From: Candidatus Nitrosopumilus sp.
GTDB lineage: Archaea > Thermoproteota > Nitrososphaeria > Nitrososphaerales > Nitrosopumilaceae
Assembly: GCA_003702545.1 (NCBI GenBank)
Contig: REGK01000002.1
Coordinates: forward strand, 1-55,277
DNA: 55,277 bases
Direction of reading: 5' to 3'
In this document: positions 1-55,277 of the stretch, in pieces
Numbering within the stretch: the first letter of the stretch is position 1
Layout of the letters: every line of letters begins with the position of its first letter
Notes under the pieces: model-generated
Database searches by the model: none
The model's input: only the letters and a program-made list of their open reading frames with translations
Told to the model about the DNA's origin: nothing
Made by a program: the position numbers and the translations under genes

Positions 1-125
1 CTACCATTGATATCAACTTCATCAATTAATTCTAGTTCTACAATTGATGTGTTAATTTCTGGATCTACAATCTTTGATAACTCGTCGAATAGTTTTACTC
101 GAAGCTGTTTGATATCTTGACTCAT
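1..125 (-). CDS. DUF59/MIP18-like protein, N-terminus (truncated by window edge)
   Basis: Reverse strand from ATG at 125: MSQDIKQLRVKLFDELSKIVDPEINTSIVELELIDEVDING..; 'DPEI..SIVELELI' resembles the DUF59 N-terminus (DPEIxxxxVxLGLI). Confidence 0.6.
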   Translation of the reverse strand, partial: MSQDIKQLRVKLFDELSKIVDPEINTSIVELELIDEVDING

Positions 126-174
126 GTGGGCAAAAGCGTCGATGCTATATATAACCATTCTAGAACCTTAGGTA

Positions 175-1632
175 ATGTATCGTTCACGTCTTGGAAATGA
201 TTTGAGTGATATTACTTTAGATTATGTTTCATCCATTGATGATGATAATGCAATCGCTTTTTATGATATTGTTGGAAGTCAAGCTCATGCTTTGATGTTA
301 TACCAACAAAATATAATCACAAAAAATGATGCAAAAAAGATTCTTTCTTCCTTAGAGACATTAAAAGATGAAACATTTGATTCATCATCAGGCGCTGAAG
401 ATATTCATGAATTAATTGAATCACTAGTAATCAAAAGAGCTGGAATGGCTAGTGGTGGTAAAATGCATACTGCACGTTCACGAAATGATCAAGTTGTTTT
501 AGATATCCGAATGAAGATTAGAGATGACATCAATATTATCTGTAATTGTCTCTTAGATACTATTGAAGCGCTAGTTTCTGTGGCTAAAAATCACCAAAAA
601 ACCATCATGCCACTTTACACTCATCTCCAACAAGCTCAAGCTGGTTTATTTTCACATTATCTTCTTGCACATGCGGATGTTTTGTCAAGAGACTTTCAAA
701 GACTCTATGGAACATTTGAAAGAATTAATCAAAGTCCATTGGGAGCAGGACCTGTTGGGGGAACAAGCATTCCAATTGATAGACATAGCACTGCAAAGAT
801 GCTGGGTTTTGATGATTTGGTTGAAAATTCAATTGATGCAACTAGTACTCGTGACTTTGTAGCCGAATATGTCTCAATGATCTCAATTCTGATGACCAAC
901 CTAAGTAAAATTGCTGAAGACTTTGTAATTTGGTCTACCTCTGAATTTTCCTTTGTTGAATTAGCTGATGAATTTACATCCCCATCAAGCGTAATGCCTC
1001 AAAAGAAAAATCCTGACATATTAGAACTAACTCGTGGAAAAACAGCTGAGGTAATTGGAAATCTTACTGCAATTTTAACTACTGTTAAAGGATTGGCTTC
1101 TGGTTATGGACGTGACTTGCAACAGATAAAATCTTCAATTTGGTCCACATCAAAAATTTCAATCAACACTCTTTTAATTTTCAAATCAATGCTTCTTACT
1201 TTGAAAGTAAATGAAAAACAAATGAAAAAAGTAACAGAATCTAGTAATCTTATTGCATTAGATATTGCAGAAAAATTAGTTCAAGAAGGAATTCCATTCC
1301 GTGTAACTCATAAAATTGCTGGGTCTTTAACCCAATTGGCACATTTATCAAAAAAACCAATCTCAAAACTTACTCCATCTGATATCAAAAAATCTGTGGT
1401 TGACACTAAAGTTGATCCTAACCTCGTCTCAGAAATAATTTCTTCTATAACTGTTGTATCCTCTCTAAAGGAGAGAAAATCCCATGGTTCTTCAGGTTAT
1501 GATGAACAAAAACGAATGATTTTAGATAGACTCAAAAAAATTAATGATTTTAGAACTGATCTTACTCATAGAGAAAACAAGATCAAATCTTCTCTTGAAG
1601 ATTTGAAAAAACAAATTGATGAAATTATTTAA
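175..1632 (+). CDS. argH: argininosuccinate lyase
   Basis: 485 aa; HTARSRNDQV and SSVMPQKKNPD signature of the fumarase/argininosuccinate lyase superfamily. Confidence 0.96.
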   Translation: MYRSRLGNDLSDITLDYVSSIDDDNAIAFYDIVGSQAHALMLYQQNIITKNDAKKILSSLETLKDETFDSSSGAEDIHELIESLVIKRAGMASGGKMHTARSRNDQVVLDIRMKIRDDINIICNCLLDTIEALVSVAKNHQKTIMPLYTHLQQAQAGLFSHYLLAHADVLSRDFQRLYGTFERINQSPLGAGPVGGTSIPIDRHSTAKMLGFDDLVENSIDATSTRDFVAEYVSMISILMTNLSKIAEDFVIWSTSEFSFVELADEFTSPSSVMPQKKNPDILELTRGKTAEVIGNLTAILTTVKGLASGYGRDLQQIKSSIWSTSKISINTLLIFKSMLLTLKVNEKQMKKVTESSNLIALDIAEKLVQEGIPFRVTHKIAGSLTQLAHLSKKPISKLTPSDIKKSVVDTKVDPNLVSEIISSITVVSSLKERKSHGSSGYDEQKRMILDRLKKINDFRTDLTHRENKIKSSLEDLKKQIDEII

Positions 1633-1648
1633 TGAAAAAGAAAAGTAG

Positions 1649-1722
1649 CGGGTCTAAAGGGATTCGGACCCTTGACAACCGGATTAAAAGTCCGGTGCGC
1701 TACCTGGCTGCGCCATAGACCC
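1649..1722 (-). tRNA. tRNA-Lys (anticodon TTT)
   Basis: Reverse strand GGGTCTATGGCGCAGCCAGGTAGCGCACCGGACTTTTAATCCGGTTGTCAAGGGTCCGAATCCCTTTAGACCC; cloverleaf arms pair. Confidence 0.95.
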
Positions 1723-1818
1723 TCACGAAAAATGCTTTACGTGTATAATTTAGTCTTTTACAAAATTTATTGTTGTGACAGAAACTTTTAATCTGGCAAT
1801 TTGATTCATTGAACTTGT

Positions 1819-1893
1819 GCCCTTGTAGTATAGCCCGGTCTAGAATTCGGCCCTGTCACGGCTGAGACGCGTGTTCAAATCCCGCCGAGGGCG
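1819..1893 (+). tRNA. tRNA-Asp (anticodon GTC), CCA encoded at 1894-1896
   Basis: GCCCTTG...CGAGGGC acceptor, anticodon loop CTGTCAC, T-arm GTTCAAATC. Confidence 0.93.
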
Positions 1894-2013
1894 CCATTAT
1901 TTTCATTCAATCAAATTTCGAACCGATCAGAATTGTTTTTTCGTTCTAAAACTAATGATTTGCAGTCTTTGTCACAAGAATATTAAAATTCAGGCTATTT
2001 TAGTAAAAATTTG

Positions 2014-2715
2014 ATGTCTGAAGAAAAAAAGGAAGATGTAGAAGAAAAAACTCCTGAAACTCAAAAAGTAGATTCTTCTTCAGATAAGGGTGAAAGTAGT
2101 TCTACAAACGCATCTGATGTTACTGCATCTGCTATGAAAGAAGCTGAACTTGCGGCAGAAGCAGCAGAGGCGGCAGAAGCAGCAGCAAAATCTGCAATTG
2201 AGAGGGCAGAAGCAGCAAAAGCAAAAGCTGAATCTGCAGCTGAGGAAGAATACAAAGTAATTGCAGCTGAAATAAAAGCAGAAGCAGCAAAAGCACCTGA
2301 TTATACCTTTAAGAGACAAGGTGAGGAAATCTTTAGACGTGAAATGGGTGAACCTGAATTTTGGTTAGAAAAAGATGATCGTTTTCCACGACCAATTTTA
2401 ACTGCTGAACAACAAGAATCTGTTACTAGACAAGTAGAAATCCCCCAAGATCAAACTCCTGCTTATAATCCGGAAAATGTTCTTAGTCCTGAATTTGAAG
2501 GAAAATCAAATTATGAACGAGGTGTAGATGAAATTTTAGAAGTTACAAAATTAAAACTTGAAACATTAAAGAATAATCCTGATGCAACAGAAAAAGAAAT
2601 CAAAGACACAGAAGATGAAATTACTTATTTAGAATCTTTACACGAAAATTACTTTATTGGAATGAATGTATTTAGAACAGCTCACGGTGGTAGAAGTAAA
2701 ATAAAAGCTAAATGA
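2014..2715 (+). CDS. hypothetical protein with Ala/Glu-rich coiled-coil-like N-terminus
   Basis: ORF immediately upstream of hemA; N-terminal low-complexity AEAAEAAEAAAKSAIERAEAAKAKAESAAEEE segment followed by a more complex C-terminal part. Confidence 0.75.
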   Translation: MSEEKKEDVEEKTPETQKVDSSSDKGESSSTNASDVTASAMKEAELAAEAAEAAEAAAKSAIERAEAAKAKAESAAEEEYKVIAAEIKAEAAKAPDYTFKRQGEEIFRREMGEPEFWLEKDDRFPRPILTAEQQESVTRQVEIPQDQTPAYNPENVLSPEFEGKSNYERGVDEILEVTKLKLETLKNNPDATEKEIKDTEDEITYLESLHENYFIGMNVFRTAHGGRSKIKAK

Positions 2716-2727
2716 GGATGAGATGTT

Positions 2728-3804
2728 TTGGGTAACGTAAGTTTTGATGTAATGAATGCACGAGTGACTTTCAAAAATGTACCGATTCACTCTTTATCAA
2801 AATTTGAATTCAAAGACGTGTCTGCTGCATGTGAAGAATTCAAAAAAATTCCTGGTGTTGATGAATGTATAATTATTCAAACTGCAAGCAGAGTTGAAAT
2901 CTTTACAGTAAGTAATGTTGAAGATGAAGATTCTCCTGATACAAGAAGAGATGAAGCAAAAGGTCTTATCTTAAATCAAGTTAAAGACACTTGGGTATCA
3001 CTATCCTCTTTAGAACAAATTGATATTGATCATTTTGATCAAACAATTGAAGTCTACAAAGGCAACGATGTGTATCTTAATTTATTACGTCTAGCTGCAG
3101 GACTTGATTCTTTTGTTGTAGGTAAGAGAGAAGTCTATGATGAAATTGTTCAATCTCTTGAAAAAGCAAAACAAGCAGGAACTTCTGGTAAGATTTTGAA
3201 CAAACTATTTGAAAGTGTCATTAGATTAGCCACAAAAATGAGAGATGCTACTGGAATTGAGAAAGATGTTATCTCTCTAGGTGATATTGCAGTAAAACTG
3301 GTTGATGAAAAAGCTGGGTTGGATGCTAAAAAGAAGGTATTGTTGATGGGAACTGGTGAATCTGCAGCACAGGTTGCAAAAACTCTCAACAAGAAAGAAA
3401 TTCCTTATGATGTTGCTAGCAGAACTTTTGATAGAGCTACAGGTTTTTCAGATGTTGTAGGTGGAACCCCTGTTGATTTTAATATTGCATTAGCAGGTTT
3501 AGACAAATATGATATTGTGTTTGTTGCAACAACTGCAGACTATTTCATAATCACTCATGAAAGAATTAGATTGGTTATGGAAGAAAAGAAGAAAGGTACT
3601 CTCATCATGGATATTTCAGAACCAAGAGCTGTAAATGAAGACATCACTTCTCTTCCCGGAATCAAATTATTGTTTAGAGATCAAATTGCTGAACTCTATG
3701 AAGAGAATGTTAAAGCCAGAAAAGGTATTGTTCCTGCAGTTGAAAAAATCATAGACAAAGAACTTCCTGTTTTGTCAGTTAGAATGCAAAAGTTAGAAAA
3801 CTAA
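2728..3804 (+). CDS. hemA: glutamyl-tRNA reductase
   Basis: 358 aa; conserved 'ECIIIQTASRVEIF', 'SFVVGKREVYDEIVQSLEKAKQAGTSGKILNKLFESVI' typical of GluTR. TTG start. Confidence 0.92.
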   Translation: MGNVSFDVMNARVTFKNVPIHSLSKFEFKDVSAACEEFKKIPGVDECIIIQTASRVEIFTVSNVEDEDSPDTRRDEAKGLILNQVKDTWVSLSSLEQIDIDHFDQTIEVYKGNDVYLNLLRLAAGLDSFVVGKREVYDEIVQSLEKAKQAGTSGKILNKLFESVIRLATKMRDATGIEKDVISLGDIAVKLVDEKAGLDAKKKVLLMGTGESAAQVAKTLNKKEIPYDVASRTFDRATGFSDVVGGTPVDFNIALAGLDKYDIVFVATTADYFIITHERIRLVMEEKKKGTLIMDISEPRAVNEDITSLPGIKLLFRDQIAELYEENVKARKGIVPAVEKIIDKELPVLSVRMQKLEN

Positions 3805-3809
3805 TTTTC

Positions 3810-3977
3810 TTAAAGACCTTGCTTTCTCAATAGAAATTGCATGATGGCTTCTTTAGAATAATCTATTCCATGTTCCTCTTCAGTGTGATTTCTAAAGTTT
3901 TCAATAACTTGTTCTGTCTCTCCATCAGCTACAAAATCACATTCAAAACCATAATCTCTACATTTGAGTTCTGTCAT
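3810..3977 (-). CDS. DUF1059-like small protein (55 aa)
   Basis: Not in supplied ORF track. MTELKCRDYGFECDFVADGETEQVIENFRNHTEEEHGIDYSKEAIMQFLLRKQGL; 'LKCRDxGFxCD' and 'H..EEHGI' fit DUF1059. Confidence 0.8.
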   Translation of the reverse strand: MTELKCRDYGFECDFVADGETEQVIENFRNHTEEEHGIDYSKEAIMQFLLRKQGL

Positions 3978-4060
3978 GCTTTTGAAAAAAAGTATTACTA
4001 TAAAAATCCACAGGTAATGTTGGTATAGTGATAATAGATCTTGAAAAGAAGATTTGTTTT

Positions 4061-4903
4061 TTATCCGTAGGATTCAAACTTGATACCAAAACTACCGTCT
4101 GGCTTTTTTTCATGTTCTGTAACAAAGCCTTGTGGTCCTAGAGAATCAATTACCCCATCGATGGTACCTTGATAACCACAAATGTAGATTATGGTATTTT
4201 CTGGAGTAATCTTTTCTCCTACCATTTCTTCTACAGGTGACATTCCTGTTTTTTTATCAGGTGCAAAGAATGATTCTACTCTGCCTACATGACCATTCCA
4301 TGATCTGTTGAAAAATTCCTTTGGTCTACTTATTGCTGCTCTATATCTAAAATTCCATTGGTCTCTTCCTCGTTTCTCACTTTCGTTCTCCAAGTCTGTA
4401 AAGAGACGCTTGTAACTTAATTCATCTACATAACTGGCACCATGTAAAACAACAACTTCTCTTTTGTCATTTGTGTCATGGAAGTGTTTTGCAAATGCAA
4501 CAAATGGTGCAATACCTGTACCGCCACCAACACAAATCACTCTTCTTTTATCCTCTTGTCCATTTGGAAGGACATCGCTAATTTGCAATGCTGTTCCACT
4601 AGGATCTCCTAACCAAACTTCATCGCCAACACTTGAATAGAATAATTCTGTAGTTACTCTACCTGGAAGTGGCTTTCTTACCCATCTAATTACAAATTCA
4701 AAATAATCTCTATTTTCTGCATGTGATGCAATTGAATATGCTCTTCTAACAATCTTTTTTTCTGCTGGTATTGGAACACCTATTGTCAAAAATTGACCTG
4801 TTTTGTATTCTGGCATTCCGCCTTCTGGAAGTAATCTAATAATGACGAGATCTTCTTTTAATAATTCTCTGTAAATGACCTTGGCCTTTGTCTCACTAAC
4901 CAT
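4061..4903 (-). CDS. ferredoxin-NADP reductase family oxidoreductase
   Basis: FAD-binding RRAYSIAS motif and NAD-binding GGGTGIAPFVAFAKH motif; C-terminal YICGYQGTIDGV. Confidence 0.88.
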   Translation of the reverse strand: MVSETKAKVIYRELLKEDLVIIRLLPEGGMPEYKTGQFLTIGVPIPAEKKIVRRAYSIASHAENRDYFEFVIRWVRKPLPGRVTTELFYSSVGDEVWLGDPSGTALQISDVLPNGQEDKRRVICVGGGTGIAPFVAFAKHFHDTNDKREVVVLHGASYVDELSYKRLFTDLENESEKRGRDQWNFRYRAAISRPKEFFNRSWNGHVGRVESFFAPDKKTGMSPVEEMVGEKITPENTIIYICGYQGTIDGVIDSLGPQGFVTEHEKKPDGSFGIKFESYG

Positions 4904-4980
4904 ACCACAAGTTTTTTCGCTACTTTGGATAAATATATTTCTCTTAAACTTGATGAAAAAATTAATTTCTTAACGAAAAA

Positions 4981-5790
4981 TTAGAAATTTTGTTCATTGA
5001 TTTGTGACATTATTTCATCAAGAATTTTCTGATTTGCAGCTGCGATAAAAGAAACTCTTGTGTCATAACTTAGATCTGCATCTAATGGATCCAGATTTGC
5101 ATCTAGCAATAATCCTCCAGCTTCTTTAACTATCAAATAACCTGCTGCAATATCTTGAATCCTTATCTTATCTCGTAAATCTATGAAAATATCCATTAAC
5201 CCCCTTGCAAATAATGCCATTTCAAGAGCATTAGCACCAAAATGTCTTGTATGGTTATGATTTTCAAAAATTGGATAAAGTTTCTTCATTAATTCAGTTG
5301 ATGCGCCTGATGTGTTAATTCCTACAATTTTGTAAATTGGGTCTTGATTGTGAACTTTCATTTGTTCTTGATTAAAATAAGATCCCTTGTCTTTTGATGC
5401 CCAATACATTTCACCATTATGTAGATTCGTGATAACTCCATCTGTGATGGAACTAAGTTTGTTTTCTGTTGCAAAAGCTAATGAACTACAAAAGAAGGGC
5501 ACACCTCTTACTGCATTTGCAGAACCATCAATTGCATCCATTATGACAAATCCTTTTGGCTCCTTTGATAATTCTACTCTACCACATTCTTCACCTAAAA
5601 CTATACATGGAAAATTAATTTCTTTTAGAAAATCAAGAACCGTTTTTTCAGCAACAATGTCTATGTTTCTTGAGATATCTCCACCAGCTCCTCTTCCAAA
5701 ATCTCCGGCAGCATGTTCAGTACCTGCAAGTTCTTTTACATTTTCATAAATCTTGTTTGAAACTTCGCGAAGAATTTCAATAACTTCCAT
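4981..5790 (-). CDS. inositol monophosphatase / archaeal FBPase family protein
   Basis: GEECG, 'VIMDAIDGSANAVRGVPFF' (DxxDGS) and 'IQDIAAGYLIVKEAGG' motifs. Confidence 0.88.
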   Translation of the reverse strand: MEVIEILREVSNKIYENVKELAGTEHAAGDFGRGAGGDISRNIDIVAEKTVLDFLKEINFPCIVLGEECGRVELSKEPKGFVIMDAIDGSANAVRGVPFFCSSLAFATENKLSSITDGVITNLHNGEMYWASKDKGSYFNQEQMKVHNQDPIYKIVGINTSGASTELMKKLYPIFENHNHTRHFGANALEMALFARGLMDIFIDLRDKIRIQDIAAGYLIVKEAGGLLLDANLDPLDADLSYDTRVSFIAAANQKILDEIMSQINEQNF

Positions 5791-5866
5791 AACAAAATAT
5801 ACTTGATTCGTAATTTAAGTGAAGAAAATTTTTCTCTTGAAAGCATAAATAACAACACATTGAATT

Positions 5867-6994
5867 TTGAATGTGAGTGGAAAAGACGAATCAATTTTTA
5901 GTAAAAGTGCTTTAATGGGAACAAAACCTGGAAAACAAATCATCAAACAGGGCTTATTCAAATCTAAGGGATTCAAATTATTTAATCAGTATAAACAAGA
6001 GGCTGAAGATGAGTTTCCTACATTTGCTAAAAGATTTGCAAAAAATCTATTTGAACAAATTAATGCTGATGAATCCCCAAACACCACACAACAGCAATTT
6101 GCTGAAGAAGTAGGCTCTACTGAAATTATTTTGAATGCATCTGAAATTGAGCCTATAAAATCAAAACTACAGGATTTTGACACCTTACATGATAGAGTAC
6201 TTAGAATTTTAAATTCTAATTTTGTCAAAATGACATTTCCTGTTTTTAATGGTCTTTTTGACGCATCTACCAATTATTTCAAAGACGATCCAAACACTAC
6301 CATGAGAGAAGATATTGTTGATGGTCACATTATTGCAATTGATCTCAGTGAACCAATGGATAGAATTGTAGATAAAGATGAAGACTTGGAATACTTGGAC
6401 GATTACAAATTAATGAATCCATATATTTTGAAACTTGCAAGAGAAAAAATTTCAAAAGGCGGTGAAGATGTACTCAAAGAATTTGAAGAGGGTTTTAAGC
6501 AAGCAAGAATTGGACAATACCTTGATACAAAATTAAAAGAAAAACCTACTGAAATTACTGAAGTAGAATTAATTGAAAGTTATAAAAAATATCGTTCTGT
6601 AATGGGAACTGCTGGTAGAAACATGGCTCTAAATCGAGCACCTTTAGCTGATATTTTTTACACTGGAATGGCAAAAGCTGCTGAATGTGTAGGGTGTGGG
6701 AATGAAATTGAAGATAGTATTAGGGATAAAGCTGCAAAAATTCCTTCCTGGCCATTATTTTATTCATTAAAGATGAATGATGCAAAACGTGGATTTGAAG
6801 AAACAATGAAACATAGTGAATCTTATTTGAGAGAAGCAAGAGATGCTTTAGAAAAATTACCTGATAATTTTTCACATACTAAATTTTTAGAATTCCTATT
6901 TCTTACTGTAGAACATTATAATCAATTTTGGTATAAGAAATTACAAGAAGAAAACATCTGGTCCGATTTGAACAAAAATCTTCCAAGAAAGTGA
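5867..6994 (+). CDS. conserved hypothetical protein, one CxxC (CVGCG)
   Basis: 375-aa ORF with 4-nt overlap to the rfcL reading frame; no family recognised. Confidence 0.75.
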   Translation: MNVSGKDESIFSKSALMGTKPGKQIIKQGLFKSKGFKLFNQYKQEAEDEFPTFAKRFAKNLFEQINADESPNTTQQQFAEEVGSTEIILNASEIEPIKSKLQDFDTLHDRVLRILNSNFVKMTFPVFNGLFDASTNYFKDDPNTTMREDIVDGHIIAIDLSEPMDRIVDKDEDLEYLDDYKLMNPYILKLAREKISKGGEDVLKEFEEGFKQARIGQYLDTKLKEKPTEITEVELIESYKKYRSVMGTAGRNMALNRAPLADIFYTGMAKAAECVGCGNEIEDSIRDKAAKIPSWPLFYSLKMNDAKRGFEETMKHSESYLREARDALEKLPDNFSHTKFLEFLFLTVEHYNQFWYKKLQEENIWSDLNKNLPRK

Positions 6995-8160
6995 TAAAAT
7001 TGATGTGGTCTGAAAAACACCGACCTCAAAATATCTCTGATATGGTTGGGAATGAAGAATCTCGTGCTGCAATCATGGAATGGTTTGCTAAATGGAAAAA
7101 AGGCACAAAACCTCTACTCCTGGTTGGCCCTCCTGGAATAGGAAAAACAACTATGGCATTCCTTGTTGCCAAACAATTTGGTTATGACATGATTGGGTTA
7201 AACGCTAGTGATGTTAGAAGTAAATCTCGAATTAATGAGATACTTACCCCTGTTTTGGGAAATGTAAGCGTTCTTGGAACTCCTATGATCTTTGTTGATG
7301 AAGTAGATGGAATTCATGGTCGTGGAGATTATGGCGGTGTTGCAGCACTTGTTGATATTCTAAAAGAACCAACAGTTCCAATTATTCTTGCCGCAAATGA
7401 TGACACTTCAGATAAAATGAAAAATATCAAAAAAGTTACCAAAACAATTTCTTTTAAAAAAATTCCTCCACGCCTTCTTCGAGTTTATTTAGAAAATGTT
7501 TTGAAAAAAGAAAATGCAAAACTCAGTCCCGGTTCATTAATCAAAGTAATTGACAAAGCTAGAGGTGACATACGCTCGATGATTAATTTAACACAGTCAA
7601 TGGTTACAGGATTTAATCCACAAACAGAAACTACCTTTGAAAATATTGATGTCGAAGATGGAATTAATGCATTTTTCAAATCAAAATCTGTTGAAGAAGC
7701 TAGAGGTGTTTTGTATTCAATGCAAATTGATCCTAGGGAAAAAATTAATGCATTTTACTCTAGTATTGTTACAAGTAGTTTAGATCCTGAAACATTTGCA
7801 AAATATTTAGAAATAATTTCTGAAGCTGATATGCTCTATGGAAAAATTGTCAGAACGCAAAATTGGAGATTACTCCGATACCTTAATGATATTTTGATCA
7901 AACTTTATCGTGATGATGATAGGGTTAGATATGCACAATACAATCTTTCGTGGCCTTTACTAAATAGAATTCGTTGGGATGGTGCAAAAATAAAATCACT
8001 TTCTTCTGTAATGGCAAAAAAATTACATTTGTCTTCTAGTGCATTTGTTACATTTGGGTTGCCTTTTGTTTTATTTTGTATAAAAAATAAAACCTTAGAA
8101 TTGGAACTAGAAGAAACGTTTGGTGATATTATTCAAAAGGAGATTGAAATGATACCATGA
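6991..8160 (+). CDS. rfcL: replication factor C large subunit (clamp loader)
   Basis: 'MWSEKHRPQNISDMVGN', Walker A GPPGIGKTT, 'IFVDEVDGI' Walker B. Start may be ATG at 7003. Confidence 0.93.
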   Translation: MIKLMWSEKHRPQNISDMVGNEESRAAIMEWFAKWKKGTKPLLLVGPPGIGKTTMAFLVAKQFGYDMIGLNASDVRSKSRINEILTPVLGNVSVLGTPMIFVDEVDGIHGRGDYGGVAALVDILKEPTVPIILAANDDTSDKMKNIKKVTKTISFKKIPPRLLRVYLENVLKKENAKLSPGSLIKVIDKARGDIRSMINLTQSMVTGFNPQTETTFENIDVEDGINAFFKSKSVEEARGVLYSMQIDPREKINAFYSSIVTSSLDPETFAKYLEIISEADMLYGKIVRTQNWRLLRYLNDILIKLYRDDDRVRYAQYNLSWPLLNRIRWDGAKIKSLSSVMAKKLHLSSSAFVTFGLPFVLFCIKNKTLELELEETFGDIIQKEIEMIP

Positions 8161-8468
8161 GTTGGAGAAAAATCCCCATGAAGTTCCCTGGAACTTGTAT
8201 TGTATGTAATGAAAAAATTGAGATTAATGAAATTGGTCTTTGGGCAAAAGGACTAGGTGTGAAACATGAAAAATGTGCTGAAATTAATGAATTACAGTGT
8301 ATAGTATGTGGTGGTCCTGCTGGATGTCAACAATGTGAGTTTCAGGAAAGCTGTGATATTGCTAATGTCTCTCAATTTTGTATGTGTAAGAACTGCAGTG
8401 AGCAAAAAAGCACTTTTCATTCATACCAGAAAGCAACCAATAAAAAATTCCCAATTATTAACTCATAA
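8157..8468 (+). CDS. Cys-rich putative zinc-binding protein
   Basis: 103 aa with multiple CxxC pairs (TCIVC, QCIVC, GCQQC, CMCKNC); ATGA overlap with rfcL. Confidence 0.75.
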   Translation: MSWRKIPMKFPGTCIVCNEKIEINEIGLWAKGLGVKHEKCAEINELQCIVCGGPAGCQQCEFQESCDIANVSQFCMCKNCSEQKSTFHSYQKATNKKFPIINS

Positions 8469-8574
8469 TTTTCCAATTTCTTTTCAAACTCGTCTATTAT
8501 TCTCTAAAAAATTTCGATCCAAATTTCTGTAAACTAAATTAATATAGGAAACCGTTTTGGATTAGATTACTATC

Positions 8575-10122
8575 ATGCATTCAGAAAAACTGGAAGATTA
8601 TGGTAACAAACACAAAACATCTCAACAAGGTGGTGGTCAAGATAGGATCAAAGCACAGCATGATAAAGGCAAATTAACTGCTAGAGAAAGAATCGATCTT
8701 CTATTGGATGAGGGTAGTTTTACCGAAATAGATCCAATGGTAACTCATCATTATCATGAATATGATATGCAGAAAAAGAAATTCTTTACTGATGGTGTAG
8801 TTGGTGGTTATGGAAATGTCAACGGTAGACAAATCTTCGTATTTGCTTATGATTTCACAGTTCTTGGTGGAACCTTAAGTCAAATGGGTGCAAAAAAAAT
8901 TACTAAACTAATGGATCATGCAGTTAGAACTGGATGTCCTGTTATTGGAATCATGGATTCTGGTGGTGCAAGAATTCAAGAAGGAATAATGAGTCTTGAT
9001 GGATTTGCAGATATCTTTTATCATAACCAATTAGCTTCAGGAGTTGTTCCTCAAATTACAGCAAGTATTGGTCCTTCTGCAGGAGGTTCAGTATATTCAC
9101 CAGCCATGACAGACTTTGTCGTAATGGTGGAAAAGGCAGGATCAATGTTTGTTACTGGTCCTGATGTTGTAAAGACCGTTTTGGGTGAAGAAATTTCAAT
9201 GGATGATCTTGGTGGAGCTATGACACATGGTTCAAAAAGTGGAGTTGCACATTTTGTTGCACAAAACGAATACGAATGCATGGACTACATCAAGAAACTA
9301 ATCTCTTACATTCCACAAAACAATTCTGAAGAACCTCCAAAAATAAAAACTGATGATGATCCAAATAGATTAGATAATAATCTCATTAATGTTATACCTG
9401 AAAATCCATTACAACCTTATGATATGAAAGAAATCATCAACTCCATTGTGGATAATCATGAGTTCTTTGAAGTTCATGAGCTATTTGCACCAAATATTGT
9501 TGTGGGTTATGCTAGGATGGATGGTCAAGTAGTTGGAATAATTGCAAATAATCCGATGCATTTGGCAGGAGCACTTGATATTGATTCATCAAACAAATCT
9601 GCACGTTTCATTAGGTTTTGTGATGCATTTAACATCCCAATAATCACACTAGTAGATACACCAGGTTACATGCCAGGTTCTAATCAAGAACACAATGGTA
9701 TCATAAGACATGGTAGTAAGTTGCTTTATGCATATTGTGAAGCAACAGTTCCAAGAATTACACTTGTAATTGGAAAAGCATATGGTGGTGCATACATTGC
9801 AATGGGAAGTAAGAATCTTAGAACTGACATTAATTATGCATGGCCAACTGCACGTTGTGCTGTATTAGGTGGAGAAGCTGCTGTAAAAATCATGAATAGA
9901 AAAGACTTGGCAGATGCAGACAACCCTGAAGAACTTAAGAAGAAATTAATTGATGAGTTTACAGAAAAATTCGAAAATCCATATGTTGCAGCATCTCATG
10001 GAACCGTTGATAATGTAATTGATCCTGCAGAAACAAGACCTATGTTAATTAAAGCTCTTAAAATGCTTGCAAACAAAAGAGACAAACAACTTCCTAGAAA
10101 ACATGGAAATATCAATTTGTGA
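8575..10122 (+). CDS. pccB: acetyl-CoA/propionyl-CoA carboxylase, carboxyltransferase subunit
   Basis: 515 aa; 'KLTARERIDLLLDEGSF', 'DSGGARIQEGI', 'VDTPGYMPGSNQEHNGIIRHG' typical of acyl-CoA carboxylase beta subunits. Confidence 0.95.
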   Translation: MHSEKLEDYGNKHKTSQQGGGQDRIKAQHDKGKLTARERIDLLLDEGSFTEIDPMVTHHYHEYDMQKKKFFTDGVVGGYGNVNGRQIFVFAYDFTVLGGTLSQMGAKKITKLMDHAVRTGCPVIGIMDSGGARIQEGIMSLDGFADIFYHNQLASGVVPQITASIGPSAGGSVYSPAMTDFVVMVEKAGSMFVTGPDVVKTVLGEEISMDDLGGAMTHGSKSGVAHFVAQNEYECMDYIKKLISYIPQNNSEEPPKIKTDDDPNRLDNNLINVIPENPLQPYDMKEIINSIVDNHEFFEVHELFAPNIVVGYARMDGQVVGIIANNPMHLAGALDIDSSNKSARFIRFCDAFNIPIITLVDTPGYMPGSNQEHNGIIRHGSKLLYAYCEATVPRITLVIGKAYGGAYIAMGSKNLRTDINYAWPTARCAVLGGEAAVKIMNRKDLADADNPEELKKKLIDEFTEKFENPYVAASHGTVDNVIDPAETRPMLIKALKMLANKRDKQLPRKHGNINL

Positions 10123-11615
10123 TTAAAATGATTGAAAAAGTACTTATCGCTAACAGAGGAGAAATTGCTCTCAGAGTAATTAGAACATGTAATGCATTAG
10201 GTATCAAAACTGTTGCAGTATACTCTGATGAAGATTACAATTCTTTACATGTAAAGAAAGCTGATGAATCTTATCACATTGGAGAAGCTGCTCCTGCAAA
10301 ATCTTATCTTAATCAAGAAAAAATTCTTGAAGTGATGTTGTCATCTGGTGCAGATGCTGTACATCCAGGTTATGGTTTCCTTTCTGAAAACGATGATTTT
10401 GCAAGATTGTGTGAAAAAAATAAAATTACTTTCATTGGCCCCTCTGCTGATTCTATGAATCTATGTGGTGATAAAATGGAATGTAAAGCAGCAATGCTAA
10501 AGGCTCAAGTTCCAACTGTACCTGGAAGTCCAGGACTAGTAGATACTGCAGAAGAAGCAGAAAAAATTGCAAATGAAATTGGTTACCCTGTACTCTTGAA
10601 ATCCGTTTATGGTGGTGGTGGTCGTGGAATTAGATTAGTTACTACTGATCAAGAATTACGAGAAGGTTTTGAAACCGTAACCTCTGAATCTATCGCTGCT
10701 GTGGGAAAATCAGCAATCATTGTTGAAAAATTCTTAGAAAAAACTAGACACATTGAATACCAAATGTGTAGAGATCATCATGGTAATGCTGTACATCTCT
10801 TTGAGAGAGAATGCTCTATTCAAAGAAGAAATCAAAAACTAATTGAACAAACCCCTTCCCCTGTTGTAGATGAAGCAAAACGAGAAGAGATTGGTGAATT
10901 AGTTGTTAAAGCCGCAGAAGCTGTCAATTACACTAATCTTGGTACTGCCGAATTCCTTAGAGCAGACAATGGTGAATTTTACTTTATTGAGATTAATGCA
11001 AGACTCCAAGTAGAACATCCAATCAGTGAAATGGTTTCAGGATTAGACTTTGTCAAATTACAAATTGATATTGCAAATGGCGAACCACTTCCATTCAAAC
11101 AAAAAGATCTAAAGATGAATGGTTATGCCATTGAATGTAGAATCAATGCTGAAGATACATTTTTGGACTTTGCACCTTCAACTGGCCCTGTTCCAGATGT
11201 AACAATTCCTGCAGGACCAAATGTTAGATGTGATACTTATCTGTATCCTGGATGTACCGTATCTCCATTTTACGATTCCTTGATGGCAAAACTCTGTACA
11301 TGGGGCCCAACATTTGAAGAATCTAGAACTAGAATGCTTACTGCATTAAATGACATGTATGTTCAAGGTGTTGAAACATCAATTCCACTTTACAAAACCA
11401 TTCTAAACTCTGAAGAATACAAAAATGGTGAACTATCAACTGACTTTTTGAAACGTTATGGCATGATTGACAAACTATCTGAAGACCTTAAGAAAGAAAA
11501 AGAAGAGAAGAGTGAAGCTGCTTTGGCTGCAGCCATTATTCATTCTGAATACTTTAAGAACAGAGTTCAAAACGATACTGCAAGCAGTGCAACCTGGAAA
11601 AATAAACTGGATTGA
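10119..11615 (+). CDS. accC: biotin carboxylase subunit of acetyl/propionyl-CoA carboxylase
   Basis: 'KVLIANRGEIALRVIRT', 'HPGYGFLSEN', 'GGGGRGIR', 'INARLQVEHPISEMVSGLD' motifs. Confidence 0.96.
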   Translation: MIKMIEKVLIANRGEIALRVIRTCNALGIKTVAVYSDEDYNSLHVKKADESYHIGEAAPAKSYLNQEKILEVMLSSGADAVHPGYGFLSENDDFARLCEKNKITFIGPSADSMNLCGDKMECKAAMLKAQVPTVPGSPGLVDTAEEAEKIANEIGYPVLLKSVYGGGGRGIRLVTTDQELREGFETVTSESIAAVGKSAIIVEKFLEKTRHIEYQMCRDHHGNAVHLFERECSIQRRNQKLIEQTPSPVVDEAKREEIGELVVKAAEAVNYTNLGTAEFLRADNGEFYFIEINARLQVEHPISEMVSGLDFVKLQIDIANGEPLPFKQKDLKMNGYAIECRINAEDTFLDFAPSTGPVPDVTIPAGPNVRCDTYLYPGCTVSPFYDSLMAKLCTWGPTFEESRTRMLTALNDMYVQGVETSIPLYKTILNSEEYKNGELSTDFLKRYGMIDKLSEDLKKEKEEKSEAALAAAIIHSEYFKNRVQNDTASSATWKNKLD

Positions 11616-11621
11616 TGATTA

Positions 11622-12134
11622 ATGGACTATAAGGTAACTGATGTTGAAAAATCATTTGAAGGAAAAATTACTGAAAACTTAGGTAACAATGATTATGTGA
11701 TTAAGATCAATGACAAAGAACATCAATTGAAAATCCTTAGCATGAATGCAAAAGGTATAGAATTCATTTTAGATCAACAATATCATAAAGCAAAATATCT
11801 TGATACTGCAACTAGTGAAATGAATCTTGTAATTGATAATGTCCCAGTTACACTAAACATGAATACTCACTTTGACGAAATAGTTTACAAAAACTCTGGT
11901 GGCGGAGGTGGCGGTGGTGCTCAAGTGGCACTCAAAAGCCAAATCCCTGGTAAAGTCGTGTCAATTGCAGTTACTGAAGGTGACTCTATCAAGAAAGGTG
12001 ATGTCGTTTGTACTTTAGAATCCATGAAGATGCAAGTTGGAGTAAAGGCACACAAAGATGGTGAAGTTAAAAATCTCAAAATTAAAGAAGGCGCAACTGT
12101 CGCAAAAGGCGACATTATTGCAGATATAGAATAA
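11622..12134 (+). CDS. accB: biotin carboxyl carrier protein
   Basis: C-terminal lipoyl/biotinyl domain with ESMKMQ biotinylation motif; Gly-rich linker SGGGGGGGAQ. Confidence 0.94.
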   Translation: MDYKVTDVEKSFEGKITENLGNNDYVIKINDKEHQLKILSMNAKGIEFILDQQYHKAKYLDTATSEMNLVIDNVPVTLNMNTHFDEIVYKNSGGGGGGGAQVALKSQIPGKVVSIAVTEGDSIKKGDVVCTLESMKMQVGVKAHKDGEVKNLKIKEGATVAKGDIIADIE

Positions 12135-12148
12135 AAAAGAAATTTTTC

Positions 12149-12613
12149 CTACTTGAGGAAATTTTTAATCTCGTCGTAGTTTGGTTCTTTTAATGGATCT
12201 TCTGAAACCCATTTGTACCCAATTTTTCCGTCTTCCATGATTACAAATACAGAACGTTTTGCTGCGTTGTAGTCTTTGATGTGAAGCAAGTCTTTCATCA
12301 AAATATCATAGTCTCCAATTGTTTTACTATTGTAATCTCCCAATAATGGAAAATTGAAGTTATGTTTTTCTGCAAATGCTTTATTTGCAAATGGTCCATC
12401 ATTACTGATTGCAACTATTTGTGCACCTGTATCTGCAATTTCTTGCCAAGAATCTCTTAGTGTACACAATTCTGTCTCACAAACAGGAGAACTTGCTGCC
12501 ACAATGAATGTAAGAACAATCTTTTTTCCTTTGAATTCGTCCAAAGTCCGCAATTTTAGTTCTGTATCTGGAAGCTCAAAATTTGGAGCGGTATCTCCAA
12601 CATTCAATGACAT
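12149..12613 (-). CDS. peroxiredoxin (AhpC/TSA family)
   Basis: 'VGDTAPNFELPDTELK', 'FIVAASSPVCETELCTLRD' peroxidatic Cys region. Confidence 0.9.
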   Translation of the reverse strand: MSLNVGDTAPNFELPDTELKLRTLDEFKGKKIVLTFIVAASSPVCETELCTLRDSWQEIADTGAQIVAISNDGPFANKAFAEKHNFNFPLLGDYNSKTIGDYDILMKDLLHIKDYNAAKRSVFVIMEDGKIGYKWVSEDPLKEPNYDEIKNFLK

Positions 12614-12694
12614 GATCGCACTTTGACAATGTTCTATAAAGCAGTTTAGAAAAAAAATCTTTTTTTCGATCTAAAACCCAAAATCTGAAACATA

Positions 12695-12704
12695 CCTTTT
12701 TATA
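12695..12704 (+). promoter_or_regulatory. putative archaeal TATA box for the nuo operon
   Basis: 'cctttttatac' about 26-30 nt upstream of the nuoA TTG, consistent with a leaderless archaeal transcript. Confidence 0.4.
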
Positions 12705-12728
12705 CAAAAATCAGGGTGAAAAGCTAAA

Positions 12729-13103
12729 TTGGTCGGGGAATTAGCGGGCAATTACAGTACTGTGGTATTGATGTTTGCCTTTGGTATAGCAGCAATGGCA
12801 CCTGCATTGATTATTTCTCGAATGGTTTCTCCCCGAAAACGTAGTAATCCTGTAAAATTCTTGCCAATGGAATGTGGTCAAGTTCCAACTGGAGAAGGTC
12901 GTACACATTTTATGATGCAGTATTATCCGTACATTCTCATGTTTGTCGTTTTTGATGTGATGGCAATTTTCTTGTATGCTTGGGGTAGTGCACTGCTAGA
13001 ATTACCAAAGAGTGCAACTTTACCAATGATGGGATTTTTAGCTATAATGTTTGGTGCAATGGCATTTGCATTGTATCAATCAGGGAGACGAAAAATATGG
13101 TAG
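12729..13103 (+). CDS. nuoA: NADH dehydrogenase-like complex I subunit A
   Basis: 124-aa membrane protein, 'KFLPMECGQVPTGEGRTHFMMQYYPYILMFVVFDVMAIFLYAW'. Confidence 0.92.
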   Translation: MVGELAGNYSTVVLMFAFGIAAMAPALIISRMVSPRKRSNPVKFLPMECGQVPTGEGRTHFMMQYYPYILMFVVFDVMAIFLYAWGSALLELPKSATLPMMGFLAIMFGAMAFALYQSGRRKIW

Positions 13104-13143
13104 TTTTTTATACAAATCAAATTAACGAGGAGAGGAGATAAGA

Positions 13144-13668
13144 TTGCTTAAAGACTTAGTAACACCAGAAAACGCAAATGTCTTTGTAGGAAAACTCGGA
13201 GATATTTTAGAAAAAGCAATCGACAAACCATTGGGCTACGCTATCAATTGGGGTAGAATTTGGTCACTCTGGCCTGTCCACATTGAAACAGCTTGTTGCA
13301 GTGTAGAATTTGGTGCCGCATCAAGTCCAAGATATGATGTTGAAAGATTTGGTATCATTGAAGCATTTGGATCACTAAGACAATGTGATCTAGTTGTTGT
13401 TCAAGGAACTATTACAAGAAAGATGGCACCACGTCTCAGATTAGTTTATGATCAAATGCCAGAACCAAAATACGTAATTGCTATGGGAGCTTGTGCAATT
13501 ACTGGAGGATTGTATTTTGATTCATACAATGTACTTCCAGGAATTGACGGAGTGATTCCAGTTGATGTCTATGTTCCGGGTTGCCCACCTAGACCTGAAA
13601 CTCTCATACAAGGATGTATTTTGTTACAAGAGAAAATTAAGAGGATGAAGGCTAGGAAGTTTGTATAA
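13144..13668 (+). CDS. nuoB: complex I subunit B (N2 cluster)
   Basis: 'TACCSVEFGAA', 'VYVPGCPPRPETLI'. TTG start likely. Confidence 0.96.
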   Translation: MLKDLVTPENANVFVGKLGDILEKAIDKPLGYAINWGRIWSLWPVHIETACCSVEFGAASSPRYDVERFGIIEAFGSLRQCDLVVVQGTITRKMAPRLRLVYDQMPEPKYVIAMGACAITGGLYFDSYNVLPGIDGVIPVDVYVPGCPPRPETLIQGCILLQEKIKRMKARKFV

Positions 13669-14273
13669 TGAGTAGTGATTCTGAAAAACCCCAAACAGAG
13701 GTAAAAGCTGAAGAGAAACCAACTCCACCTAAACCTGCACCAAAACCAGCAGCAAAGGTTGAAGAAAAACCAGTGGAACTTCCTGCATTTGAAAAAGGTA
13801 TTTCTGATAAACTAATTGAAAAATTTGGTGATAAAGTCGAGGTAGACTTTGTAAAAGAAGACCGAGTTGGAATTAAAACAAGTAAAGAGAGTGTTCATGA
13901 TGTAGCACAATTCATTCGTGATGACTTACATTATGACCATGCAGAATCTGTTACAGGCGTAGATTTTCCTGCAGAAAATGAAATTGAGGTAGTTTACCAC
14001 CTTGGCTCCTACACTGAATCTTCTCTTGCAAGACAAGTTCTTACATTATCTACCCGTGCTCCTAGAGAATCTACTCCAATTCCAGGACAAGACTCTACAA
14101 AATTACCAAGTCTTAGAGATATTTTCTACAGTGTAGAGTTTGGTGAAAGAGAAGTTTTTGAAATGTTAGGTGTTTACTTTGACGGTCATCCAGATAATAG
14201 ACGATTACTTTTGCCTGAAGATTGGGCAGATTTACCACCACTTCGAAAGGACTTTGCAATAAAGGGTAGATGA
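13668..14273 (+). CDS. nuoC: complex I subunit C (30 kDa), Pro/Lys-rich N-terminal extension
   Basis: 'SLRDIFYSVEFGEREVFEMLGVYFDGHPDNRRLLLPEDWADLPPLRKDF'. Confidence 0.93.
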   Translation: MSSDSEKPQTEVKAEEKPTPPKPAPKPAAKVEEKPVELPAFEKGISDKLIEKFGDKVEVDFVKEDRVGIKTSKESVHDVAQFIRDDLHYDHAESVTGVDFPAENEIEVVYHLGSYTESSLARQVLTLSTRAPRESTPIPGQDSTKLPSLRDIFYSVEFGEREVFEMLGVYFDGHPDNRRLLLPEDWADLPPLRKDFAIKGR

Positions 14274-15412
14274 AAATGACTGATATAATGCCTCCAGGAT
14301 TAGCACTGAAAAAAGTAGATGAGAGAATCATGACTCTCAACGTTGGACCACAACATCCAGGTTCTGGTCACATGAGAATTGTTGTTCAAATTGATGGTGA
14401 CTATATTGTTGCATGTGATCCTGATCCAGGATATGTTCATCGTGGCGAAGAAAAGATGGCAGAATATAGAAACTACATTACCAATGTTCCTCACTTAGAA
14501 AGACCTGTCATTCATGATTCTTGTAATGTCCTTTATCCATACGTTTTAGGTGCTGAAGAAATTCTTGGAATTGAAGTTCCAGAACGTGCAAAGTATGTTA
14601 GAGTAATTTGTTCTGAATTAAATCGTTGTATCTATACAATGTATTGGCTTGCAATTTATGGAATTTTCTTAGGTCATTCTACAATGTTTATGTGGCCTGC
14701 AGGTGACAGAGAACTCTTAATTGATCTTATGGAAAAAGTATCTGGAGCTAGAGTAACCCATGCACACTTTATTCCTGGTGGAGTAAGAAATGACTTACCT
14801 GCAAACTTTGAAGATGTTTGTTTACGTCAAGTAAATTACTTTGAGAAACGTATCAAAGAATATGCTGCAGTGTTTTATGATAACCCTATCTTGATTTCAA
14901 GAACGCAAGACACCGGTGTGTTATCACGTGAAAATGCAATTAGATACGGAACAACTGGTTCCGTTCTTAGAGCAAGTGGCGTAGATTATGACTTGAGAGT
15001 AAAAGCACCATATGATGTCTATGATGAATTAGATGTTCATACTAATGTCATGAAAGAAGGAGATTCCTATGCTCGTTCTAAAGTACCATGGCTTGACATG
15101 ATGGAAAGTTGCAATATTATTAGACAAGCATTACAAAAAATGCCAAAATCTGGTTCTGTTAGAACAAAACTAAAACCAAATCCTAAGACTAAAGGACCTG
15201 CTACTGTATACAAACGCGTAGAATCTGGCAGAGGTTCTCTTGGATGTTATATTGTATCTGATGGTAAGACCGAACCTTATAGAGTAAAAATGAGTGTTCC
15301 TTCATTTAGAAACTTACTTGCAATGCCTAATCTTTTGATTGGTGAAAAACTAGGTAACATGCCATCCGTATATTGGAGTCTTAATTATTGGCCAGTGGAG
15401 GCAGATAGATAA
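14270..15412 (+). CDS. nuoD: complex I subunit D (49 kDa)
   Basis: 'LNVGPQHPGSGHMRI', 'GYVHRGEEKMAE', C-terminal 'SVYWSLNYWPVEADR'. Confidence 0.96.
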   Translation: MKMTDIMPPGLALKKVDERIMTLNVGPQHPGSGHMRIVVQIDGDYIVACDPDPGYVHRGEEKMAEYRNYITNVPHLERPVIHDSCNVLYPYVLGAEEILGIEVPERAKYVRVICSELNRCIYTMYWLAIYGIFLGHSTMFMWPAGDRELLIDLMEKVSGARVTHAHFIPGGVRNDLPANFEDVCLRQVNYFEKRIKEYAAVFYDNPILISRTQDTGVLSRENAIRYGTTGSVLRASGVDYDLRVKAPYDVYDELDVHTNVMKEGDSYARSKVPWLDMMESCNIIRQALQKMPKSGSVRTKLKPNPKTKGPATVYKRVESGRGSLGCYIVSDGKTEPYRVKMSVPSFRNLLAMPNLLIGEKLGNMPSVYWSLNYWPVEADR

Positions 15413-16711
15413 ATGTCAGCTCTAGCACCAAAATTCAAACTAAGCGAATTCATCAAATCTATTCTTGATAATGCATTTTGGATATTGTTTATTGTATCTC
15501 TAATTGGTCTTCCTCTAATTCAAATTCTCTTATTCTATATTGAAATGCCTATAATTGATGGTGAATTACTTACACCATTCCTTGCAATGACTTGGCTGGC
15601 AGACCCTACGCGTAGTCTACCAATTCTTAAAGCATTCATGGCAACTGATATGTTTAGAGTAATGGCATTTCCTGGATTTGGATTTGCTGCTCTCATAGCT
15701 GCTGCAACAATTTTTGTTGAAAGAAAGATGCTTGCTAAATTACAACTCAGAGTAGGTCCTTTCTATTGTGGAAAGATTGAAGGTATTTTACAATTAGCAG
15801 GTGATGGTCTAAAACTAATTTCTAAAGAAATTATTATTCCTGCAAAGGCTGACAAGCCAATATTTTGGGCAGCCCCTGTAATTTTTGTTGCAACAGCTGC
15901 CGCATTTGTTGCATTAATCCCTGTAGCTCCTGGTTGGGTAGTTGCAGATGTGGATTTGGGATTACTAGGTGTTTTTGCAGTAATTGGTTTCTTCCCAATC
16001 ATAACAATTCTTTCAGCCTGGTCTGCTAACAGTAAATTCCCATTCATCGGTGGTATTAGAGCCCTATTCCAGATGGTTTCATTTGAAATTCCATTAATCC
16101 TGTCTTTGTTAGGAGTTGTAATTCTTACAGGCACTCTTAACTTATCTGAAATTGCAGCTAGTCAATCTAGTTTCCCATGGATTGTATTTTTGCCAGTTGG
16201 TGCTATTGTCTTCTTTATCACAATGCTTGCAGAATTAGAAAGAATTCCATTTGATTTGCCAGAAGCAGAGAGTGAAATTGTTGCTGGTTGGTTAACTGAA
16301 TTCTCTGGAATGATGTATGGTCTAGTCCAATTAGGAACATATCTGAAACTTTATGCATTTGCAGGATTGTTTGTTGTTTTGTTCTTAGGTGGATGGAATG
16401 GCCCAATGGTTGTTCCTCCATTCCCAGAAGAATTACTTACTGGAGTTGAAATGGGTCCTCTCACTGTAGGTCCATTCCCTGGATTGCCATTGTTTGATCA
16501 AGAAATGCTAAATGGAACTCTCTGGTTTGTTCTAAAAACAGTTGGTGTGATTTTCTTCATTCTGTTACCTAGAGGTGTATTCCCAAGAATTAGAATTGAT
16601 ATGTTGTTAAGTCTTGGTTGGACAAAATTAATCGGATTAGCATTCGTTAACATCTTTATTGCACTAGGCTTGCTTTACGCTGGAGTCTTGGGACCAGGAG
16701 GATTACAATAA
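15413..16711 (+). CDS. nuoH: complex I subunit H
   Basis: 'FVERKMLAKLQLRVGP', 'ERIPFDLPEAESEIVAGWLTEFSGM'. Confidence 0.96.
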   Translation: MSALAPKFKLSEFIKSILDNAFWILFIVSLIGLPLIQILLFYIEMPIIDGELLTPFLAMTWLADPTRSLPILKAFMATDMFRVMAFPGFGFAALIAAATIFVERKMLAKLQLRVGPFYCGKIEGILQLAGDGLKLISKEIIIPAKADKPIFWAAPVIFVATAAAFVALIPVAPGWVVADVDLGLLGVFAVIGFFPIITILSAWSANSKFPFIGGIRALFQMVSFEIPLILSLLGVVILTGTLNLSEIAASQSSFPWIVFLPVGAIVFFITMLAELERIPFDLPEAESEIVAGWLTEFSGMMYGLVQLGTYLKLYAFAGLFVVLFLGGWNGPMVVPPFPEELLTGVEMGPLTVGPFPGLPLFDQEMLNGTLWFVLKTVGVIFFILLPRGVFPRIRIDMLLSLGWTKLIGLAFVNIFIALGLLYAGVLGPGGLQ

Positions 16712-17208
16712 TGGGAACTGCAACTGGAATTATTCGTGCATTAAACTCTGGAATTAAACACATTGCGATTAAACGATTTACACTTCGTTACCCTGAAGAG
16801 AAACTCAAGTTTGTAGGTGATGGTTACCAATTTGATCCTTCAACTGGCGTTGGTATAGCTGGATTGAAAGGACGACATATGCTATTCCATGATCACTGTA
16901 CTGGATGTCAGTTGTGTTCAATTGCTTGTGAAGGTGTAGCTGAAGCTATTGCAATGGTAAAAGTTCCCGAAGAACAAAAACAAAATAAAAAATCTATCAT
17001 GCCTCAAATTGATTATGGAAAATGTGTTTTCTGTGGTCTTTGTGTTGACGCATGTCCTTTCTATGCACTTTACATGACAAATGATTATGAATTATCTTCA
17101 TTTACTAAAGAAGGTCTAATTTACACTCCTGCCCAACTTGCAGTAAAACCATACCTTACACAAGATAGTGAAATTCAAATCACTGATAGAGGTGCAACAC
17201 ATGGCTGA
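16711..17208 (+). CDS. nuoI: complex I subunit I (2x[4Fe-4S])
   Basis: Two ferredoxin motifs: CTGCQLCSIAC and CVFCGLCVDACP. Confidence 0.95.
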   Translation: MGTATGIIRALNSGIKHIAIKRFTLRYPEEKLKFVGDGYQFDPSTGVGIAGLKGRHMLFHDHCTGCQLCSIACEGVAEAIAMVKVPEEQKQNKKSIMPQIDYGKCVFCGLCVDACPFYALYMTNDYELSSFTKEGLIYTPAQLAVKPYLTQDSEIQITDRGATHG

Positions 17209-17713
17209 TGCTGCATTCTTAGCTCTTACTGTAATTACAATTGGTTCTGCAATTGCAGCACTTGAATTAAGATCATTGATTTATGGTTCTATTGCATTAA
17301 TGGGAACTCTTGGTGGTATTGCTGGATTCTTCTTTTTGTTAGATGCCCCATTTGTTGCATTATTCCAACTTGCAGTTTATGTTGGTTCAATTGCTGTTCT
17401 CATCTTATTTACTGTCATGTTGGTAAAAAGAGAACTCATATTCAAAAAAATTGAAGATAAAAGACGAAAGTTTGCCGGAATCGGTTTGATGATGGTTGTT
17501 ATGGTTGCATTAGGTGCAGTCTTTTTAGATTCTGGAATTAAAACAATTACAACTGATGAACCACCTGTTGACTTTAGAGATATTGGTACAGACTTTGTAA
17601 CCTATTACTGGCCTGCACTAATTTTGATGGGATTGATTTTAGCTGGTTCTGTAACAGGAGCACTTGTTTTAGCAAAACGAGAGGATGTGGAGAATGACCA
17701 ACGAACTAATTGA
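17201..17713 (+). CDS. nuoJ: complex I subunit J
   Basis: 'APFVALFQLAVYVGSIAVLILFTVML'; ATG at 17201 preferred over the ORF-track start at 17168 because it overlaps nuoI by 8 nt. Confidence 0.92.
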   Translation: MADAAFLALTVITIGSAIAALELRSLIYGSIALMGTLGGIAGFFFLLDAPFVALFQLAVYVGSIAVLILFTVMLVKRELIFKKIEDKRRKFAGIGLMMVVMVALGAVFLDSGIKTITTDEPPVDFRDIGTDFVTYYWPALILMGLILAGSVTGALVLAKREDVENDQRTN

Positions 17714-17999
17714 TTTTACACTTGTATCTGTAGCCTTACTGGGTATAGGCATCTATGGCCTTGCTGTTAAACGTAATTTCATCAGAATGTTATTTGCAGT
17801 TGAAATTATCATCAATGCTGCAAATCTCAGTTTAGTTGCATTTGGTAGATTTTTGCCACATAGTGGCGGTCAAACATTGGCATTGTTCTCTATTGCAATT
17901 GCTGCTGCAGAAGTAGCAGTTGGACTGTCATTAATCATTGTAGCATATCGTATGTATCAGAATGTCGATATTGCAGACTTCAGGAGTTTGAAAGGATAA
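17694..17999 (+). CDS. nuoK: complex I subunit K
   Basis: 'FIRMLFAVEIIINAANLSLVAFG', 'ALFSIAIAAAEVAVGLSLIIVAYR'. Confidence 0.94.
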   Translation: MTNELIDFTLVSVALLGIGIYGLAVKRNFIRMLFAVEIIINAANLSLVAFGRFLPHSGGQTLALFSIAIAAAEVAVGLSLIIVAYRMYQNVDIADFRSLKG

Positions 18000-19552
18000 T
18001 GGAATACGCATTATTACAGGCAGTTTTCTTGCCACTACTCTTATCTCCAATAGCCTACATCTTGGGAAGAAAAGTAGGACCAACTCCTGCCATGTGGTTC
18101 ACATTTGCAATATTACTATACACCACAATACTTGTAGTCAATGCAGCATTATCTGGAACTGTAGAGGAACACTATCCATGGACAGAACAATTTGGAGAAT
18201 TTGGTTTCTTACTTGATGGTTTGGCATCTCCATTTGCAATAATCATCTATGTCCTATCAACAATTTTGGTACTTTACTCAAAACCATACATGATTCACAA
18301 ATTCCACGAACAATTTGAAGAAGAACAAAAGATGAATCCTTCTTCAAGTGGACAAAGTTCTGTTGTTGAATCATCTGCTCTTTCTAATTATGTAAACGCA
18401 AAATCTGGTCTTTACTTTGCACTTTATCTTGTATTTGCAATGGGAATGCTTGGTACAGTTATGTCCACAAATCTGATTGAATTTTACATATTCTTTGAGG
18501 TAATGTTGATTCCTGGTTTCTTCTTAGTTGCTCTCTGGGGTGATGGTCCAAGAAGAAAGATTGGCTTGATGTTCCTCTTTTGGACTCACGCCGGTGCAGT
18601 TGTTTTACTATTAGGATTCTTAATGATTGGACTAACTATTGGTAGCTTTGACTTTGCTGATATCAAAGAATCTGAAATTCCTCAAGACATTGTAATGATT
18701 TCCGCAATTGCAATTGCAATTGGCCTTGGAGTGAAACTAGCCGTCTTTATGTTCCATGTTTGGTTACCTTATGTTCACGGTTCAGCACCTACGCCAATTA
18801 GTGCACTTTTGTCCCCTGCAATGATTGGAATTGGTGCCTATGGTATCTTTAGATTAATTGTTGAATTCTTACCATCCACATTTGCAGAATTGTCTATTTG
18901 GTTCCATATTTGGGGTCTTGTAACAATGCTCTATGGTGGTGCAATGGCCTTGATGCAAGATGATCTAAAACGATTACTTGCTTATTCTAGTATCAGCCAG
19001 ATGGGATACTTGCTATTTGGTATTGGTTCCATGTCTGTAATGGGTCTTGCAGGTGCTGAGATGATGTACATCACTCACGGACTTGGAAAAGGAATCCTCT
19101 TCATGATGGCTGGAATTATCATTGTCAAAGTTGGCACACGTAGTATCTCTAAACTTGGTGGTCTTGCTGGAAAGATGCCAATCACTGCCGTTTGTGCAGT
19201 TATTGGTGCACTTACAATTATGGGTGTTCCACCAACCAGTGGATTTATGGGAGAATGGATTCTATTTTACGGAGCATTAGAAACTGCTATTGAAGAAGGT
19301 TCTACACTTAGAGCAGTAACATTTGGTCTTGGACTTGTTGCAACTGCACTTACAATGGCTTACATGTTGTGGATGCTAAAACGTGTCTTCTTTGGTAAGA
19401 CTCCTGAACATCTAGAGAAAGTCAAAGAAGGAAGTTGGTATATGACAGCACCAATGATGGTACTAGCTGGATTTACTGTTGTACTTGGAATTTACCCAGA
19501 TATTTTCTTGAAGACAATTATGCCTTACATGAACGGAGTGTTGGGAATCTAA
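17999..19552 (+). CDS. nuoM: complex I subunit M (antiporter-like)
   Basis: 'FYIFFEVMLIPGFFLVALWG', 'HVWLPYVHGSAPTPISALLS', 'LKRLLAYSSISQMGY'. Confidence 0.94.
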   Translation: MEYALLQAVFLPLLLSPIAYILGRKVGPTPAMWFTFAILLYTTILVVNAALSGTVEEHYPWTEQFGEFGFLLDGLASPFAIIIYVLSTILVLYSKPYMIHKFHEQFEEEQKMNPSSSGQSSVVESSALSNYVNAKSGLYFALYLVFAMGMLGTVMSTNLIEFYIFFEVMLIPGFFLVALWGDGPRRKIGLMFLFWTHAGAVVLLLGFLMIGLTIGSFDFADIKESEIPQDIVMISAIAIAIGLGVKLAVFMFHVWLPYVHGSAPTPISALLSPAMIGIGAYGIFRLIVEFLPSTFAELSIWFHIWGLVTMLYGGAMALMQDDLKRLLAYSSISQMGYLLFGIGSMSVMGLAGAEMMYITHGLGKGILFMMAGIIIVKVGTRSISKLGGLAGKMPITAVCAVIGALTIMGVPPTSGFMGEWILFYGALETAIEEGSTLRAVTFGLGLVATALTMAYMLWMLKRVFFGKTPEHLEKVKEGSWYMTAPMMVLAGFTVVLGIYPDIFLKTIMPYMNGVLGI

Positions 19553-19553
19553 T

Positions 19554-21632
19554 ATGGCAACTGAATCTATTGGTTTACCATTTGAAGCAACCTCTGCTGC
19601 AGCATGGCTAGTTTGGATTCTACCATTTGCTGCCGCACTCATTATGCCGGGTATTGGAAAGATCTCAAAACGAGCAACAGGTTATGTTGCAGTTGGATTT
19701 GCATTAATGAGTGCACTATCAGCTGCATCTTTGTTACCCCTTGCAATTGAAGCTTCAGAAATTCACCATCAAATTATGTGGATTGAAGCAATTGGTTTGA
19801 AGGGTGGTGTATTAGCTGATCCACTTTCAGTGATTATGGCAAATGTTGTTGCTTGGATTTCATTCCTCATTATGATTTACAGTACAGGTTACATGAAAGG
19901 CGATAAAGATATCACAAGATTCTGGTTCTGGATGATGTTCTTTATTGGTTCAATGCAAATTATTGTTCTATCTGATAACTTACTCCAAGTATTCTTTGGT
20001 TGGGAAGGTGTAGGTCTTGCGTCTTATGCCTTGATCAGCTTTTGGTATCGTGACAAAAAGAAGGATCATGTTGGACAAGAAGGACGTACTGTTCTTGGGT
20101 TGTTAGATTACTATGCCCCAACACATGCAGGTATGAAGGCATTCATCATGACCAAAGTCGGTGATGTGATGATGATTGCTGGTATGCTTTTGATATTCTT
20201 GTTTGCTGGAACATTTGGTTTCAAAGAACTGATGGGAGATCATGAATGGGCTATTGCCATGAATGCTCAAGGTATGTTGGTCCCTGCATTTGTGTTGTTA
20301 TTTGGTGGTGCAATAGGTAAATCTGCACAATTCCCATTAAACGAATGGCTCTTAGAAGCAATGACTGGTCCAACTGCAGTTTCAGCATTAATTCACGCAG
20401 CAACAATGGTTAAAGCTGGTGTATTTTTAGTTGCAAGAATCGGACCAATTGTATTTGCACTAGGTGCTGCAGGAATTATGGCAGACCAATTCTTTGAGAT
20501 TGTTGCATGGGTTGGTGCAATAACTGCATTATTACTTGCTACACAAGGTATGGTTAATCCAGAAATTAAGAAAGTTCTCGCATATTCTACTGGTTCCCAA
20601 ATTGGTTACATGATGATGGCATTAGGTGTTGCAGGACTTTCTCATCAATATGTCGATGGTTACACTGCAGGATTCTTCCACTTAATTTCTCACGCAATGT
20701 TCAAGGCATCATTATTTATGGCTGCAGGTTCTCTGCTGCACATTGTAGGCTCTCGTTTTATGACTGATATGGGTGGTTTACGAAAACACATGAAAAAGAC
20801 GTATGCATTCATGTGGGCTGCCGGTCTTGGTTTAATGGGTGCACCATTTATCACAACAGGTTTCTGGAGTAAGGATGCAATCTTTGCATCAGTTTATACC
20901 TCTGGAAACGAATGGGCATTACCTCTATTTGCAATTGCAGTGTTGACTGCAATAATTACTGCATTTTATACCACAAGAATGATTGGTATGGTATTCTTTG
21001 GTGAGAAGAGCAAACACATCCAAAAGATGGAAGAAGAAGGACATCACATCCATGAAGCATCATTATCCATGTGGGCTCCATACGGAATTCTTGCAGTTCT
21101 AACTATTGGAATTGGATTAATCGGATTATCTGCAGAACATGGATTGCACCATATGTTTGAGGTATACCTTGAAGACTCCTTTGGAATTCACAGTGAATAT
21201 GCAAAAGCTGAATCCTCAATATTGCCAGACTTCTTGAAAGGCATTAATCCAGTAGCACTTGGTGCGTCACTTGTTGCATTTGCAATAGGAATTGGATTAG
21301 GTTACATATTCTATATTGGCAGATGGGTTGATCCTGTCAAATTTGTAAATTCAAATATTTTCTTTTACGCAATTCACAAAGTTATCTTAAGCAGATGGTA
21401 TCTCAATGCAATAGTGTATTGGTGCTTTGTAGTAGCCCCATTATGGTTAGCAAGAGGTATATTCAGATACTTTGAAAAGACAGCTATCGATTATGGTATG
21501 AATGATGGATTCCAGAAAGCAACTGCCTGGAGTGCAAAAGTTGTACAAGGAACTCAGACTGGTGTTTCCCAATCATATCTATTCGTATTTGGAGCAGGAT
21601 TACTATTCGTAGTTCTGATATTGTTGATGTAG
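19554..21632 (+). CDS. nuoL: complex I subunit L (antiporter-like)
   Basis: 'FFGWEGVGLASYALISFWY', 'LNEWLLEAMTGPTAVSALIHAATMVKAGVFL', 'KKVLAYSTGSQIGYMMMALG'; C-terminal long-helix region. Confidence 0.95.
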   Translation: MATESIGLPFEATSAAAWLVWILPFAAALIMPGIGKISKRATGYVAVGFALMSALSAASLLPLAIEASEIHHQIMWIEAIGLKGGVLADPLSVIMANVVAWISFLIMIYSTGYMKGDKDITRFWFWMMFFIGSMQIIVLSDNLLQVFFGWEGVGLASYALISFWYRDKKKDHVGQEGRTVLGLLDYYAPTHAGMKAFIMTKVGDVMMIAGMLLIFLFAGTFGFKELMGDHEWAIAMNAQGMLVPAFVLLFGGAIGKSAQFPLNEWLLEAMTGPTAVSALIHAATMVKAGVFLVARIGPIVFALGAAGIMADQFFEIVAWVGAITALLLATQGMVNPEIKKVLAYSTGSQIGYMMMALGVAGLSHQYVDGYTAGFFHLISHAMFKASLFMAAGSLLHIVGSRFMTDMGGLRKHMKKTYAFMWAAGLGLMGAPFITTGFWSKDAIFASVYTSGNEWALPLFAIAVLTAIITAFYTTRMIGMVFFGEKSKHIQKMEEEGHHIHEASLSMWAPYGILAVLTIGIGLIGLSAEHGLHHMFEVYLEDSFGIHSEYAKAESSILPDFLKGINPVALGASLVAFAIGIGLGYIFYIGRWVDPVKFVNSNIFFYAIHKVILSRWYLNAIVYWCFVVAPLWLARGIFRYFEKTAIDYGMNDGFQKATAWSAKVVQGTQTGVSQSYLFVFGAGLLFVVLILLM

Positions 21633-21644
21633 GAGAGATATGAA

Positions 21645-23129
21645 ATGTTAGAAATTACTTCCACACCATTAATACTAATTGCAATTTTAGGAACTGTTGG
21701 AATTATTCTTCCAATAATCAGTATTGCAAGAAAAGAAAAAGGCTCTAACTCATTTTATGCTGTAATTGCATTTGCAGCATTAATTGTGTCTATGGCCTAT
21801 GTTGGCTATCAATTCATTAACGAAAATGTTGCTGCATCTGCTCTATTCTCTGATGATGTAATTGTAGATGATGCATTTGGTGGATTCTTTGCAATTGCAA
21901 TGTTGATTGTTGCATTGTTCACAACAGTTGGCTCCTTTAATTATATGAGAAAACATAACTCTCCTGCTGTTTACTATTCGCTAATCTTACTTGCAACAAT
22001 CGGAATGATTCTTGTTGCATATTCAACTGATTTGGTAATGCTGTTTGTTGCTTGGGAGCTCATGAGTATTCCAACATACATCTTGGTTGGATACATGAAA
22101 AAGAATCCTAGCTCAAATGAAGCCGCATTAAAGTACTTCTTGTTTGGTGCATTATCTTCTGCAATAATCGTTTACGGAATTGCAATATCTTATGGATTAA
22201 CTGGTTCTACAAATATTGGTGAAGTCATTGAAGGATATTCAACACTTGATCCATCCCTATTACCATTAGCCTTACTCTCCGTTGGAATGTTTATTGCAGG
22301 ATTTGGATTCAAGATGGGACTTGTTCCTTTCCATCAATGGTTGCCCGATACCTATGAAGGTGCACCATCTCCAGTAACTGCACTTCTTGCAGCTGCAACC
22401 AAAAAAGCAGGATTTGCTGCTGCTATCCGAATCATAGTACTTGGAATGGTTGCTCTAAATCTTGATTGGACTTTGGCACTTGGAATCATTGCCGTGATGA
22501 CTATGACAATCGGTAATGTTGCTGCAATCATGCAAAAGAATCTCTCAAGAATGTTAGCCTATTCTAGTATTGCACATGCTGGGTACATTTTGATTGGACT
22601 GGCTGTTGCTCCATACAGCTCTCTTGGTTTACAAGGTTCATTGTATCAAATATTCAACCATGCCGTAATGAAAGGTGCTGCCTTTATCGCAATTGCAGGA
22701 ATTGTAACAACTCTTGCTGTGACTCATATTGATAAACTCAAAGGACTTGGAAGACGAATGCCTATCACTGCTTTAGGTATGGTGATTTCATTATTTGCAC
22801 TTGCAGGCGTTCCTCCACTTTCAGGATTTTGGAGTAAATTGATGTTGTTTGGAAGTGCATTAGATGCAAGCACTGCATTATGGTGGGCTCCATGGCTTGC
22901 AATTGCAGGTGTTCTTAACAGTGCATTATCCCTTGCTTACTATGGTTGGATTACAAGAAAAATGTACTTTGAAGGAGAAACCGAAAAGAGAGTTTCAGAG
23001 CCAAAATCAATTGTAGCAGTAATGATATTCTCTATCATCTTCTTAGTAGGATTTGGTGTTTATCCAGAACCACTACTCAAATTCGTAGAGTTTGCAACAC
23101 CAGTAATTAGTTTAGGACTTATGCCTTAA
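21645..23129 (+). CDS. nuoN: complex I subunit N (antiporter-like)
   Basis: 'WELMSIPTYILVGYMK', 'FHQWLPDTYEGAPSPVTALLAAATKKAGFA', 'LSRMLAYSSIAHAGYILIGL'. Confidence 0.94.
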   Translation: MLEITSTPLILIAILGTVGIILPIISIARKEKGSNSFYAVIAFAALIVSMAYVGYQFINENVAASALFSDDVIVDDAFGGFFAIAMLIVALFTTVGSFNYMRKHNSPAVYYSLILLATIGMILVAYSTDLVMLFVAWELMSIPTYILVGYMKKNPSSNEAALKYFLFGALSSAIIVYGIAISYGLTGSTNIGEVIEGYSTLDPSLLPLALLSVGMFIAGFGFKMGLVPFHQWLPDTYEGAPSPVTALLAAATKKAGFAAAIRIIVLGMVALNLDWTLALGIIAVMTMTIGNVAAIMQKNLSRMLAYSSIAHAGYILIGLAVAPYSSLGLQGSLYQIFNHAVMKGAAFIAIAGIVTTLAVTHIDKLKGLGRRMPITALGMVISLFALAGVPPLSGFWSKLMLFGSALDASTALWWAPWLAIAGVLNSALSLAYYGWITRKMYFEGETEKRVSEPKSIVAVMIFSIIFLVGFGVYPEPLLKFVEFATPVISLGLMP

Positions 23130-23970
23130 ACGAAGTAAATTTAATTAAATTATCTAGATTTACTTTTGCATCACTATCTGGAATCTTTCTTAAACTTATT
23201 CTTGCTTTTTCAGAATATTCCTTTAGTAACTCTTCCATTTTGTTAAAGACATCTCTTGGGTCTGAACTCTTTTTGATCAATATGTTAAACAACTTGTCTT
23301 CATTTTTCCAATCTAACAAATCATCTCTAATTTGATAAGCAATTCCCATATTTTTTCCATATTCTGTTAATCCTTCAATTTGTTCTTCTGTTCCATTTGC
23401 AATGATTGCACCTGTTCTGGCTGCTACCTCAAATGCAGTTGCAGTTTTGTATTCTATAACTTTGAGATAATCATCAAATGTAACATCTTCACTTGTTTCT
23501 AATCTATTTTCAATCATTTCTCCTTCACTCATTAGCATTGCAGTTGTTGCCAAATCTTTTGTAATTCGGGGATTGTCTAATCTAGAACATACGGCTAAAA
23601 TTAATCCTAAAACAAAATCTCCAGTAAGTACACTGGTATTGTATCCATATTTGATATGAAATGGATCCTTTTGTCTTCTCATTGTTTCATTGTCAATAAT
23701 ATCGTCATGGATAATGGATTCCATGTGCAAAAATTCAACTGCGCAGGATGCTGCAAATGTATTTTCGTCAACCTTTCCGATGCTTTCGGCTGATAATGTG
23801 AGAATAATAGGTCTGATTCGTTTTCCACCTTCTAAAGAATATTTCAAGGGCTCAATGAATTCTGATTCTGAATACAGATCTAGTTCTTTATCTAGAGCCT
23901 GATCAATTTTTTTGATATATTCTCCATATGTCTCAAGTAAAGGATTAATCTCGATATTTTTTCTGTCCAA
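23119..23970 (-). CDS. polyprenyl synthetase (isoprenyl diphosphate synthase)
   Basis: 'GGKRIRPIILTLS', first aspartate-rich motif HDDIID, second 'YQIRDDLLDW'. Confidence 0.9.
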   Translation of the reverse strand: MDRKNIEINPLLETYGEYIKKIDQALDKELDLYSESEFIEPLKYSLEGGKRIRPIILTLSAESIGKVDENTFAASCAVEFLHMESIIHDDIIDNETMRRQKDPFHIKYGYNTSVLTGDFVLGLILAVCSRLDNPRITKDLATTAMLMSEGEMIENRLETSEDVTFDDYLKVIEYKTATAFEVAARTGAIIANGTEEQIEGLTEYGKNMGIAYQIRDDLLDWKNEDKLFNILIKKSSDPRDVFNKMEELLKEYSEKARISLRKIPDSDAKVNLDNLIKFTSFKA

Positions 23971-24013
23971 GATGGCCTCTACTCAAAAAATTTCCCCGTT
24001 GTTAATTAAATCT

Positions 24014-24107
24014 TGGTGCTCCAGCCGGGATTTTCATCGATTGATTTTGAACCCGGGATCACTGCCTTGAAAGGGCAGTATGCTTGACCGGTCTACACCA
24101 CTGGAAC
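24014..24107 (-). tRNA. tRNA-Glu (anticodon TTC) with ~15-nt intron in the T-loop; CCA encoded
   Basis: Reverse strand GTTCCAGTGGTGTAGACCGGTCAAGCATACTGCCCTTTCAAGGCAGTGATCCCGGGTTCAAA[ATCAATCGATGAAAA]TCCCGGCTGGAGCACCA. Acceptor GTTCCAG/CTGGAGC pairs; anticodon loop CTTTCAA; T-stem CCGGG/CCCGG restored after removing ~15 nt (24031-24045). Confidence 0.87.
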
Positions 24108-24187
24108 CCAAGAAAATTCTGTATTCTGACCATAAAATCTTTTGTAAACCACAAAGATTTTTTTATTGGCAGATTTGGAGTCAAATC

Positions 24188-24820
24188 ATGAACATAACTA
24201 AAAAAATTGATGAAATGATTGAAGAAAGAAGTTTACTAAAACACCCATTTTACCAGGCATGGTCGGATGGAAAATTAACAAAAGAATCCCTAGCCGGATA
24301 TTCAAAAGAATATTTCCAATTAGTAAAAGAGGTACCATCTTTTATGGCTCCAATTATTCAAAAAGCCCCAGAGTCAGTTGTAAAAGAATTAGTTGAAAAT
24401 CAACAAGAAGAATCTGATCATATCAAACCATGGATTGCTTTTGCAGGTGAACTTGGAATTTCTGAAGAAGAATTATTATCTTATTCAGGTTTACCAAAAA
24501 CAAAACAAGCAGTATCTGATTTGAATGAGTTAATGGATACTTTTGAAGGTGGTGCATGTGCAATGTATGCATTTGAAAAAGAAATTCCAAAAATCAGTCA
24601 AACAAAACTTGATGGTTTAGCAGAATTCTATGGAATGACTAGTGATGAAGCTACAGAATACTTCAAACTACATACAGAAGCTGACATTAGACATGCAGCA
24701 TCATGGAGAAATATTCTTGAAAAATCTTCAACTGATTATGACAAGTTAATTGAGATTGCAGAAAAATCTATCTCTGCACAAAATTTGTTATTGGACAGTT
24801 GTTTTGAAGAATACTGTTAA
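24188..24820 (+). CDS. CADD/PqqC/TenA-like heme-oxygenase-fold protein
   Basis: 'LLKHPFYQAWSDGKLTKESLAGYSKEYFQL' and 'YAFEKEIPKISQTKLDGLAEFYGMTSDEATEYFKLHTEADIRH' resemble Chlamydia CADD. The native ATG is probably 24188; the ORF-track extension runs back into the tRNA. Confidence 0.85.
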   Translation: MNITKKIDEMIEERSLLKHPFYQAWSDGKLTKESLAGYSKEYFQLVKEVPSFMAPIIQKAPESVVKELVENQQEESDHIKPWIAFAGELGISEEELLSYSGLPKTKQAVSDLNELMDTFEGGACAMYAFEKEIPKISQTKLDGLAEFYGMTSDEATEYFKLHTEADIRHAASWRNILEKSSTDYDKLIEIAEKSISAQNLLLDSCFEEYC

Positions 24821-24861
24821 TCTCATAACATTTTATACCTGAGAAAAAATTCATCTGCTTA

Positions 24862-24935
24862 GGGCCCATAACTCAGCTTGGTAGAGTAACCGGCTCATAA
24901 CCGGTGAGCCAAGGGATCGAAGCCCTTTGGGCCCA
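24862..24935 (+). tRNA. tRNA with CAT anticodon (elongator Met or Ile2)
   Basis: GGGCCCATAACTCAGCTTGGTAGAGTAACCGGCTCATAACCGGTGAGCCAAGGGATCGAAGCCCTTTGGGCCCA; all arms pair. The anticodon stem lacks the GGG/CCC initiator signature. Confidence 0.93.
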
Positions 24936-24978
24936 TTATTTTCAATTAGTTTTAAAATAAGCAAAATCAAATTTTACT

Positions 24979-25041
24979 GGCTGCAATGAAGAATCAGAGT
25001 TATATCTGAATGATGATTGGAAGGCATTTGTCTGAGCTGCC
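24979..25041 (+). ncRNA. candidate box C/D sRNA (2'-O-methylation guide)
   Basis: Terminal stem GGCTGC/GCTGCC (5 of 6 pair), C box-like ATGAAGA (24986-24992), 13-nt guide, D' CTGA (25006-25009), C' ATGATGA (25010-25016), 15-nt guide, D CTGA (25032-25035). Confidence 0.6.
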
Positions 25042-25045
25042 GAAC

Positions 25046-25651
25046 TCATTTACCAATTTGATTTTTCACTTTTTCTAAAATCTCATCATCTACTAGGTTT
25101 TGTTCATGTAATGCTTTAGTGATTTGCAAAATATTCAGAATTGAATGCATTTTAACATCTAATTCTTCTAAGGCCTCATCTGCTCCCTCCATTCTATTTA
25201 CAATTACATATGCATCTTTTACTGAAATGTTGACTTCCTTTAATGATTTGATTGCATTAACAACAGAACCGCCTGTTGTTGCAACATCATCAATCATAAC
25301 TACATGCATTCCATCATGAATTTTACCTTCAACTGATTTTGAAGTTCCATAATCTTTTGGTTTACTTCTAACATAGATTAGTGGTTTTACTGTTTCAATT
25401 GCTAATGCTGATGCAATAACTAGACCTCCTGTAGGCACTGAAACTATTGAATCAAACTTGTCTAATCCAATATTTTGTGCAATCTCATTTTCAAGATGTT
25501 TGACCATTTTCCTGAATTCTTGAGGATAACTTGGGACTAGTCTTAGATCTACATAGTATGAACTCTTTTTTCCACTGGCTAGTGTAAAATCTCCAAATTT
25601 TATGATGCCTTTTTGATGCAAAAAGGTTGCAAACTCTTTTACAAATTCCAT
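25046..25651 (-). CDS. pyrE: orotate phosphoribosyltransferase
   Basis: PRPP motif 'VVMIDDVATTGGSVVNAI', 'FTLASGKKSSYYVDLR'. Confidence 0.94.
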   Translation of the reverse strand: MEFVKEFATFLHQKGIIKFGDFTLASGKKSSYYVDLRLVPSYPQEFRKMVKHLENEIAQNIGLDKFDSIVSVPTGGLVIASALAIETVKPLIYVRSKPKDYGTSKSVEGKIHDGMHVVMIDDVATTGGSVVNAIKSLKEVNISVKDAYVIVNRMEGADEALEELDVKMHSILNILQITKALHEQNLVDDEILEKVKNQIGK

Positions 25652-25701
25652 ACCAAAATTAACTACACTGGATTTATTTTGGTTTGTATTATGAATGAAT
25701 T

Positions 25702-26784
25702 ATGCCTGAAATTTGGTTAAATTATGGTATCACAGACGTTGTTTTGGACATTAGAGCCGAGAATTTAGAGCAAAAAATTGATTCAGATGGTAAGGTTCTA
25801 GATGATTCAGCGATCAATGAAAAATTGAGTAGCATCGATTTGTCTAAACCTATGGAACTTGTGGTTTTGCATAATTCAAAATCTATTCAGAAAATAATTT
25901 CATCCATGTTTACATTGTGTGAGCAAAAATCACAACCTTTCCCAAAAATACTCACTGATAAAAAAATACTAAATCAAGTTAAAGCAGGACTCCCAGAGGG
26001 AAGCTCAATTAATGAATTTGATAATTTTGAAAATCCCAACCCAAATCTAGTGTTTCTAAGTGAAATGGAATTTGATGGTCTTTTTGGTTATGAAACAATC
26101 TCAACACGTCTTATCAAAAAATTTGGTTCAGAATCTATGCTTTCTGCATATGCAAAAAGACAAGGAAATCTTCCTGTTCCTGGACAATATCCTGAAAGTT
26201 TCCAAGAAGCAAAGAAATTTTCTAATAATTTTGAAATTCAAGGAATCGAAATCGTTGCAAATTCTGAAGGTATTGTTGATTTTTCAATTGGACATCCTTC
26301 AGAAACTATGTCTAATACAAAGATTCTAGAATCAAATTCCATCAAAGATGTTGGTCAACATAAAACAATGATAATCAGTACTGGTAAGGATGCCAGTAAT
26401 GACAACCTTGGAAAATCCTTCTCATCTCTATGGAATTGTTCAAATGCTATTAAAAAAGATGGACTTGCAATTTTAGTTGCTGAATGTAAAGGTGGTTTGG
26501 GGTCTGACGCAATTCAACAGTATATTGAAGATAGACTAACTCTAGAACAATTACGAAATCCAACCAAATACATTACTGGCATGGAAGATCTTTTATTCTT
26601 ATCCGAAGTACAGAATAATTTTCAAATCGGTCTTGTTTCAATTTTACCTGAATTTTATGCAAAAAAATTAAACATGATTTCTCTACCTGGAATAAAATAT
26701 TCCATGGATTACATACTGAAAACACAAGGTCCTAGACAGAAAGTTGCTGTAGTTGCAGATGGTGCTAGGCTCTTGCTAAGGTAG
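25702..26784 (+). CDS. LarA-like (DUF2088/nickel-pincer racemase superfamily) protein
   Basis: C-terminal 'NLGKSFSSLWNCSNAIKKDGLAILVAECKGGLGSDAIQQYIEDRL' resembles the LarA C-terminal domain. Confidence 0.6.
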   Translation: MPEIWLNYGITDVVLDIRAENLEQKIDSDGKVLDDSAINEKLSSIDLSKPMELVVLHNSKSIQKIISSMFTLCEQKSQPFPKILTDKKILNQVKAGLPEGSSINEFDNFENPNPNLVFLSEMEFDGLFGYETISTRLIKKFGSESMLSAYAKRQGNLPVPGQYPESFQEAKKFSNNFEIQGIEIVANSEGIVDFSIGHPSETMSNTKILESNSIKDVGQHKTMIISTGKDASNDNLGKSFSSLWNCSNAIKKDGLAILVAECKGGLGSDAIQQYIEDRLTLEQLRNPTKYITGMEDLLFLSEVQNNFQIGLVSILPEFYAKKLNMISLPGIKYSMDYILKTQGPRQKVAVVADGARLLLR

Positions 26785-27882
26785 AAAATTAGGTAAGAAA
26801 TCTGATGGCAGTGGTGCACATAGAATTGCCAATCCTATAATTCCTATGTATGCTAATTTTCTATTTCTTGAAAGTGGTGAAATATCATCTAATGGCATTG
26901 CACTAGGATTTCTTGAACTCATTATTAGAATCAAAATTGCCATTAACCAATAATTTAGCAAAACTAGTATTGCCATACTGCCAAAAGTTGCATACCTGTG
27001 TAATTTTGGACCTAATAGGGTTCTGGCCATGTGACCTCCATCTAATTGCCATGCAGGAAGTAAATTCAAAAAAGTAATCAAAAATCCAATCCATGCAGCA
27101 AACATTACCGGAGTCATAATAACTTCATGTCCTGTTCCTCCCTTTCCAAACATTGCAAGACTTGCAGTCATCAACAATGGTTCTCCTTGCTCCCATTCCA
27201 TCAATCTAGATTCTTCAAATAATCCTGCAGCAATTTCAGGTTCTATAATTGGTGCTGTATATGCTCCATAAATTGAAACGATGACTGCAATTACTAATCC
27301 TGCTATTGGTCCTGCGATTGCAACATCAAATAGAATTTCTCTGTTAATGGTTAATCCCCTTGATTGAATAAATGCCCCAAATGTTGGAATCCCTATTACT
27401 GGTAAACCTGGAATAAAGTATGGCCATGTTGTTTTTAGTCTATGTGCTTTTGCTGCAATAATGTGTCCCAATTCATGAATTCCTAAAATTCCTAACAACG
27501 ATAATGTGTAAACAGCTGCCATCTCTAGAGGCTCTCCGATTTCCACAATCGAATTAGTTCCTGATGTTCTATAGTATCCGTCAATCATAACAAATGTAAT
27601 CACAATTGCAAACAAAGCTCTTGGAGTCCATGCTGTTTTCATCCATCTTCTTTGTTTTTTTATTGCAAATTTTTGAATAATAACAAATTTTCCTCCGTCT
27701 TTTTGTTCTAACCTGCATGCAAAACTCATACCTTCTAACTTTCTTGCTAATTGCTCAAATTTTGATTTAAACTCAATATCCTCAATTCGAAATTCCATTG
27801 AAAATTCTGTTTTTATAAAATCACTCACATCAAATATGGAATTTACTAAAGAAATTATCTCATCTTGAGAATGTTCTTCCAT
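26776..27882 (-). CDS. membrane metalloprotease, site-2 protease family (M50)
   Basis: HELGHIIAAK (HExxH) and 'NLLPAWQLDGGHMARTLLG' motifs in a multi-TM protein. Confidence 0.92.
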   Translation of the reverse strand: MEEHSQDEIISLVNSIFDVSDFIKTEFSMEFRIEDIEFKSKFEQLARKLEGMSFACRLEQKDGGKFVIIQKFAIKKQRRWMKTAWTPRALFAIVITFVMIDGYYRTSGTNSIVEIGEPLEMAAVYTLSLLGILGIHELGHIIAAKAHRLKTTWPYFIPGLPVIGIPTFGAFIQSRGLTINREILFDVAIAGPIAGLVIAVIVSIYGAYTAPIIEPEIAAGLFEESRLMEWEQGEPLLMTASLAMFGKGGTGHEVIMTPVMFAAWIGFLITFLNLLPAWQLDGGHMARTLLGPKLHRYATFGSMAILVLLNYWLMAILILIMSSRNPSAMPLDDISPLSRNRKLAYIGIIGLAILCAPLPSDFLPNFLP

Positions 27883-27934
27883 TCTTTATGACTACTTCTT
27901 TCCATTAAATGGTCTTTTGGTTTAAAATTAAATA

Positions 27935-28453
27935 TTGATGGTGGTATCTCTTAGTATGCAAGTAATTCTAAGACAGCTAGGTGACTGTAATATCCGACGT
28001 GCTGAATCAAGCGATCTTATCTCTGTCATGGAAATCAATCTCAAAACACTTCCTGAACACTATTCCGATTATTTCTATGAGAGTTTACTTGCAGAATTAC
28101 CTGAGGCATTTATTGTAGCTGAAATCGGAGGAAAACATGTTGGATACATAATGTGTAAAACTGAATATGGCTTTTCGAATTTCAAAAAACTTGGATTTGT
28201 TAAAAAAGGCCATGTTGTTTCAGTTGCTGTTCTTGATGATTATAGAAAACGAGGAATAGGAAAAGCACTAGTTGAAGAATCTGTAAATGGAGTCAAATTA
28301 CGAAAATGTGATGAATTCTATTTGGAAGTAAGATGTAGCAATGTTGAGGCTGTAAGACTATATGAAAAACTTGGATTTGTGATAAGACAACAACTAAATG
28401 CATATTATCGTGATGGCGAAGATGCATATCTTATGGCCATTGAATTAACTTAG
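27935..28453 (+). CDS. rimI: GNAT N-terminal acetyltransferase, RimI/Ard1-like
   Basis: 'GHVVSVAVLDDYRKRGIGKALVEESV', 'LEVRCSNVEAVRLYEKLGFVIR'. Confidence 0.9.
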   Translation: MMVVSLSMQVILRQLGDCNIRRAESSDLISVMEINLKTLPEHYSDYFYESLLAELPEAFIVAEIGGKHVGYIMCKTEYGFSNFKKLGFVKKGHVVSVAVLDDYRKRGIGKALVEESVNGVKLRKCDEFYLEVRCSNVEAVRLYEKLGFVIRQQLNAYYRDGEDAYLMAIELT

Positions 28454-28490
28454 ATAAAACCAATAAATAACTCGCATAAAATTTTCCGCC

Positions 28491-28709
28491 ATGGACAAAC
28501 GTAAAGGAATGGGAATTACAATTTTTGTTCTTTGTATTGGTGGGTTTTTTCTATACGCATACTTGTTGATGCTATCTGAATGGAGTCCAATTGTTTTACA
28601 ATTATCAGTATTAATGATTGCAGGGGGAATTCTTGGAGTTGTTGCATGGATAGGATATGTTATGGCAACAACAAAACCTTCACCTGCATCAATTACTTCG
28701 GAAGATTAG
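28491..28709 (+). CDS. small membrane protein, two predicted TM segments
   Basis: 72 aa; hydrophobic segments GITIFVLCIGGFFLYAYLLM and IVLQLSVLMIAGGILGVVAWIGYVMA. Confidence 0.7.
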   Translation: MDKRKGMGITIFVLCIGGFFLYAYLLMLSEWSPIVLQLSVLMIAGGILGVVAWIGYVMATTKPSPASITSED

Positions 28710-28710
28710 T

Positions 28711-29547
28711 TTACTTGGAAATTTTTACATCAACAACTGTTTGATAATATCTTGGACCTACGGGTCTGACAATTTTTGATCCTAATATCTCTGATTTTAC
28801 TGGTGAAACTTGCAAATAATGTTCTTCTGAAAGTTTTCCTGCATCCGATTTTTTATCTGCATGTATATGTGAATAATAGTGGATTGTTCCTCCATCCTTT
28901 GTTGTTTTAATTGCTGATTCTAAAAATTCATCAGATCTTTCAGGTAGGAGCATTAATGTTCTGTCTGATTTGTTTTCCAATTGTTCATTGATTATTTGTG
29001 TTGCATCTCCATTAATTGAGACCACTTTCCCAGCCAGTTTGTTTAGTTTGATATTTCTTTCACACAAATTTGATGCAGTTGGATTGATGTCTAGACTGTA
29101 AACTGTACATTTCTTCTTTTTTGCAGCTATTATTGAAAACATCCCAACACCTGCAAACATGTTTGTCATGACTTCTCCATCTTGAATCAAGTTTGCAATT
29201 CTATCCCTTTCAGTAGATAATCTCGGTGAAAAAAATGCATTTTCTACATCTACAATGAATTTACATCCAAATTCTCTGTATTCTGTTTCTGTATTGTTTT
29301 CTCCTGCAATTATCTCAAGATTTCGTGTTCGAAAATCCCCTTCTACTGCCGATGCCTGATAAAATACACTTCTTACAATCTTTACATCATTAAGTAATGC
29401 TTCTCCAATAATCTTTTTTTTAGGTAAAAGTGAATCTGGTATTCGTACAATGATTATTTCCCCAATCTGATCAAAAGCTGAAATTAATTCTTCACTTTCT
29501 TTTGGAGAAAGCACACTTTCAAGTGATTTTTTTAGCATTCGAGTCAA
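28711..29547 (-). CDS. trm5: Trm5-like tRNA (guanine37-N1)-methyltransferase
   Basis: 'IVRIPDSLLPKKKIIGEALL', 'VMTNMFAGVGMFSIIAAKK', 'VYSLDINPTASNLCERNIKLNKL'. Confidence 0.85.
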   Translation of the reverse strand: MTRMLKKSLESVLSPKESEELISAFDQIGEIIIVRIPDSLLPKKKIIGEALLNDVKIVRSVFYQASAVEGDFRTRNLEIIAGENNTETEYREFGCKFIVDVENAFFSPRLSTERDRIANLIQDGEVMTNMFAGVGMFSIIAAKKKKCTVYSLDINPTASNLCERNIKLNKLAGKVVSINGDATQIINEQLENKSDRTLMLLPERSDEFLESAIKTTKDGGTIHYYSHIHADKKSDAGKLSEEHYLQVSPVKSEILGSKIVRPVGPRYYQTVVDVKISK

Positions 29548-31331
29548 TTCTTGTAATAGAAATTTCCAGATGATTTCTGGTCTTTATCTAATCTACTTTC
29601 TAGCTTGTTTACTCTTGGTCTGAGACTTTTTTCATCCCGTCTAAATGACATGTCAAGTGATCTTAGAAATCTATTCATTGCATCTGCTTTTGGCAGTGGT
29701 GATGTAGCTTTTCCTGCAGCGCCTGACTCTCCTTCAAAAATTACCATTGTGTCTGAAATTAAATCCATTAATTGTAAATCATGATCAATTACAATTGCTG
29801 ATTTTCCAAATGAACGAACAAATTTTTGTAAGAATTTTGCAACTGCAATTCTATCTTCAACATCTAAAAATGCTGATGGTTCATCTAATGCATAGAGGTC
29901 AACTTTTTGCAATAGACAAGATGCAACTGCTACCTTTTGGAGTTCTCCTCCGGAGAGATTCTTTACTGATTTATTGTATAGTTTTTTGATTTTTAGTGGA
30001 TCAAGAATCTGTTCTTCTTCAAGACTTCCTTCTACGGGACTTCCATTTGCTTTATCTAATAATGCAACAACTTCAACATCTACGTCATTTTGAAGATATT
30101 GTGGTTTGTATGCTATCTTGATTTTTTTATCAACATCACCTAAATCTGGTTTTTCAACTCCTGCAATCATCTTCATCATGGTTGTTTTACCTAGTGCATT
30201 GGCACCCATAATTCCAAGAACTTCTCCTTTTCTCACTTGTCCAGGTTCAACTTCAACTGAAAATGAAGGATATTTTTTTGTTAATTTTGGATAGTTTACA
30301 ATTTCACTTCCTTCTTGAAATTCATCTGTAGATGTAGATGATACATCAAAGGAAAATGCCTTGTCTCTAAATCTTACATTTTCATTTGGTAGATACCCAT
30401 CAAGAAAAACATTGATTCCAACTTTGGTTGAAAGAATATTTGATACAATACCATATGCAGATGGTTCTCCATAAAGTACTTCGATGTAATCACTAAGAAA
30501 ATCAAGTAAAGTCAAGTCATGCTCTACAACCATGACACTTTTTCCAATTTTTGCAAGACTTTGAATAACTCGTGCTACACCTGTTCTTTGAAACACATCA
30601 TTGTAAGATGACGGTTCATCAAAAAAGTAAAACTCTGTATCTTTGGAAGCAGCAACTGCTACTGCAATTCTTTGAAGTTCTCCTCCACTCAGCTCCTTTA
30701 AACTTTGATCAACAGAGTTCTCCAATCCTAATTCTTTGATTAATTCTCTTGATACTCCTCTTTCATCATATTTTTCAATGAGTTCTTTTCCAGTTCCGTC
30801 AAATGCTTGTGCAACATGATGAACTTGTTGAGGTTTTATTGATGCACGAATTTGGTTTTGTTTGATTTTTTCAAAATGTTGTTTTAACTCTGTCCCACTA
30901 TAGTATTTCAATATCTCATCCCATTCTGGAGGATTTTCATATCTTCCAAGATTTGGTTTTAGGTTGCCTGATAGGATATTCACAACAGTACTTTTTCCCA
31001 TCCCATTTCTTCCAAGTAAGCCCACTACCTCTCCTTTTTTTGGAGTTGGCAATTTGTATAATCGAAATGAATTTGGACCATATTGATGAATTTTATCAGT
31101 AGCTAACTCACTGGCTAAATTTACAATTGTAATTGCATCAAATGGACATACTTTGACACATATCCCACACCCATTACAGATATCTTCATCAATTTGGGCT
31201 TTTTTTGATTCTTCATTAAGTACGATACAATCTGCACCTGATTTGTTGACTGGACAGTATTTTATGCACTCTAAACCACATTTTTTTGGCTGACAGAGTT
31301 CATGATCTAAAACCCCGACTCTATGCGTCAT
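29544..31331 (-). CDS. ABCE1/Rli1 ribosome-recycling ATPase
   Basis: N-terminal Fe-S region CGLECIKYCPVNKSGADCIV..CNGCGICVKVCPFDAI and twin ABC domains (GRNGMGKST, LSGGELQR x2). Confidence 0.96.
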   Translation of the reverse strand: MTHRVGVLDHELCQPKKCGLECIKYCPVNKSGADCIVLNEESKKAQIDEDICNGCGICVKVCPFDAITIVNLASELATDKIHQYGPNSFRLYKLPTPKKGEVVGLLGRNGMGKSTVVNILSGNLKPNLGRYENPPEWDEILKYYSGTELKQHFEKIKQNQIRASIKPQQVHHVAQAFDGTGKELIEKYDERGVSRELIKELGLENSVDQSLKELSGGELQRIAVAVAASKDTEFYFFDEPSSYNDVFQRTGVARVIQSLAKIGKSVMVVEHDLTLLDFLSDYIEVLYGEPSAYGIVSNILSTKVGINVFLDGYLPNENVRFRDKAFSFDVSSTSTDEFQEGSEIVNYPKLTKKYPSFSVEVEPGQVRKGEVLGIMGANALGKTTMMKMIAGVEKPDLGDVDKKIKIAYKPQYLQNDVDVEVVALLDKANGSPVEGSLEEEQILDPLKIKKLYNKSVKNLSGGELQKVAVASCLLQKVDLYALDEPSAFLDVEDRIAVAKFLQKFVRSFGKSAIVIDHDLQLMDLISDTMVIFEGESGAAGKATSPLPKADAMNRFLRSLDMSFRRDEKSLRPRVNKLESRLDKDQKSSGNFYYKN

Positions 31332-31425
31332 GTGCTAGAACGGTAATCCCTTTGTTTTATACCTATTTTGGAGTAATTATCTGATTTCGTTACGTTAATA
31401 ATTGAGATTTTAACAATGATTTTCA

Positions 31426-31540
31426 AGCCGGCCATAGCGTTAGGGTGCGACCCAATCCCTTTCCGAACTTGGAAGTCAAACCTGACGTCGCTGTTGTGCT
31501 ACTAAGATGCGAGAGCCCTTGGGAAGCAACAGTGCTGGCA
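31426..31540 (+). rRNA. 5S ribosomal RNA
   Basis: GCCGGCCATAGCGTTAGGGTGCGACCCAATCCCTTTCCGAACTTGGAAGTCAAACC..GCTGGC; 5'/3' ends pair (GCCGGC/GCTGGC) and the CCGAACTTGGAAGTCAA loop region is conserved. Confidence 0.93.
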
Positions 31541-31587
31541 TTTTCTAATTTACAATCTATTAATAATGAAATTATTCAAAACATAGC

Positions 31588-31716
31588 ATGCCAAACTGTT
31601 CTGTTTGTGGAGAAATGTGTGACAATGACATTAGATTGATGAATCACATGATGGAAAAACATGGTTGGAGAAATCCAAACGTTGGAAAACCTGATAGGAA
31701 TAGTCGAGGTTACTAA
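31588..31716 (+). CDS. 42-aa C2H2-type zinc-finger microprotein
   Basis: Not in supplied ORF track. MPNCSVCGEMCDNDIRLMNHMMEKHGWRNPNVGKPDRNSRGY; CxxC-x13-HxxxxxH pattern, 47 nt downstream of 5S rRNA. Confidence 0.6.
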   Translation: MPNCSVCGEMCDNDIRLMNHMMEKHGWRNPNVGKPDRNSRGY

Positions 31717-31717
31717 T

Positions 31718-33184
31718 TTACAATTTTTGTAAATAATCTAAAATCAATCTTACTCCAAAACCTGTTGCTCCTTTTGGATTGTATGATTTTTCTTTTGTAG
31801 CAGTTTGTGTCCATGCAACACCTGCTATATCCAAATGCGTCCATGGTGTATTCTCAATTGCATTTCTCAAAAATGCTGCAGCAGTTATTGTTCCTGCTGC
31901 TCTTCCTATACCCATATTTTTCATATCTGCAACGTCTGACTTTATCATATCCATAAATTCTTGATTAAGTGGAAGTTCCCAAATTTGTTCTGTGGTGTTT
32001 TTTGATGATTCAAAAATTTTCTTTGATAACTTTTCATCATTTGAAACCATTCCTGCTACATTAGTTCCTAATGCTATGATGCATGCACCTGTAAGTGTTG
32101 CAAAGTCAATAATTGCTTTAGGTGAATAATGTTTTTCTCCATATGCTATGGCATCAGCTAAAATCAATCTTCCTTCAGCATCTGTGTTGAGAATTTCTGC
32201 TGTCTTCCCACTGTATAGTTTTATTATGTCACCTGGTCTATATGATTCTCCTCCTGGCATGTTTTCGACTGATGGAACTATCCCAATTACATTAATTGGT
32301 AATCTTAATTCTGAAACCGCTTTCATAATTCCCAATACTGTACAACCACCACATTTGTCAAATTTCATTTCGTCCATGTTTGCTCCAGGTTTTAATGAAA
32401 TTCCTCCTGTGTCAAATGTTACAGCTTTTCCAACAAGTACAATTGGTTTTTCATTTCTTGAACCTTGATTATGTTCTAAAATGATTAATTTTGGTTCGTT
32501 TTTACTTCCTTGTCCTACCGCAGTAATTCCTCCAAACCCTTTCTTTTTTAGTTCTGGCTTTGAGATGATTTTACATTTCATTTTGTTTTTGGATATAGTT
32601 TTTGCAAAATTTGCCAGTGTTGATGGTGTACATTCGTTTGGAGGTAGATTTGCAATACTTTTTGTAAATATTGCTCCCTCGGCTACAATATCTGCCGTCT
32701 TTATTGACTGAACAACTTTGTTTGATTTTGAAACAATTATTGTCATGTCTGGGGAATTTTCTTCTTTTTCAGCCTTGAATTTTTCAAATTTGTATAATGC
32801 CATCTTTGCTCCTTCTACAATCTGGGCTGAAGAAGAAATCTGATTCATGACAAATGAGGGAGGTACAATTATTGAAAATTCTTTTAATTTTAACTCACGT
32901 GCTTTTTGAGCAATTTTACCTGAAATCTGTCTAAAACTGTCTTTTGTAATGTCTTCTTTTTTTCCAATACCTGCAATCAAAATTCTTTCAAATTGTTTTT
33001 TACCTATGGATGGAATTATTGATAATTTTCCTAATTTTCCTTCTATGTCCTTGAGAGATTGATTAACTGCAAATGATGTTTTTGCATCTAATTTTGGCAA
33101 TCCTAAAACTTTATCTGAATTTTCTAATGCAAACCCACAAAGAAGCTGGGTTTTCTTTGGAATATTTTGTATTTTGATCTTCAT
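31718..33184 (-). CDS. pepA: leucyl aminopeptidase (M17)
   Basis: 'NTDAEGRLILADA' signature, 'VGKAVTFDTGGISLKPGANMDEMKFDKCGG'. Confidence 0.95.
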   Translation of the reverse strand: MKIKIQNIPKKTQLLCGFALENSDKVLGLPKLDAKTSFAVNQSLKDIEGKLGKLSIIPSIGKKQFERILIAGIGKKEDITKDSFRQISGKIAQKARELKLKEFSIIVPPSFVMNQISSSAQIVEGAKMALYKFEKFKAEKEENSPDMTIIVSKSNKVVQSIKTADIVAEGAIFTKSIANLPPNECTPSTLANFAKTISKNKMKCKIISKPELKKKGFGGITAVGQGSKNEPKLIILEHNQGSRNEKPIVLVGKAVTFDTGGISLKPGANMDEMKFDKCGGCTVLGIMKAVSELRLPINVIGIVPSVENMPGGESYRPGDIIKLYSGKTAEILNTDAEGRLILADAIAYGEKHYSPKAIIDFATLTGACIIALGTNVAGMVSNDEKLSKKIFESSKNTTEQIWELPLNQEFMDMIKSDVADMKNMGIGRAAGTITAAAFLRNAIENTPWTHLDIAGVAWTQTATKEKSYNPKGATGFGVRLILDYLQKL

Positions 33185-33394
33185 ACGTATGTATAATTTT
33201 CATCGTCTTATTTAGATTTATGATATTCTCTTGATATTCCGTTAATCTCTGCAGAAAAGATTGGTTCCCCAGAATCTTTAATTTTTTCAGATTGAAGATT
33301 TCTTACTTTTTGACTACATCACCAATCATTATTGTTCTCCATTCTACAATTTCTTTGTGAGATTTTTTTAATTATTAAAACATGTTTTTAGTAT

Positions 33395-33790
33395 TCAAAT
33401 AAGATCTTCGTCATTAATTTTGATAATTTTACTATTGGAAATCAAACTTGTTGATCTAACAAAAACTGCTTTTACAGATTTACAATCTTGTGAACACTGT
33501 TCATTAATTCCAGATGTTGGGAATTTTTTTAATTTATCTGAAAAAATTGTTTTTATCACTGGCAGTAAAGCAGATCTTCCTCCATGTGCTCTTTTCCCAT
33601 CAATAAACCAAAACATGTCTAATGCTGATTCATCTAAAATTTTTTCTCGAATGTTCTTTCCTTCTTCACTATAATGACCCACCATCTTCATTTTTCCTCT
33701 AGCAAAAAAATCAACAAATTTTGCAAATTTTACGCACAAATAACATTGATTATCAAAAACTATCATGGGAAAATCTTGCTCAATTTCCAT
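33395..33790 (-). CDS. DCC/DUF393-family thiol-disulfide protein
   Basis: 'MIVFDNQCYLCVKFAKFV' (DxxCxxC) at the N-terminus, as in DUF393. Confidence 0.75.
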   Translation of the reverse strand: MEIEQDFPMIVFDNQCYLCVKFAKFVDFFARGKMKMVGHYSEEGKNIREKILDESALDMFWFIDGKRAHGGRSALLPVIKTIFSDKLKKFPTSGINEQCSQDCKSVKAVFVRSTSLISNSKIIKINDEDLI

Positions 33791-33831
33791 ATTATTATTA
33801 GACTGAAATTAATTAAAAATTCTTCCTAATT

Positions 33832-34149
33832 CTAAATACTAGGAGTCTGTTTGTGATTTGGGAAGCATTCTCTACAATAAACAGGTCTGTCTTCTTTAGG
33901 TTTGAATGGTACTTGACATTCATTTCCGCAATCACCACATGTTGCTGTGTGCATCTCTCTTTGTCTATTGAATCTTGATCTTCCAAATCTGTCTCCACTA
34001 CGTCTTTCTGGTCTGTGATTTGGGAAGCATTCTCTACAATAAACAGGTCTGTCTTCTTTAGGTTTGAATGGTACTTGACATTCATTTCCGCAATCACCAC
34101 ATGTTGCTGTGTGCATCTCTCTTTCCTCTCCAAAGGACATATCTTTCAA
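33832..34149 (-). CDS. tandem-duplicated zinc-ribbon protein
   Basis: Two identical 37-aa units REMHTATCGDCGNECQVPFKPKEDRPVYCRECFPNH, each with two CxxC pairs. Confidence 0.85.
   Translation of the reverse strand: MKDMSFGEEREMHTATCGDCGNECQVPFKPKEDRPVYCRECFPNHRPERRSGDRFGRSRFNRQREMHTATCGDCGNECQVPFKPKEDRPVYCRECFPNHKQTPSI
33852..33962 (-). repeat. 111-bp perfect direct repeat, copy 1
   Basis: Identical base for base to 34014-34124 (offset 162 nt). Confidence 0.97.
34014..34124 (-). repeat. 111-bp perfect direct repeat, copy 2
   Basis: Identical base for base to 33852-33962. Confidence 0.97.
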
Positions 34150-34298
34150 AAATTTGGAAGATTGTTCTGTAATTAAACTATTGTAAATTCTTTGGAAATT
34201 TGTGATCGATACAATTTTTCAATTCATGGTTATTTTGGATTTTTGTTAACATGTTTTAGAAGTAGATTTTTATTAAATTTGGAGTCAAAACGATCGAT

Positions 34299-35966
34299 AT
34301 GGGGCTCAATTATTATCAGATTAAGAAAAATATTCTGAGAGCTCGAAAATTAGTCATCAAAGCCACAAATACTGCTGGCTCAGGTCATCCTGGCGGTTCA
34401 TTTTCAATGGCTGAAATTTTGGGTTGTTTATTTTACAAGTATCTAAAATTTGATCCTAAAAACCCTCAATGGGAAGATAGAGATCGTTTAGTATTGTCCA
34501 AAGGTCATGCAGCTCCAGGTTTGTTTTCAAATATGGCAGTTGCAGGATATTTTCCAGAATCAGAACTTGAAACATTGAGAAAATTTGGAAGTAAATTACA
34601 AGGACATCCTGATTTGAAATGTCCTGGAGTTGAATTTTGTGGTGGATCATTAGGTACTGGTTTGTCTTATTCTGTGGGAATTGCACTTGCAGGCAAAATT
34701 GATTCTAAAGATTACCATGTCTATACAATCATTGGTGATGGAGAGTCTGATGAAGGCCAAGTTTGGGAGGCTGCTATGACTGCCGGAAAATACAATGTTG
34801 ATAATCTTACTGTTTTTCTTGACAGAAATTTTATCCAACAAGATTCCTACACTGAAAAAATTATGCCTCTTGACAAAAAATTAGAAACTGATAATCTTTC
34901 TGAAATGTGGAAAGATGCCTCTAGATGGAAAACTGGTGACAAATGGAGATCATTTGGTTGGAACGTGATTGAAATTGATGGTCATAGGGTTGAACAGATT
35001 GATGCTGCTATTGCAAAAGCAAATGCAACAAAAGGCGTACCGACAATAATTATCTCAAGAACAATTAAAGGAAAAGCTGTTGAACATATGGAGGATAACC
35101 CTGCATGGCATGGAAAGGCACCTGATTCTGATGTTGTTCCAATTATCAATATGGAATTAGATTCCCAGTTCATGATTGCACCATCAATTATTGCTGGTGA
35201 TATGTCAAATCTTGAAAATGAAGTTAAACGATGTGTTACTGGAAGATCTGATTATATCCATCTAGATGTTATGGATGGTCAATTTGTTCCAAACAAAACA
35301 TTTGATCATACTAAAATCAAAGAATTGAGACCACTTACTGTAATTCCATTTGATTCTCATCTCATGATTAACGAACCTCTAAAACATGTTAGAGATTACA
35401 TTGATGCTGGTAGTGACATCATTACTGTACATGCAGAAGTAACTGATGAATCTAGTTTTGGAGAAATCCATGATCTGTTAAAACAAAATCAAGTGGGTGT
35501 TGGTTTTGCAATAAATCCTGACACTGAATTACCTGAATGGTTTTACAAATTCATACCTTCACTTGATCAACTTATTGTAATGTCTGTGGTTCCTGGGAAA
35601 TCTGGTCAAAAGTACATTGAAGAAACTCATTCAAAAATGGCTAGATTGAATGCCATTTTGAAAGAACATGATTTTTCAGGATATATCGAAGCCGATGGTG
35701 GAGTAAATCTTGAAAATATTGGTTCCGTCTTTGCAGATGGTGCCCGTGCTTTTGTTGGGGGAGGTGCAATCATTGGACAACAAGATGTCCGTGCTGCAAT
35801 TAGAGAGTTTAGAACAGAAGTTTTGTCTTCTAGACGAGAATTATTACTTGATAAAGCAAATGAACTAGGTGGGATTGAATTAGTAAACAAATGGATCGGA
35901 TTACATGTTGTTGGAGAAAAACAAGAACAAATTAAAAAAATTGCACAGGAGAGAGGATACCTTTGA
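34299..35966 (+). CDS. fusion: transketolase N-terminal (TPP) domain + ribulose-phosphate 3-epimerase
   Basis: N-term 'NTAGSGHPGGSFSMAEILG', 'GDGESDEGQVWEAAM'; C-term 'APSIIAGDMSNLENEV', 'YIHLDVMDGQFVPNKTF', 'DSHLMI', 'EADGGVNLENI'. Confidence 0.93.
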   Translation: MGLNYYQIKKNILRARKLVIKATNTAGSGHPGGSFSMAEILGCLFYKYLKFDPKNPQWEDRDRLVLSKGHAAPGLFSNMAVAGYFPESELETLRKFGSKLQGHPDLKCPGVEFCGGSLGTGLSYSVGIALAGKIDSKDYHVYTIIGDGESDEGQVWEAAMTAGKYNVDNLTVFLDRNFIQQDSYTEKIMPLDKKLETDNLSEMWKDASRWKTGDKWRSFGWNVIEIDGHRVEQIDAAIAKANATKGVPTIIISRTIKGKAVEHMEDNPAWHGKAPDSDVVPIINMELDSQFMIAPSIIAGDMSNLENEVKRCVTGRSDYIHLDVMDGQFVPNKTFDHTKIKELRPLTVIPFDSHLMINEPLKHVRDYIDAGSDIITVHAEVTDESSFGEIHDLLKQNQVGVGFAINPDTELPEWFYKFIPSLDQLIVMSVVPGKSGQKYIEETHSKMARLNAILKEHDFSGYIEADGGVNLENIGSVFADGARAFVGGGAIIGQQDVRAAIREFRTEVLSSRRELLLDKANELGGIELVNKWIGLHVVGEKQEQIKKIAQERGYL

Positions 35967-36937
35967 ATGAACCAGTAATGACTGACATGCGTTCAGAATA
36001 TTCAAAGACTCTAGTTCAACTTGGAAAAGAAAACCCAAACATAGTTGTATTGGGTGCTGACACTACTGATTCACTAAAAACATCTAGTTTTGGAAAAGAA
36101 TTCCCAAACAGATTCTTCAATGTTGGTATAGCCGAAGCAAATCTCGTTACTACCTCTGCCGGTTTGGCAGTATCTGGAAAAATTCCATTTGCAAGTACTT
36201 ATGCCATATTTTTACCTGGAAGGGCAGTAGATCAAATCAGAAATAATGTGGCTTATCCTTCGCCTCCTGGAAAAAAAGGTCTTAATGTAAAATTTGTTGT
36301 TTCTCATGGTGGATTATCCGTTGGACCTGATGGTGGTTCTCATCAGCAAATTGAAGATATTGGAATAATGAGAGTAATTCCAAATTTGCGAGTTTTCATT
36401 CCTGCAGATACAATTGCAGTTTCCCAACTAACTTCTTTGATGGCAAATGAATATGGGCCATTTTACATGAGAATGGCTAGATCAAAAACACCTTTGATTC
36501 ATTCAGATTCTCAAAAATTTGAAACTGGAAAAGCAATCACCTTGAGAGATGGTTCTGATTGCACAATTGCTGCGTGTGGAATTACTGTAAGAATGGCATT
36601 GGAAGCTGCAGAATCACTTCAACAAGAAGGCATATCTTGTAGAGTATTAGATATGTTTTCTATAAAACCAATTGATGGTGAAACTTTAGAAAAAGCTGCT
36701 CGTGAAACTGGATGTATTGTTACTGCTGAAGAACATAATGTTGTAGGTGGAATGGGTTCTGCAGTTGCTGAATCTGTCTCTGAATCCTATCCTGTACCGA
36801 TAAAGAGAATTGGGGCTCAAGATATGTTTGGTGAGTCTGCTCGTGACAAAGAAATCCCTTTACTTTTAGAAAAGCATGGAATAACATCTTTTAATATGGT
36901 AAAACAAGTCAAAGAAGTTAGGAGTAAAAAATTATGA
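35963..36937 (+). CDS. transketolase C-terminal section
   Basis: 'MRSEYSKTLVQLGKENPNIVVLGADTTDSLKTSSFGKEFPNRFFNVGIAEANLVTTSAGLA', 'VTAEEHNVVGGMGSAVAE'. Confidence 0.94.
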   Translation: MNEPVMTDMRSEYSKTLVQLGKENPNIVVLGADTTDSLKTSSFGKEFPNRFFNVGIAEANLVTTSAGLAVSGKIPFASTYAIFLPGRAVDQIRNNVAYPSPPGKKGLNVKFVVSHGGLSVGPDGGSHQQIEDIGIMRVIPNLRVFIPADTIAVSQLTSLMANEYGPFYMRMARSKTPLIHSDSQKFETGKAITLRDGSDCTIAACGITVRMALEAAESLQQEGISCRVLDMFSIKPIDGETLEKAARETGCIVTAEEHNVVGGMGSAVAESVSESYPVPIKRIGAQDMFGESARDKEIPLLLEKHGITSFNMVKQVKEVRSKKL

Positions 36938-37602
36938 AAATCTTTCTTGATACTGCCAATTTAGAATCTATAAAAAAATTCAATGATATGGGGTTACTTG
37001 ATGGAATTACTACTAATCCATCTCTTATGTCAAAAGAAAAAGGTAATCCTAAAGATGCAATGGAAGAGATTACAAAAATCATCAAAGGTGATGTAAGTCT
37101 AGAAGTTGTTAGTACTGACTTTTCTGGAATGATTGAGGAAGGAAAACGATTGCGTCAATATGGCGATAATGTTGTTGTTAAAGTTCCTATGACTCCTGAT
37201 GGTCTAAAAGCTTGTAAATCCCTTTCATCTGAAGGTATTCCTGTAAACGTGACCTTGGTTTTTTCACCAAATCAGGCTCTACTTGCTGCAAAATCTGGTG
37301 CAAAATATGTTAGTCCATTTATCGGAAGATTAGATGATATTGGCCAAGATGGTATGAACTTAATCCAAGACATTAAAGATATTTTCAAAAATTATCCTCA
37401 TCTAAAAACTGAAATTCTAGTTGCCAGTGTTCGTCACCCCATGCATGTTGTAGATGCTGCAAAAATTGGAGCTGATGTAGTAACTTTGCCTCCTGGAGTT
37501 TTAGATAAAATGCTTCAACACCCATTGACAAAAATTGGTTTAGAAAACTTCCTAAAGGATTGGGAAAAAGTCAAAACTGAAAACCCTGATATCAAAATTT
37601 AG
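36934..37602 (+). CDS. tal: transaldolase (TalC/MipB-like)
   Basis: 'MKIFLDTANLESIKKFNDMGLLDGITTNPSLMSKE', 'VVKVPMTPDGLKACKSLSSEGIPVNVTLVFSPNQALLAAKSGAKYVSPFIGRLDD'. Confidence 0.95.
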   Translation: MKIFLDTANLESIKKFNDMGLLDGITTNPSLMSKEKGNPKDAMEEITKIIKGDVSLEVVSTDFSGMIEEGKRLRQYGDNVVVKVPMTPDGLKACKSLSSEGIPVNVTLVFSPNQALLAAKSGAKYVSPFIGRLDDIGQDGMNLIQDIKDIFKNYPHLKTEILVASVRHPMHVVDAAKIGADVVTLPPGVLDKMLQHPLTKIGLENFLKDWEKVKTENPDIKI

Positions 37603-37645
37603 TATCTATATTCTAAATATTATAAAAATAGAGTTTTGAGGAAAA

Positions 37646-37915
37646 CTAAGAACCCTTATTCTTACTTTTCCTGGAACCAGTTCCTCTACCTGTAATTCTG
37701 GTCATGCCTTCTGTTGATCGTCTAGCTTTAGGTTCTGGTACATCTTTGAGTTTTTTTGAACCCGTACCTCTGCCAGTGTGTATCATTCTGTTTCCAGCAG
37801 CTTTCTTTCTTGCTTCTTGAATTTTTCTAAATTCATCACCAGACCATTTTTTGGGATCATCGTCAACTTCCATAGTTCCTGTGCCCCTTCCAGTTCGTAT
37901 TCTGATTTTAGCCAT
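37646..37915 (-). CDS. small basic TGRGTG-repeat protein
   Basis: 89 aa with three repeats: RTGRGTGTM, HTGRGTGSK, ITGRGTGSR; Lys/Arg rich. Confidence 0.75.
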   Translation of the reverse strand: MAKIRIRTGRGTGTMEVDDDPKKWSGDEFRKIQEARKKAAGNRMIHTGRGTGSKKLKDVPEPKARRSTEGMTRITGRGTGSRKSKNKGS

Positions 37916-37981
37916 AAACCTAGTTAGATTATCTGGTATTTATCTAAGCTCATTTTTGAAAAAGATTAGATTTCGATATCT

Positions 37982-39004
37982 TTAGTTGTTGATCCAACCT
38001 AATTTCTTGAAGTATGTAAACATCATAATTGCAGGAATTGCTGATGCCAGAATCACAATTATGAAAGTTGTAAATGGACCTAGGAACATTGGATTCTCTT
38101 CAATACCTCCTGGTAAATTGACGTTCATTCCATAAAATGTTCCAATAACTGTTGCAGGAATTGCTAACGTGAATATTATGGTCAATACTGCTAGTACTTT
38201 GTTTGTTTTTTCTGTACTTAAGACGAAATCTGTATCTTTGTAAATTTCCATCGTCTCTCTTGACTCTTCAAGCGTTTCAATAACTTTGTCAATGTGATCG
38301 ATTACGTCATCAAAATACAATGAAAGGTCTTCTTCATCTCTTTCAGAGAATTTCTTTACGTTCTTTGTAATTTCTAACACAAATTTCTTTAATGGAGTGG
38401 CTATTCTTCTTAATCTGTTAATTTCTCGTCTAAGTAATGCAATACTTCTTGCCACTGGCTTTGTTTCATCAAATACTCTATCTTCAATTTCATCCAAATT
38501 TGCAATAATTTTTCTTGAAGTATGCAAAAGATCATCTACTAGTACGTCTATGATTTCGTGTAGTAATAGTCCTGAGGATTTTTCTAATATTCTATTTTTT
38601 CTCTGTTCATCTGAATTTGATTTACAAATATTTACCAATTCTACAAGCGGTCTGAGATCTCCTTGATGAACTGTTACCAGGAAATCTTTTCCTATGAATA
38701 TGGATAATTGACTATTTTTTGAAATTCCAACTTTCTGAGCAAGTGGTGGAAACTGAAGAATTACGAAGAAATGATCATCATAACTATCTAATTTTGGAAG
38801 CTCGAATTTTGTCATGCAGTCCTCAATATTCAAATCATTGAAATTGTATTTTTGAGCTAATTTTTCAACATCTTCTCTGTCTGGATTCTGTAGGTCAATC
38901 CATACAAATTTCTCTGCATGGATTGTTTCGGTCTTTTTCTCAATAGAACTCTCTGTAGTTTTTCTACCTGAACGCAATCTATTGGAGATGAATCCTTTTC
39001 TCAT
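37982..39004 (-). CDS. corA: CorA-family Mg2+/divalent cation transporter
   Basis: C-terminal 'FYGMNVNLPGG' GMN motif, two TM helices at the C-terminus. Confidence 0.93.
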   Translation of the reverse strand: MRKGFISNRLRSGRKTTESSIEKKTETIHAEKFVWIDLQNPDREDVEKLAQKYNFNDLNIEDCMTKFELPKLDSYDDHFFVILQFPPLAQKVGISKNSQLSIFIGKDFLVTVHQGDLRPLVELVNICKSNSDEQRKNRILEKSSGLLLHEIIDVLVDDLLHTSRKIIANLDEIEDRVFDETKPVARSIALLRREINRLRRIATPLKKFVLEITKNVKKFSERDEEDLSLYFDDVIDHIDKVIETLEESRETMEIYKDTDFVLSTEKTNKVLAVLTIIFTLAIPATVIGTFYGMNVNLPGGIEENPMFLGPFTTFIIVILASAIPAIMMFTYFKKLGWINN

Positions 39005-39111
39005 GTCGAAAAATACCCTTATACAACAAATTTAAAGCGATCGTTGAGAGCCTACATAAAATCTATGGATGATTCTAAAATAAAGAATTGTGCTAAAGTT
39101 ATAGGCTCTGA

Positions 39112-39192
39112 TTACTTGTATGGAAGTAAATACATTCCACCGTAATAGGTTAATCCGATTGTAATGGCCATTGCAACCCACCAAAATCTCAT
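39112..39192 (-). CDS. candidate 26-aa single-TM microprotein
   Basis: Not in supplied ORF track. MRFWWVAMAITIGLTYYGGMYLLPYK; hydrophobic helix with charged ends in an otherwise empty intergenic region. Confidence 0.4.
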   Translation of the reverse strand: MRFWWVAMAITIGLTYYGGMYLLPYK

Positions 39193-39284
39193 AATAGAAA
39201 TCTCACATAGTTAATAATAAATCTACAGTCTGATTTTCCTAAAAAATCAAAGATTATTACTGGATGATCTCTTTTTCTAATTTG

Positions 39285-39358
39285 TGGCCTTCGTAGTACA
39301 GTGGTTAGTATAGAGGATTGTGGATCCTCGGACAGGAGTTCGATTCCCCTCGAGGGCC
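39285..39358 (+). tRNA. tRNA-His (anticodon GTG)
   Basis: 8-bp acceptor with encoded G-1:C73, anticodon loop TTGTGGA. Confidence 0.94.
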
Positions 39359-39489
39359 CTCTTTTTGTATTTCATGATTGATTTAGCAAAATATTATCTA
39401 CATTGACAATTATGAACCAAATATTGTAAATGGACTGTTATTTTGAATTGGATTCCTTGACTAATCTCTAATAAAACAAAGAACCAATT

Positions 39490-39876
39490 CTAAAATATTC
39501 CAAATTTGCTTGATTCCATTTCTTCTTTAATGGCTAACTTGAATCTAGGTGACTTATTTTCCAAATTATTGGTTAACCAAGTAAGAAACTTCTTTTCTGT
39601 ACCTTTACCCTTTAACTTTTCAAAATCTGGACCCATCATATCTACTAATTTTTGAACTAGTGATTTGTTTACACTAAGTACGAAAAAATGCCACCCAAAA
39701 GCAAATTCTGAATCTGTCATAACAAAATCCTCCTCACTATGAACCATCTCTTCTAATAATGTCAACTGTCTTGTGAGTGCCTTACTTGTTTTATCATAAT
39801 CTACTGCTGAAACATTGATGTGCATTCTTCCATCCATGATTGATTTGTGTTTAAACAAAATAAAAGGATTACACAA
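39490..39876 (-). CDS. conserved hypothetical protein
   Basis: 128-aa ORF in a minus-strand gene run; no family recognised. Translation may start at the internal Met (MHINVSAVDYDK). Confidence 0.6.
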   Translation of the reverse strand: MCNPFILFKHKSIMDGRMHINVSAVDYDKTSKALTRQLTLLEEMVHSEEDFVMTDSEFAFGWHFFVLSVNKSLVQKLVDMMGPDFEKLKGKGTEKKFLTWLTNNLENKSPRFKLAIKEEMESSKFGIF

Positions 39877-39877
39877 A

Positions 39878-40639
39878 CTATTCTTTTAACATGGGTTCGA
39901 AATCTATGTCGAAATTCATTTTCATGAGTTTTATGTATGTCTGAATTGATTCTGGAATCTCTTCTCCACATGCAACTCCTAATTTTTTTGCATTGATCCA
40001 TATGACTAAGGTCTGAATAATACTCAGGAATCGATCATTTTTGATTTCAGGCGAACCAATTGCTTTTGTGTATCTTTCTGCAAATTCCCAAGCTGTAACA
40101 AAATCCACACATTTTACGCCAAATACTGCTAGTAATTGCTCTTGCATATTTTTTGCTTTTGTAAATGGTATTTTGTTTATGATATATGGAAAATCTACTT
40201 TGTCTGGAATACAATCAGGTAAAGGTCCCCAAATGGTAATAATTTTTGTATCTGACTTTAGACTTTCAAATTTTTTTAGCATTTGATTTGTAATATTTTC
40301 ATCTGCAAACCAAAACAAAATTACTGTGGCCTCAGAAATATCTGAGTCTAAAACATCTTCACATTTCAATTCAGCCTGGATTTGATTATCTTCAAGATTT
40401 TTTTTTGCATTTTCAATCTTTTCAGAATTATTATCAATCCCTACTGCCTTTTTTACTTGGAATTCTTTTATTGCAATCTCTATTCCTTTCTCATTCCCAC
40501 ATCCTAAATGATAAAAAATGTCTTCTTTTTTTAGTCCAACAAATTTGAAAATATTTCTTAGAGATTTTTCTGGTAATTGGACATCTTCTCCACTTAGTAC
40601 ATTCCCAGGTAATGTTTCTAAATATTCATCAATTCTCAA
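39878..40639 (-). CDS. SAM-dependent class I methyltransferase
   Basis: 'DIFYHLGCGNEKGIEIAIKEF', 'AVGIDNNSEKIENAKKNL' Rossmann SAM motifs. Confidence 0.75.
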   Translation of the reverse strand: MRIDEYLETLPGNVLSGEDVQLPEKSLRNIFKFVGLKKEDIFYHLGCGNEKGIEIAIKEFQVKKAVGIDNNSEKIENAKKNLEDNQIQAELKCEDVLDSDISEATVILFWFADENITNQMLKKFESLKSDTKIITIWGPLPDCIPDKVDFPYIINKIPFTKAKNMQEQLLAVFGVKCVDFVTAWEFAERYTKAIGSPEIKNDRFLSIIQTLVIWINAKKLGVACGEEIPESIQTYIKLMKMNFDIDFEPMLKE

Positions 40640-40664
40640 TAATAGTTGTTTTAAAAACGAGAAT

Positions 40665-40934
40665 TTATTCTCTTATGCTTTCCAATTTGGAAACAGCTTG
40701 CCATAATTGGGTTCTGACGTATGATGGCATGTTGGGGTCTTGTGTAACGTCATCAAGCAAACTAATTGTATTTGCAGCTCTTACTGATAAAGAATATTCT
40801 TCATTATTCAAATCAGCAATCAAATCAGTAATTGATTTTTTTATTGTTTTTGGGGTTGAACTACTACCAATAATTTGGTTTAATGTATCAATTGCTTCTT
40901 TCATTGATTCCTTATTTTGTTGCTCGTCTGCCAT
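40665..40934 (-). CDS. UPF0147 family protein
   Basis: 89-aa archaeal helical protein with 'LLDDVTQDPNMPSYVRTQLWQAVSKL'. Confidence 0.75.
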   Translation of the reverse strand: MADEQQNKESMKEAIDTLNQIIGSSSTPKTIKKSITDLIADLNNEEYSLSVRAANTISLLDDVTQDPNMPSYVRTQLWQAVSKLESIRE

Positions 40935-40969
40935 TTTTCCACCTTTTCTTAAAAATTAGAAGTATATAG

Positions 40970-41278
40970 TTACATCTCCACAAATACACTATCTGATTCA
41001 ACAGTAACGTTGTATGATGTCAAATCTCTAATTTTTGCTGGGAATTTAACTAATTTCCCTGTTTTACAATCAAATTCTGCTGCATGCCATCCACATGTGA
41101 CAACACACCCATCTAATTTTCCCTCTGAAAGACTTGCACCAGAATGTGTACATGAATCATCCGTTGCACAATATTCACCATCAATGTTTGCAACTAGTAT
41201 TTCTCTTCCATCAATGGATACCTTGATCATTTTTCCAGGAGGAATATCTGATGTTTTCCCTGCGATAATCTTTCCCAT
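40970..41278 (-). CDS. Rieske-type [2Fe-2S] ferredoxin
   Basis: CTH..GASLSEG..CVVTCGWHAAEFD: CxH ... CxxH ligands. Confidence 0.93.
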   Translation of the reverse strand: MGKIIAGKTSDIPPGKMIKVSIDGREILVANIDGEYCATDDSCTHSGASLSEGKLDGCVVTCGWHAAEFDCKTGKLVKFPAKIRDLTSYNVTVESDSVFVEM

Positions 41279-41319
41279 CGATGTTTTTATGTTATAATGC
41301 TTAATATTTTTTCGTATAC

Positions 41320-42096
41320 ATGATTAGAAATGCAAAACCTTCTGACAAATCTCAAGTTTTGAACTTTTGCCAAAATACTTTTTCTTGGGGTGATTATGTT
41401 GAACATGTTTGGGATTATTGGTTAAATGAAAATTTGTTCTTTGTTTATGAAAAACAATTCCCTGTTGGTATATGTCATGGATTTTTTTCCAAGAATCAAA
41501 TATGGATAGAAGGAATTAGAGTAGATCCAAACTTTCGTAAACAAAAAATTGCATCTGAATTAGTTAATCATGCTGAATCCATAGGGCAAAAAAATGGTGC
41601 GTTGTTTTCACTTATGTTAATTGACGTTGAAAACTTAACTTCACTCTCTATGGCAAAATCTCTAAAATATGATATCTTGGAAACTTGGAATTTTTATTCT
41701 CTTGAGCCTAAAGAAAACTCAAATTCCAATGTAATGTTTGCCCAATCTTTTGATGAATCACTTTACCCATACTATGTCAAATCTTGGAGATGGCTCCCAA
41801 TTGATAGTCCAACAATATCTGAACTTGTTAACCAAAATAAAATTATCCAATCAAAAATTGATGGAAAATTTTCTACTGCAATTATCTCTGATTCTGAACA
41901 TTTTGATAATACTCTAATCATTACATTGTTCTCAGGCTCAGAAAAGTCATCATTAGAAATAATCTTGTTTTTACAAAATTACGCTAAACAAAATAATTAT
42001 ACTAGAATTCAAATCTTAACTAAAGAAGAATTGTTTAATTTTGAATTTTTAGAACATAAACTTTCTTTTCATTTGTTAAGAAAGAATCTAGTTTGA
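41320..42096 (+). CDS. GNAT-family acetyltransferase
   Basis: 'IWIEGIRVDPNFRKQKIASELVNHAESIGQKNGALFSLMLI'. Confidence 0.8.
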   Translation: MIRNAKPSDKSQVLNFCQNTFSWGDYVEHVWDYWLNENLFFVYEKQFPVGICHGFFSKNQIWIEGIRVDPNFRKQKIASELVNHAESIGQKNGALFSLMLIDVENLTSLSMAKSLKYDILETWNFYSLEPKENSNSNVMFAQSFDESLYPYYVKSWRWLPIDSPTISELVNQNKIIQSKIDGKFSTAIISDSEHFDNTLIITLFSGSEKSSLEIILFLQNYAKQNNYTRIQILTKEELFNFEFLEHKLSFHLLRKNLV

Positions 42097-42966
42097 TTTC
42101 ACAACTTTGATTGTATTATTTAAAATTCCTAAACCTTCAATCTCCATCTCAACTTTATCTCCATCTTTTAGGAATACTGCATTTGGTTTGTTTAGCATAA
42201 CTCCTGCTGGGGTCCCTGTAGAAATAATATCTCCCTTCTCTAATGTCATGACTTTGGAAATCTTTGAGATAATTTCGGGTATTTTGATAAACATATTGCT
42301 TGTAGAAGAATTCTGTCTTAGTTCTCCGTTGATTTTGGTTGTTAATTTGAGATTTTGTGGATCCTGAATTTCATCTGCAGTTGTGATCCATGGTCCACAT
42401 GGTGCAAATGAGTCAAAGCTTTTTCCTCTGGTGAATTGTTTGTCTTTAAACTGAATATCTCTAGCTGAAACATCATTAAGTATCATATATCCAAAAATTA
42501 CATTTTGAGCTTCTTCAACACTGATATTTTTGCAATTTTTTCCAATTATCAAGGCTAATTCCACCTCGTAATCTAACTGTGTGACAAAGTCTGGGCACTC
42601 AATATTACCATTATTTCCATTAAGTGCAGTTCTGGGTTTTATGACAATTGCAGGATCTTCTGGTGCTGTTAATCCCTGCTCTTTGGCATGATCTACGTAG
42701 TTGAATGCTAAACAAATTATCTTATTTGGATTTGGAATTGGTGCTAATAATTTGAATTTTGATAGATTTTCTTCATAAGGTAAATCTTGTATTTTGTTTT
42801 TAATTTCATCAAACCATCCATCAAAAAGAAAATCTTTCACATTATGTGGGATTGGAACTCCTGTAAGGTAAGTTATCTCGTCTTTTGTTGCAACTTTGTC
42901 TCCTTTGACAAATCCATAAGTTTCATTATTTTCATTTACTAGTCGTGCTATTTTCATTTCAATCAC
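42088..42966 (-). CDS. fumarylacetoacetate hydrolase family protein
   Basis: 'KIICLAFNYVDHAKEQG', 'DYEVELALIIGK', 'GDIISTGTPAGV'. Confidence 0.92.
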   Translation of the reverse strand: MIEMKIARLVNENNETYGFVKGDKVATKDEITYLTGVPIPHNVKDFLFDGWFDEIKNKIQDLPYEENLSKFKLLAPIPNPNKIICLAFNYVDHAKEQGLTAPEDPAIVIKPRTALNGNNGNIECPDFVTQLDYEVELALIIGKNCKNISVEEAQNVIFGYMILNDVSARDIQFKDKQFTRGKSFDSFAPCGPWITTADEIQDPQNLKLTTKINGELRQNSSTSNMFIKIPEIISKISKVMTLEKGDIISTGTPAGVMLNKPNAVFLKDGDKVEMEIEGLGILNNTIKVVKSN

Positions 42967-44672
42967 TTGTGTGTAAAAATTGCTTGATTCTGTGAATCTT
43001 TTCTACAATATCCAAATCTAACAAACTGAATTTCTTCTCCTTCTTTTAATTGTAAATATTGAGGTTCTGTATAAACGTCTAATTCCTCTAAACTATCTTC
43101 ATTGAACTCTTCATCATTGAATAAAATTTTTGGAATGATCATTTTAATTTCATGGGCTGTCTCTTGTGGAACCCATTGAATTTTTAATATGTTAGATGAA
43201 TCGCCCTCTCCTTCAAACTCTCCTTCAAATTCATTACCAATTTTTGTAATCTTAACATTCCCTAATCCTAAAAGTCTAATTGTTGATTGCTCTTTGACTG
43301 ATTCTGCATCATCTCCAGAAATGTAAAAGTCTTCAGTGATTTCGATTTTTCTTTTTCCCATGTTGTTAATTGGATGATTGGGAATTTCAACTACTGGTGA
43401 TGGCAAATTTTTTATTTTTAATTTTTTGGCATTTTTCACCATAAACAATCTCATACTATCTGCATCTACAAATTTTCGATTGAATGCCTCAAGTGCATCA
43501 AATGGGGCAAGAGTATTTGCTTTTGTTAGTCCCAAAGACATGATAAATTTTCTAATTGCCTCGGGCTTGATTCCTCTTCTTCTTAGTGCCTCTAAGGTGG
43601 GAAGTCTTGGATCATCATACCATGACACTTTTCCTTCTTCAATTAAGGGCTTGATTATTCTCTTTGATATGGGCATTCCCTTGAATTCAAGCCTAGAGAA
43701 AAATCCTTGTTGTGGTTTTCTCATGTCTAATGCATCTAAAATTGCATCAATGAGTTCTTTTCTTAATTCAAATTCTTTTGAACGAAATGCATGTGTTACT
43801 CCATCTATACTATCTTCAATTGCTACTGCAAAATCATAACTTGGCCAAATTCTGTATTTGTCTCCTACCGTGTAATGTTTTTCATCAATAATTCGTAATA
43901 GTACGGGATCTCTCATAACTGCATTATCTGCTTTCATGTCTCCACGGAATCTAACTATAGCTTCTCCTGGTTTGAATTTATTTTGCATCTTTTCCCAATT
44001 TTTATTATTTTTGTCAACGTCTTCCATACTACATTTACAAGCTTTTCTTTCTCTTCGATTTTGACTAATCTCTTCTCTTTTACAAGTACAAATGTATGCC
44101 TTACCTGAATTGATTAACTCCATTCCTTTTTCATAAAATAATTCCATGTCATCTGAAGTACTCTTTACTTGATCAAATTCAATTCCCAACCATTCTAGCC
44201 CTACTTTGATTGCAGCATGGTATTCCATTCTTTCAGCTTCTGGATTTGTATCATCCATTCTAAGTATGAACTTCCCTCCGTACATCTTTGCATATTCTGA
44301 ATTAATTATTGCTGCCTTTGCATGTCCTATGTGTGGATAACCATTAGGTTCTGGTGGGAATCTTGTAACAACTTTTCCTTGTACTGCGTCTTTTAGTTCT
44401 GGGAGACCTTCTCTTTCTTCAATTTTTTCTTTAGGAGCTAATGCTTCTGGAAAATTTTCTTCTAGTTCTTTTTGTTGTTCTTCTGATGATAGCTGATTTA
44501 CTGATACAACAATTTCTGAAATATCTTCTGAAATCTCTTTTACTTTTGTTCGAAACTCTGGTTTTGTTCCGAGAATTTTTCCTAAAATTATTTTGTCTTG
44601 AGTTTGGCCACCATGCTCAAAGGCATTTTGAAGAGCCATTTTCCTAATTTCTTTTCTGATTTCTCCATCCAT
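42963..44672 (-). CDS. gltX: glutamyl-tRNA synthetase (archaeal type)
   Basis: 'TRFPPEPNGYPHIGHAKAAIINSEYAKMYGGKFILRMDDTNPE', 'SKRIIKPLIEEG' (KMSKS-like). Confidence 0.95.
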   Translation of the reverse strand: MDGEIRKEIRKMALQNAFEHGGQTQDKIILGKILGTKPEFRTKVKEISEDISEIVVSVNQLSSEEQQKELEENFPEALAPKEKIEEREGLPELKDAVQGKVVTRFPPEPNGYPHIGHAKAAIINSEYAKMYGGKFILRMDDTNPEAERMEYHAAIKVGLEWLGIEFDQVKSTSDDMELFYEKGMELINSGKAYICTCKREEISQNRRERKACKCSMEDVDKNNKNWEKMQNKFKPGEAIVRFRGDMKADNAVMRDPVLLRIIDEKHYTVGDKYRIWPSYDFAVAIEDSIDGVTHAFRSKEFELRKELIDAILDALDMRKPQQGFFSRLEFKGMPISKRIIKPLIEEGKVSWYDDPRLPTLEALRRRGIKPEAIRKFIMSLGLTKANTLAPFDALEAFNRKFVDADSMRLFMVKNAKKLKIKNLPSPVVEIPNHPINNMGKRKIEITEDFYISGDDAESVKEQSTIRLLGLGNVKITKIGNEFEGEFEGEGDSSNILKIQWVPQETAHEIKMIIPKILFNDEEFNEDSLEELDVYTEPQYLQLKEGEEIQFVRFGYCRKDSQNQAIFTHK

Positions 44673-44694
44673 TGTAATTTACCTGATATGATAT

Positions 44695-45675
44695 CTAGAC
44701 ACTTCTCTTTACTACAAAATCTAATAATGCAATGAGTTCTGTTTTGGGAGAACCAGAGTATTTTGAGAGTGATTTTTCTGCTTTTTCAGCGTATTTTAGT
44801 GCCTGTTTCCTAACACTTTCTTCAATTCCAAGAGAGCGAATTACCTCTACTGCCTTGTTGAGGTCGTTTCTTGAAATCTTGGAATTTCCAAAAGCCTTCA
44901 AAATAATTTTCTTATCTTTGCCTTTTGCAAGTTTTATTGCCATAAGTATTGGAAGTGATTTTTTACCTTCTCTAAGATCATTACCGACTGGTTTTTTAGT
45001 GATTTTTGGATCTCCCATCACACCAATCAAATCATCAGTTATTTGAAATGCAATTCCTAGATTTCGTCCAAATGATGAGAGATTTGAAATGTCTTTCTCT
45101 CTATTTGTTGCACATATTGCTCCCATGGCACATGATACATCAAACAATGCTGCGGTTTTCTTTCCAATCATTTCTATGTATTGTGATTGTGTGGGTATTT
45201 TTTTCTCCTCTGCCATTTTGACATCAAGTAATTGTCCTTCACAAACATCAACACATGCTTTTGCAAGTCTTGAAATTAGATGTGTAGTTGCAACTGGAGA
45301 TAATTTTGTATCTGAAATTATTTGATATGCTTTTGAAAATAATACATCTCCTGCAAGAATTGCAATTGGCATGCCGTATTTTCTATGTGTGGTTGGAACA
45401 CCGTGTCTCATTTCGTCATTATCCATAATGTCATCATGAACTAGAGTAAAATTGTGAACCATTTCTACTGCACTAGCAGCTGGCATTGCACTGGAAGCTT
45501 TTCCACCTAAAATTTGACAACTTCTAATTACCATGTATGGTCTAAGTCTTTTTCCTCCGTGAACTATTAGATGACCTGCTGCATCGTATAGTTTTTTTGG
45601 ATTTCCTTTTAATTTTGATTTAAGATACTTGTTTACAGTTTTTGCATTCTTTTCAATCTGTTTAGTTTTTTTCAT
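44695..45675 (-). CDS. polyprenyl synthetase (GGPP synthase-like)
   Basis: 'GGKRLRPYMVIRS', 'HDDIMDNDEMRHGVPTTH', 'FQITDDLIGVMGD'. Confidence 0.93.
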   Translation of the reverse strand: MKKTKQIEKNAKTVNKYLKSKLKGNPKKLYDAAGHLIVHGGKRLRPYMVIRSCQILGGKASSAMPAASAVEMVHNFTLVHDDIMDNDEMRHGVPTTHRKYGMPIAILAGDVLFSKAYQIISDTKLSPVATTHLISRLAKACVDVCEGQLLDVKMAEEKKIPTQSQYIEMIGKKTAALFDVSCAMGAICATNREKDISNLSSFGRNLGIAFQITDDLIGVMGDPKITKKPVGNDLREGKKSLPILMAIKLAKGKDKKIILKAFGNSKISRNDLNKAVEVIRSLGIEESVRKQALKYAEKAEKSLSKYSGSPKTELIALLDFVVKRSV

Positions 45676-46312
45676 TTACTAATCTCCATTTTTCTTGTGG
45701 CAAATGTGTTTTGATTGCATTTTGCAATCCCTCATGAATATCACTCGTTATCCATGTAGATAAGACACTTGCATGTTTTTCAAGCATAGATTTGTCTGAT
45801 TTATCAAGTAATTCTAGTGCAATTAACATCCATGGGCAATAAATTTCAGGATTTGCTTTGATTTCTGAAAGTAACTCCTTTGATGAAATCCATTTTATTT
45901 CATCAATCTCTCCTTCAATCTCTTTTAATTCTGTAGATTTGTCAATTACTCCAATGAGCGTTCCACAAATTTCATTTTCTGAACCTACATCTTTGTATGG
46001 TACATGATATTCAAATTTGTGAAGATAATCTAATTCTCCTTCAATTCCTAACTCTTCAGGCATTCTTCTTTCTCCTGATGAAACATAAGTTTCAGATTCT
46101 CTAGGGTGACTTGCAAATGTACCATCCCAATCTCCAGGCCACAACATCTTTTCTTTAGCTCTCCTTGTTAGAACCAACCTTCCACTTTCATCAAATAATA
46201 ATGCTGTAAATGCTCTGTGGAGTTTTCCATCAGGTAAATGACATTTCACTTTTTCTTCTTTTCCAATTGGATTATCATTTTGATCTACTAGGATAACAAA
46301 TTCTTCGGCCAT
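45662..46312 (-). CDS. idi: type I isopentenyl-diphosphate isomerase-like Nudix protein
   Basis: Aligns by eye with bacterial Idi-1: 'LHRAFTALLFDESGRLVLTRRAKEKMLWPGDWDGTFASHP', 'EELGIEGEL', 'ENEICGTLIG'. Confidence 0.85.
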   Translation of the reverse strand: MAEEFVILVDQNDNPIGKEEKVKCHLPDGKLHRAFTALLFDESGRLVLTRRAKEKMLWPGDWDGTFASHPRESETYVSSGERRMPEELGIEGELDYLHKFEYHVPYKDVGSENEICGTLIGVIDKSTELKEIEGEIDEIKWISSKELLSEIKANPEIYCPWMLIALELLDKSDKSMLEKHASVLSTWITSDIHEGLQNAIKTHLPQEKWRLVNEKN

Positions 46313-47055
46313 TATTTTCCTCTAAACATTGTTCCTTCAAATTTCCTATTTTTAACCGCTTTCACTATCCTTTCTGGTTTGTTACCGTTCACAAAAAATA
46401 CATTCATTCCCATCTTTGAAATTTTTGAGGCTTCTTCTATTTTTCTAGTCATTCCACCTGTTACGTCCATTTTATTTTCAGAAATTGATGGACGCTCACC
46501 TTTTAGTTCGTGAATCAGCTTTTTTGATTTAAGATCCGAGTAGACTCCATCCTCATTTAATGCAAAAATGCAAAGTTTAGGTTTTAGAATTTTTGCAAGA
46601 TACGTCATTATTTTGTCTCCTGATAAAATGAATGTCTTATTTTGTCCATACCAAAGTGCGTCTCCAAAAGTAACTGGAATCAAACCTGATTTTGCAATTC
46701 TTTCAATTTCTTTTACTTTTTTTGTTATTGGTTTGTTTCCTGTCATAAAATCTGTAGGTGGAAGACAATATGGATTTAATTTATTTTTTAGAAATGAATC
46801 TAGAATTATCTTGTTTAACTCTATCATGGAATTTTTTACAATTGCAACGCCTCTCAAATCATATTTTCTCTCTTTAGTGTGCATGTCATATTTGACAGAC
46901 CAATAATGCCCATACGAACCTCCTCCGTGAACAATTACAATTGGTTCTTGAATCTTTTTTAGACTCTTTGCAAGATTGTCAATGGTTTTTCTTCTTGCCG
47001 ATAGTGGTTTTTCTTTATTTGTGATAATTGAACCACCTAATTTTATCAGAATCAT
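46312..47055 (-). CDS. isopentenyl phosphate kinase
   Basis: AAK-fold: 'LIKLGGSIITNKEKPLSARRKTIDNLAKSL', 'VIVHGGGSYGHYWS', 'DVTGGMTRKIEEA'. Confidence 0.93.
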   Translation of the reverse strand: MILIKLGGSIITNKEKPLSARRKTIDNLAKSLKKIQEPIVIVHGGGSYGHYWSVKYDMHTKERKYDLRGVAIVKNSMIELNKIILDSFLKNKLNPYCLPPTDFMTGNKPITKKVKEIERIAKSGLIPVTFGDALWYGQNKTFILSGDKIMTYLAKILKPKLCIFALNEDGVYSDLKSKKLIHELKGERPSISENKMDVTGGMTRKIEEASKISKMGMNVFFVNGNKPERIVKAVKNRKFEGTMFRGK

Positions 47056-47078
47056 GTTTGTCCAAACTATCTATATAA

Positions 47079-48020
47079 TTAAAAAGTATCCAGTCCTTTG
47101 AAATCGATCTTTACAGAAAAGCATTCATGATTTTTTTCTTTGAACTCTTTTATTGTATTTTCTAAGTTTGATTCATCCGTCAAAGCAAAAATGCATCCGC
47201 CTCCACCTGCACCTGTAATTTTTGCCCCAAATGATGATTTTTGGCCAATCTGAATCATATCTCTGAGTTTGTCATTTGAAATTCCAATTCTTTCTAGGTA
47301 TTCTTGATTTTGAATTGCTTTTTGACCAAGTTCTTTGATGTTATTTCCTTTCAATAATTCTAAGACACTTTCAATAAGATCCGATTCGTTTTTACATAAT
47401 TTTGAAAATTCCTCTTCGTTGCTTTCTTTGAATTTTCTTACTCCTGCAACAACACTATCTGTTGAATGTTCTACATTTGAATTTGCTATTACTAGATGGA
47501 AATTAGGCTCAGATTCTATTTTTGAAAATCCATTTTTCTTATTATATTCCATTAACCCTCCAAAAGTGCAAACTGTACAATCTGCACCTGATGTGTTTTG
47601 AAAAATTGTTTTTTCTGCCTCTATTGCAAGTTTCAAAATTTCTTCTTTTGAAATATTTCCAAATAATTTTGAAATTGCTGCTGCTCCTGCTACGCAACAA
47701 GCAGATGATGAACCTAAGCCCACTCCTAATGGAATTTCTGATTCCACCTCTATCTTGATTCCAGAATTTTGTTCTTGAATGATCTTATTTGCTAAATAAT
47801 AAAATGGCTTTAATGGTGAATTAATTTCTGAAATTGGTTTGTTTGGTTCTAATTCAAGTTCTCCAATATTGGATTTGATTGAAATCTTTTTTTCGTGAAT
47901 TTCTTCTGCAGTGACTGTGATTCTTTTGTTAATTGCACAAAGAATTGCTTTTACTCCGTATACAACAAAATGTTCTCCAAAAAGAATCACTTTTCCAGGA
48001 GCAGATGCTTTAGATTTCAA
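47079..48020 (-). CDS. mvk: mevalonate kinase
   Basis: GHMP: 'APGKVILFGEHFVVYG', 'PLGVGLGSSSACCVAGAAA', 'GAKITGAGGGGCIFAL'. Confidence 0.95.
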   Translation of the reverse strand: MKSKASAPGKVILFGEHFVVYGVKAILCAINKRITVTAEEIHEKKISIKSNIGELELEPNKPISEINSPLKPFYYLANKIIQEQNSGIKIEVESEIPLGVGLGSSSACCVAGAAAISKLFGNISKEEILKLAIEAEKTIFQNTSGADCTVCTFGGLMEYNKKNGFSKIESEPNFHLVIANSNVEHSTDSVVAGVRKFKESNEEEFSKLCKNESDLIESVLELLKGNNIKELGQKAIQNQEYLERIGISNDKLRDMIQIGQKSSFGAKITGAGGGGCIFALTDESNLENTIKEFKEKNHECFSVKIDFKGLDTF

Positions 48021-48046
48021 GTAAACACTTTAGGTTTTTAATTTAT

Positions 48047-48670
48047 TTATTCGATTTCCTCTTCGGTAATCTTTGTTTCAAAATCATCAATTTCGATGTT
48101 CATTGGATCCTCTTCTTTCAATTCTCCTTTTTCAATGAGAATTTGACGTACCAATAACCAGTAAACTGTTGCTAGTGCTTTTCTTCCTCTGTTGTTTGCT
48201 GGAATAATTACATCAAGATTTGATGTAATGTTATCAGTATTTGCAATTCCAATTACTGGAATACCTGCATTTGTTGCTTCTGTAACAGCTTGTTCATCAA
48301 CTTGAGGATCTGAAATTAAAACTAATTTTGGTTCAATGTAATATGGTAATGATGGATTTGTTAAGGTTCCTGGCATAAATCTTCCAAGTAATTTCTTTGA
48401 ACCTAATGTCTCGCAGAATTTTTCAATTGGTGTCTCTGCATATTGTCTGCCTGAACATACAATGAGATTTTCAACTCCTAATCTGTTGATAAATTTGGCT
48501 GCAGTCTTAATTCTGTCTAATGTAATATCCAAATCAAGCATGTAGAGTCCTTCTGGGCTAGCCTTGGTGATGAATGGTCTCATGAATTTTGTCTTAACTT
48601 GAGTACCTACTCTAATTCCTGTAGATAGGATCTTCTTTTTGATGTCTGTTGTTTCTGCTTGTTGGCTCAT
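48047..48670 (-). CDS. rpsB: 30S ribosomal protein S2
   Basis: 'FMPGTLTNPSLPYYIEPKLVLISDPQVDEQAVTEATNAGIPVIGIANTDN'. Confidence 0.96.
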   Translation of the reverse strand: MSQQAETTDIKKKILSTGIRVGTQVKTKFMRPFITKASPEGLYMLDLDITLDRIKTAAKFINRLGVENLIVCSGRQYAETPIEKFCETLGSKKLLGRFMPGTLTNPSLPYYIEPKLVLISDPQVDEQAVTEATNAGIPVIGIANTDNITSNLDVIIPANNRGRKALATVYWLLVRQILIEKGELKEEDPMNIEIDDFETKITEEEIE

Positions 48671-48677
48671 AGCGATT

Positions 48678-49916
48678 TTAAACCTCTGCCATACCGCGTA
48701 TTAAATCATGCTCTGATAGGCGTAATAATTCATTTAATTTTGCCACTCTTTCTCCTCCTACAACGCCAACTTTAAGCATTTTTGACTTTGTTGCAAGACC
48801 AATGTGGGAAATTTGTGAATCCACTGATTCACCTGATCTATGTGATGTGATTAATCTGATATTGTTTTCATTTGCTAGGTTTGCAAATTCTAGGGCATCA
48901 TAAAGACTTCCTGCTTGATTGACTTTCAAAATTGCTGCATTACATGATTTCTTATCGATGGCTTTTGAAAGAATCCCCTTGTTTGTGACAGTCAAATCAT
49001 CTCCTGTAATCAAAGTATTTGGAAATTTGGCTGTTAATTCTGACATGTCTTCAAATGCTTCTTCATGAACTGCATCTTCTGCATAAATTAATTTGAATTT
49101 TTCAATAATGTCTGCTGCAAAATCAATTTGTTCTGATGTTGAATTTTCAAAACCTGCTCTATCATAAACATACTTTGATTTTTCTTCGTTCCATTGTGTT
49201 GATGATGCAAAATCAACTCCTAATGATACTTCTTTTCCTAAAGTAAATCCTAAATTCTCACAAGCTTTTGCAGAAACCTCTAATGCTTTTTGATTTTCTA
49301 ATTTTGGAGCCCATCCCCCTTCATCTCCTCTTCCATTTGTAAAATTAGGGTCTTCTTTTTCTAAAACACTACGTAGTTCTTTGTGTACTGCTAAGTTAGT
49401 TTCAATTGCCTCTTCGATAGTTTTAGCACCTGTTGCACAAATCAAAATTTCTTGGATGTCTGGTGTTCCTGGTCCTGCATGAGCTCCTCCTCCTAAGATA
49501 TTTCCTAAAGGAAATGGAAATTTGAATGATGATTCGTTTGATAGTGTTTTGAATAATGGTTCATCAATTGCTTTTGATGCTGATTCCATGGATGCAATAG
49601 TTACTGCAAAAGCAAGTGCTCCGCCAATTTCTGAATAATTTGATGAACTATCAAAACTTTTCAGAGTATCATGAATTCCTTTAAGATCAGATGACTCTAA
49701 CCCCATAAATTTTTGAGAATTTTCTTTTAAAACTTGAAGACTGTCTTCAGGCTTTCCATTACGGAAACTAACTGCTTCATATTTTCCAACACTTGCACCT
49801 GATGGAGCACAAACTCTTCCTAAGAATTTTCCATCCGATTCAACATCTACTTCGATTGTTTTACTTCCACGACTATTGTATAGAACACGTCCTTCAATTG
49901 AAGTGATCTTGGCCAA
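48678..49916 (-). CDS. eno: enolase
   Basis: 'GRVLYNSRGSKTIEVDV', 'APSGASVGKYEA', 'GDEGGWAP', 'LKVNQAGSLYDALEFA', 'TSHRSGES'. Confidence 0.97.
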   Translation of the reverse strand: MAKITSIEGRVLYNSRGSKTIEVDVESDGKFLGRVCAPSGASVGKYEAVSFRNGKPEDSLQVLKENSQKFMGLESSDLKGIHDTLKSFDSSSNYSEIGGALAFAVTIASMESASKAIDEPLFKTLSNESSFKFPFPLGNILGGGAHAGPGTPDIQEILICATGAKTIEEAIETNLAVHKELRSVLEKEDPNFTNGRGDEGGWAPKLENQKALEVSAKACENLGFTLGKEVSLGVDFASSTQWNEEKSKYVYDRAGFENSTSEQIDFAADIIEKFKLIYAEDAVHEEAFEDMSELTAKFPNTLITGDDLTVTNKGILSKAIDKKSCNAAILKVNQAGSLYDALEFANLANENNIRLITSHRSGESVDSQISHIGLATKSKMLKVGVVGGERVAKLNELLRLSEHDLIRGMAEV

Positions 49917-49917
49917 G

Positions 49918-50154
49918 TTATTCTAACTCAGATTGAACTTCTTGCTTTCTTCTCTGAATTGCTTCATAGAATGGAATTACTTGTTGAATTGTTTCAACGG
50001 TAGTTAGTAACATCCTTCTGCAACAGTATCTCTCAACTCCTACAGAATCTAGAGTTTTCTCTGGATCTTCTCCAGATTTAATTTTATTTTGATAATCGTC
50101 AAATTTATCAGCAATTAGATTTCCACATGTAAAACATCTAACAGGAATTAACAT
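49918..50154 (-). CDS. rpoN: DNA-directed RNA polymerase subunit N (Rpb10)
   Basis: 'MLIPVRCFTCGNLIADKFDDY...RYCCRRMLLTTVE'; native start at 50154, inside the longer ORF-track model. Confidence 0.95.
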   Translation of the reverse strand: MLIPVRCFTCGNLIADKFDDYQNKIKSGEDPEKTLDSVGVERYCCRRMLLTTVETIQQVIPFYEAIQRRKQEVQSELE

Positions 50155-50206
50155 ACGAACGAAAAAGTAATCAAGGATTATAAAAACCATACATGGAAAT
50201 TTCTTT

Positions 50207-50291
50207 GCGGGCGTCGCCCAGCCTGGCCAAAGGCGCTAGCTTGAGGGGCTAGTCTCTCAGGAGTTCGTGGGTTCAAATCCCATCGCCCGCA
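50207..50291 (+). tRNA. tRNA-Leu (anticodon GAG)
   Basis: GCGGGCG...CGCCCGC acceptor, anticodon stem CTAGC/GCTAG with loop TTGAGGG, long variable arm. Confidence 0.94.
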
Positions 50292-50306
50292 TACAAATTT
50301 TGAAAA

Positions 50307-50921
50307 CTACTTTTCAAATTTTTTGAGTGTCTTAATTAATTCAGTTCTTCTCTTTTCTTCCGTAATTGCAGATCTAACATCGTCTACTAAAATTCGATTT
50401 ACATCAATTTTCCTTCTAGCCTCCTTTACAACTTTATCGTACATTGAGAAAGTGTAAAGTTGTAGATACAAATTTTCCATTACCTCGAAAATTCTTGTAG
50501 CTTCATCAATCTCCCCAATTCTGATTTTGTCAAATACCATTCTTTTTAATTCTCCAATACAATCTAGTAATCCTAAAACGTATGATTCTGGCATAACTCC
50601 TAACTTTTTATCTGATGGAATTTCTTTTTTTTCTACAACTGCAATTAGACATGCCGCTTCCACAAATTCCTGTTCAGGTGTAATGATATATCTTCTGAGA
50701 TCCCCTGTAGCTTTTTTCTTGTATTTTTTTAAGAGTGATTCAGCTTTTCTTAGATTGTCTTTTCCTGTTTTTGTATCGTTTTTGTGAACTGCAATTATTG
50801 ATCTGCTACAAAGAACAATTACTTCTCTGGTATTTTTTAATAAAAATTCTCTTGAATCTTGAATACCTCCTAAGGTTTTTGAAATTTTATTCAGTGATGG
50901 TTTTACATTCTTTAATGTCAT
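50307..50921 (-). CDS. translin-family protein
   Basis: 'SREFLLKNTREVIVLCSRSIIAVHK', 'EFVEAACLIAVVEKKEIPS', 'YVLGLLDCIGELKRMVFD' fit the translin/TRAX fold. Confidence 0.8.
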   Translation of the reverse strand: MTLKNVKPSLNKISKTLGGIQDSREFLLKNTREVIVLCSRSIIAVHKNDTKTGKDNLRKAESLLKKYKKKATGDLRRYIITPEQEFVEAACLIAVVEKKEIPSDKKLGVMPESYVLGLLDCIGELKRMVFDKIRIGEIDEATRIFEVMENLYLQLYTFSMYDKVVKEARRKIDVNRILVDDVRSAITEEKRRTELIKTLKKFEK

Positions 50922-50994
50922 GTTAGGTGTTTGTAATAACCCGGATAAAGCCGTTTTCTAAACTCTTATTTTGGATATAATTCTCACGTTAATT

Positions 50995-51642
50995 ATGGAA
51001 ATAACTGTTGATCAAATGTACAATATTGAAAACAATGGTCATGATATGGGCTTTTTAAAAAAATTCATGATGGAAAATGCAGGTGCTGCTGCAGTAAAGA
51101 GATTGGTTGAAAAACTTGGAAGTGTGAATTCAAAAAATATTTTGATTTTTGTTGGCATGGGAAATAATGGTGGTGATGGATTGGTGATGGCACGTCATCT
51201 TGCTGGATATGGTGCTAAAGTAACCGTCATGCTTCTTGGAAATCCTGAAAATATCAAAACTGAAGAGAGTAACTGGAATTGGTCAATTTTAGAAAAAATG
51301 CCTTCCGTAAAACTAATGACTGGGGGTTCAACTGATTTTGCTTTTACACCTGATGTAATTGTTGATGGGATTTTAGGAACTGGTATCTCTGGAGAAATAA
51401 GAGAACCATATGCATCTGCAATCAATTACATCAATGAAACTGATTGTTACAAGTTTGCTGTTGATGTCCCATCAGGACTAGATCCTCAAACAGGGCAAAC
51501 TGCAAACATCTTTACGAAATGTGATATGACTGTAACATTCCACAAAATGAAACAAGGGATTCCGAAAAGAAAGGATTTGACTGGTGAGTTGTTTGCAGAA
51601 AAAATTGGAATTCCTCCAGAAGCTGAGGAGGGAATTTTATGA
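50995..51642 (+). CDS. nnrE: NAD(P)H-hydrate epimerase (YjeF N-terminal domain)
   Basis: 'MENAGAAAVKR', 'GMGNNGGDGLVMARHLAGYGAKV', 'DVPSGLDPQTG'. ATG at 50995 preferred. Confidence 0.93.
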   Translation: MEITVDQMYNIENNGHDMGFLKKFMMENAGAAAVKRLVEKLGSVNSKNILIFVGMGNNGGDGLVMARHLAGYGAKVTVMLLGNPENIKTEESNWNWSILEKMPSVKLMTGGSTDFAFTPDVIVDGILGTGISGEIREPYASAINYINETDCYKFAVDVPSGLDPQTGQTANIFTKCDMTVTFHKMKQGIPKRKDLTGELFAEKIGIPPEAEEGIL

Positions 51643-52247
51643 TAGTTCATCAAATCCAAGTTGGAAACATGCAAAATTTTTCTTACATTGTTGTTGATGA
51701 GGATACTAGCGAATCTATCATAATTGATCCATCTTGGGATCTTATTGAGTTGGAAATGCTAATCAAAGAAAATAATTTGAAAATAAAATACATTGTAAAC
51801 ACCCATCATCATTTTGATCATACTATTGGAAATGAAGCAATGGCAGAATCTACTAAAGCTCCAATCATTCAACATGAAAATTCTGAATTAAAACATGACA
51901 TTACCGTCAAAGATGGTGATACCATAGCATTCGGAAATTCAAAATTAAAAGTACTTCACACTCCTGGACATTCTAAGGATAGTATTTGTTTGATAGGTGA
52001 TGGAAAAATTTTCTCAGGCGATACTTTGTTTGTTGGAAATTGTGGTCGTATTGATTTACCTGGTGGTAGTGCAAAAGAACTGTATCATAGCCTCTTTGAT
52101 GTTCTTTATTCTCTAGATGATAATTTGGTCCTCTACTGTGGACATAATTATGGTCACAAAGAGACCTCTACTATAGGACAAGAAAAGATCACAAATATGG
52201 TGATGCAAAAGAGAACTGAGCAACAATTTCTTGATATGATGGGGTAG
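51639..52247 (+). CDS. metallo-beta-lactamase-fold hydrolase (glyoxalase II-like)
   Basis: 'NTHHHFDHTIGN' HxHxDH, 'HTPGHSKDSICLIGDGKIFSGDTLF'. Confidence 0.92.
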   Translation: MIVHQIQVGNMQNFSYIVVDEDTSESIIIDPSWDLIELEMLIKENNLKIKYIVNTHHHFDHTIGNEAMAESTKAPIIQHENSELKHDITVKDGDTIAFGNSKLKVLHTPGHSKDSICLIGDGKIFSGDTLFVGNCGRIDLPGGSAKELYHSLFDVLYSLDDNLVLYCGHNYGHKETSTIGQEKITNMVMQKRTEQQFLDMMG

Positions 52248-52251
52248 TGAT

Positions 52252-53313
52252 TTGTTGGACGATTTTGAATTATCTGGAAATGTTGAACTTGCTCAAAATT
52301 TCATTGATTCTGTAAACTCTGGAAGATTTCTTTTTTCATTTGTAATATCCTATACTGAAACTTCTGAAATTCCTGGAATAACTTTTGCAGGTGCTGACAA
52401 GGATTCAATTCAGTATACTCCTCCGGCTGATGCTGAATACCTCCATTATGGATATTGTAAAACTATTGATAAAATCCCAATGACTCCTGATGGAAAACCT
52501 ACTCCTGGACTGCTAACTAAAACTGCTCTTGAATCTGCAAGTATTCCTCATTTGACAATCAATGCTGGAAGTAAAATCGCACCTCAATTGCCTTTTATTG
52601 AATCTGGTTTGCCTTTTGGAAAAAATATTTCAGTTCAAGATGCAATGACTGATACTATAGTCTCCCATGCTGTTGAATATGGACAAATTCTTGGAAGAAG
52701 TTTAGCCTCATTAACTGATTGTTTGATGATTGGTGAATGTATTCCTGGCGGAACAACTACTGCACTAGCATTGTTAAAGGCATTAGATTATAATGCAAAG
52801 GTTAGTTCTAGCATCCCCGATAATCCGGTTCAATTAAAAAATGAAATTGTAACATCTGCACTTGAAAGAATTGATTCAGAACACCCTTACAGTATTGTTG
52901 CAAAAATCGGTGACCCAATGATTCCGTTTGTTGCTGGAATGATAAGCTCTGCTTCTAGTGTGTCTAAAGTAATGTTGGCAGGTGGAACACAAATGGCTGC
53001 AGTTCTAGCTTTTGCATCAAAAATTGGATTCAATGCAGAAAATACTGCAATTGGAACCACATCTTACATTACAAATGACAAAACTGCAAACTTCAAAGAA
53101 CTTGTTCGTGATATTGCAGACATTCCAATCCTTTCTGTAGATCCAGGCATGAAAAATTCTAAATTTTCTGGCCTAAAGGCATTTTCTGAAGGATTTGCAA
53201 AAGAAGGAGTTGGAGCAGGTGGTAGTATTATTTCTTCAATGCTAAAAACTGGTAATGACTCTGAAACTTTTTTGAGTTTAGCTGAAAAAGAATACCAAAG
53301 ATTGTTTACTTGA
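52252..53313 (+). CDS. cobT: archaeal CobT-like nicotinate-nucleotide phosphoribosyltransferase family
   Basis: 'IGECIPGGTTTALALLKALDY', 'GDPMIPFVAGMI', 'VMLAGGTQMAAVLA'. Confidence 0.85.
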   Translation: MLDDFELSGNVELAQNFIDSVNSGRFLFSFVISYTETSEIPGITFAGADKDSIQYTPPADAEYLHYGYCKTIDKIPMTPDGKPTPGLLTKTALESASIPHLTINAGSKIAPQLPFIESGLPFGKNISVQDAMTDTIVSHAVEYGQILGRSLASLTDCLMIGECIPGGTTTALALLKALDYNAKVSSSIPDNPVQLKNEIVTSALERIDSEHPYSIVAKIGDPMIPFVAGMISSASSVSKVMLAGGTQMAAVLAFASKIGFNAENTAIGTTSYITNDKTANFKELVRDIADIPILSVDPGMKNSKFSGLKAFSEGFAKEGVGAGGSIISSMLKTGNDSETFLSLAEKEYQRLFT

Positions 53314-55066
53314 CTGTAACTGATTTTGCAAGATTTCTTGGATAGTCCGGATCTGCATCTTTTTCAAGTGCTGCATAATATGATAATAATTGAATTGGAA
53401 TTATCTCTGAAATTGGATATAACACCTCATTAATTTTTGGCATTTCAATCCAATGATCATAAACATCGCTTTTTACATCTGACACCCCAATAATTTTTGC
53501 ACCACGAGCTTTAATCTCTCTTGCACTAGTTAGAGTATCTGAATATGTTGAATCATTAGGATTCAGAATTACTACATACACTTTGGAATCCATCAATGCA
53601 AGAGGTCCATGCTTTAATTCTCCTCCTGCAATTCCTTCTGCGTGAATGTATGTCAATTCTTTGAGTTTTAGTGCAGATTCTGTTGCAATTGGATAATTGA
53701 TTCCACGTCCTAGAATGTAAATATCTGAAACTTCCTTCAATTCTTTTGCTATCTCTTGAATATTGGTTGGATTATCCAATGTTTTTGAAATTGATTTTGC
53801 AAAATCTTCAAAATTAATTGTAATATCATTATTGCTTAGTTTTTGTACAATCTTGTACAGAATAACAAGTTGTGATGTGAAGCTTTTTGTCGCTGCCACT
53901 CCAATTTCTGGACCGCAATTCAAACCAATTACTACATCTGCCTCTCTTGCAAGTGAAGATGTGAGCATGTTTACAATCGCAATAATCTTACAATTTGCAT
54001 TTTTTGCGATTTTAATTGCTTCTAGAACATCTGCACTCTCTCCACTTTGAGACATCGCAATGAGGATGGAATTATCTTCAATGATGTTTGGATCAAATTG
54101 AAGTTCGCTAGACATGATTGGCTCAGCCTTGATTTTCACATATTTTGACAAAATTTGCTTTGCAATTAATGCTGAATTGTAGCTTGTTCCACTTCCTGTA
54201 ATGTAGATGTTTTTTGCATGTCTGATGTAATCTGTTGCTTTTTCGATTTCACTACTTGTTTTTTCTCCTGCTTTGAGAATTGTTTCAGGTTGTTCGTAAA
54301 TTTCTTTTAATGTGAAATGCGCATAATCCCCCTTGTATGCATCTCCAAATTCTTTTGAAACTTTGGTAATTGCATATCCAATTTGTTCCCCATTGAAATC
54401 TGAAATTTGGAATTTATTTTTATCTACTACTACAAAAGTTCCATTCTCCATGTAAACTGCATCATCAGTAAATTCAATGAATCCCAAAACATCACTTGAC
54501 AAAAAGAAATTGTCTTGTCCTAATCCTATAATTAATGGTTCATGAAATCTTGCAGCTGCTAATTGTCCGTCTTCAAACATTGCAACAAATGCATAATGGC
54601 CTTTTAATTGAGAAACTGTTTTTAGAATTGTTCCTTTCACATCATTTGTTTGCTCATAATTTTTTTGTAGTAAATTTGCAATTATCTCACTATCTGTTTC
54701 ACTTTTGAAACTATATCCGTCACTTTCTAATTCTTTTTTTAACTCCTCAAAATTTTCTATTATTCCATTATGAACAATTGCAATTTTTCCTGAACTACTA
54801 GGGTGAGGATGGGCGTTTACATCTGTTACTTTTCCATGAGTTGCCCATCTGGTATGACCAATTCCGACTCTTCCAGGTAGTGTTTCTAATTGGACTTTTG
54901 AATTAACCTCTTGTACTTTTCCAGTTCCTTTCTTTAATCCAATTTGGTTCTCGGATTCTGTTGCTACTCCGACACTATCGTATCCTCTATACTCCATCCT
55001 TTTTAGTCCCTTGACGATTATGGGTGCTGCAGATTCTTTTCCATTATAACCGATAATTGAACACAT
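53306..55066 (-). CDS. glmS: glutamine--fructose-6-phosphate aminotransferase
   Basis: N-terminal Cys2 'MCSIIGYNG', 'GHTRWATHGKVTDVNAHPH', SIS domains 'GSGTSYNSALI', 'SQSGESADVLEAI', C-terminal 'NLAKSVTVK'. Confidence 0.97.
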   Translation of the reverse strand: MCSIIGYNGKESAAPIIVKGLKRMEYRGYDSVGVATESENQIGLKKGTGKVQEVNSKVQLETLPGRVGIGHTRWATHGKVTDVNAHPHPSSSGKIAIVHNGIIENFEELKKELESDGYSFKSETDSEIIANLLQKNYEQTNDVKGTILKTVSQLKGHYAFVAMFEDGQLAAARFHEPLIIGLGQDNFFLSSDVLGFIEFTDDAVYMENGTFVVVDKNKFQISDFNGEQIGYAITKVSKEFGDAYKGDYAHFTLKEIYEQPETILKAGEKTSSEIEKATDYIRHAKNIYITGSGTSYNSALIAKQILSKYVKIKAEPIMSSELQFDPNIIEDNSILIAMSQSGESADVLEAIKIAKNANCKIIAIVNMLTSSLAREADVVIGLNCGPEIGVAATKSFTSQLVILYKIVQKLSNNDITINFEDFAKSISKTLDNPTNIQEIAKELKEVSDIYILGRGINYPIATESALKLKELTYIHAEGIAGGELKHGPLALMDSKVYVVILNPNDSTYSDTLTSAREIKARGAKIIGVSDVKSDVYDHWIEMPKINEVLYPISEIIPIQLLSYYAALEKDADPDYPRNLAKSVTVK

Positions 55067-55119
55067 AACTATTCTACCTGATAATTGGGGGTTATTTACT
55101 GATAAGCCTAATTATTCTA

Positions 55120-55277
55120 TCATTCTGTTGAAGAACTTTCATCTTTTGTTTCTTCAGCAGGAGCCTCAACTTTCTCTTCAGCAGGAGCCTCTGTTACTGT
55201 TTCAGGCGTTTCTGTTTTTGTCTTTTCTAACATTGCTGGAATTTTTGATTCTGGTGCAAAATGCACACTTTCTTCTT
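55120..55277 (-). CDS. C-terminus of an acidic low-complexity protein (truncated by window edge)
   Basis: Reverse-strand frame ..EESVHFAPESKIPAMLEKTKTETPETVTEAPAEEKVEAPAEETKDESSSTE*; short EAPAEE repeats. Confidence 0.55.
   Translation of the reverse strand, partial: EESVHFAPESKIPAMLEKTKTETPETVTEAPAEEKVEAPAEETKDESSSTE

Follow-up and report, generated by a model that had tools for sequence, protein, structure and literature searches.

The 63-nt intergenic stretch at positions 24979-25041 of the window (the whole 55,277-nt piece of Candidatus Nitrosopumilus DNA analysed here) almost certainly encodes an archaeal box C/D sRNA with two guides, predicted from sequence to be transcribed on its own. 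It is very probably a real guide RNA gene that would direct 2'-O-methylation of two 23S nucleotides, A1912 and A1938 in E. coli numbering. As far as sequence comparison can tell, ammonia-oxidising archaea (AOA) and related lineages retain this same two-guide RNA. This is unusual for its class, since a review describes archaeal C/D sRNAs, guide pairs included, as turning over quickly (PMC7994747). The features of the locus are as follows.

24862-24935, + strand: CAT-anticodon tRNA, a neighbour outside the sRNA unit; ends 43 nt upstream of the sRNA.
24950-24957, + strand: TATA box TTTTAAAA, its centre roughly 25 nt upstream of the initial G of the sRNA; unchanged throughout the genus alignment.
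24979-25041, + strand: predicted dual-guide box C/D sRNA gene, 63 nt, GGCUGCAAUGAAGAAUCAGAGUUAUAUCUGAAUGAUGAUUGGAAGGCAUUUGUCUGAGCUGCC; covariance-model match of 93.9 bits, with orthologs in 264 out of the 300 genomes examined from the order.
24979-24984, + strand: 5' arm of the terminal stem, GGCUGC, pairing with the arm at 25036-25041; 45 homologs yield 41 compensatory cells.
24986-24992, + strand: box C, AUGAAGA; position 5 is A instead of U, and is A, G, U or C among homologs.
24993-25005, + strand: D' guide, 13 nt, AUCAGAGUUAUAU; its segment UCAGAGUUA forms 9 bp with 23S UAACUCUGA, the predicted D'+5 nucleotide being E. coli A1912.
25006-25009, + strand: box D', CUGA, from homolog comparison.
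25010-25012, + strand: D'-C' spacer of 3 nt; almost all AOA-type homologs have 3 to 5 nt here.
25013-25019, + strand: box C', AUGAUUG, in a corrected frame; RUGA core in 89 of 96 homologs.
25020-25031, + strand: D guide, 12 nt, GAAGGCAUUUGU; its segment AAGGCAUUUG forms 10 bp with 23S CAAAUGCCUU, the predicted D+5 nucleotide being E. coli A1938.
25032-25035, + strand: box D, CUGA, from homolog comparison.
25036-25041, + strand: 3' arm of the terminal stem, GCUGCC; covaries with the 5' arm.
25046-25651, - strand: orotate-phosphoribosyltransferase-like ORF, convergent, with its 3' end 5 nt past the sRNA.

A preliminary description of this DNA had proposed an archaeal dual-guide C/D sRNA here, 43 nt after the CAT tRNA and closed by a stem with five of six pairs. 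Sequence, position and stem are as it claimed, and its reading of the element is now supported by rRNA complementarity, box conservation in relatives and stem covariation. A loose pattern scan of both strands for the C/D'/C'/D layout returned this element as its sole match in the window, and there were no matches in 40 first-order Markov shuffles of the same window. A single A separates the 5' stem arm from box C. The guides measure 13 and 12 nt here and 12 and 12 nt in deeper relatives, close to the roughly 12 nt that typifies the class.

The anatomy of the C' box required revision. A C' box is indeed present, but the frame first assigned to it (AUGAUGA, 25010-25016) lies 3 nt too far upstream. 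At that frame only 23 of 96 distinct homologs carry DUGA, and in relatives it is broken (UUAAUGA in L012, AUGGUGA in L014), whereas the corrected frame, exactly 12 nt before box D, has an RUGA core in 89 of the 96; other lineages show AUGAUGU or AUGAAGA in its place. Moving the box 3 nt downstream removes the earlier caveat of an unusually short D'-C' spacer and changes the boundaries of the D guide: the 0-nt spacer and 15-nt guide first described were artefacts of the frame, and the corrected values are 3 nt and 12 nt. The internal motif then consists of D' CUGA, a 3-nt spacer and C' AUGAUUG, the arrangement expected of a k-loop.

The terminal stem covaries strongly. Across 45 diverse homologs it is 96.4% paired, with double-sided changes at all six pairs, and its covariation score of 0.455 compares with a mean of 0.155 after shuffling and with at most 0.149 when the arms are slid. 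The single-strand fold energy is ordinary (z = -0.21) and uninformative, as is expected for box C/D sRNAs. In the minimum-free-energy fold, within 24993-25009, UCAGA in the D' guide pairs with its complement UCUGA across the D' box, and the rRNA target of that guide itself contains CUGA; on this model the free sRNA may be self-occluded at D' before L7Ae binds. Turning to the k-turn, AUGAAGA and CUGA would allow the U2 position and both sheared G-A pairs to form. The mismatch of box C to its consensus, noted at the outset as a weakness, is real; as a caveat it falls away, the variant being normal among homologs. With A at position 5, an A-U pair would arise at what we take to be the 3b:3n position of the k-turn. 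Watson-Crick pairs at 3b:3n block k-turn folding by metal ions alone, according to PMC4382518, and an A-U pair there is consistent with the protein-dependent folding of box C/D k-turns. Three loci (L108, L048 and L050) combine box C AUGAAGA with CGGA instead of CUGA at box D, a change that also falls at 3b:3n.

Because the genome's own assembly is missing its rRNA, targets were read from eight rRNA operons of congeners and other relatives. In all eight, the same two 23S places rank top or joint-top, UAACUCUGA for the D' guide (9 bp) and CAAAUGCCUU for the D guide (10 bp), and the two lie only 26 nt apart in helices 69-71. Of 200,000 shuffled guide pairs, 4 matched as well with their two sites no more than 40 nt apart. 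The complementarity foreseen in the preliminary description was borne out for both guides. Matches to 16S did not exceed 7 bp. Placed on E. coli 23S, the predicted N+5 nucleotides are A1912 in helix 69 (D') and A1938 in helix 71 (D), each within a Watson-Crick pair of its guide duplex. Predicted archaeal sRNA-guided methylations are known to cluster in helices 68-71, densely around A1912 (PMC4644070). In yeast, methylated sites have been described at Am2256, guided by snR63, and Am2281, guided by snR13 (PMC8307265). From their spacing to shared pseudouridines and the E. coli sequence, these would be the equivalents of A1913 and A1938, respectively. In two relatives an insert of 708 nt (L044, G026) or 740 nt (L045, G030) interrupts the 23S gene between the two target sites, downstream of approximately position 1924 in E. 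coli numbering. The one at L044 contains a LAGLIDADG endonuclease gene (PF00961) and matches the group I intron model weakly, at 18.1 bits and below threshold. At these two loci the guides would bind adjacent 23S sites only after splicing.

Members of the genus differ in the flanks of the element but hardly at all in the stem, the two guides or boxes C, D' and D. A blastn search found the element in 36 of 41 related genomes, though many of these matches fall on the tRNA. A covariance model of the element itself matches 264 of 300 order genomes, from 57 of 63 genera, and 129 of 300 phylum genomes, with roughly one copy in each; the phylum matches include many families that do not belong to the order. 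Together with the genus alignment, these matches bear out the expected conservation of the boxes. A separate scan of named genomes for the two antisense cores gave 80 titled pattern matches, 58 archaeal and 22 bacterial, spread over Nitrosopumilus, Nitrosarchaeum, Nitrosotenuis, Nitrosotalea, Nitrososphaera, Nitrosocosmicus, Caldarchaeum, Hecatellales and others, plus chance matches in bacteria. The bacterial loci serve as a built-in negative control: the covariance model accepts 58 of 58 archaeal loci and 0 of 22 bacterial ones, one archaeal match, that of Methanomethylicus (L158), being weak (E = 0.097). One candidate paralog (L051, on G002:C5) was dropped because it does not have the C/D layout. 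These comparisons also bear on whether the element could be a fortuitous likeness within an A+T-rich spacer that has no function. Short degenerate boxes do arise randomly, and box C departs by one mismatch from the textbook consensus; conservation across the phylum, covariation in the stem and the paired rRNA targets nevertheless refute such an origin, which we consider vanishingly improbable.

The proximity of the tRNA had led to the suggestion of a tRNA-sRNA dicistronic transcript. In such a scheme both RNAs would share a precursor, from which maturation of the tRNA 3' end would free the sRNA. The two genes do share a strand at a distance of 43 nt, and tRNA-sRNA fusions exist in other archaea (PMC7994747). 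However, the linkage is anything but fixed: within the family the distance from tRNA end to sRNA ranges from 34 to 235 nt, in several relatives inserts of 1.4 to 16 kb separate the two, and in the other families examined no tRNA was found within 400 nt upstream of the sRNA. By comparison, most of the family has a TATA box at a fixed distance of about 25 nt upstream of the sRNA. Archaeal TATA boxes usually occupy this position. Since the tRNA linkage is variable and the TATA distance is fixed, independent transcription is the better explanation; a dicistron is not the main mode of expression, and we regard processing from a tRNA precursor as quite improbable, though some read-through from the tRNA may occur. 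The loci at which the CAT tRNA lies 1.4 to 16 kb away are L269, L270, L271 and L272, together with L015-L017, L020, L057, L063, L085 and L101. Many of them keep a remnant of the tRNA 3' end (AGCCCTTCGGGCCCATTAT-like) on the 5' side of the sRNA promoter, a pattern suggesting that elements have integrated at the 3' end of the tRNA; at L269 the insert carries a TFB gene (PF00382).

An independently transcribed sRNA of this kind fits comfortably among the archaeal dual-guide box C/D sRNAs, namely the sR families of Sulfolobus, Pyrococcus and Pyrobaculum (Dennis et al. 2015, PMC4644070). It shares with them a length of 50-70 nt, the order C-D'-C'-D, guides of about 12 nt, the N+5 rule and two nearby targets, here in the 23S helix 68-71 hotspot of the class. 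It differs from the known sR families in having its own guide pair and its own promoter and in scoring under every Rfam sR gathering threshold, and, unlike families with fast turnover, it is conserved as a unit across the phylum. At gathering thresholds Rfam gave no match at the locus; in a relaxed search the best was sR14, at 24.6 bits against a threshold of 38, with sR20, sR11 and SNORD15 lower, which places the element outside every existing Rfam sR family. A narrow search of the open-access literature, in itself weak evidence of absence, found no paper on C/D sRNAs in Nitrosopumilus. The protein partners of the class are encoded in the same genome, where the fibrillarin, Nop and L7Ae families (PF01269, PF01798 and PF01248) all score above cut-off.

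The closest parallels for the individual guides are eukaryotic. The D guide together with box D, AGGCAUUUGUCUGA, is identical to the Rfam consensus of SNORD15, the human U15 counterpart of yeast snR13, and snR13 has the same target, Am2281 (E. coli A1938). This identity can be forced by a conserved target, and common descent would not be implied by it. snR13 and SNORD15 are longer RNAs, and here the D guide shares one molecule with a guide for helix 69. The latter resembles yeast snR63, which modifies 25S Am2256 in the same helix-69 loop; that site corresponds to A1913, the D' site predicted for deeper relatives, whereas the D' box of this genome and of other ammonia oxidisers sits 1 nt further away and predicts A1912. 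Yeast needs two snoRNAs, snR63 and snR13, for an equivalent pair of sites for which a single sRNA would suffice here.

The difference at D' follows a lineage pattern. From the antisense core TCAGAGTT to box D' the distance is 4 nt in 61 distinct sequences and 3 nt in 26, with a degenerate or unusual D' in the remaining 9. The 4-nt register comes nearly always from Nitrosopumilaceae and Nitrososphaeraceae-type genomes and the 3-nt register mostly from other families; exceptions exist, such as L022, assigned to the same genus, where an AUGA box follows the core after 3 nt. Under the N+5 rule, A1912 is the predicted site for the 4-nt register and A1913 for the 3-nt register. In both registers box C stands 1 nt before the antisense core, and because that distance is constant it is the D' side that moved. 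Methylation would presumably follow the register. One evolutionary scenario, which we judge to be evenly balanced, is that a single dual-guide sRNA uniting the snR63 and snR13 sites was inherited largely intact through the Thermoproteota (in the GTDB sense), and that D' slid by 1 nt in the ancestor of the mesophilic ammonia oxidisers, moving the helix-69 methylation from A1913 to A1912.

The same variability invites a reading in which the C/D sRNA is real and methylation is performed by the D guide only, at A1938, with the D' guide mainly anchoring the rRNA as a chaperone. As a counterpoint to two active guides, the D' pairing spans only 9 bp and its register differs by 1 nt between lineages. 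Methylation by D alone would explain the looser placement of D', which comes 3 or 4 nt downstream of the antisense GUU and in some lineages is degenerate, whereas nearly all homologs share one D register. Chaperone roles have been proposed for dual guides (PMC4644070). Yet the antisense cores of D' and D are equally conserved, nearly every AOA homolog has CUGA at D', and yeast methylates the equivalent site, Am2256 (PMC8307265). A purely anchoring role for the D' guide is accordingly rather unlikely in our estimation, and two active guides are preferred.

With both guides active, L7Ae would bind the k-turn formed by C and D and the k-loop formed by C' and D', and Nop5 and fibrillarin would join the L7Ae-bound sRNA. 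The D guide would then direct 2'-O-methylation of 23S A1938 in helix 71, and the D' guide, by the N+5 rule, that of A1912 in helix 69, or of A1913 in deeper relatives. Since both strands of the H69-H71 region would be held at once, the sRNA may also aid the folding of this part of the subunit interface.

What is new here is the conservation of the sRNA across the phylum and the 1-nt slide of D' in mesophilic ammonia oxidisers. The locus goes beyond routine annotation in its intact, phylum-wide guide pair, its match to two yeast snoRNAs and its testable register shift. In practical terms, a gene missed by Rfam becomes annotatable in hundreds of genomes, and the ammonia-oxidising archaea gain a precisely predicted pair of methylation sites that can be tested. 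The predicted switch from A1913 to A1912 would affect a helix that touches the A-site tRNA. The persistence of the guide pair, its order, the boxes and the stem across many families marks both predicted subunit-interface methylations as something that the cell keeps.
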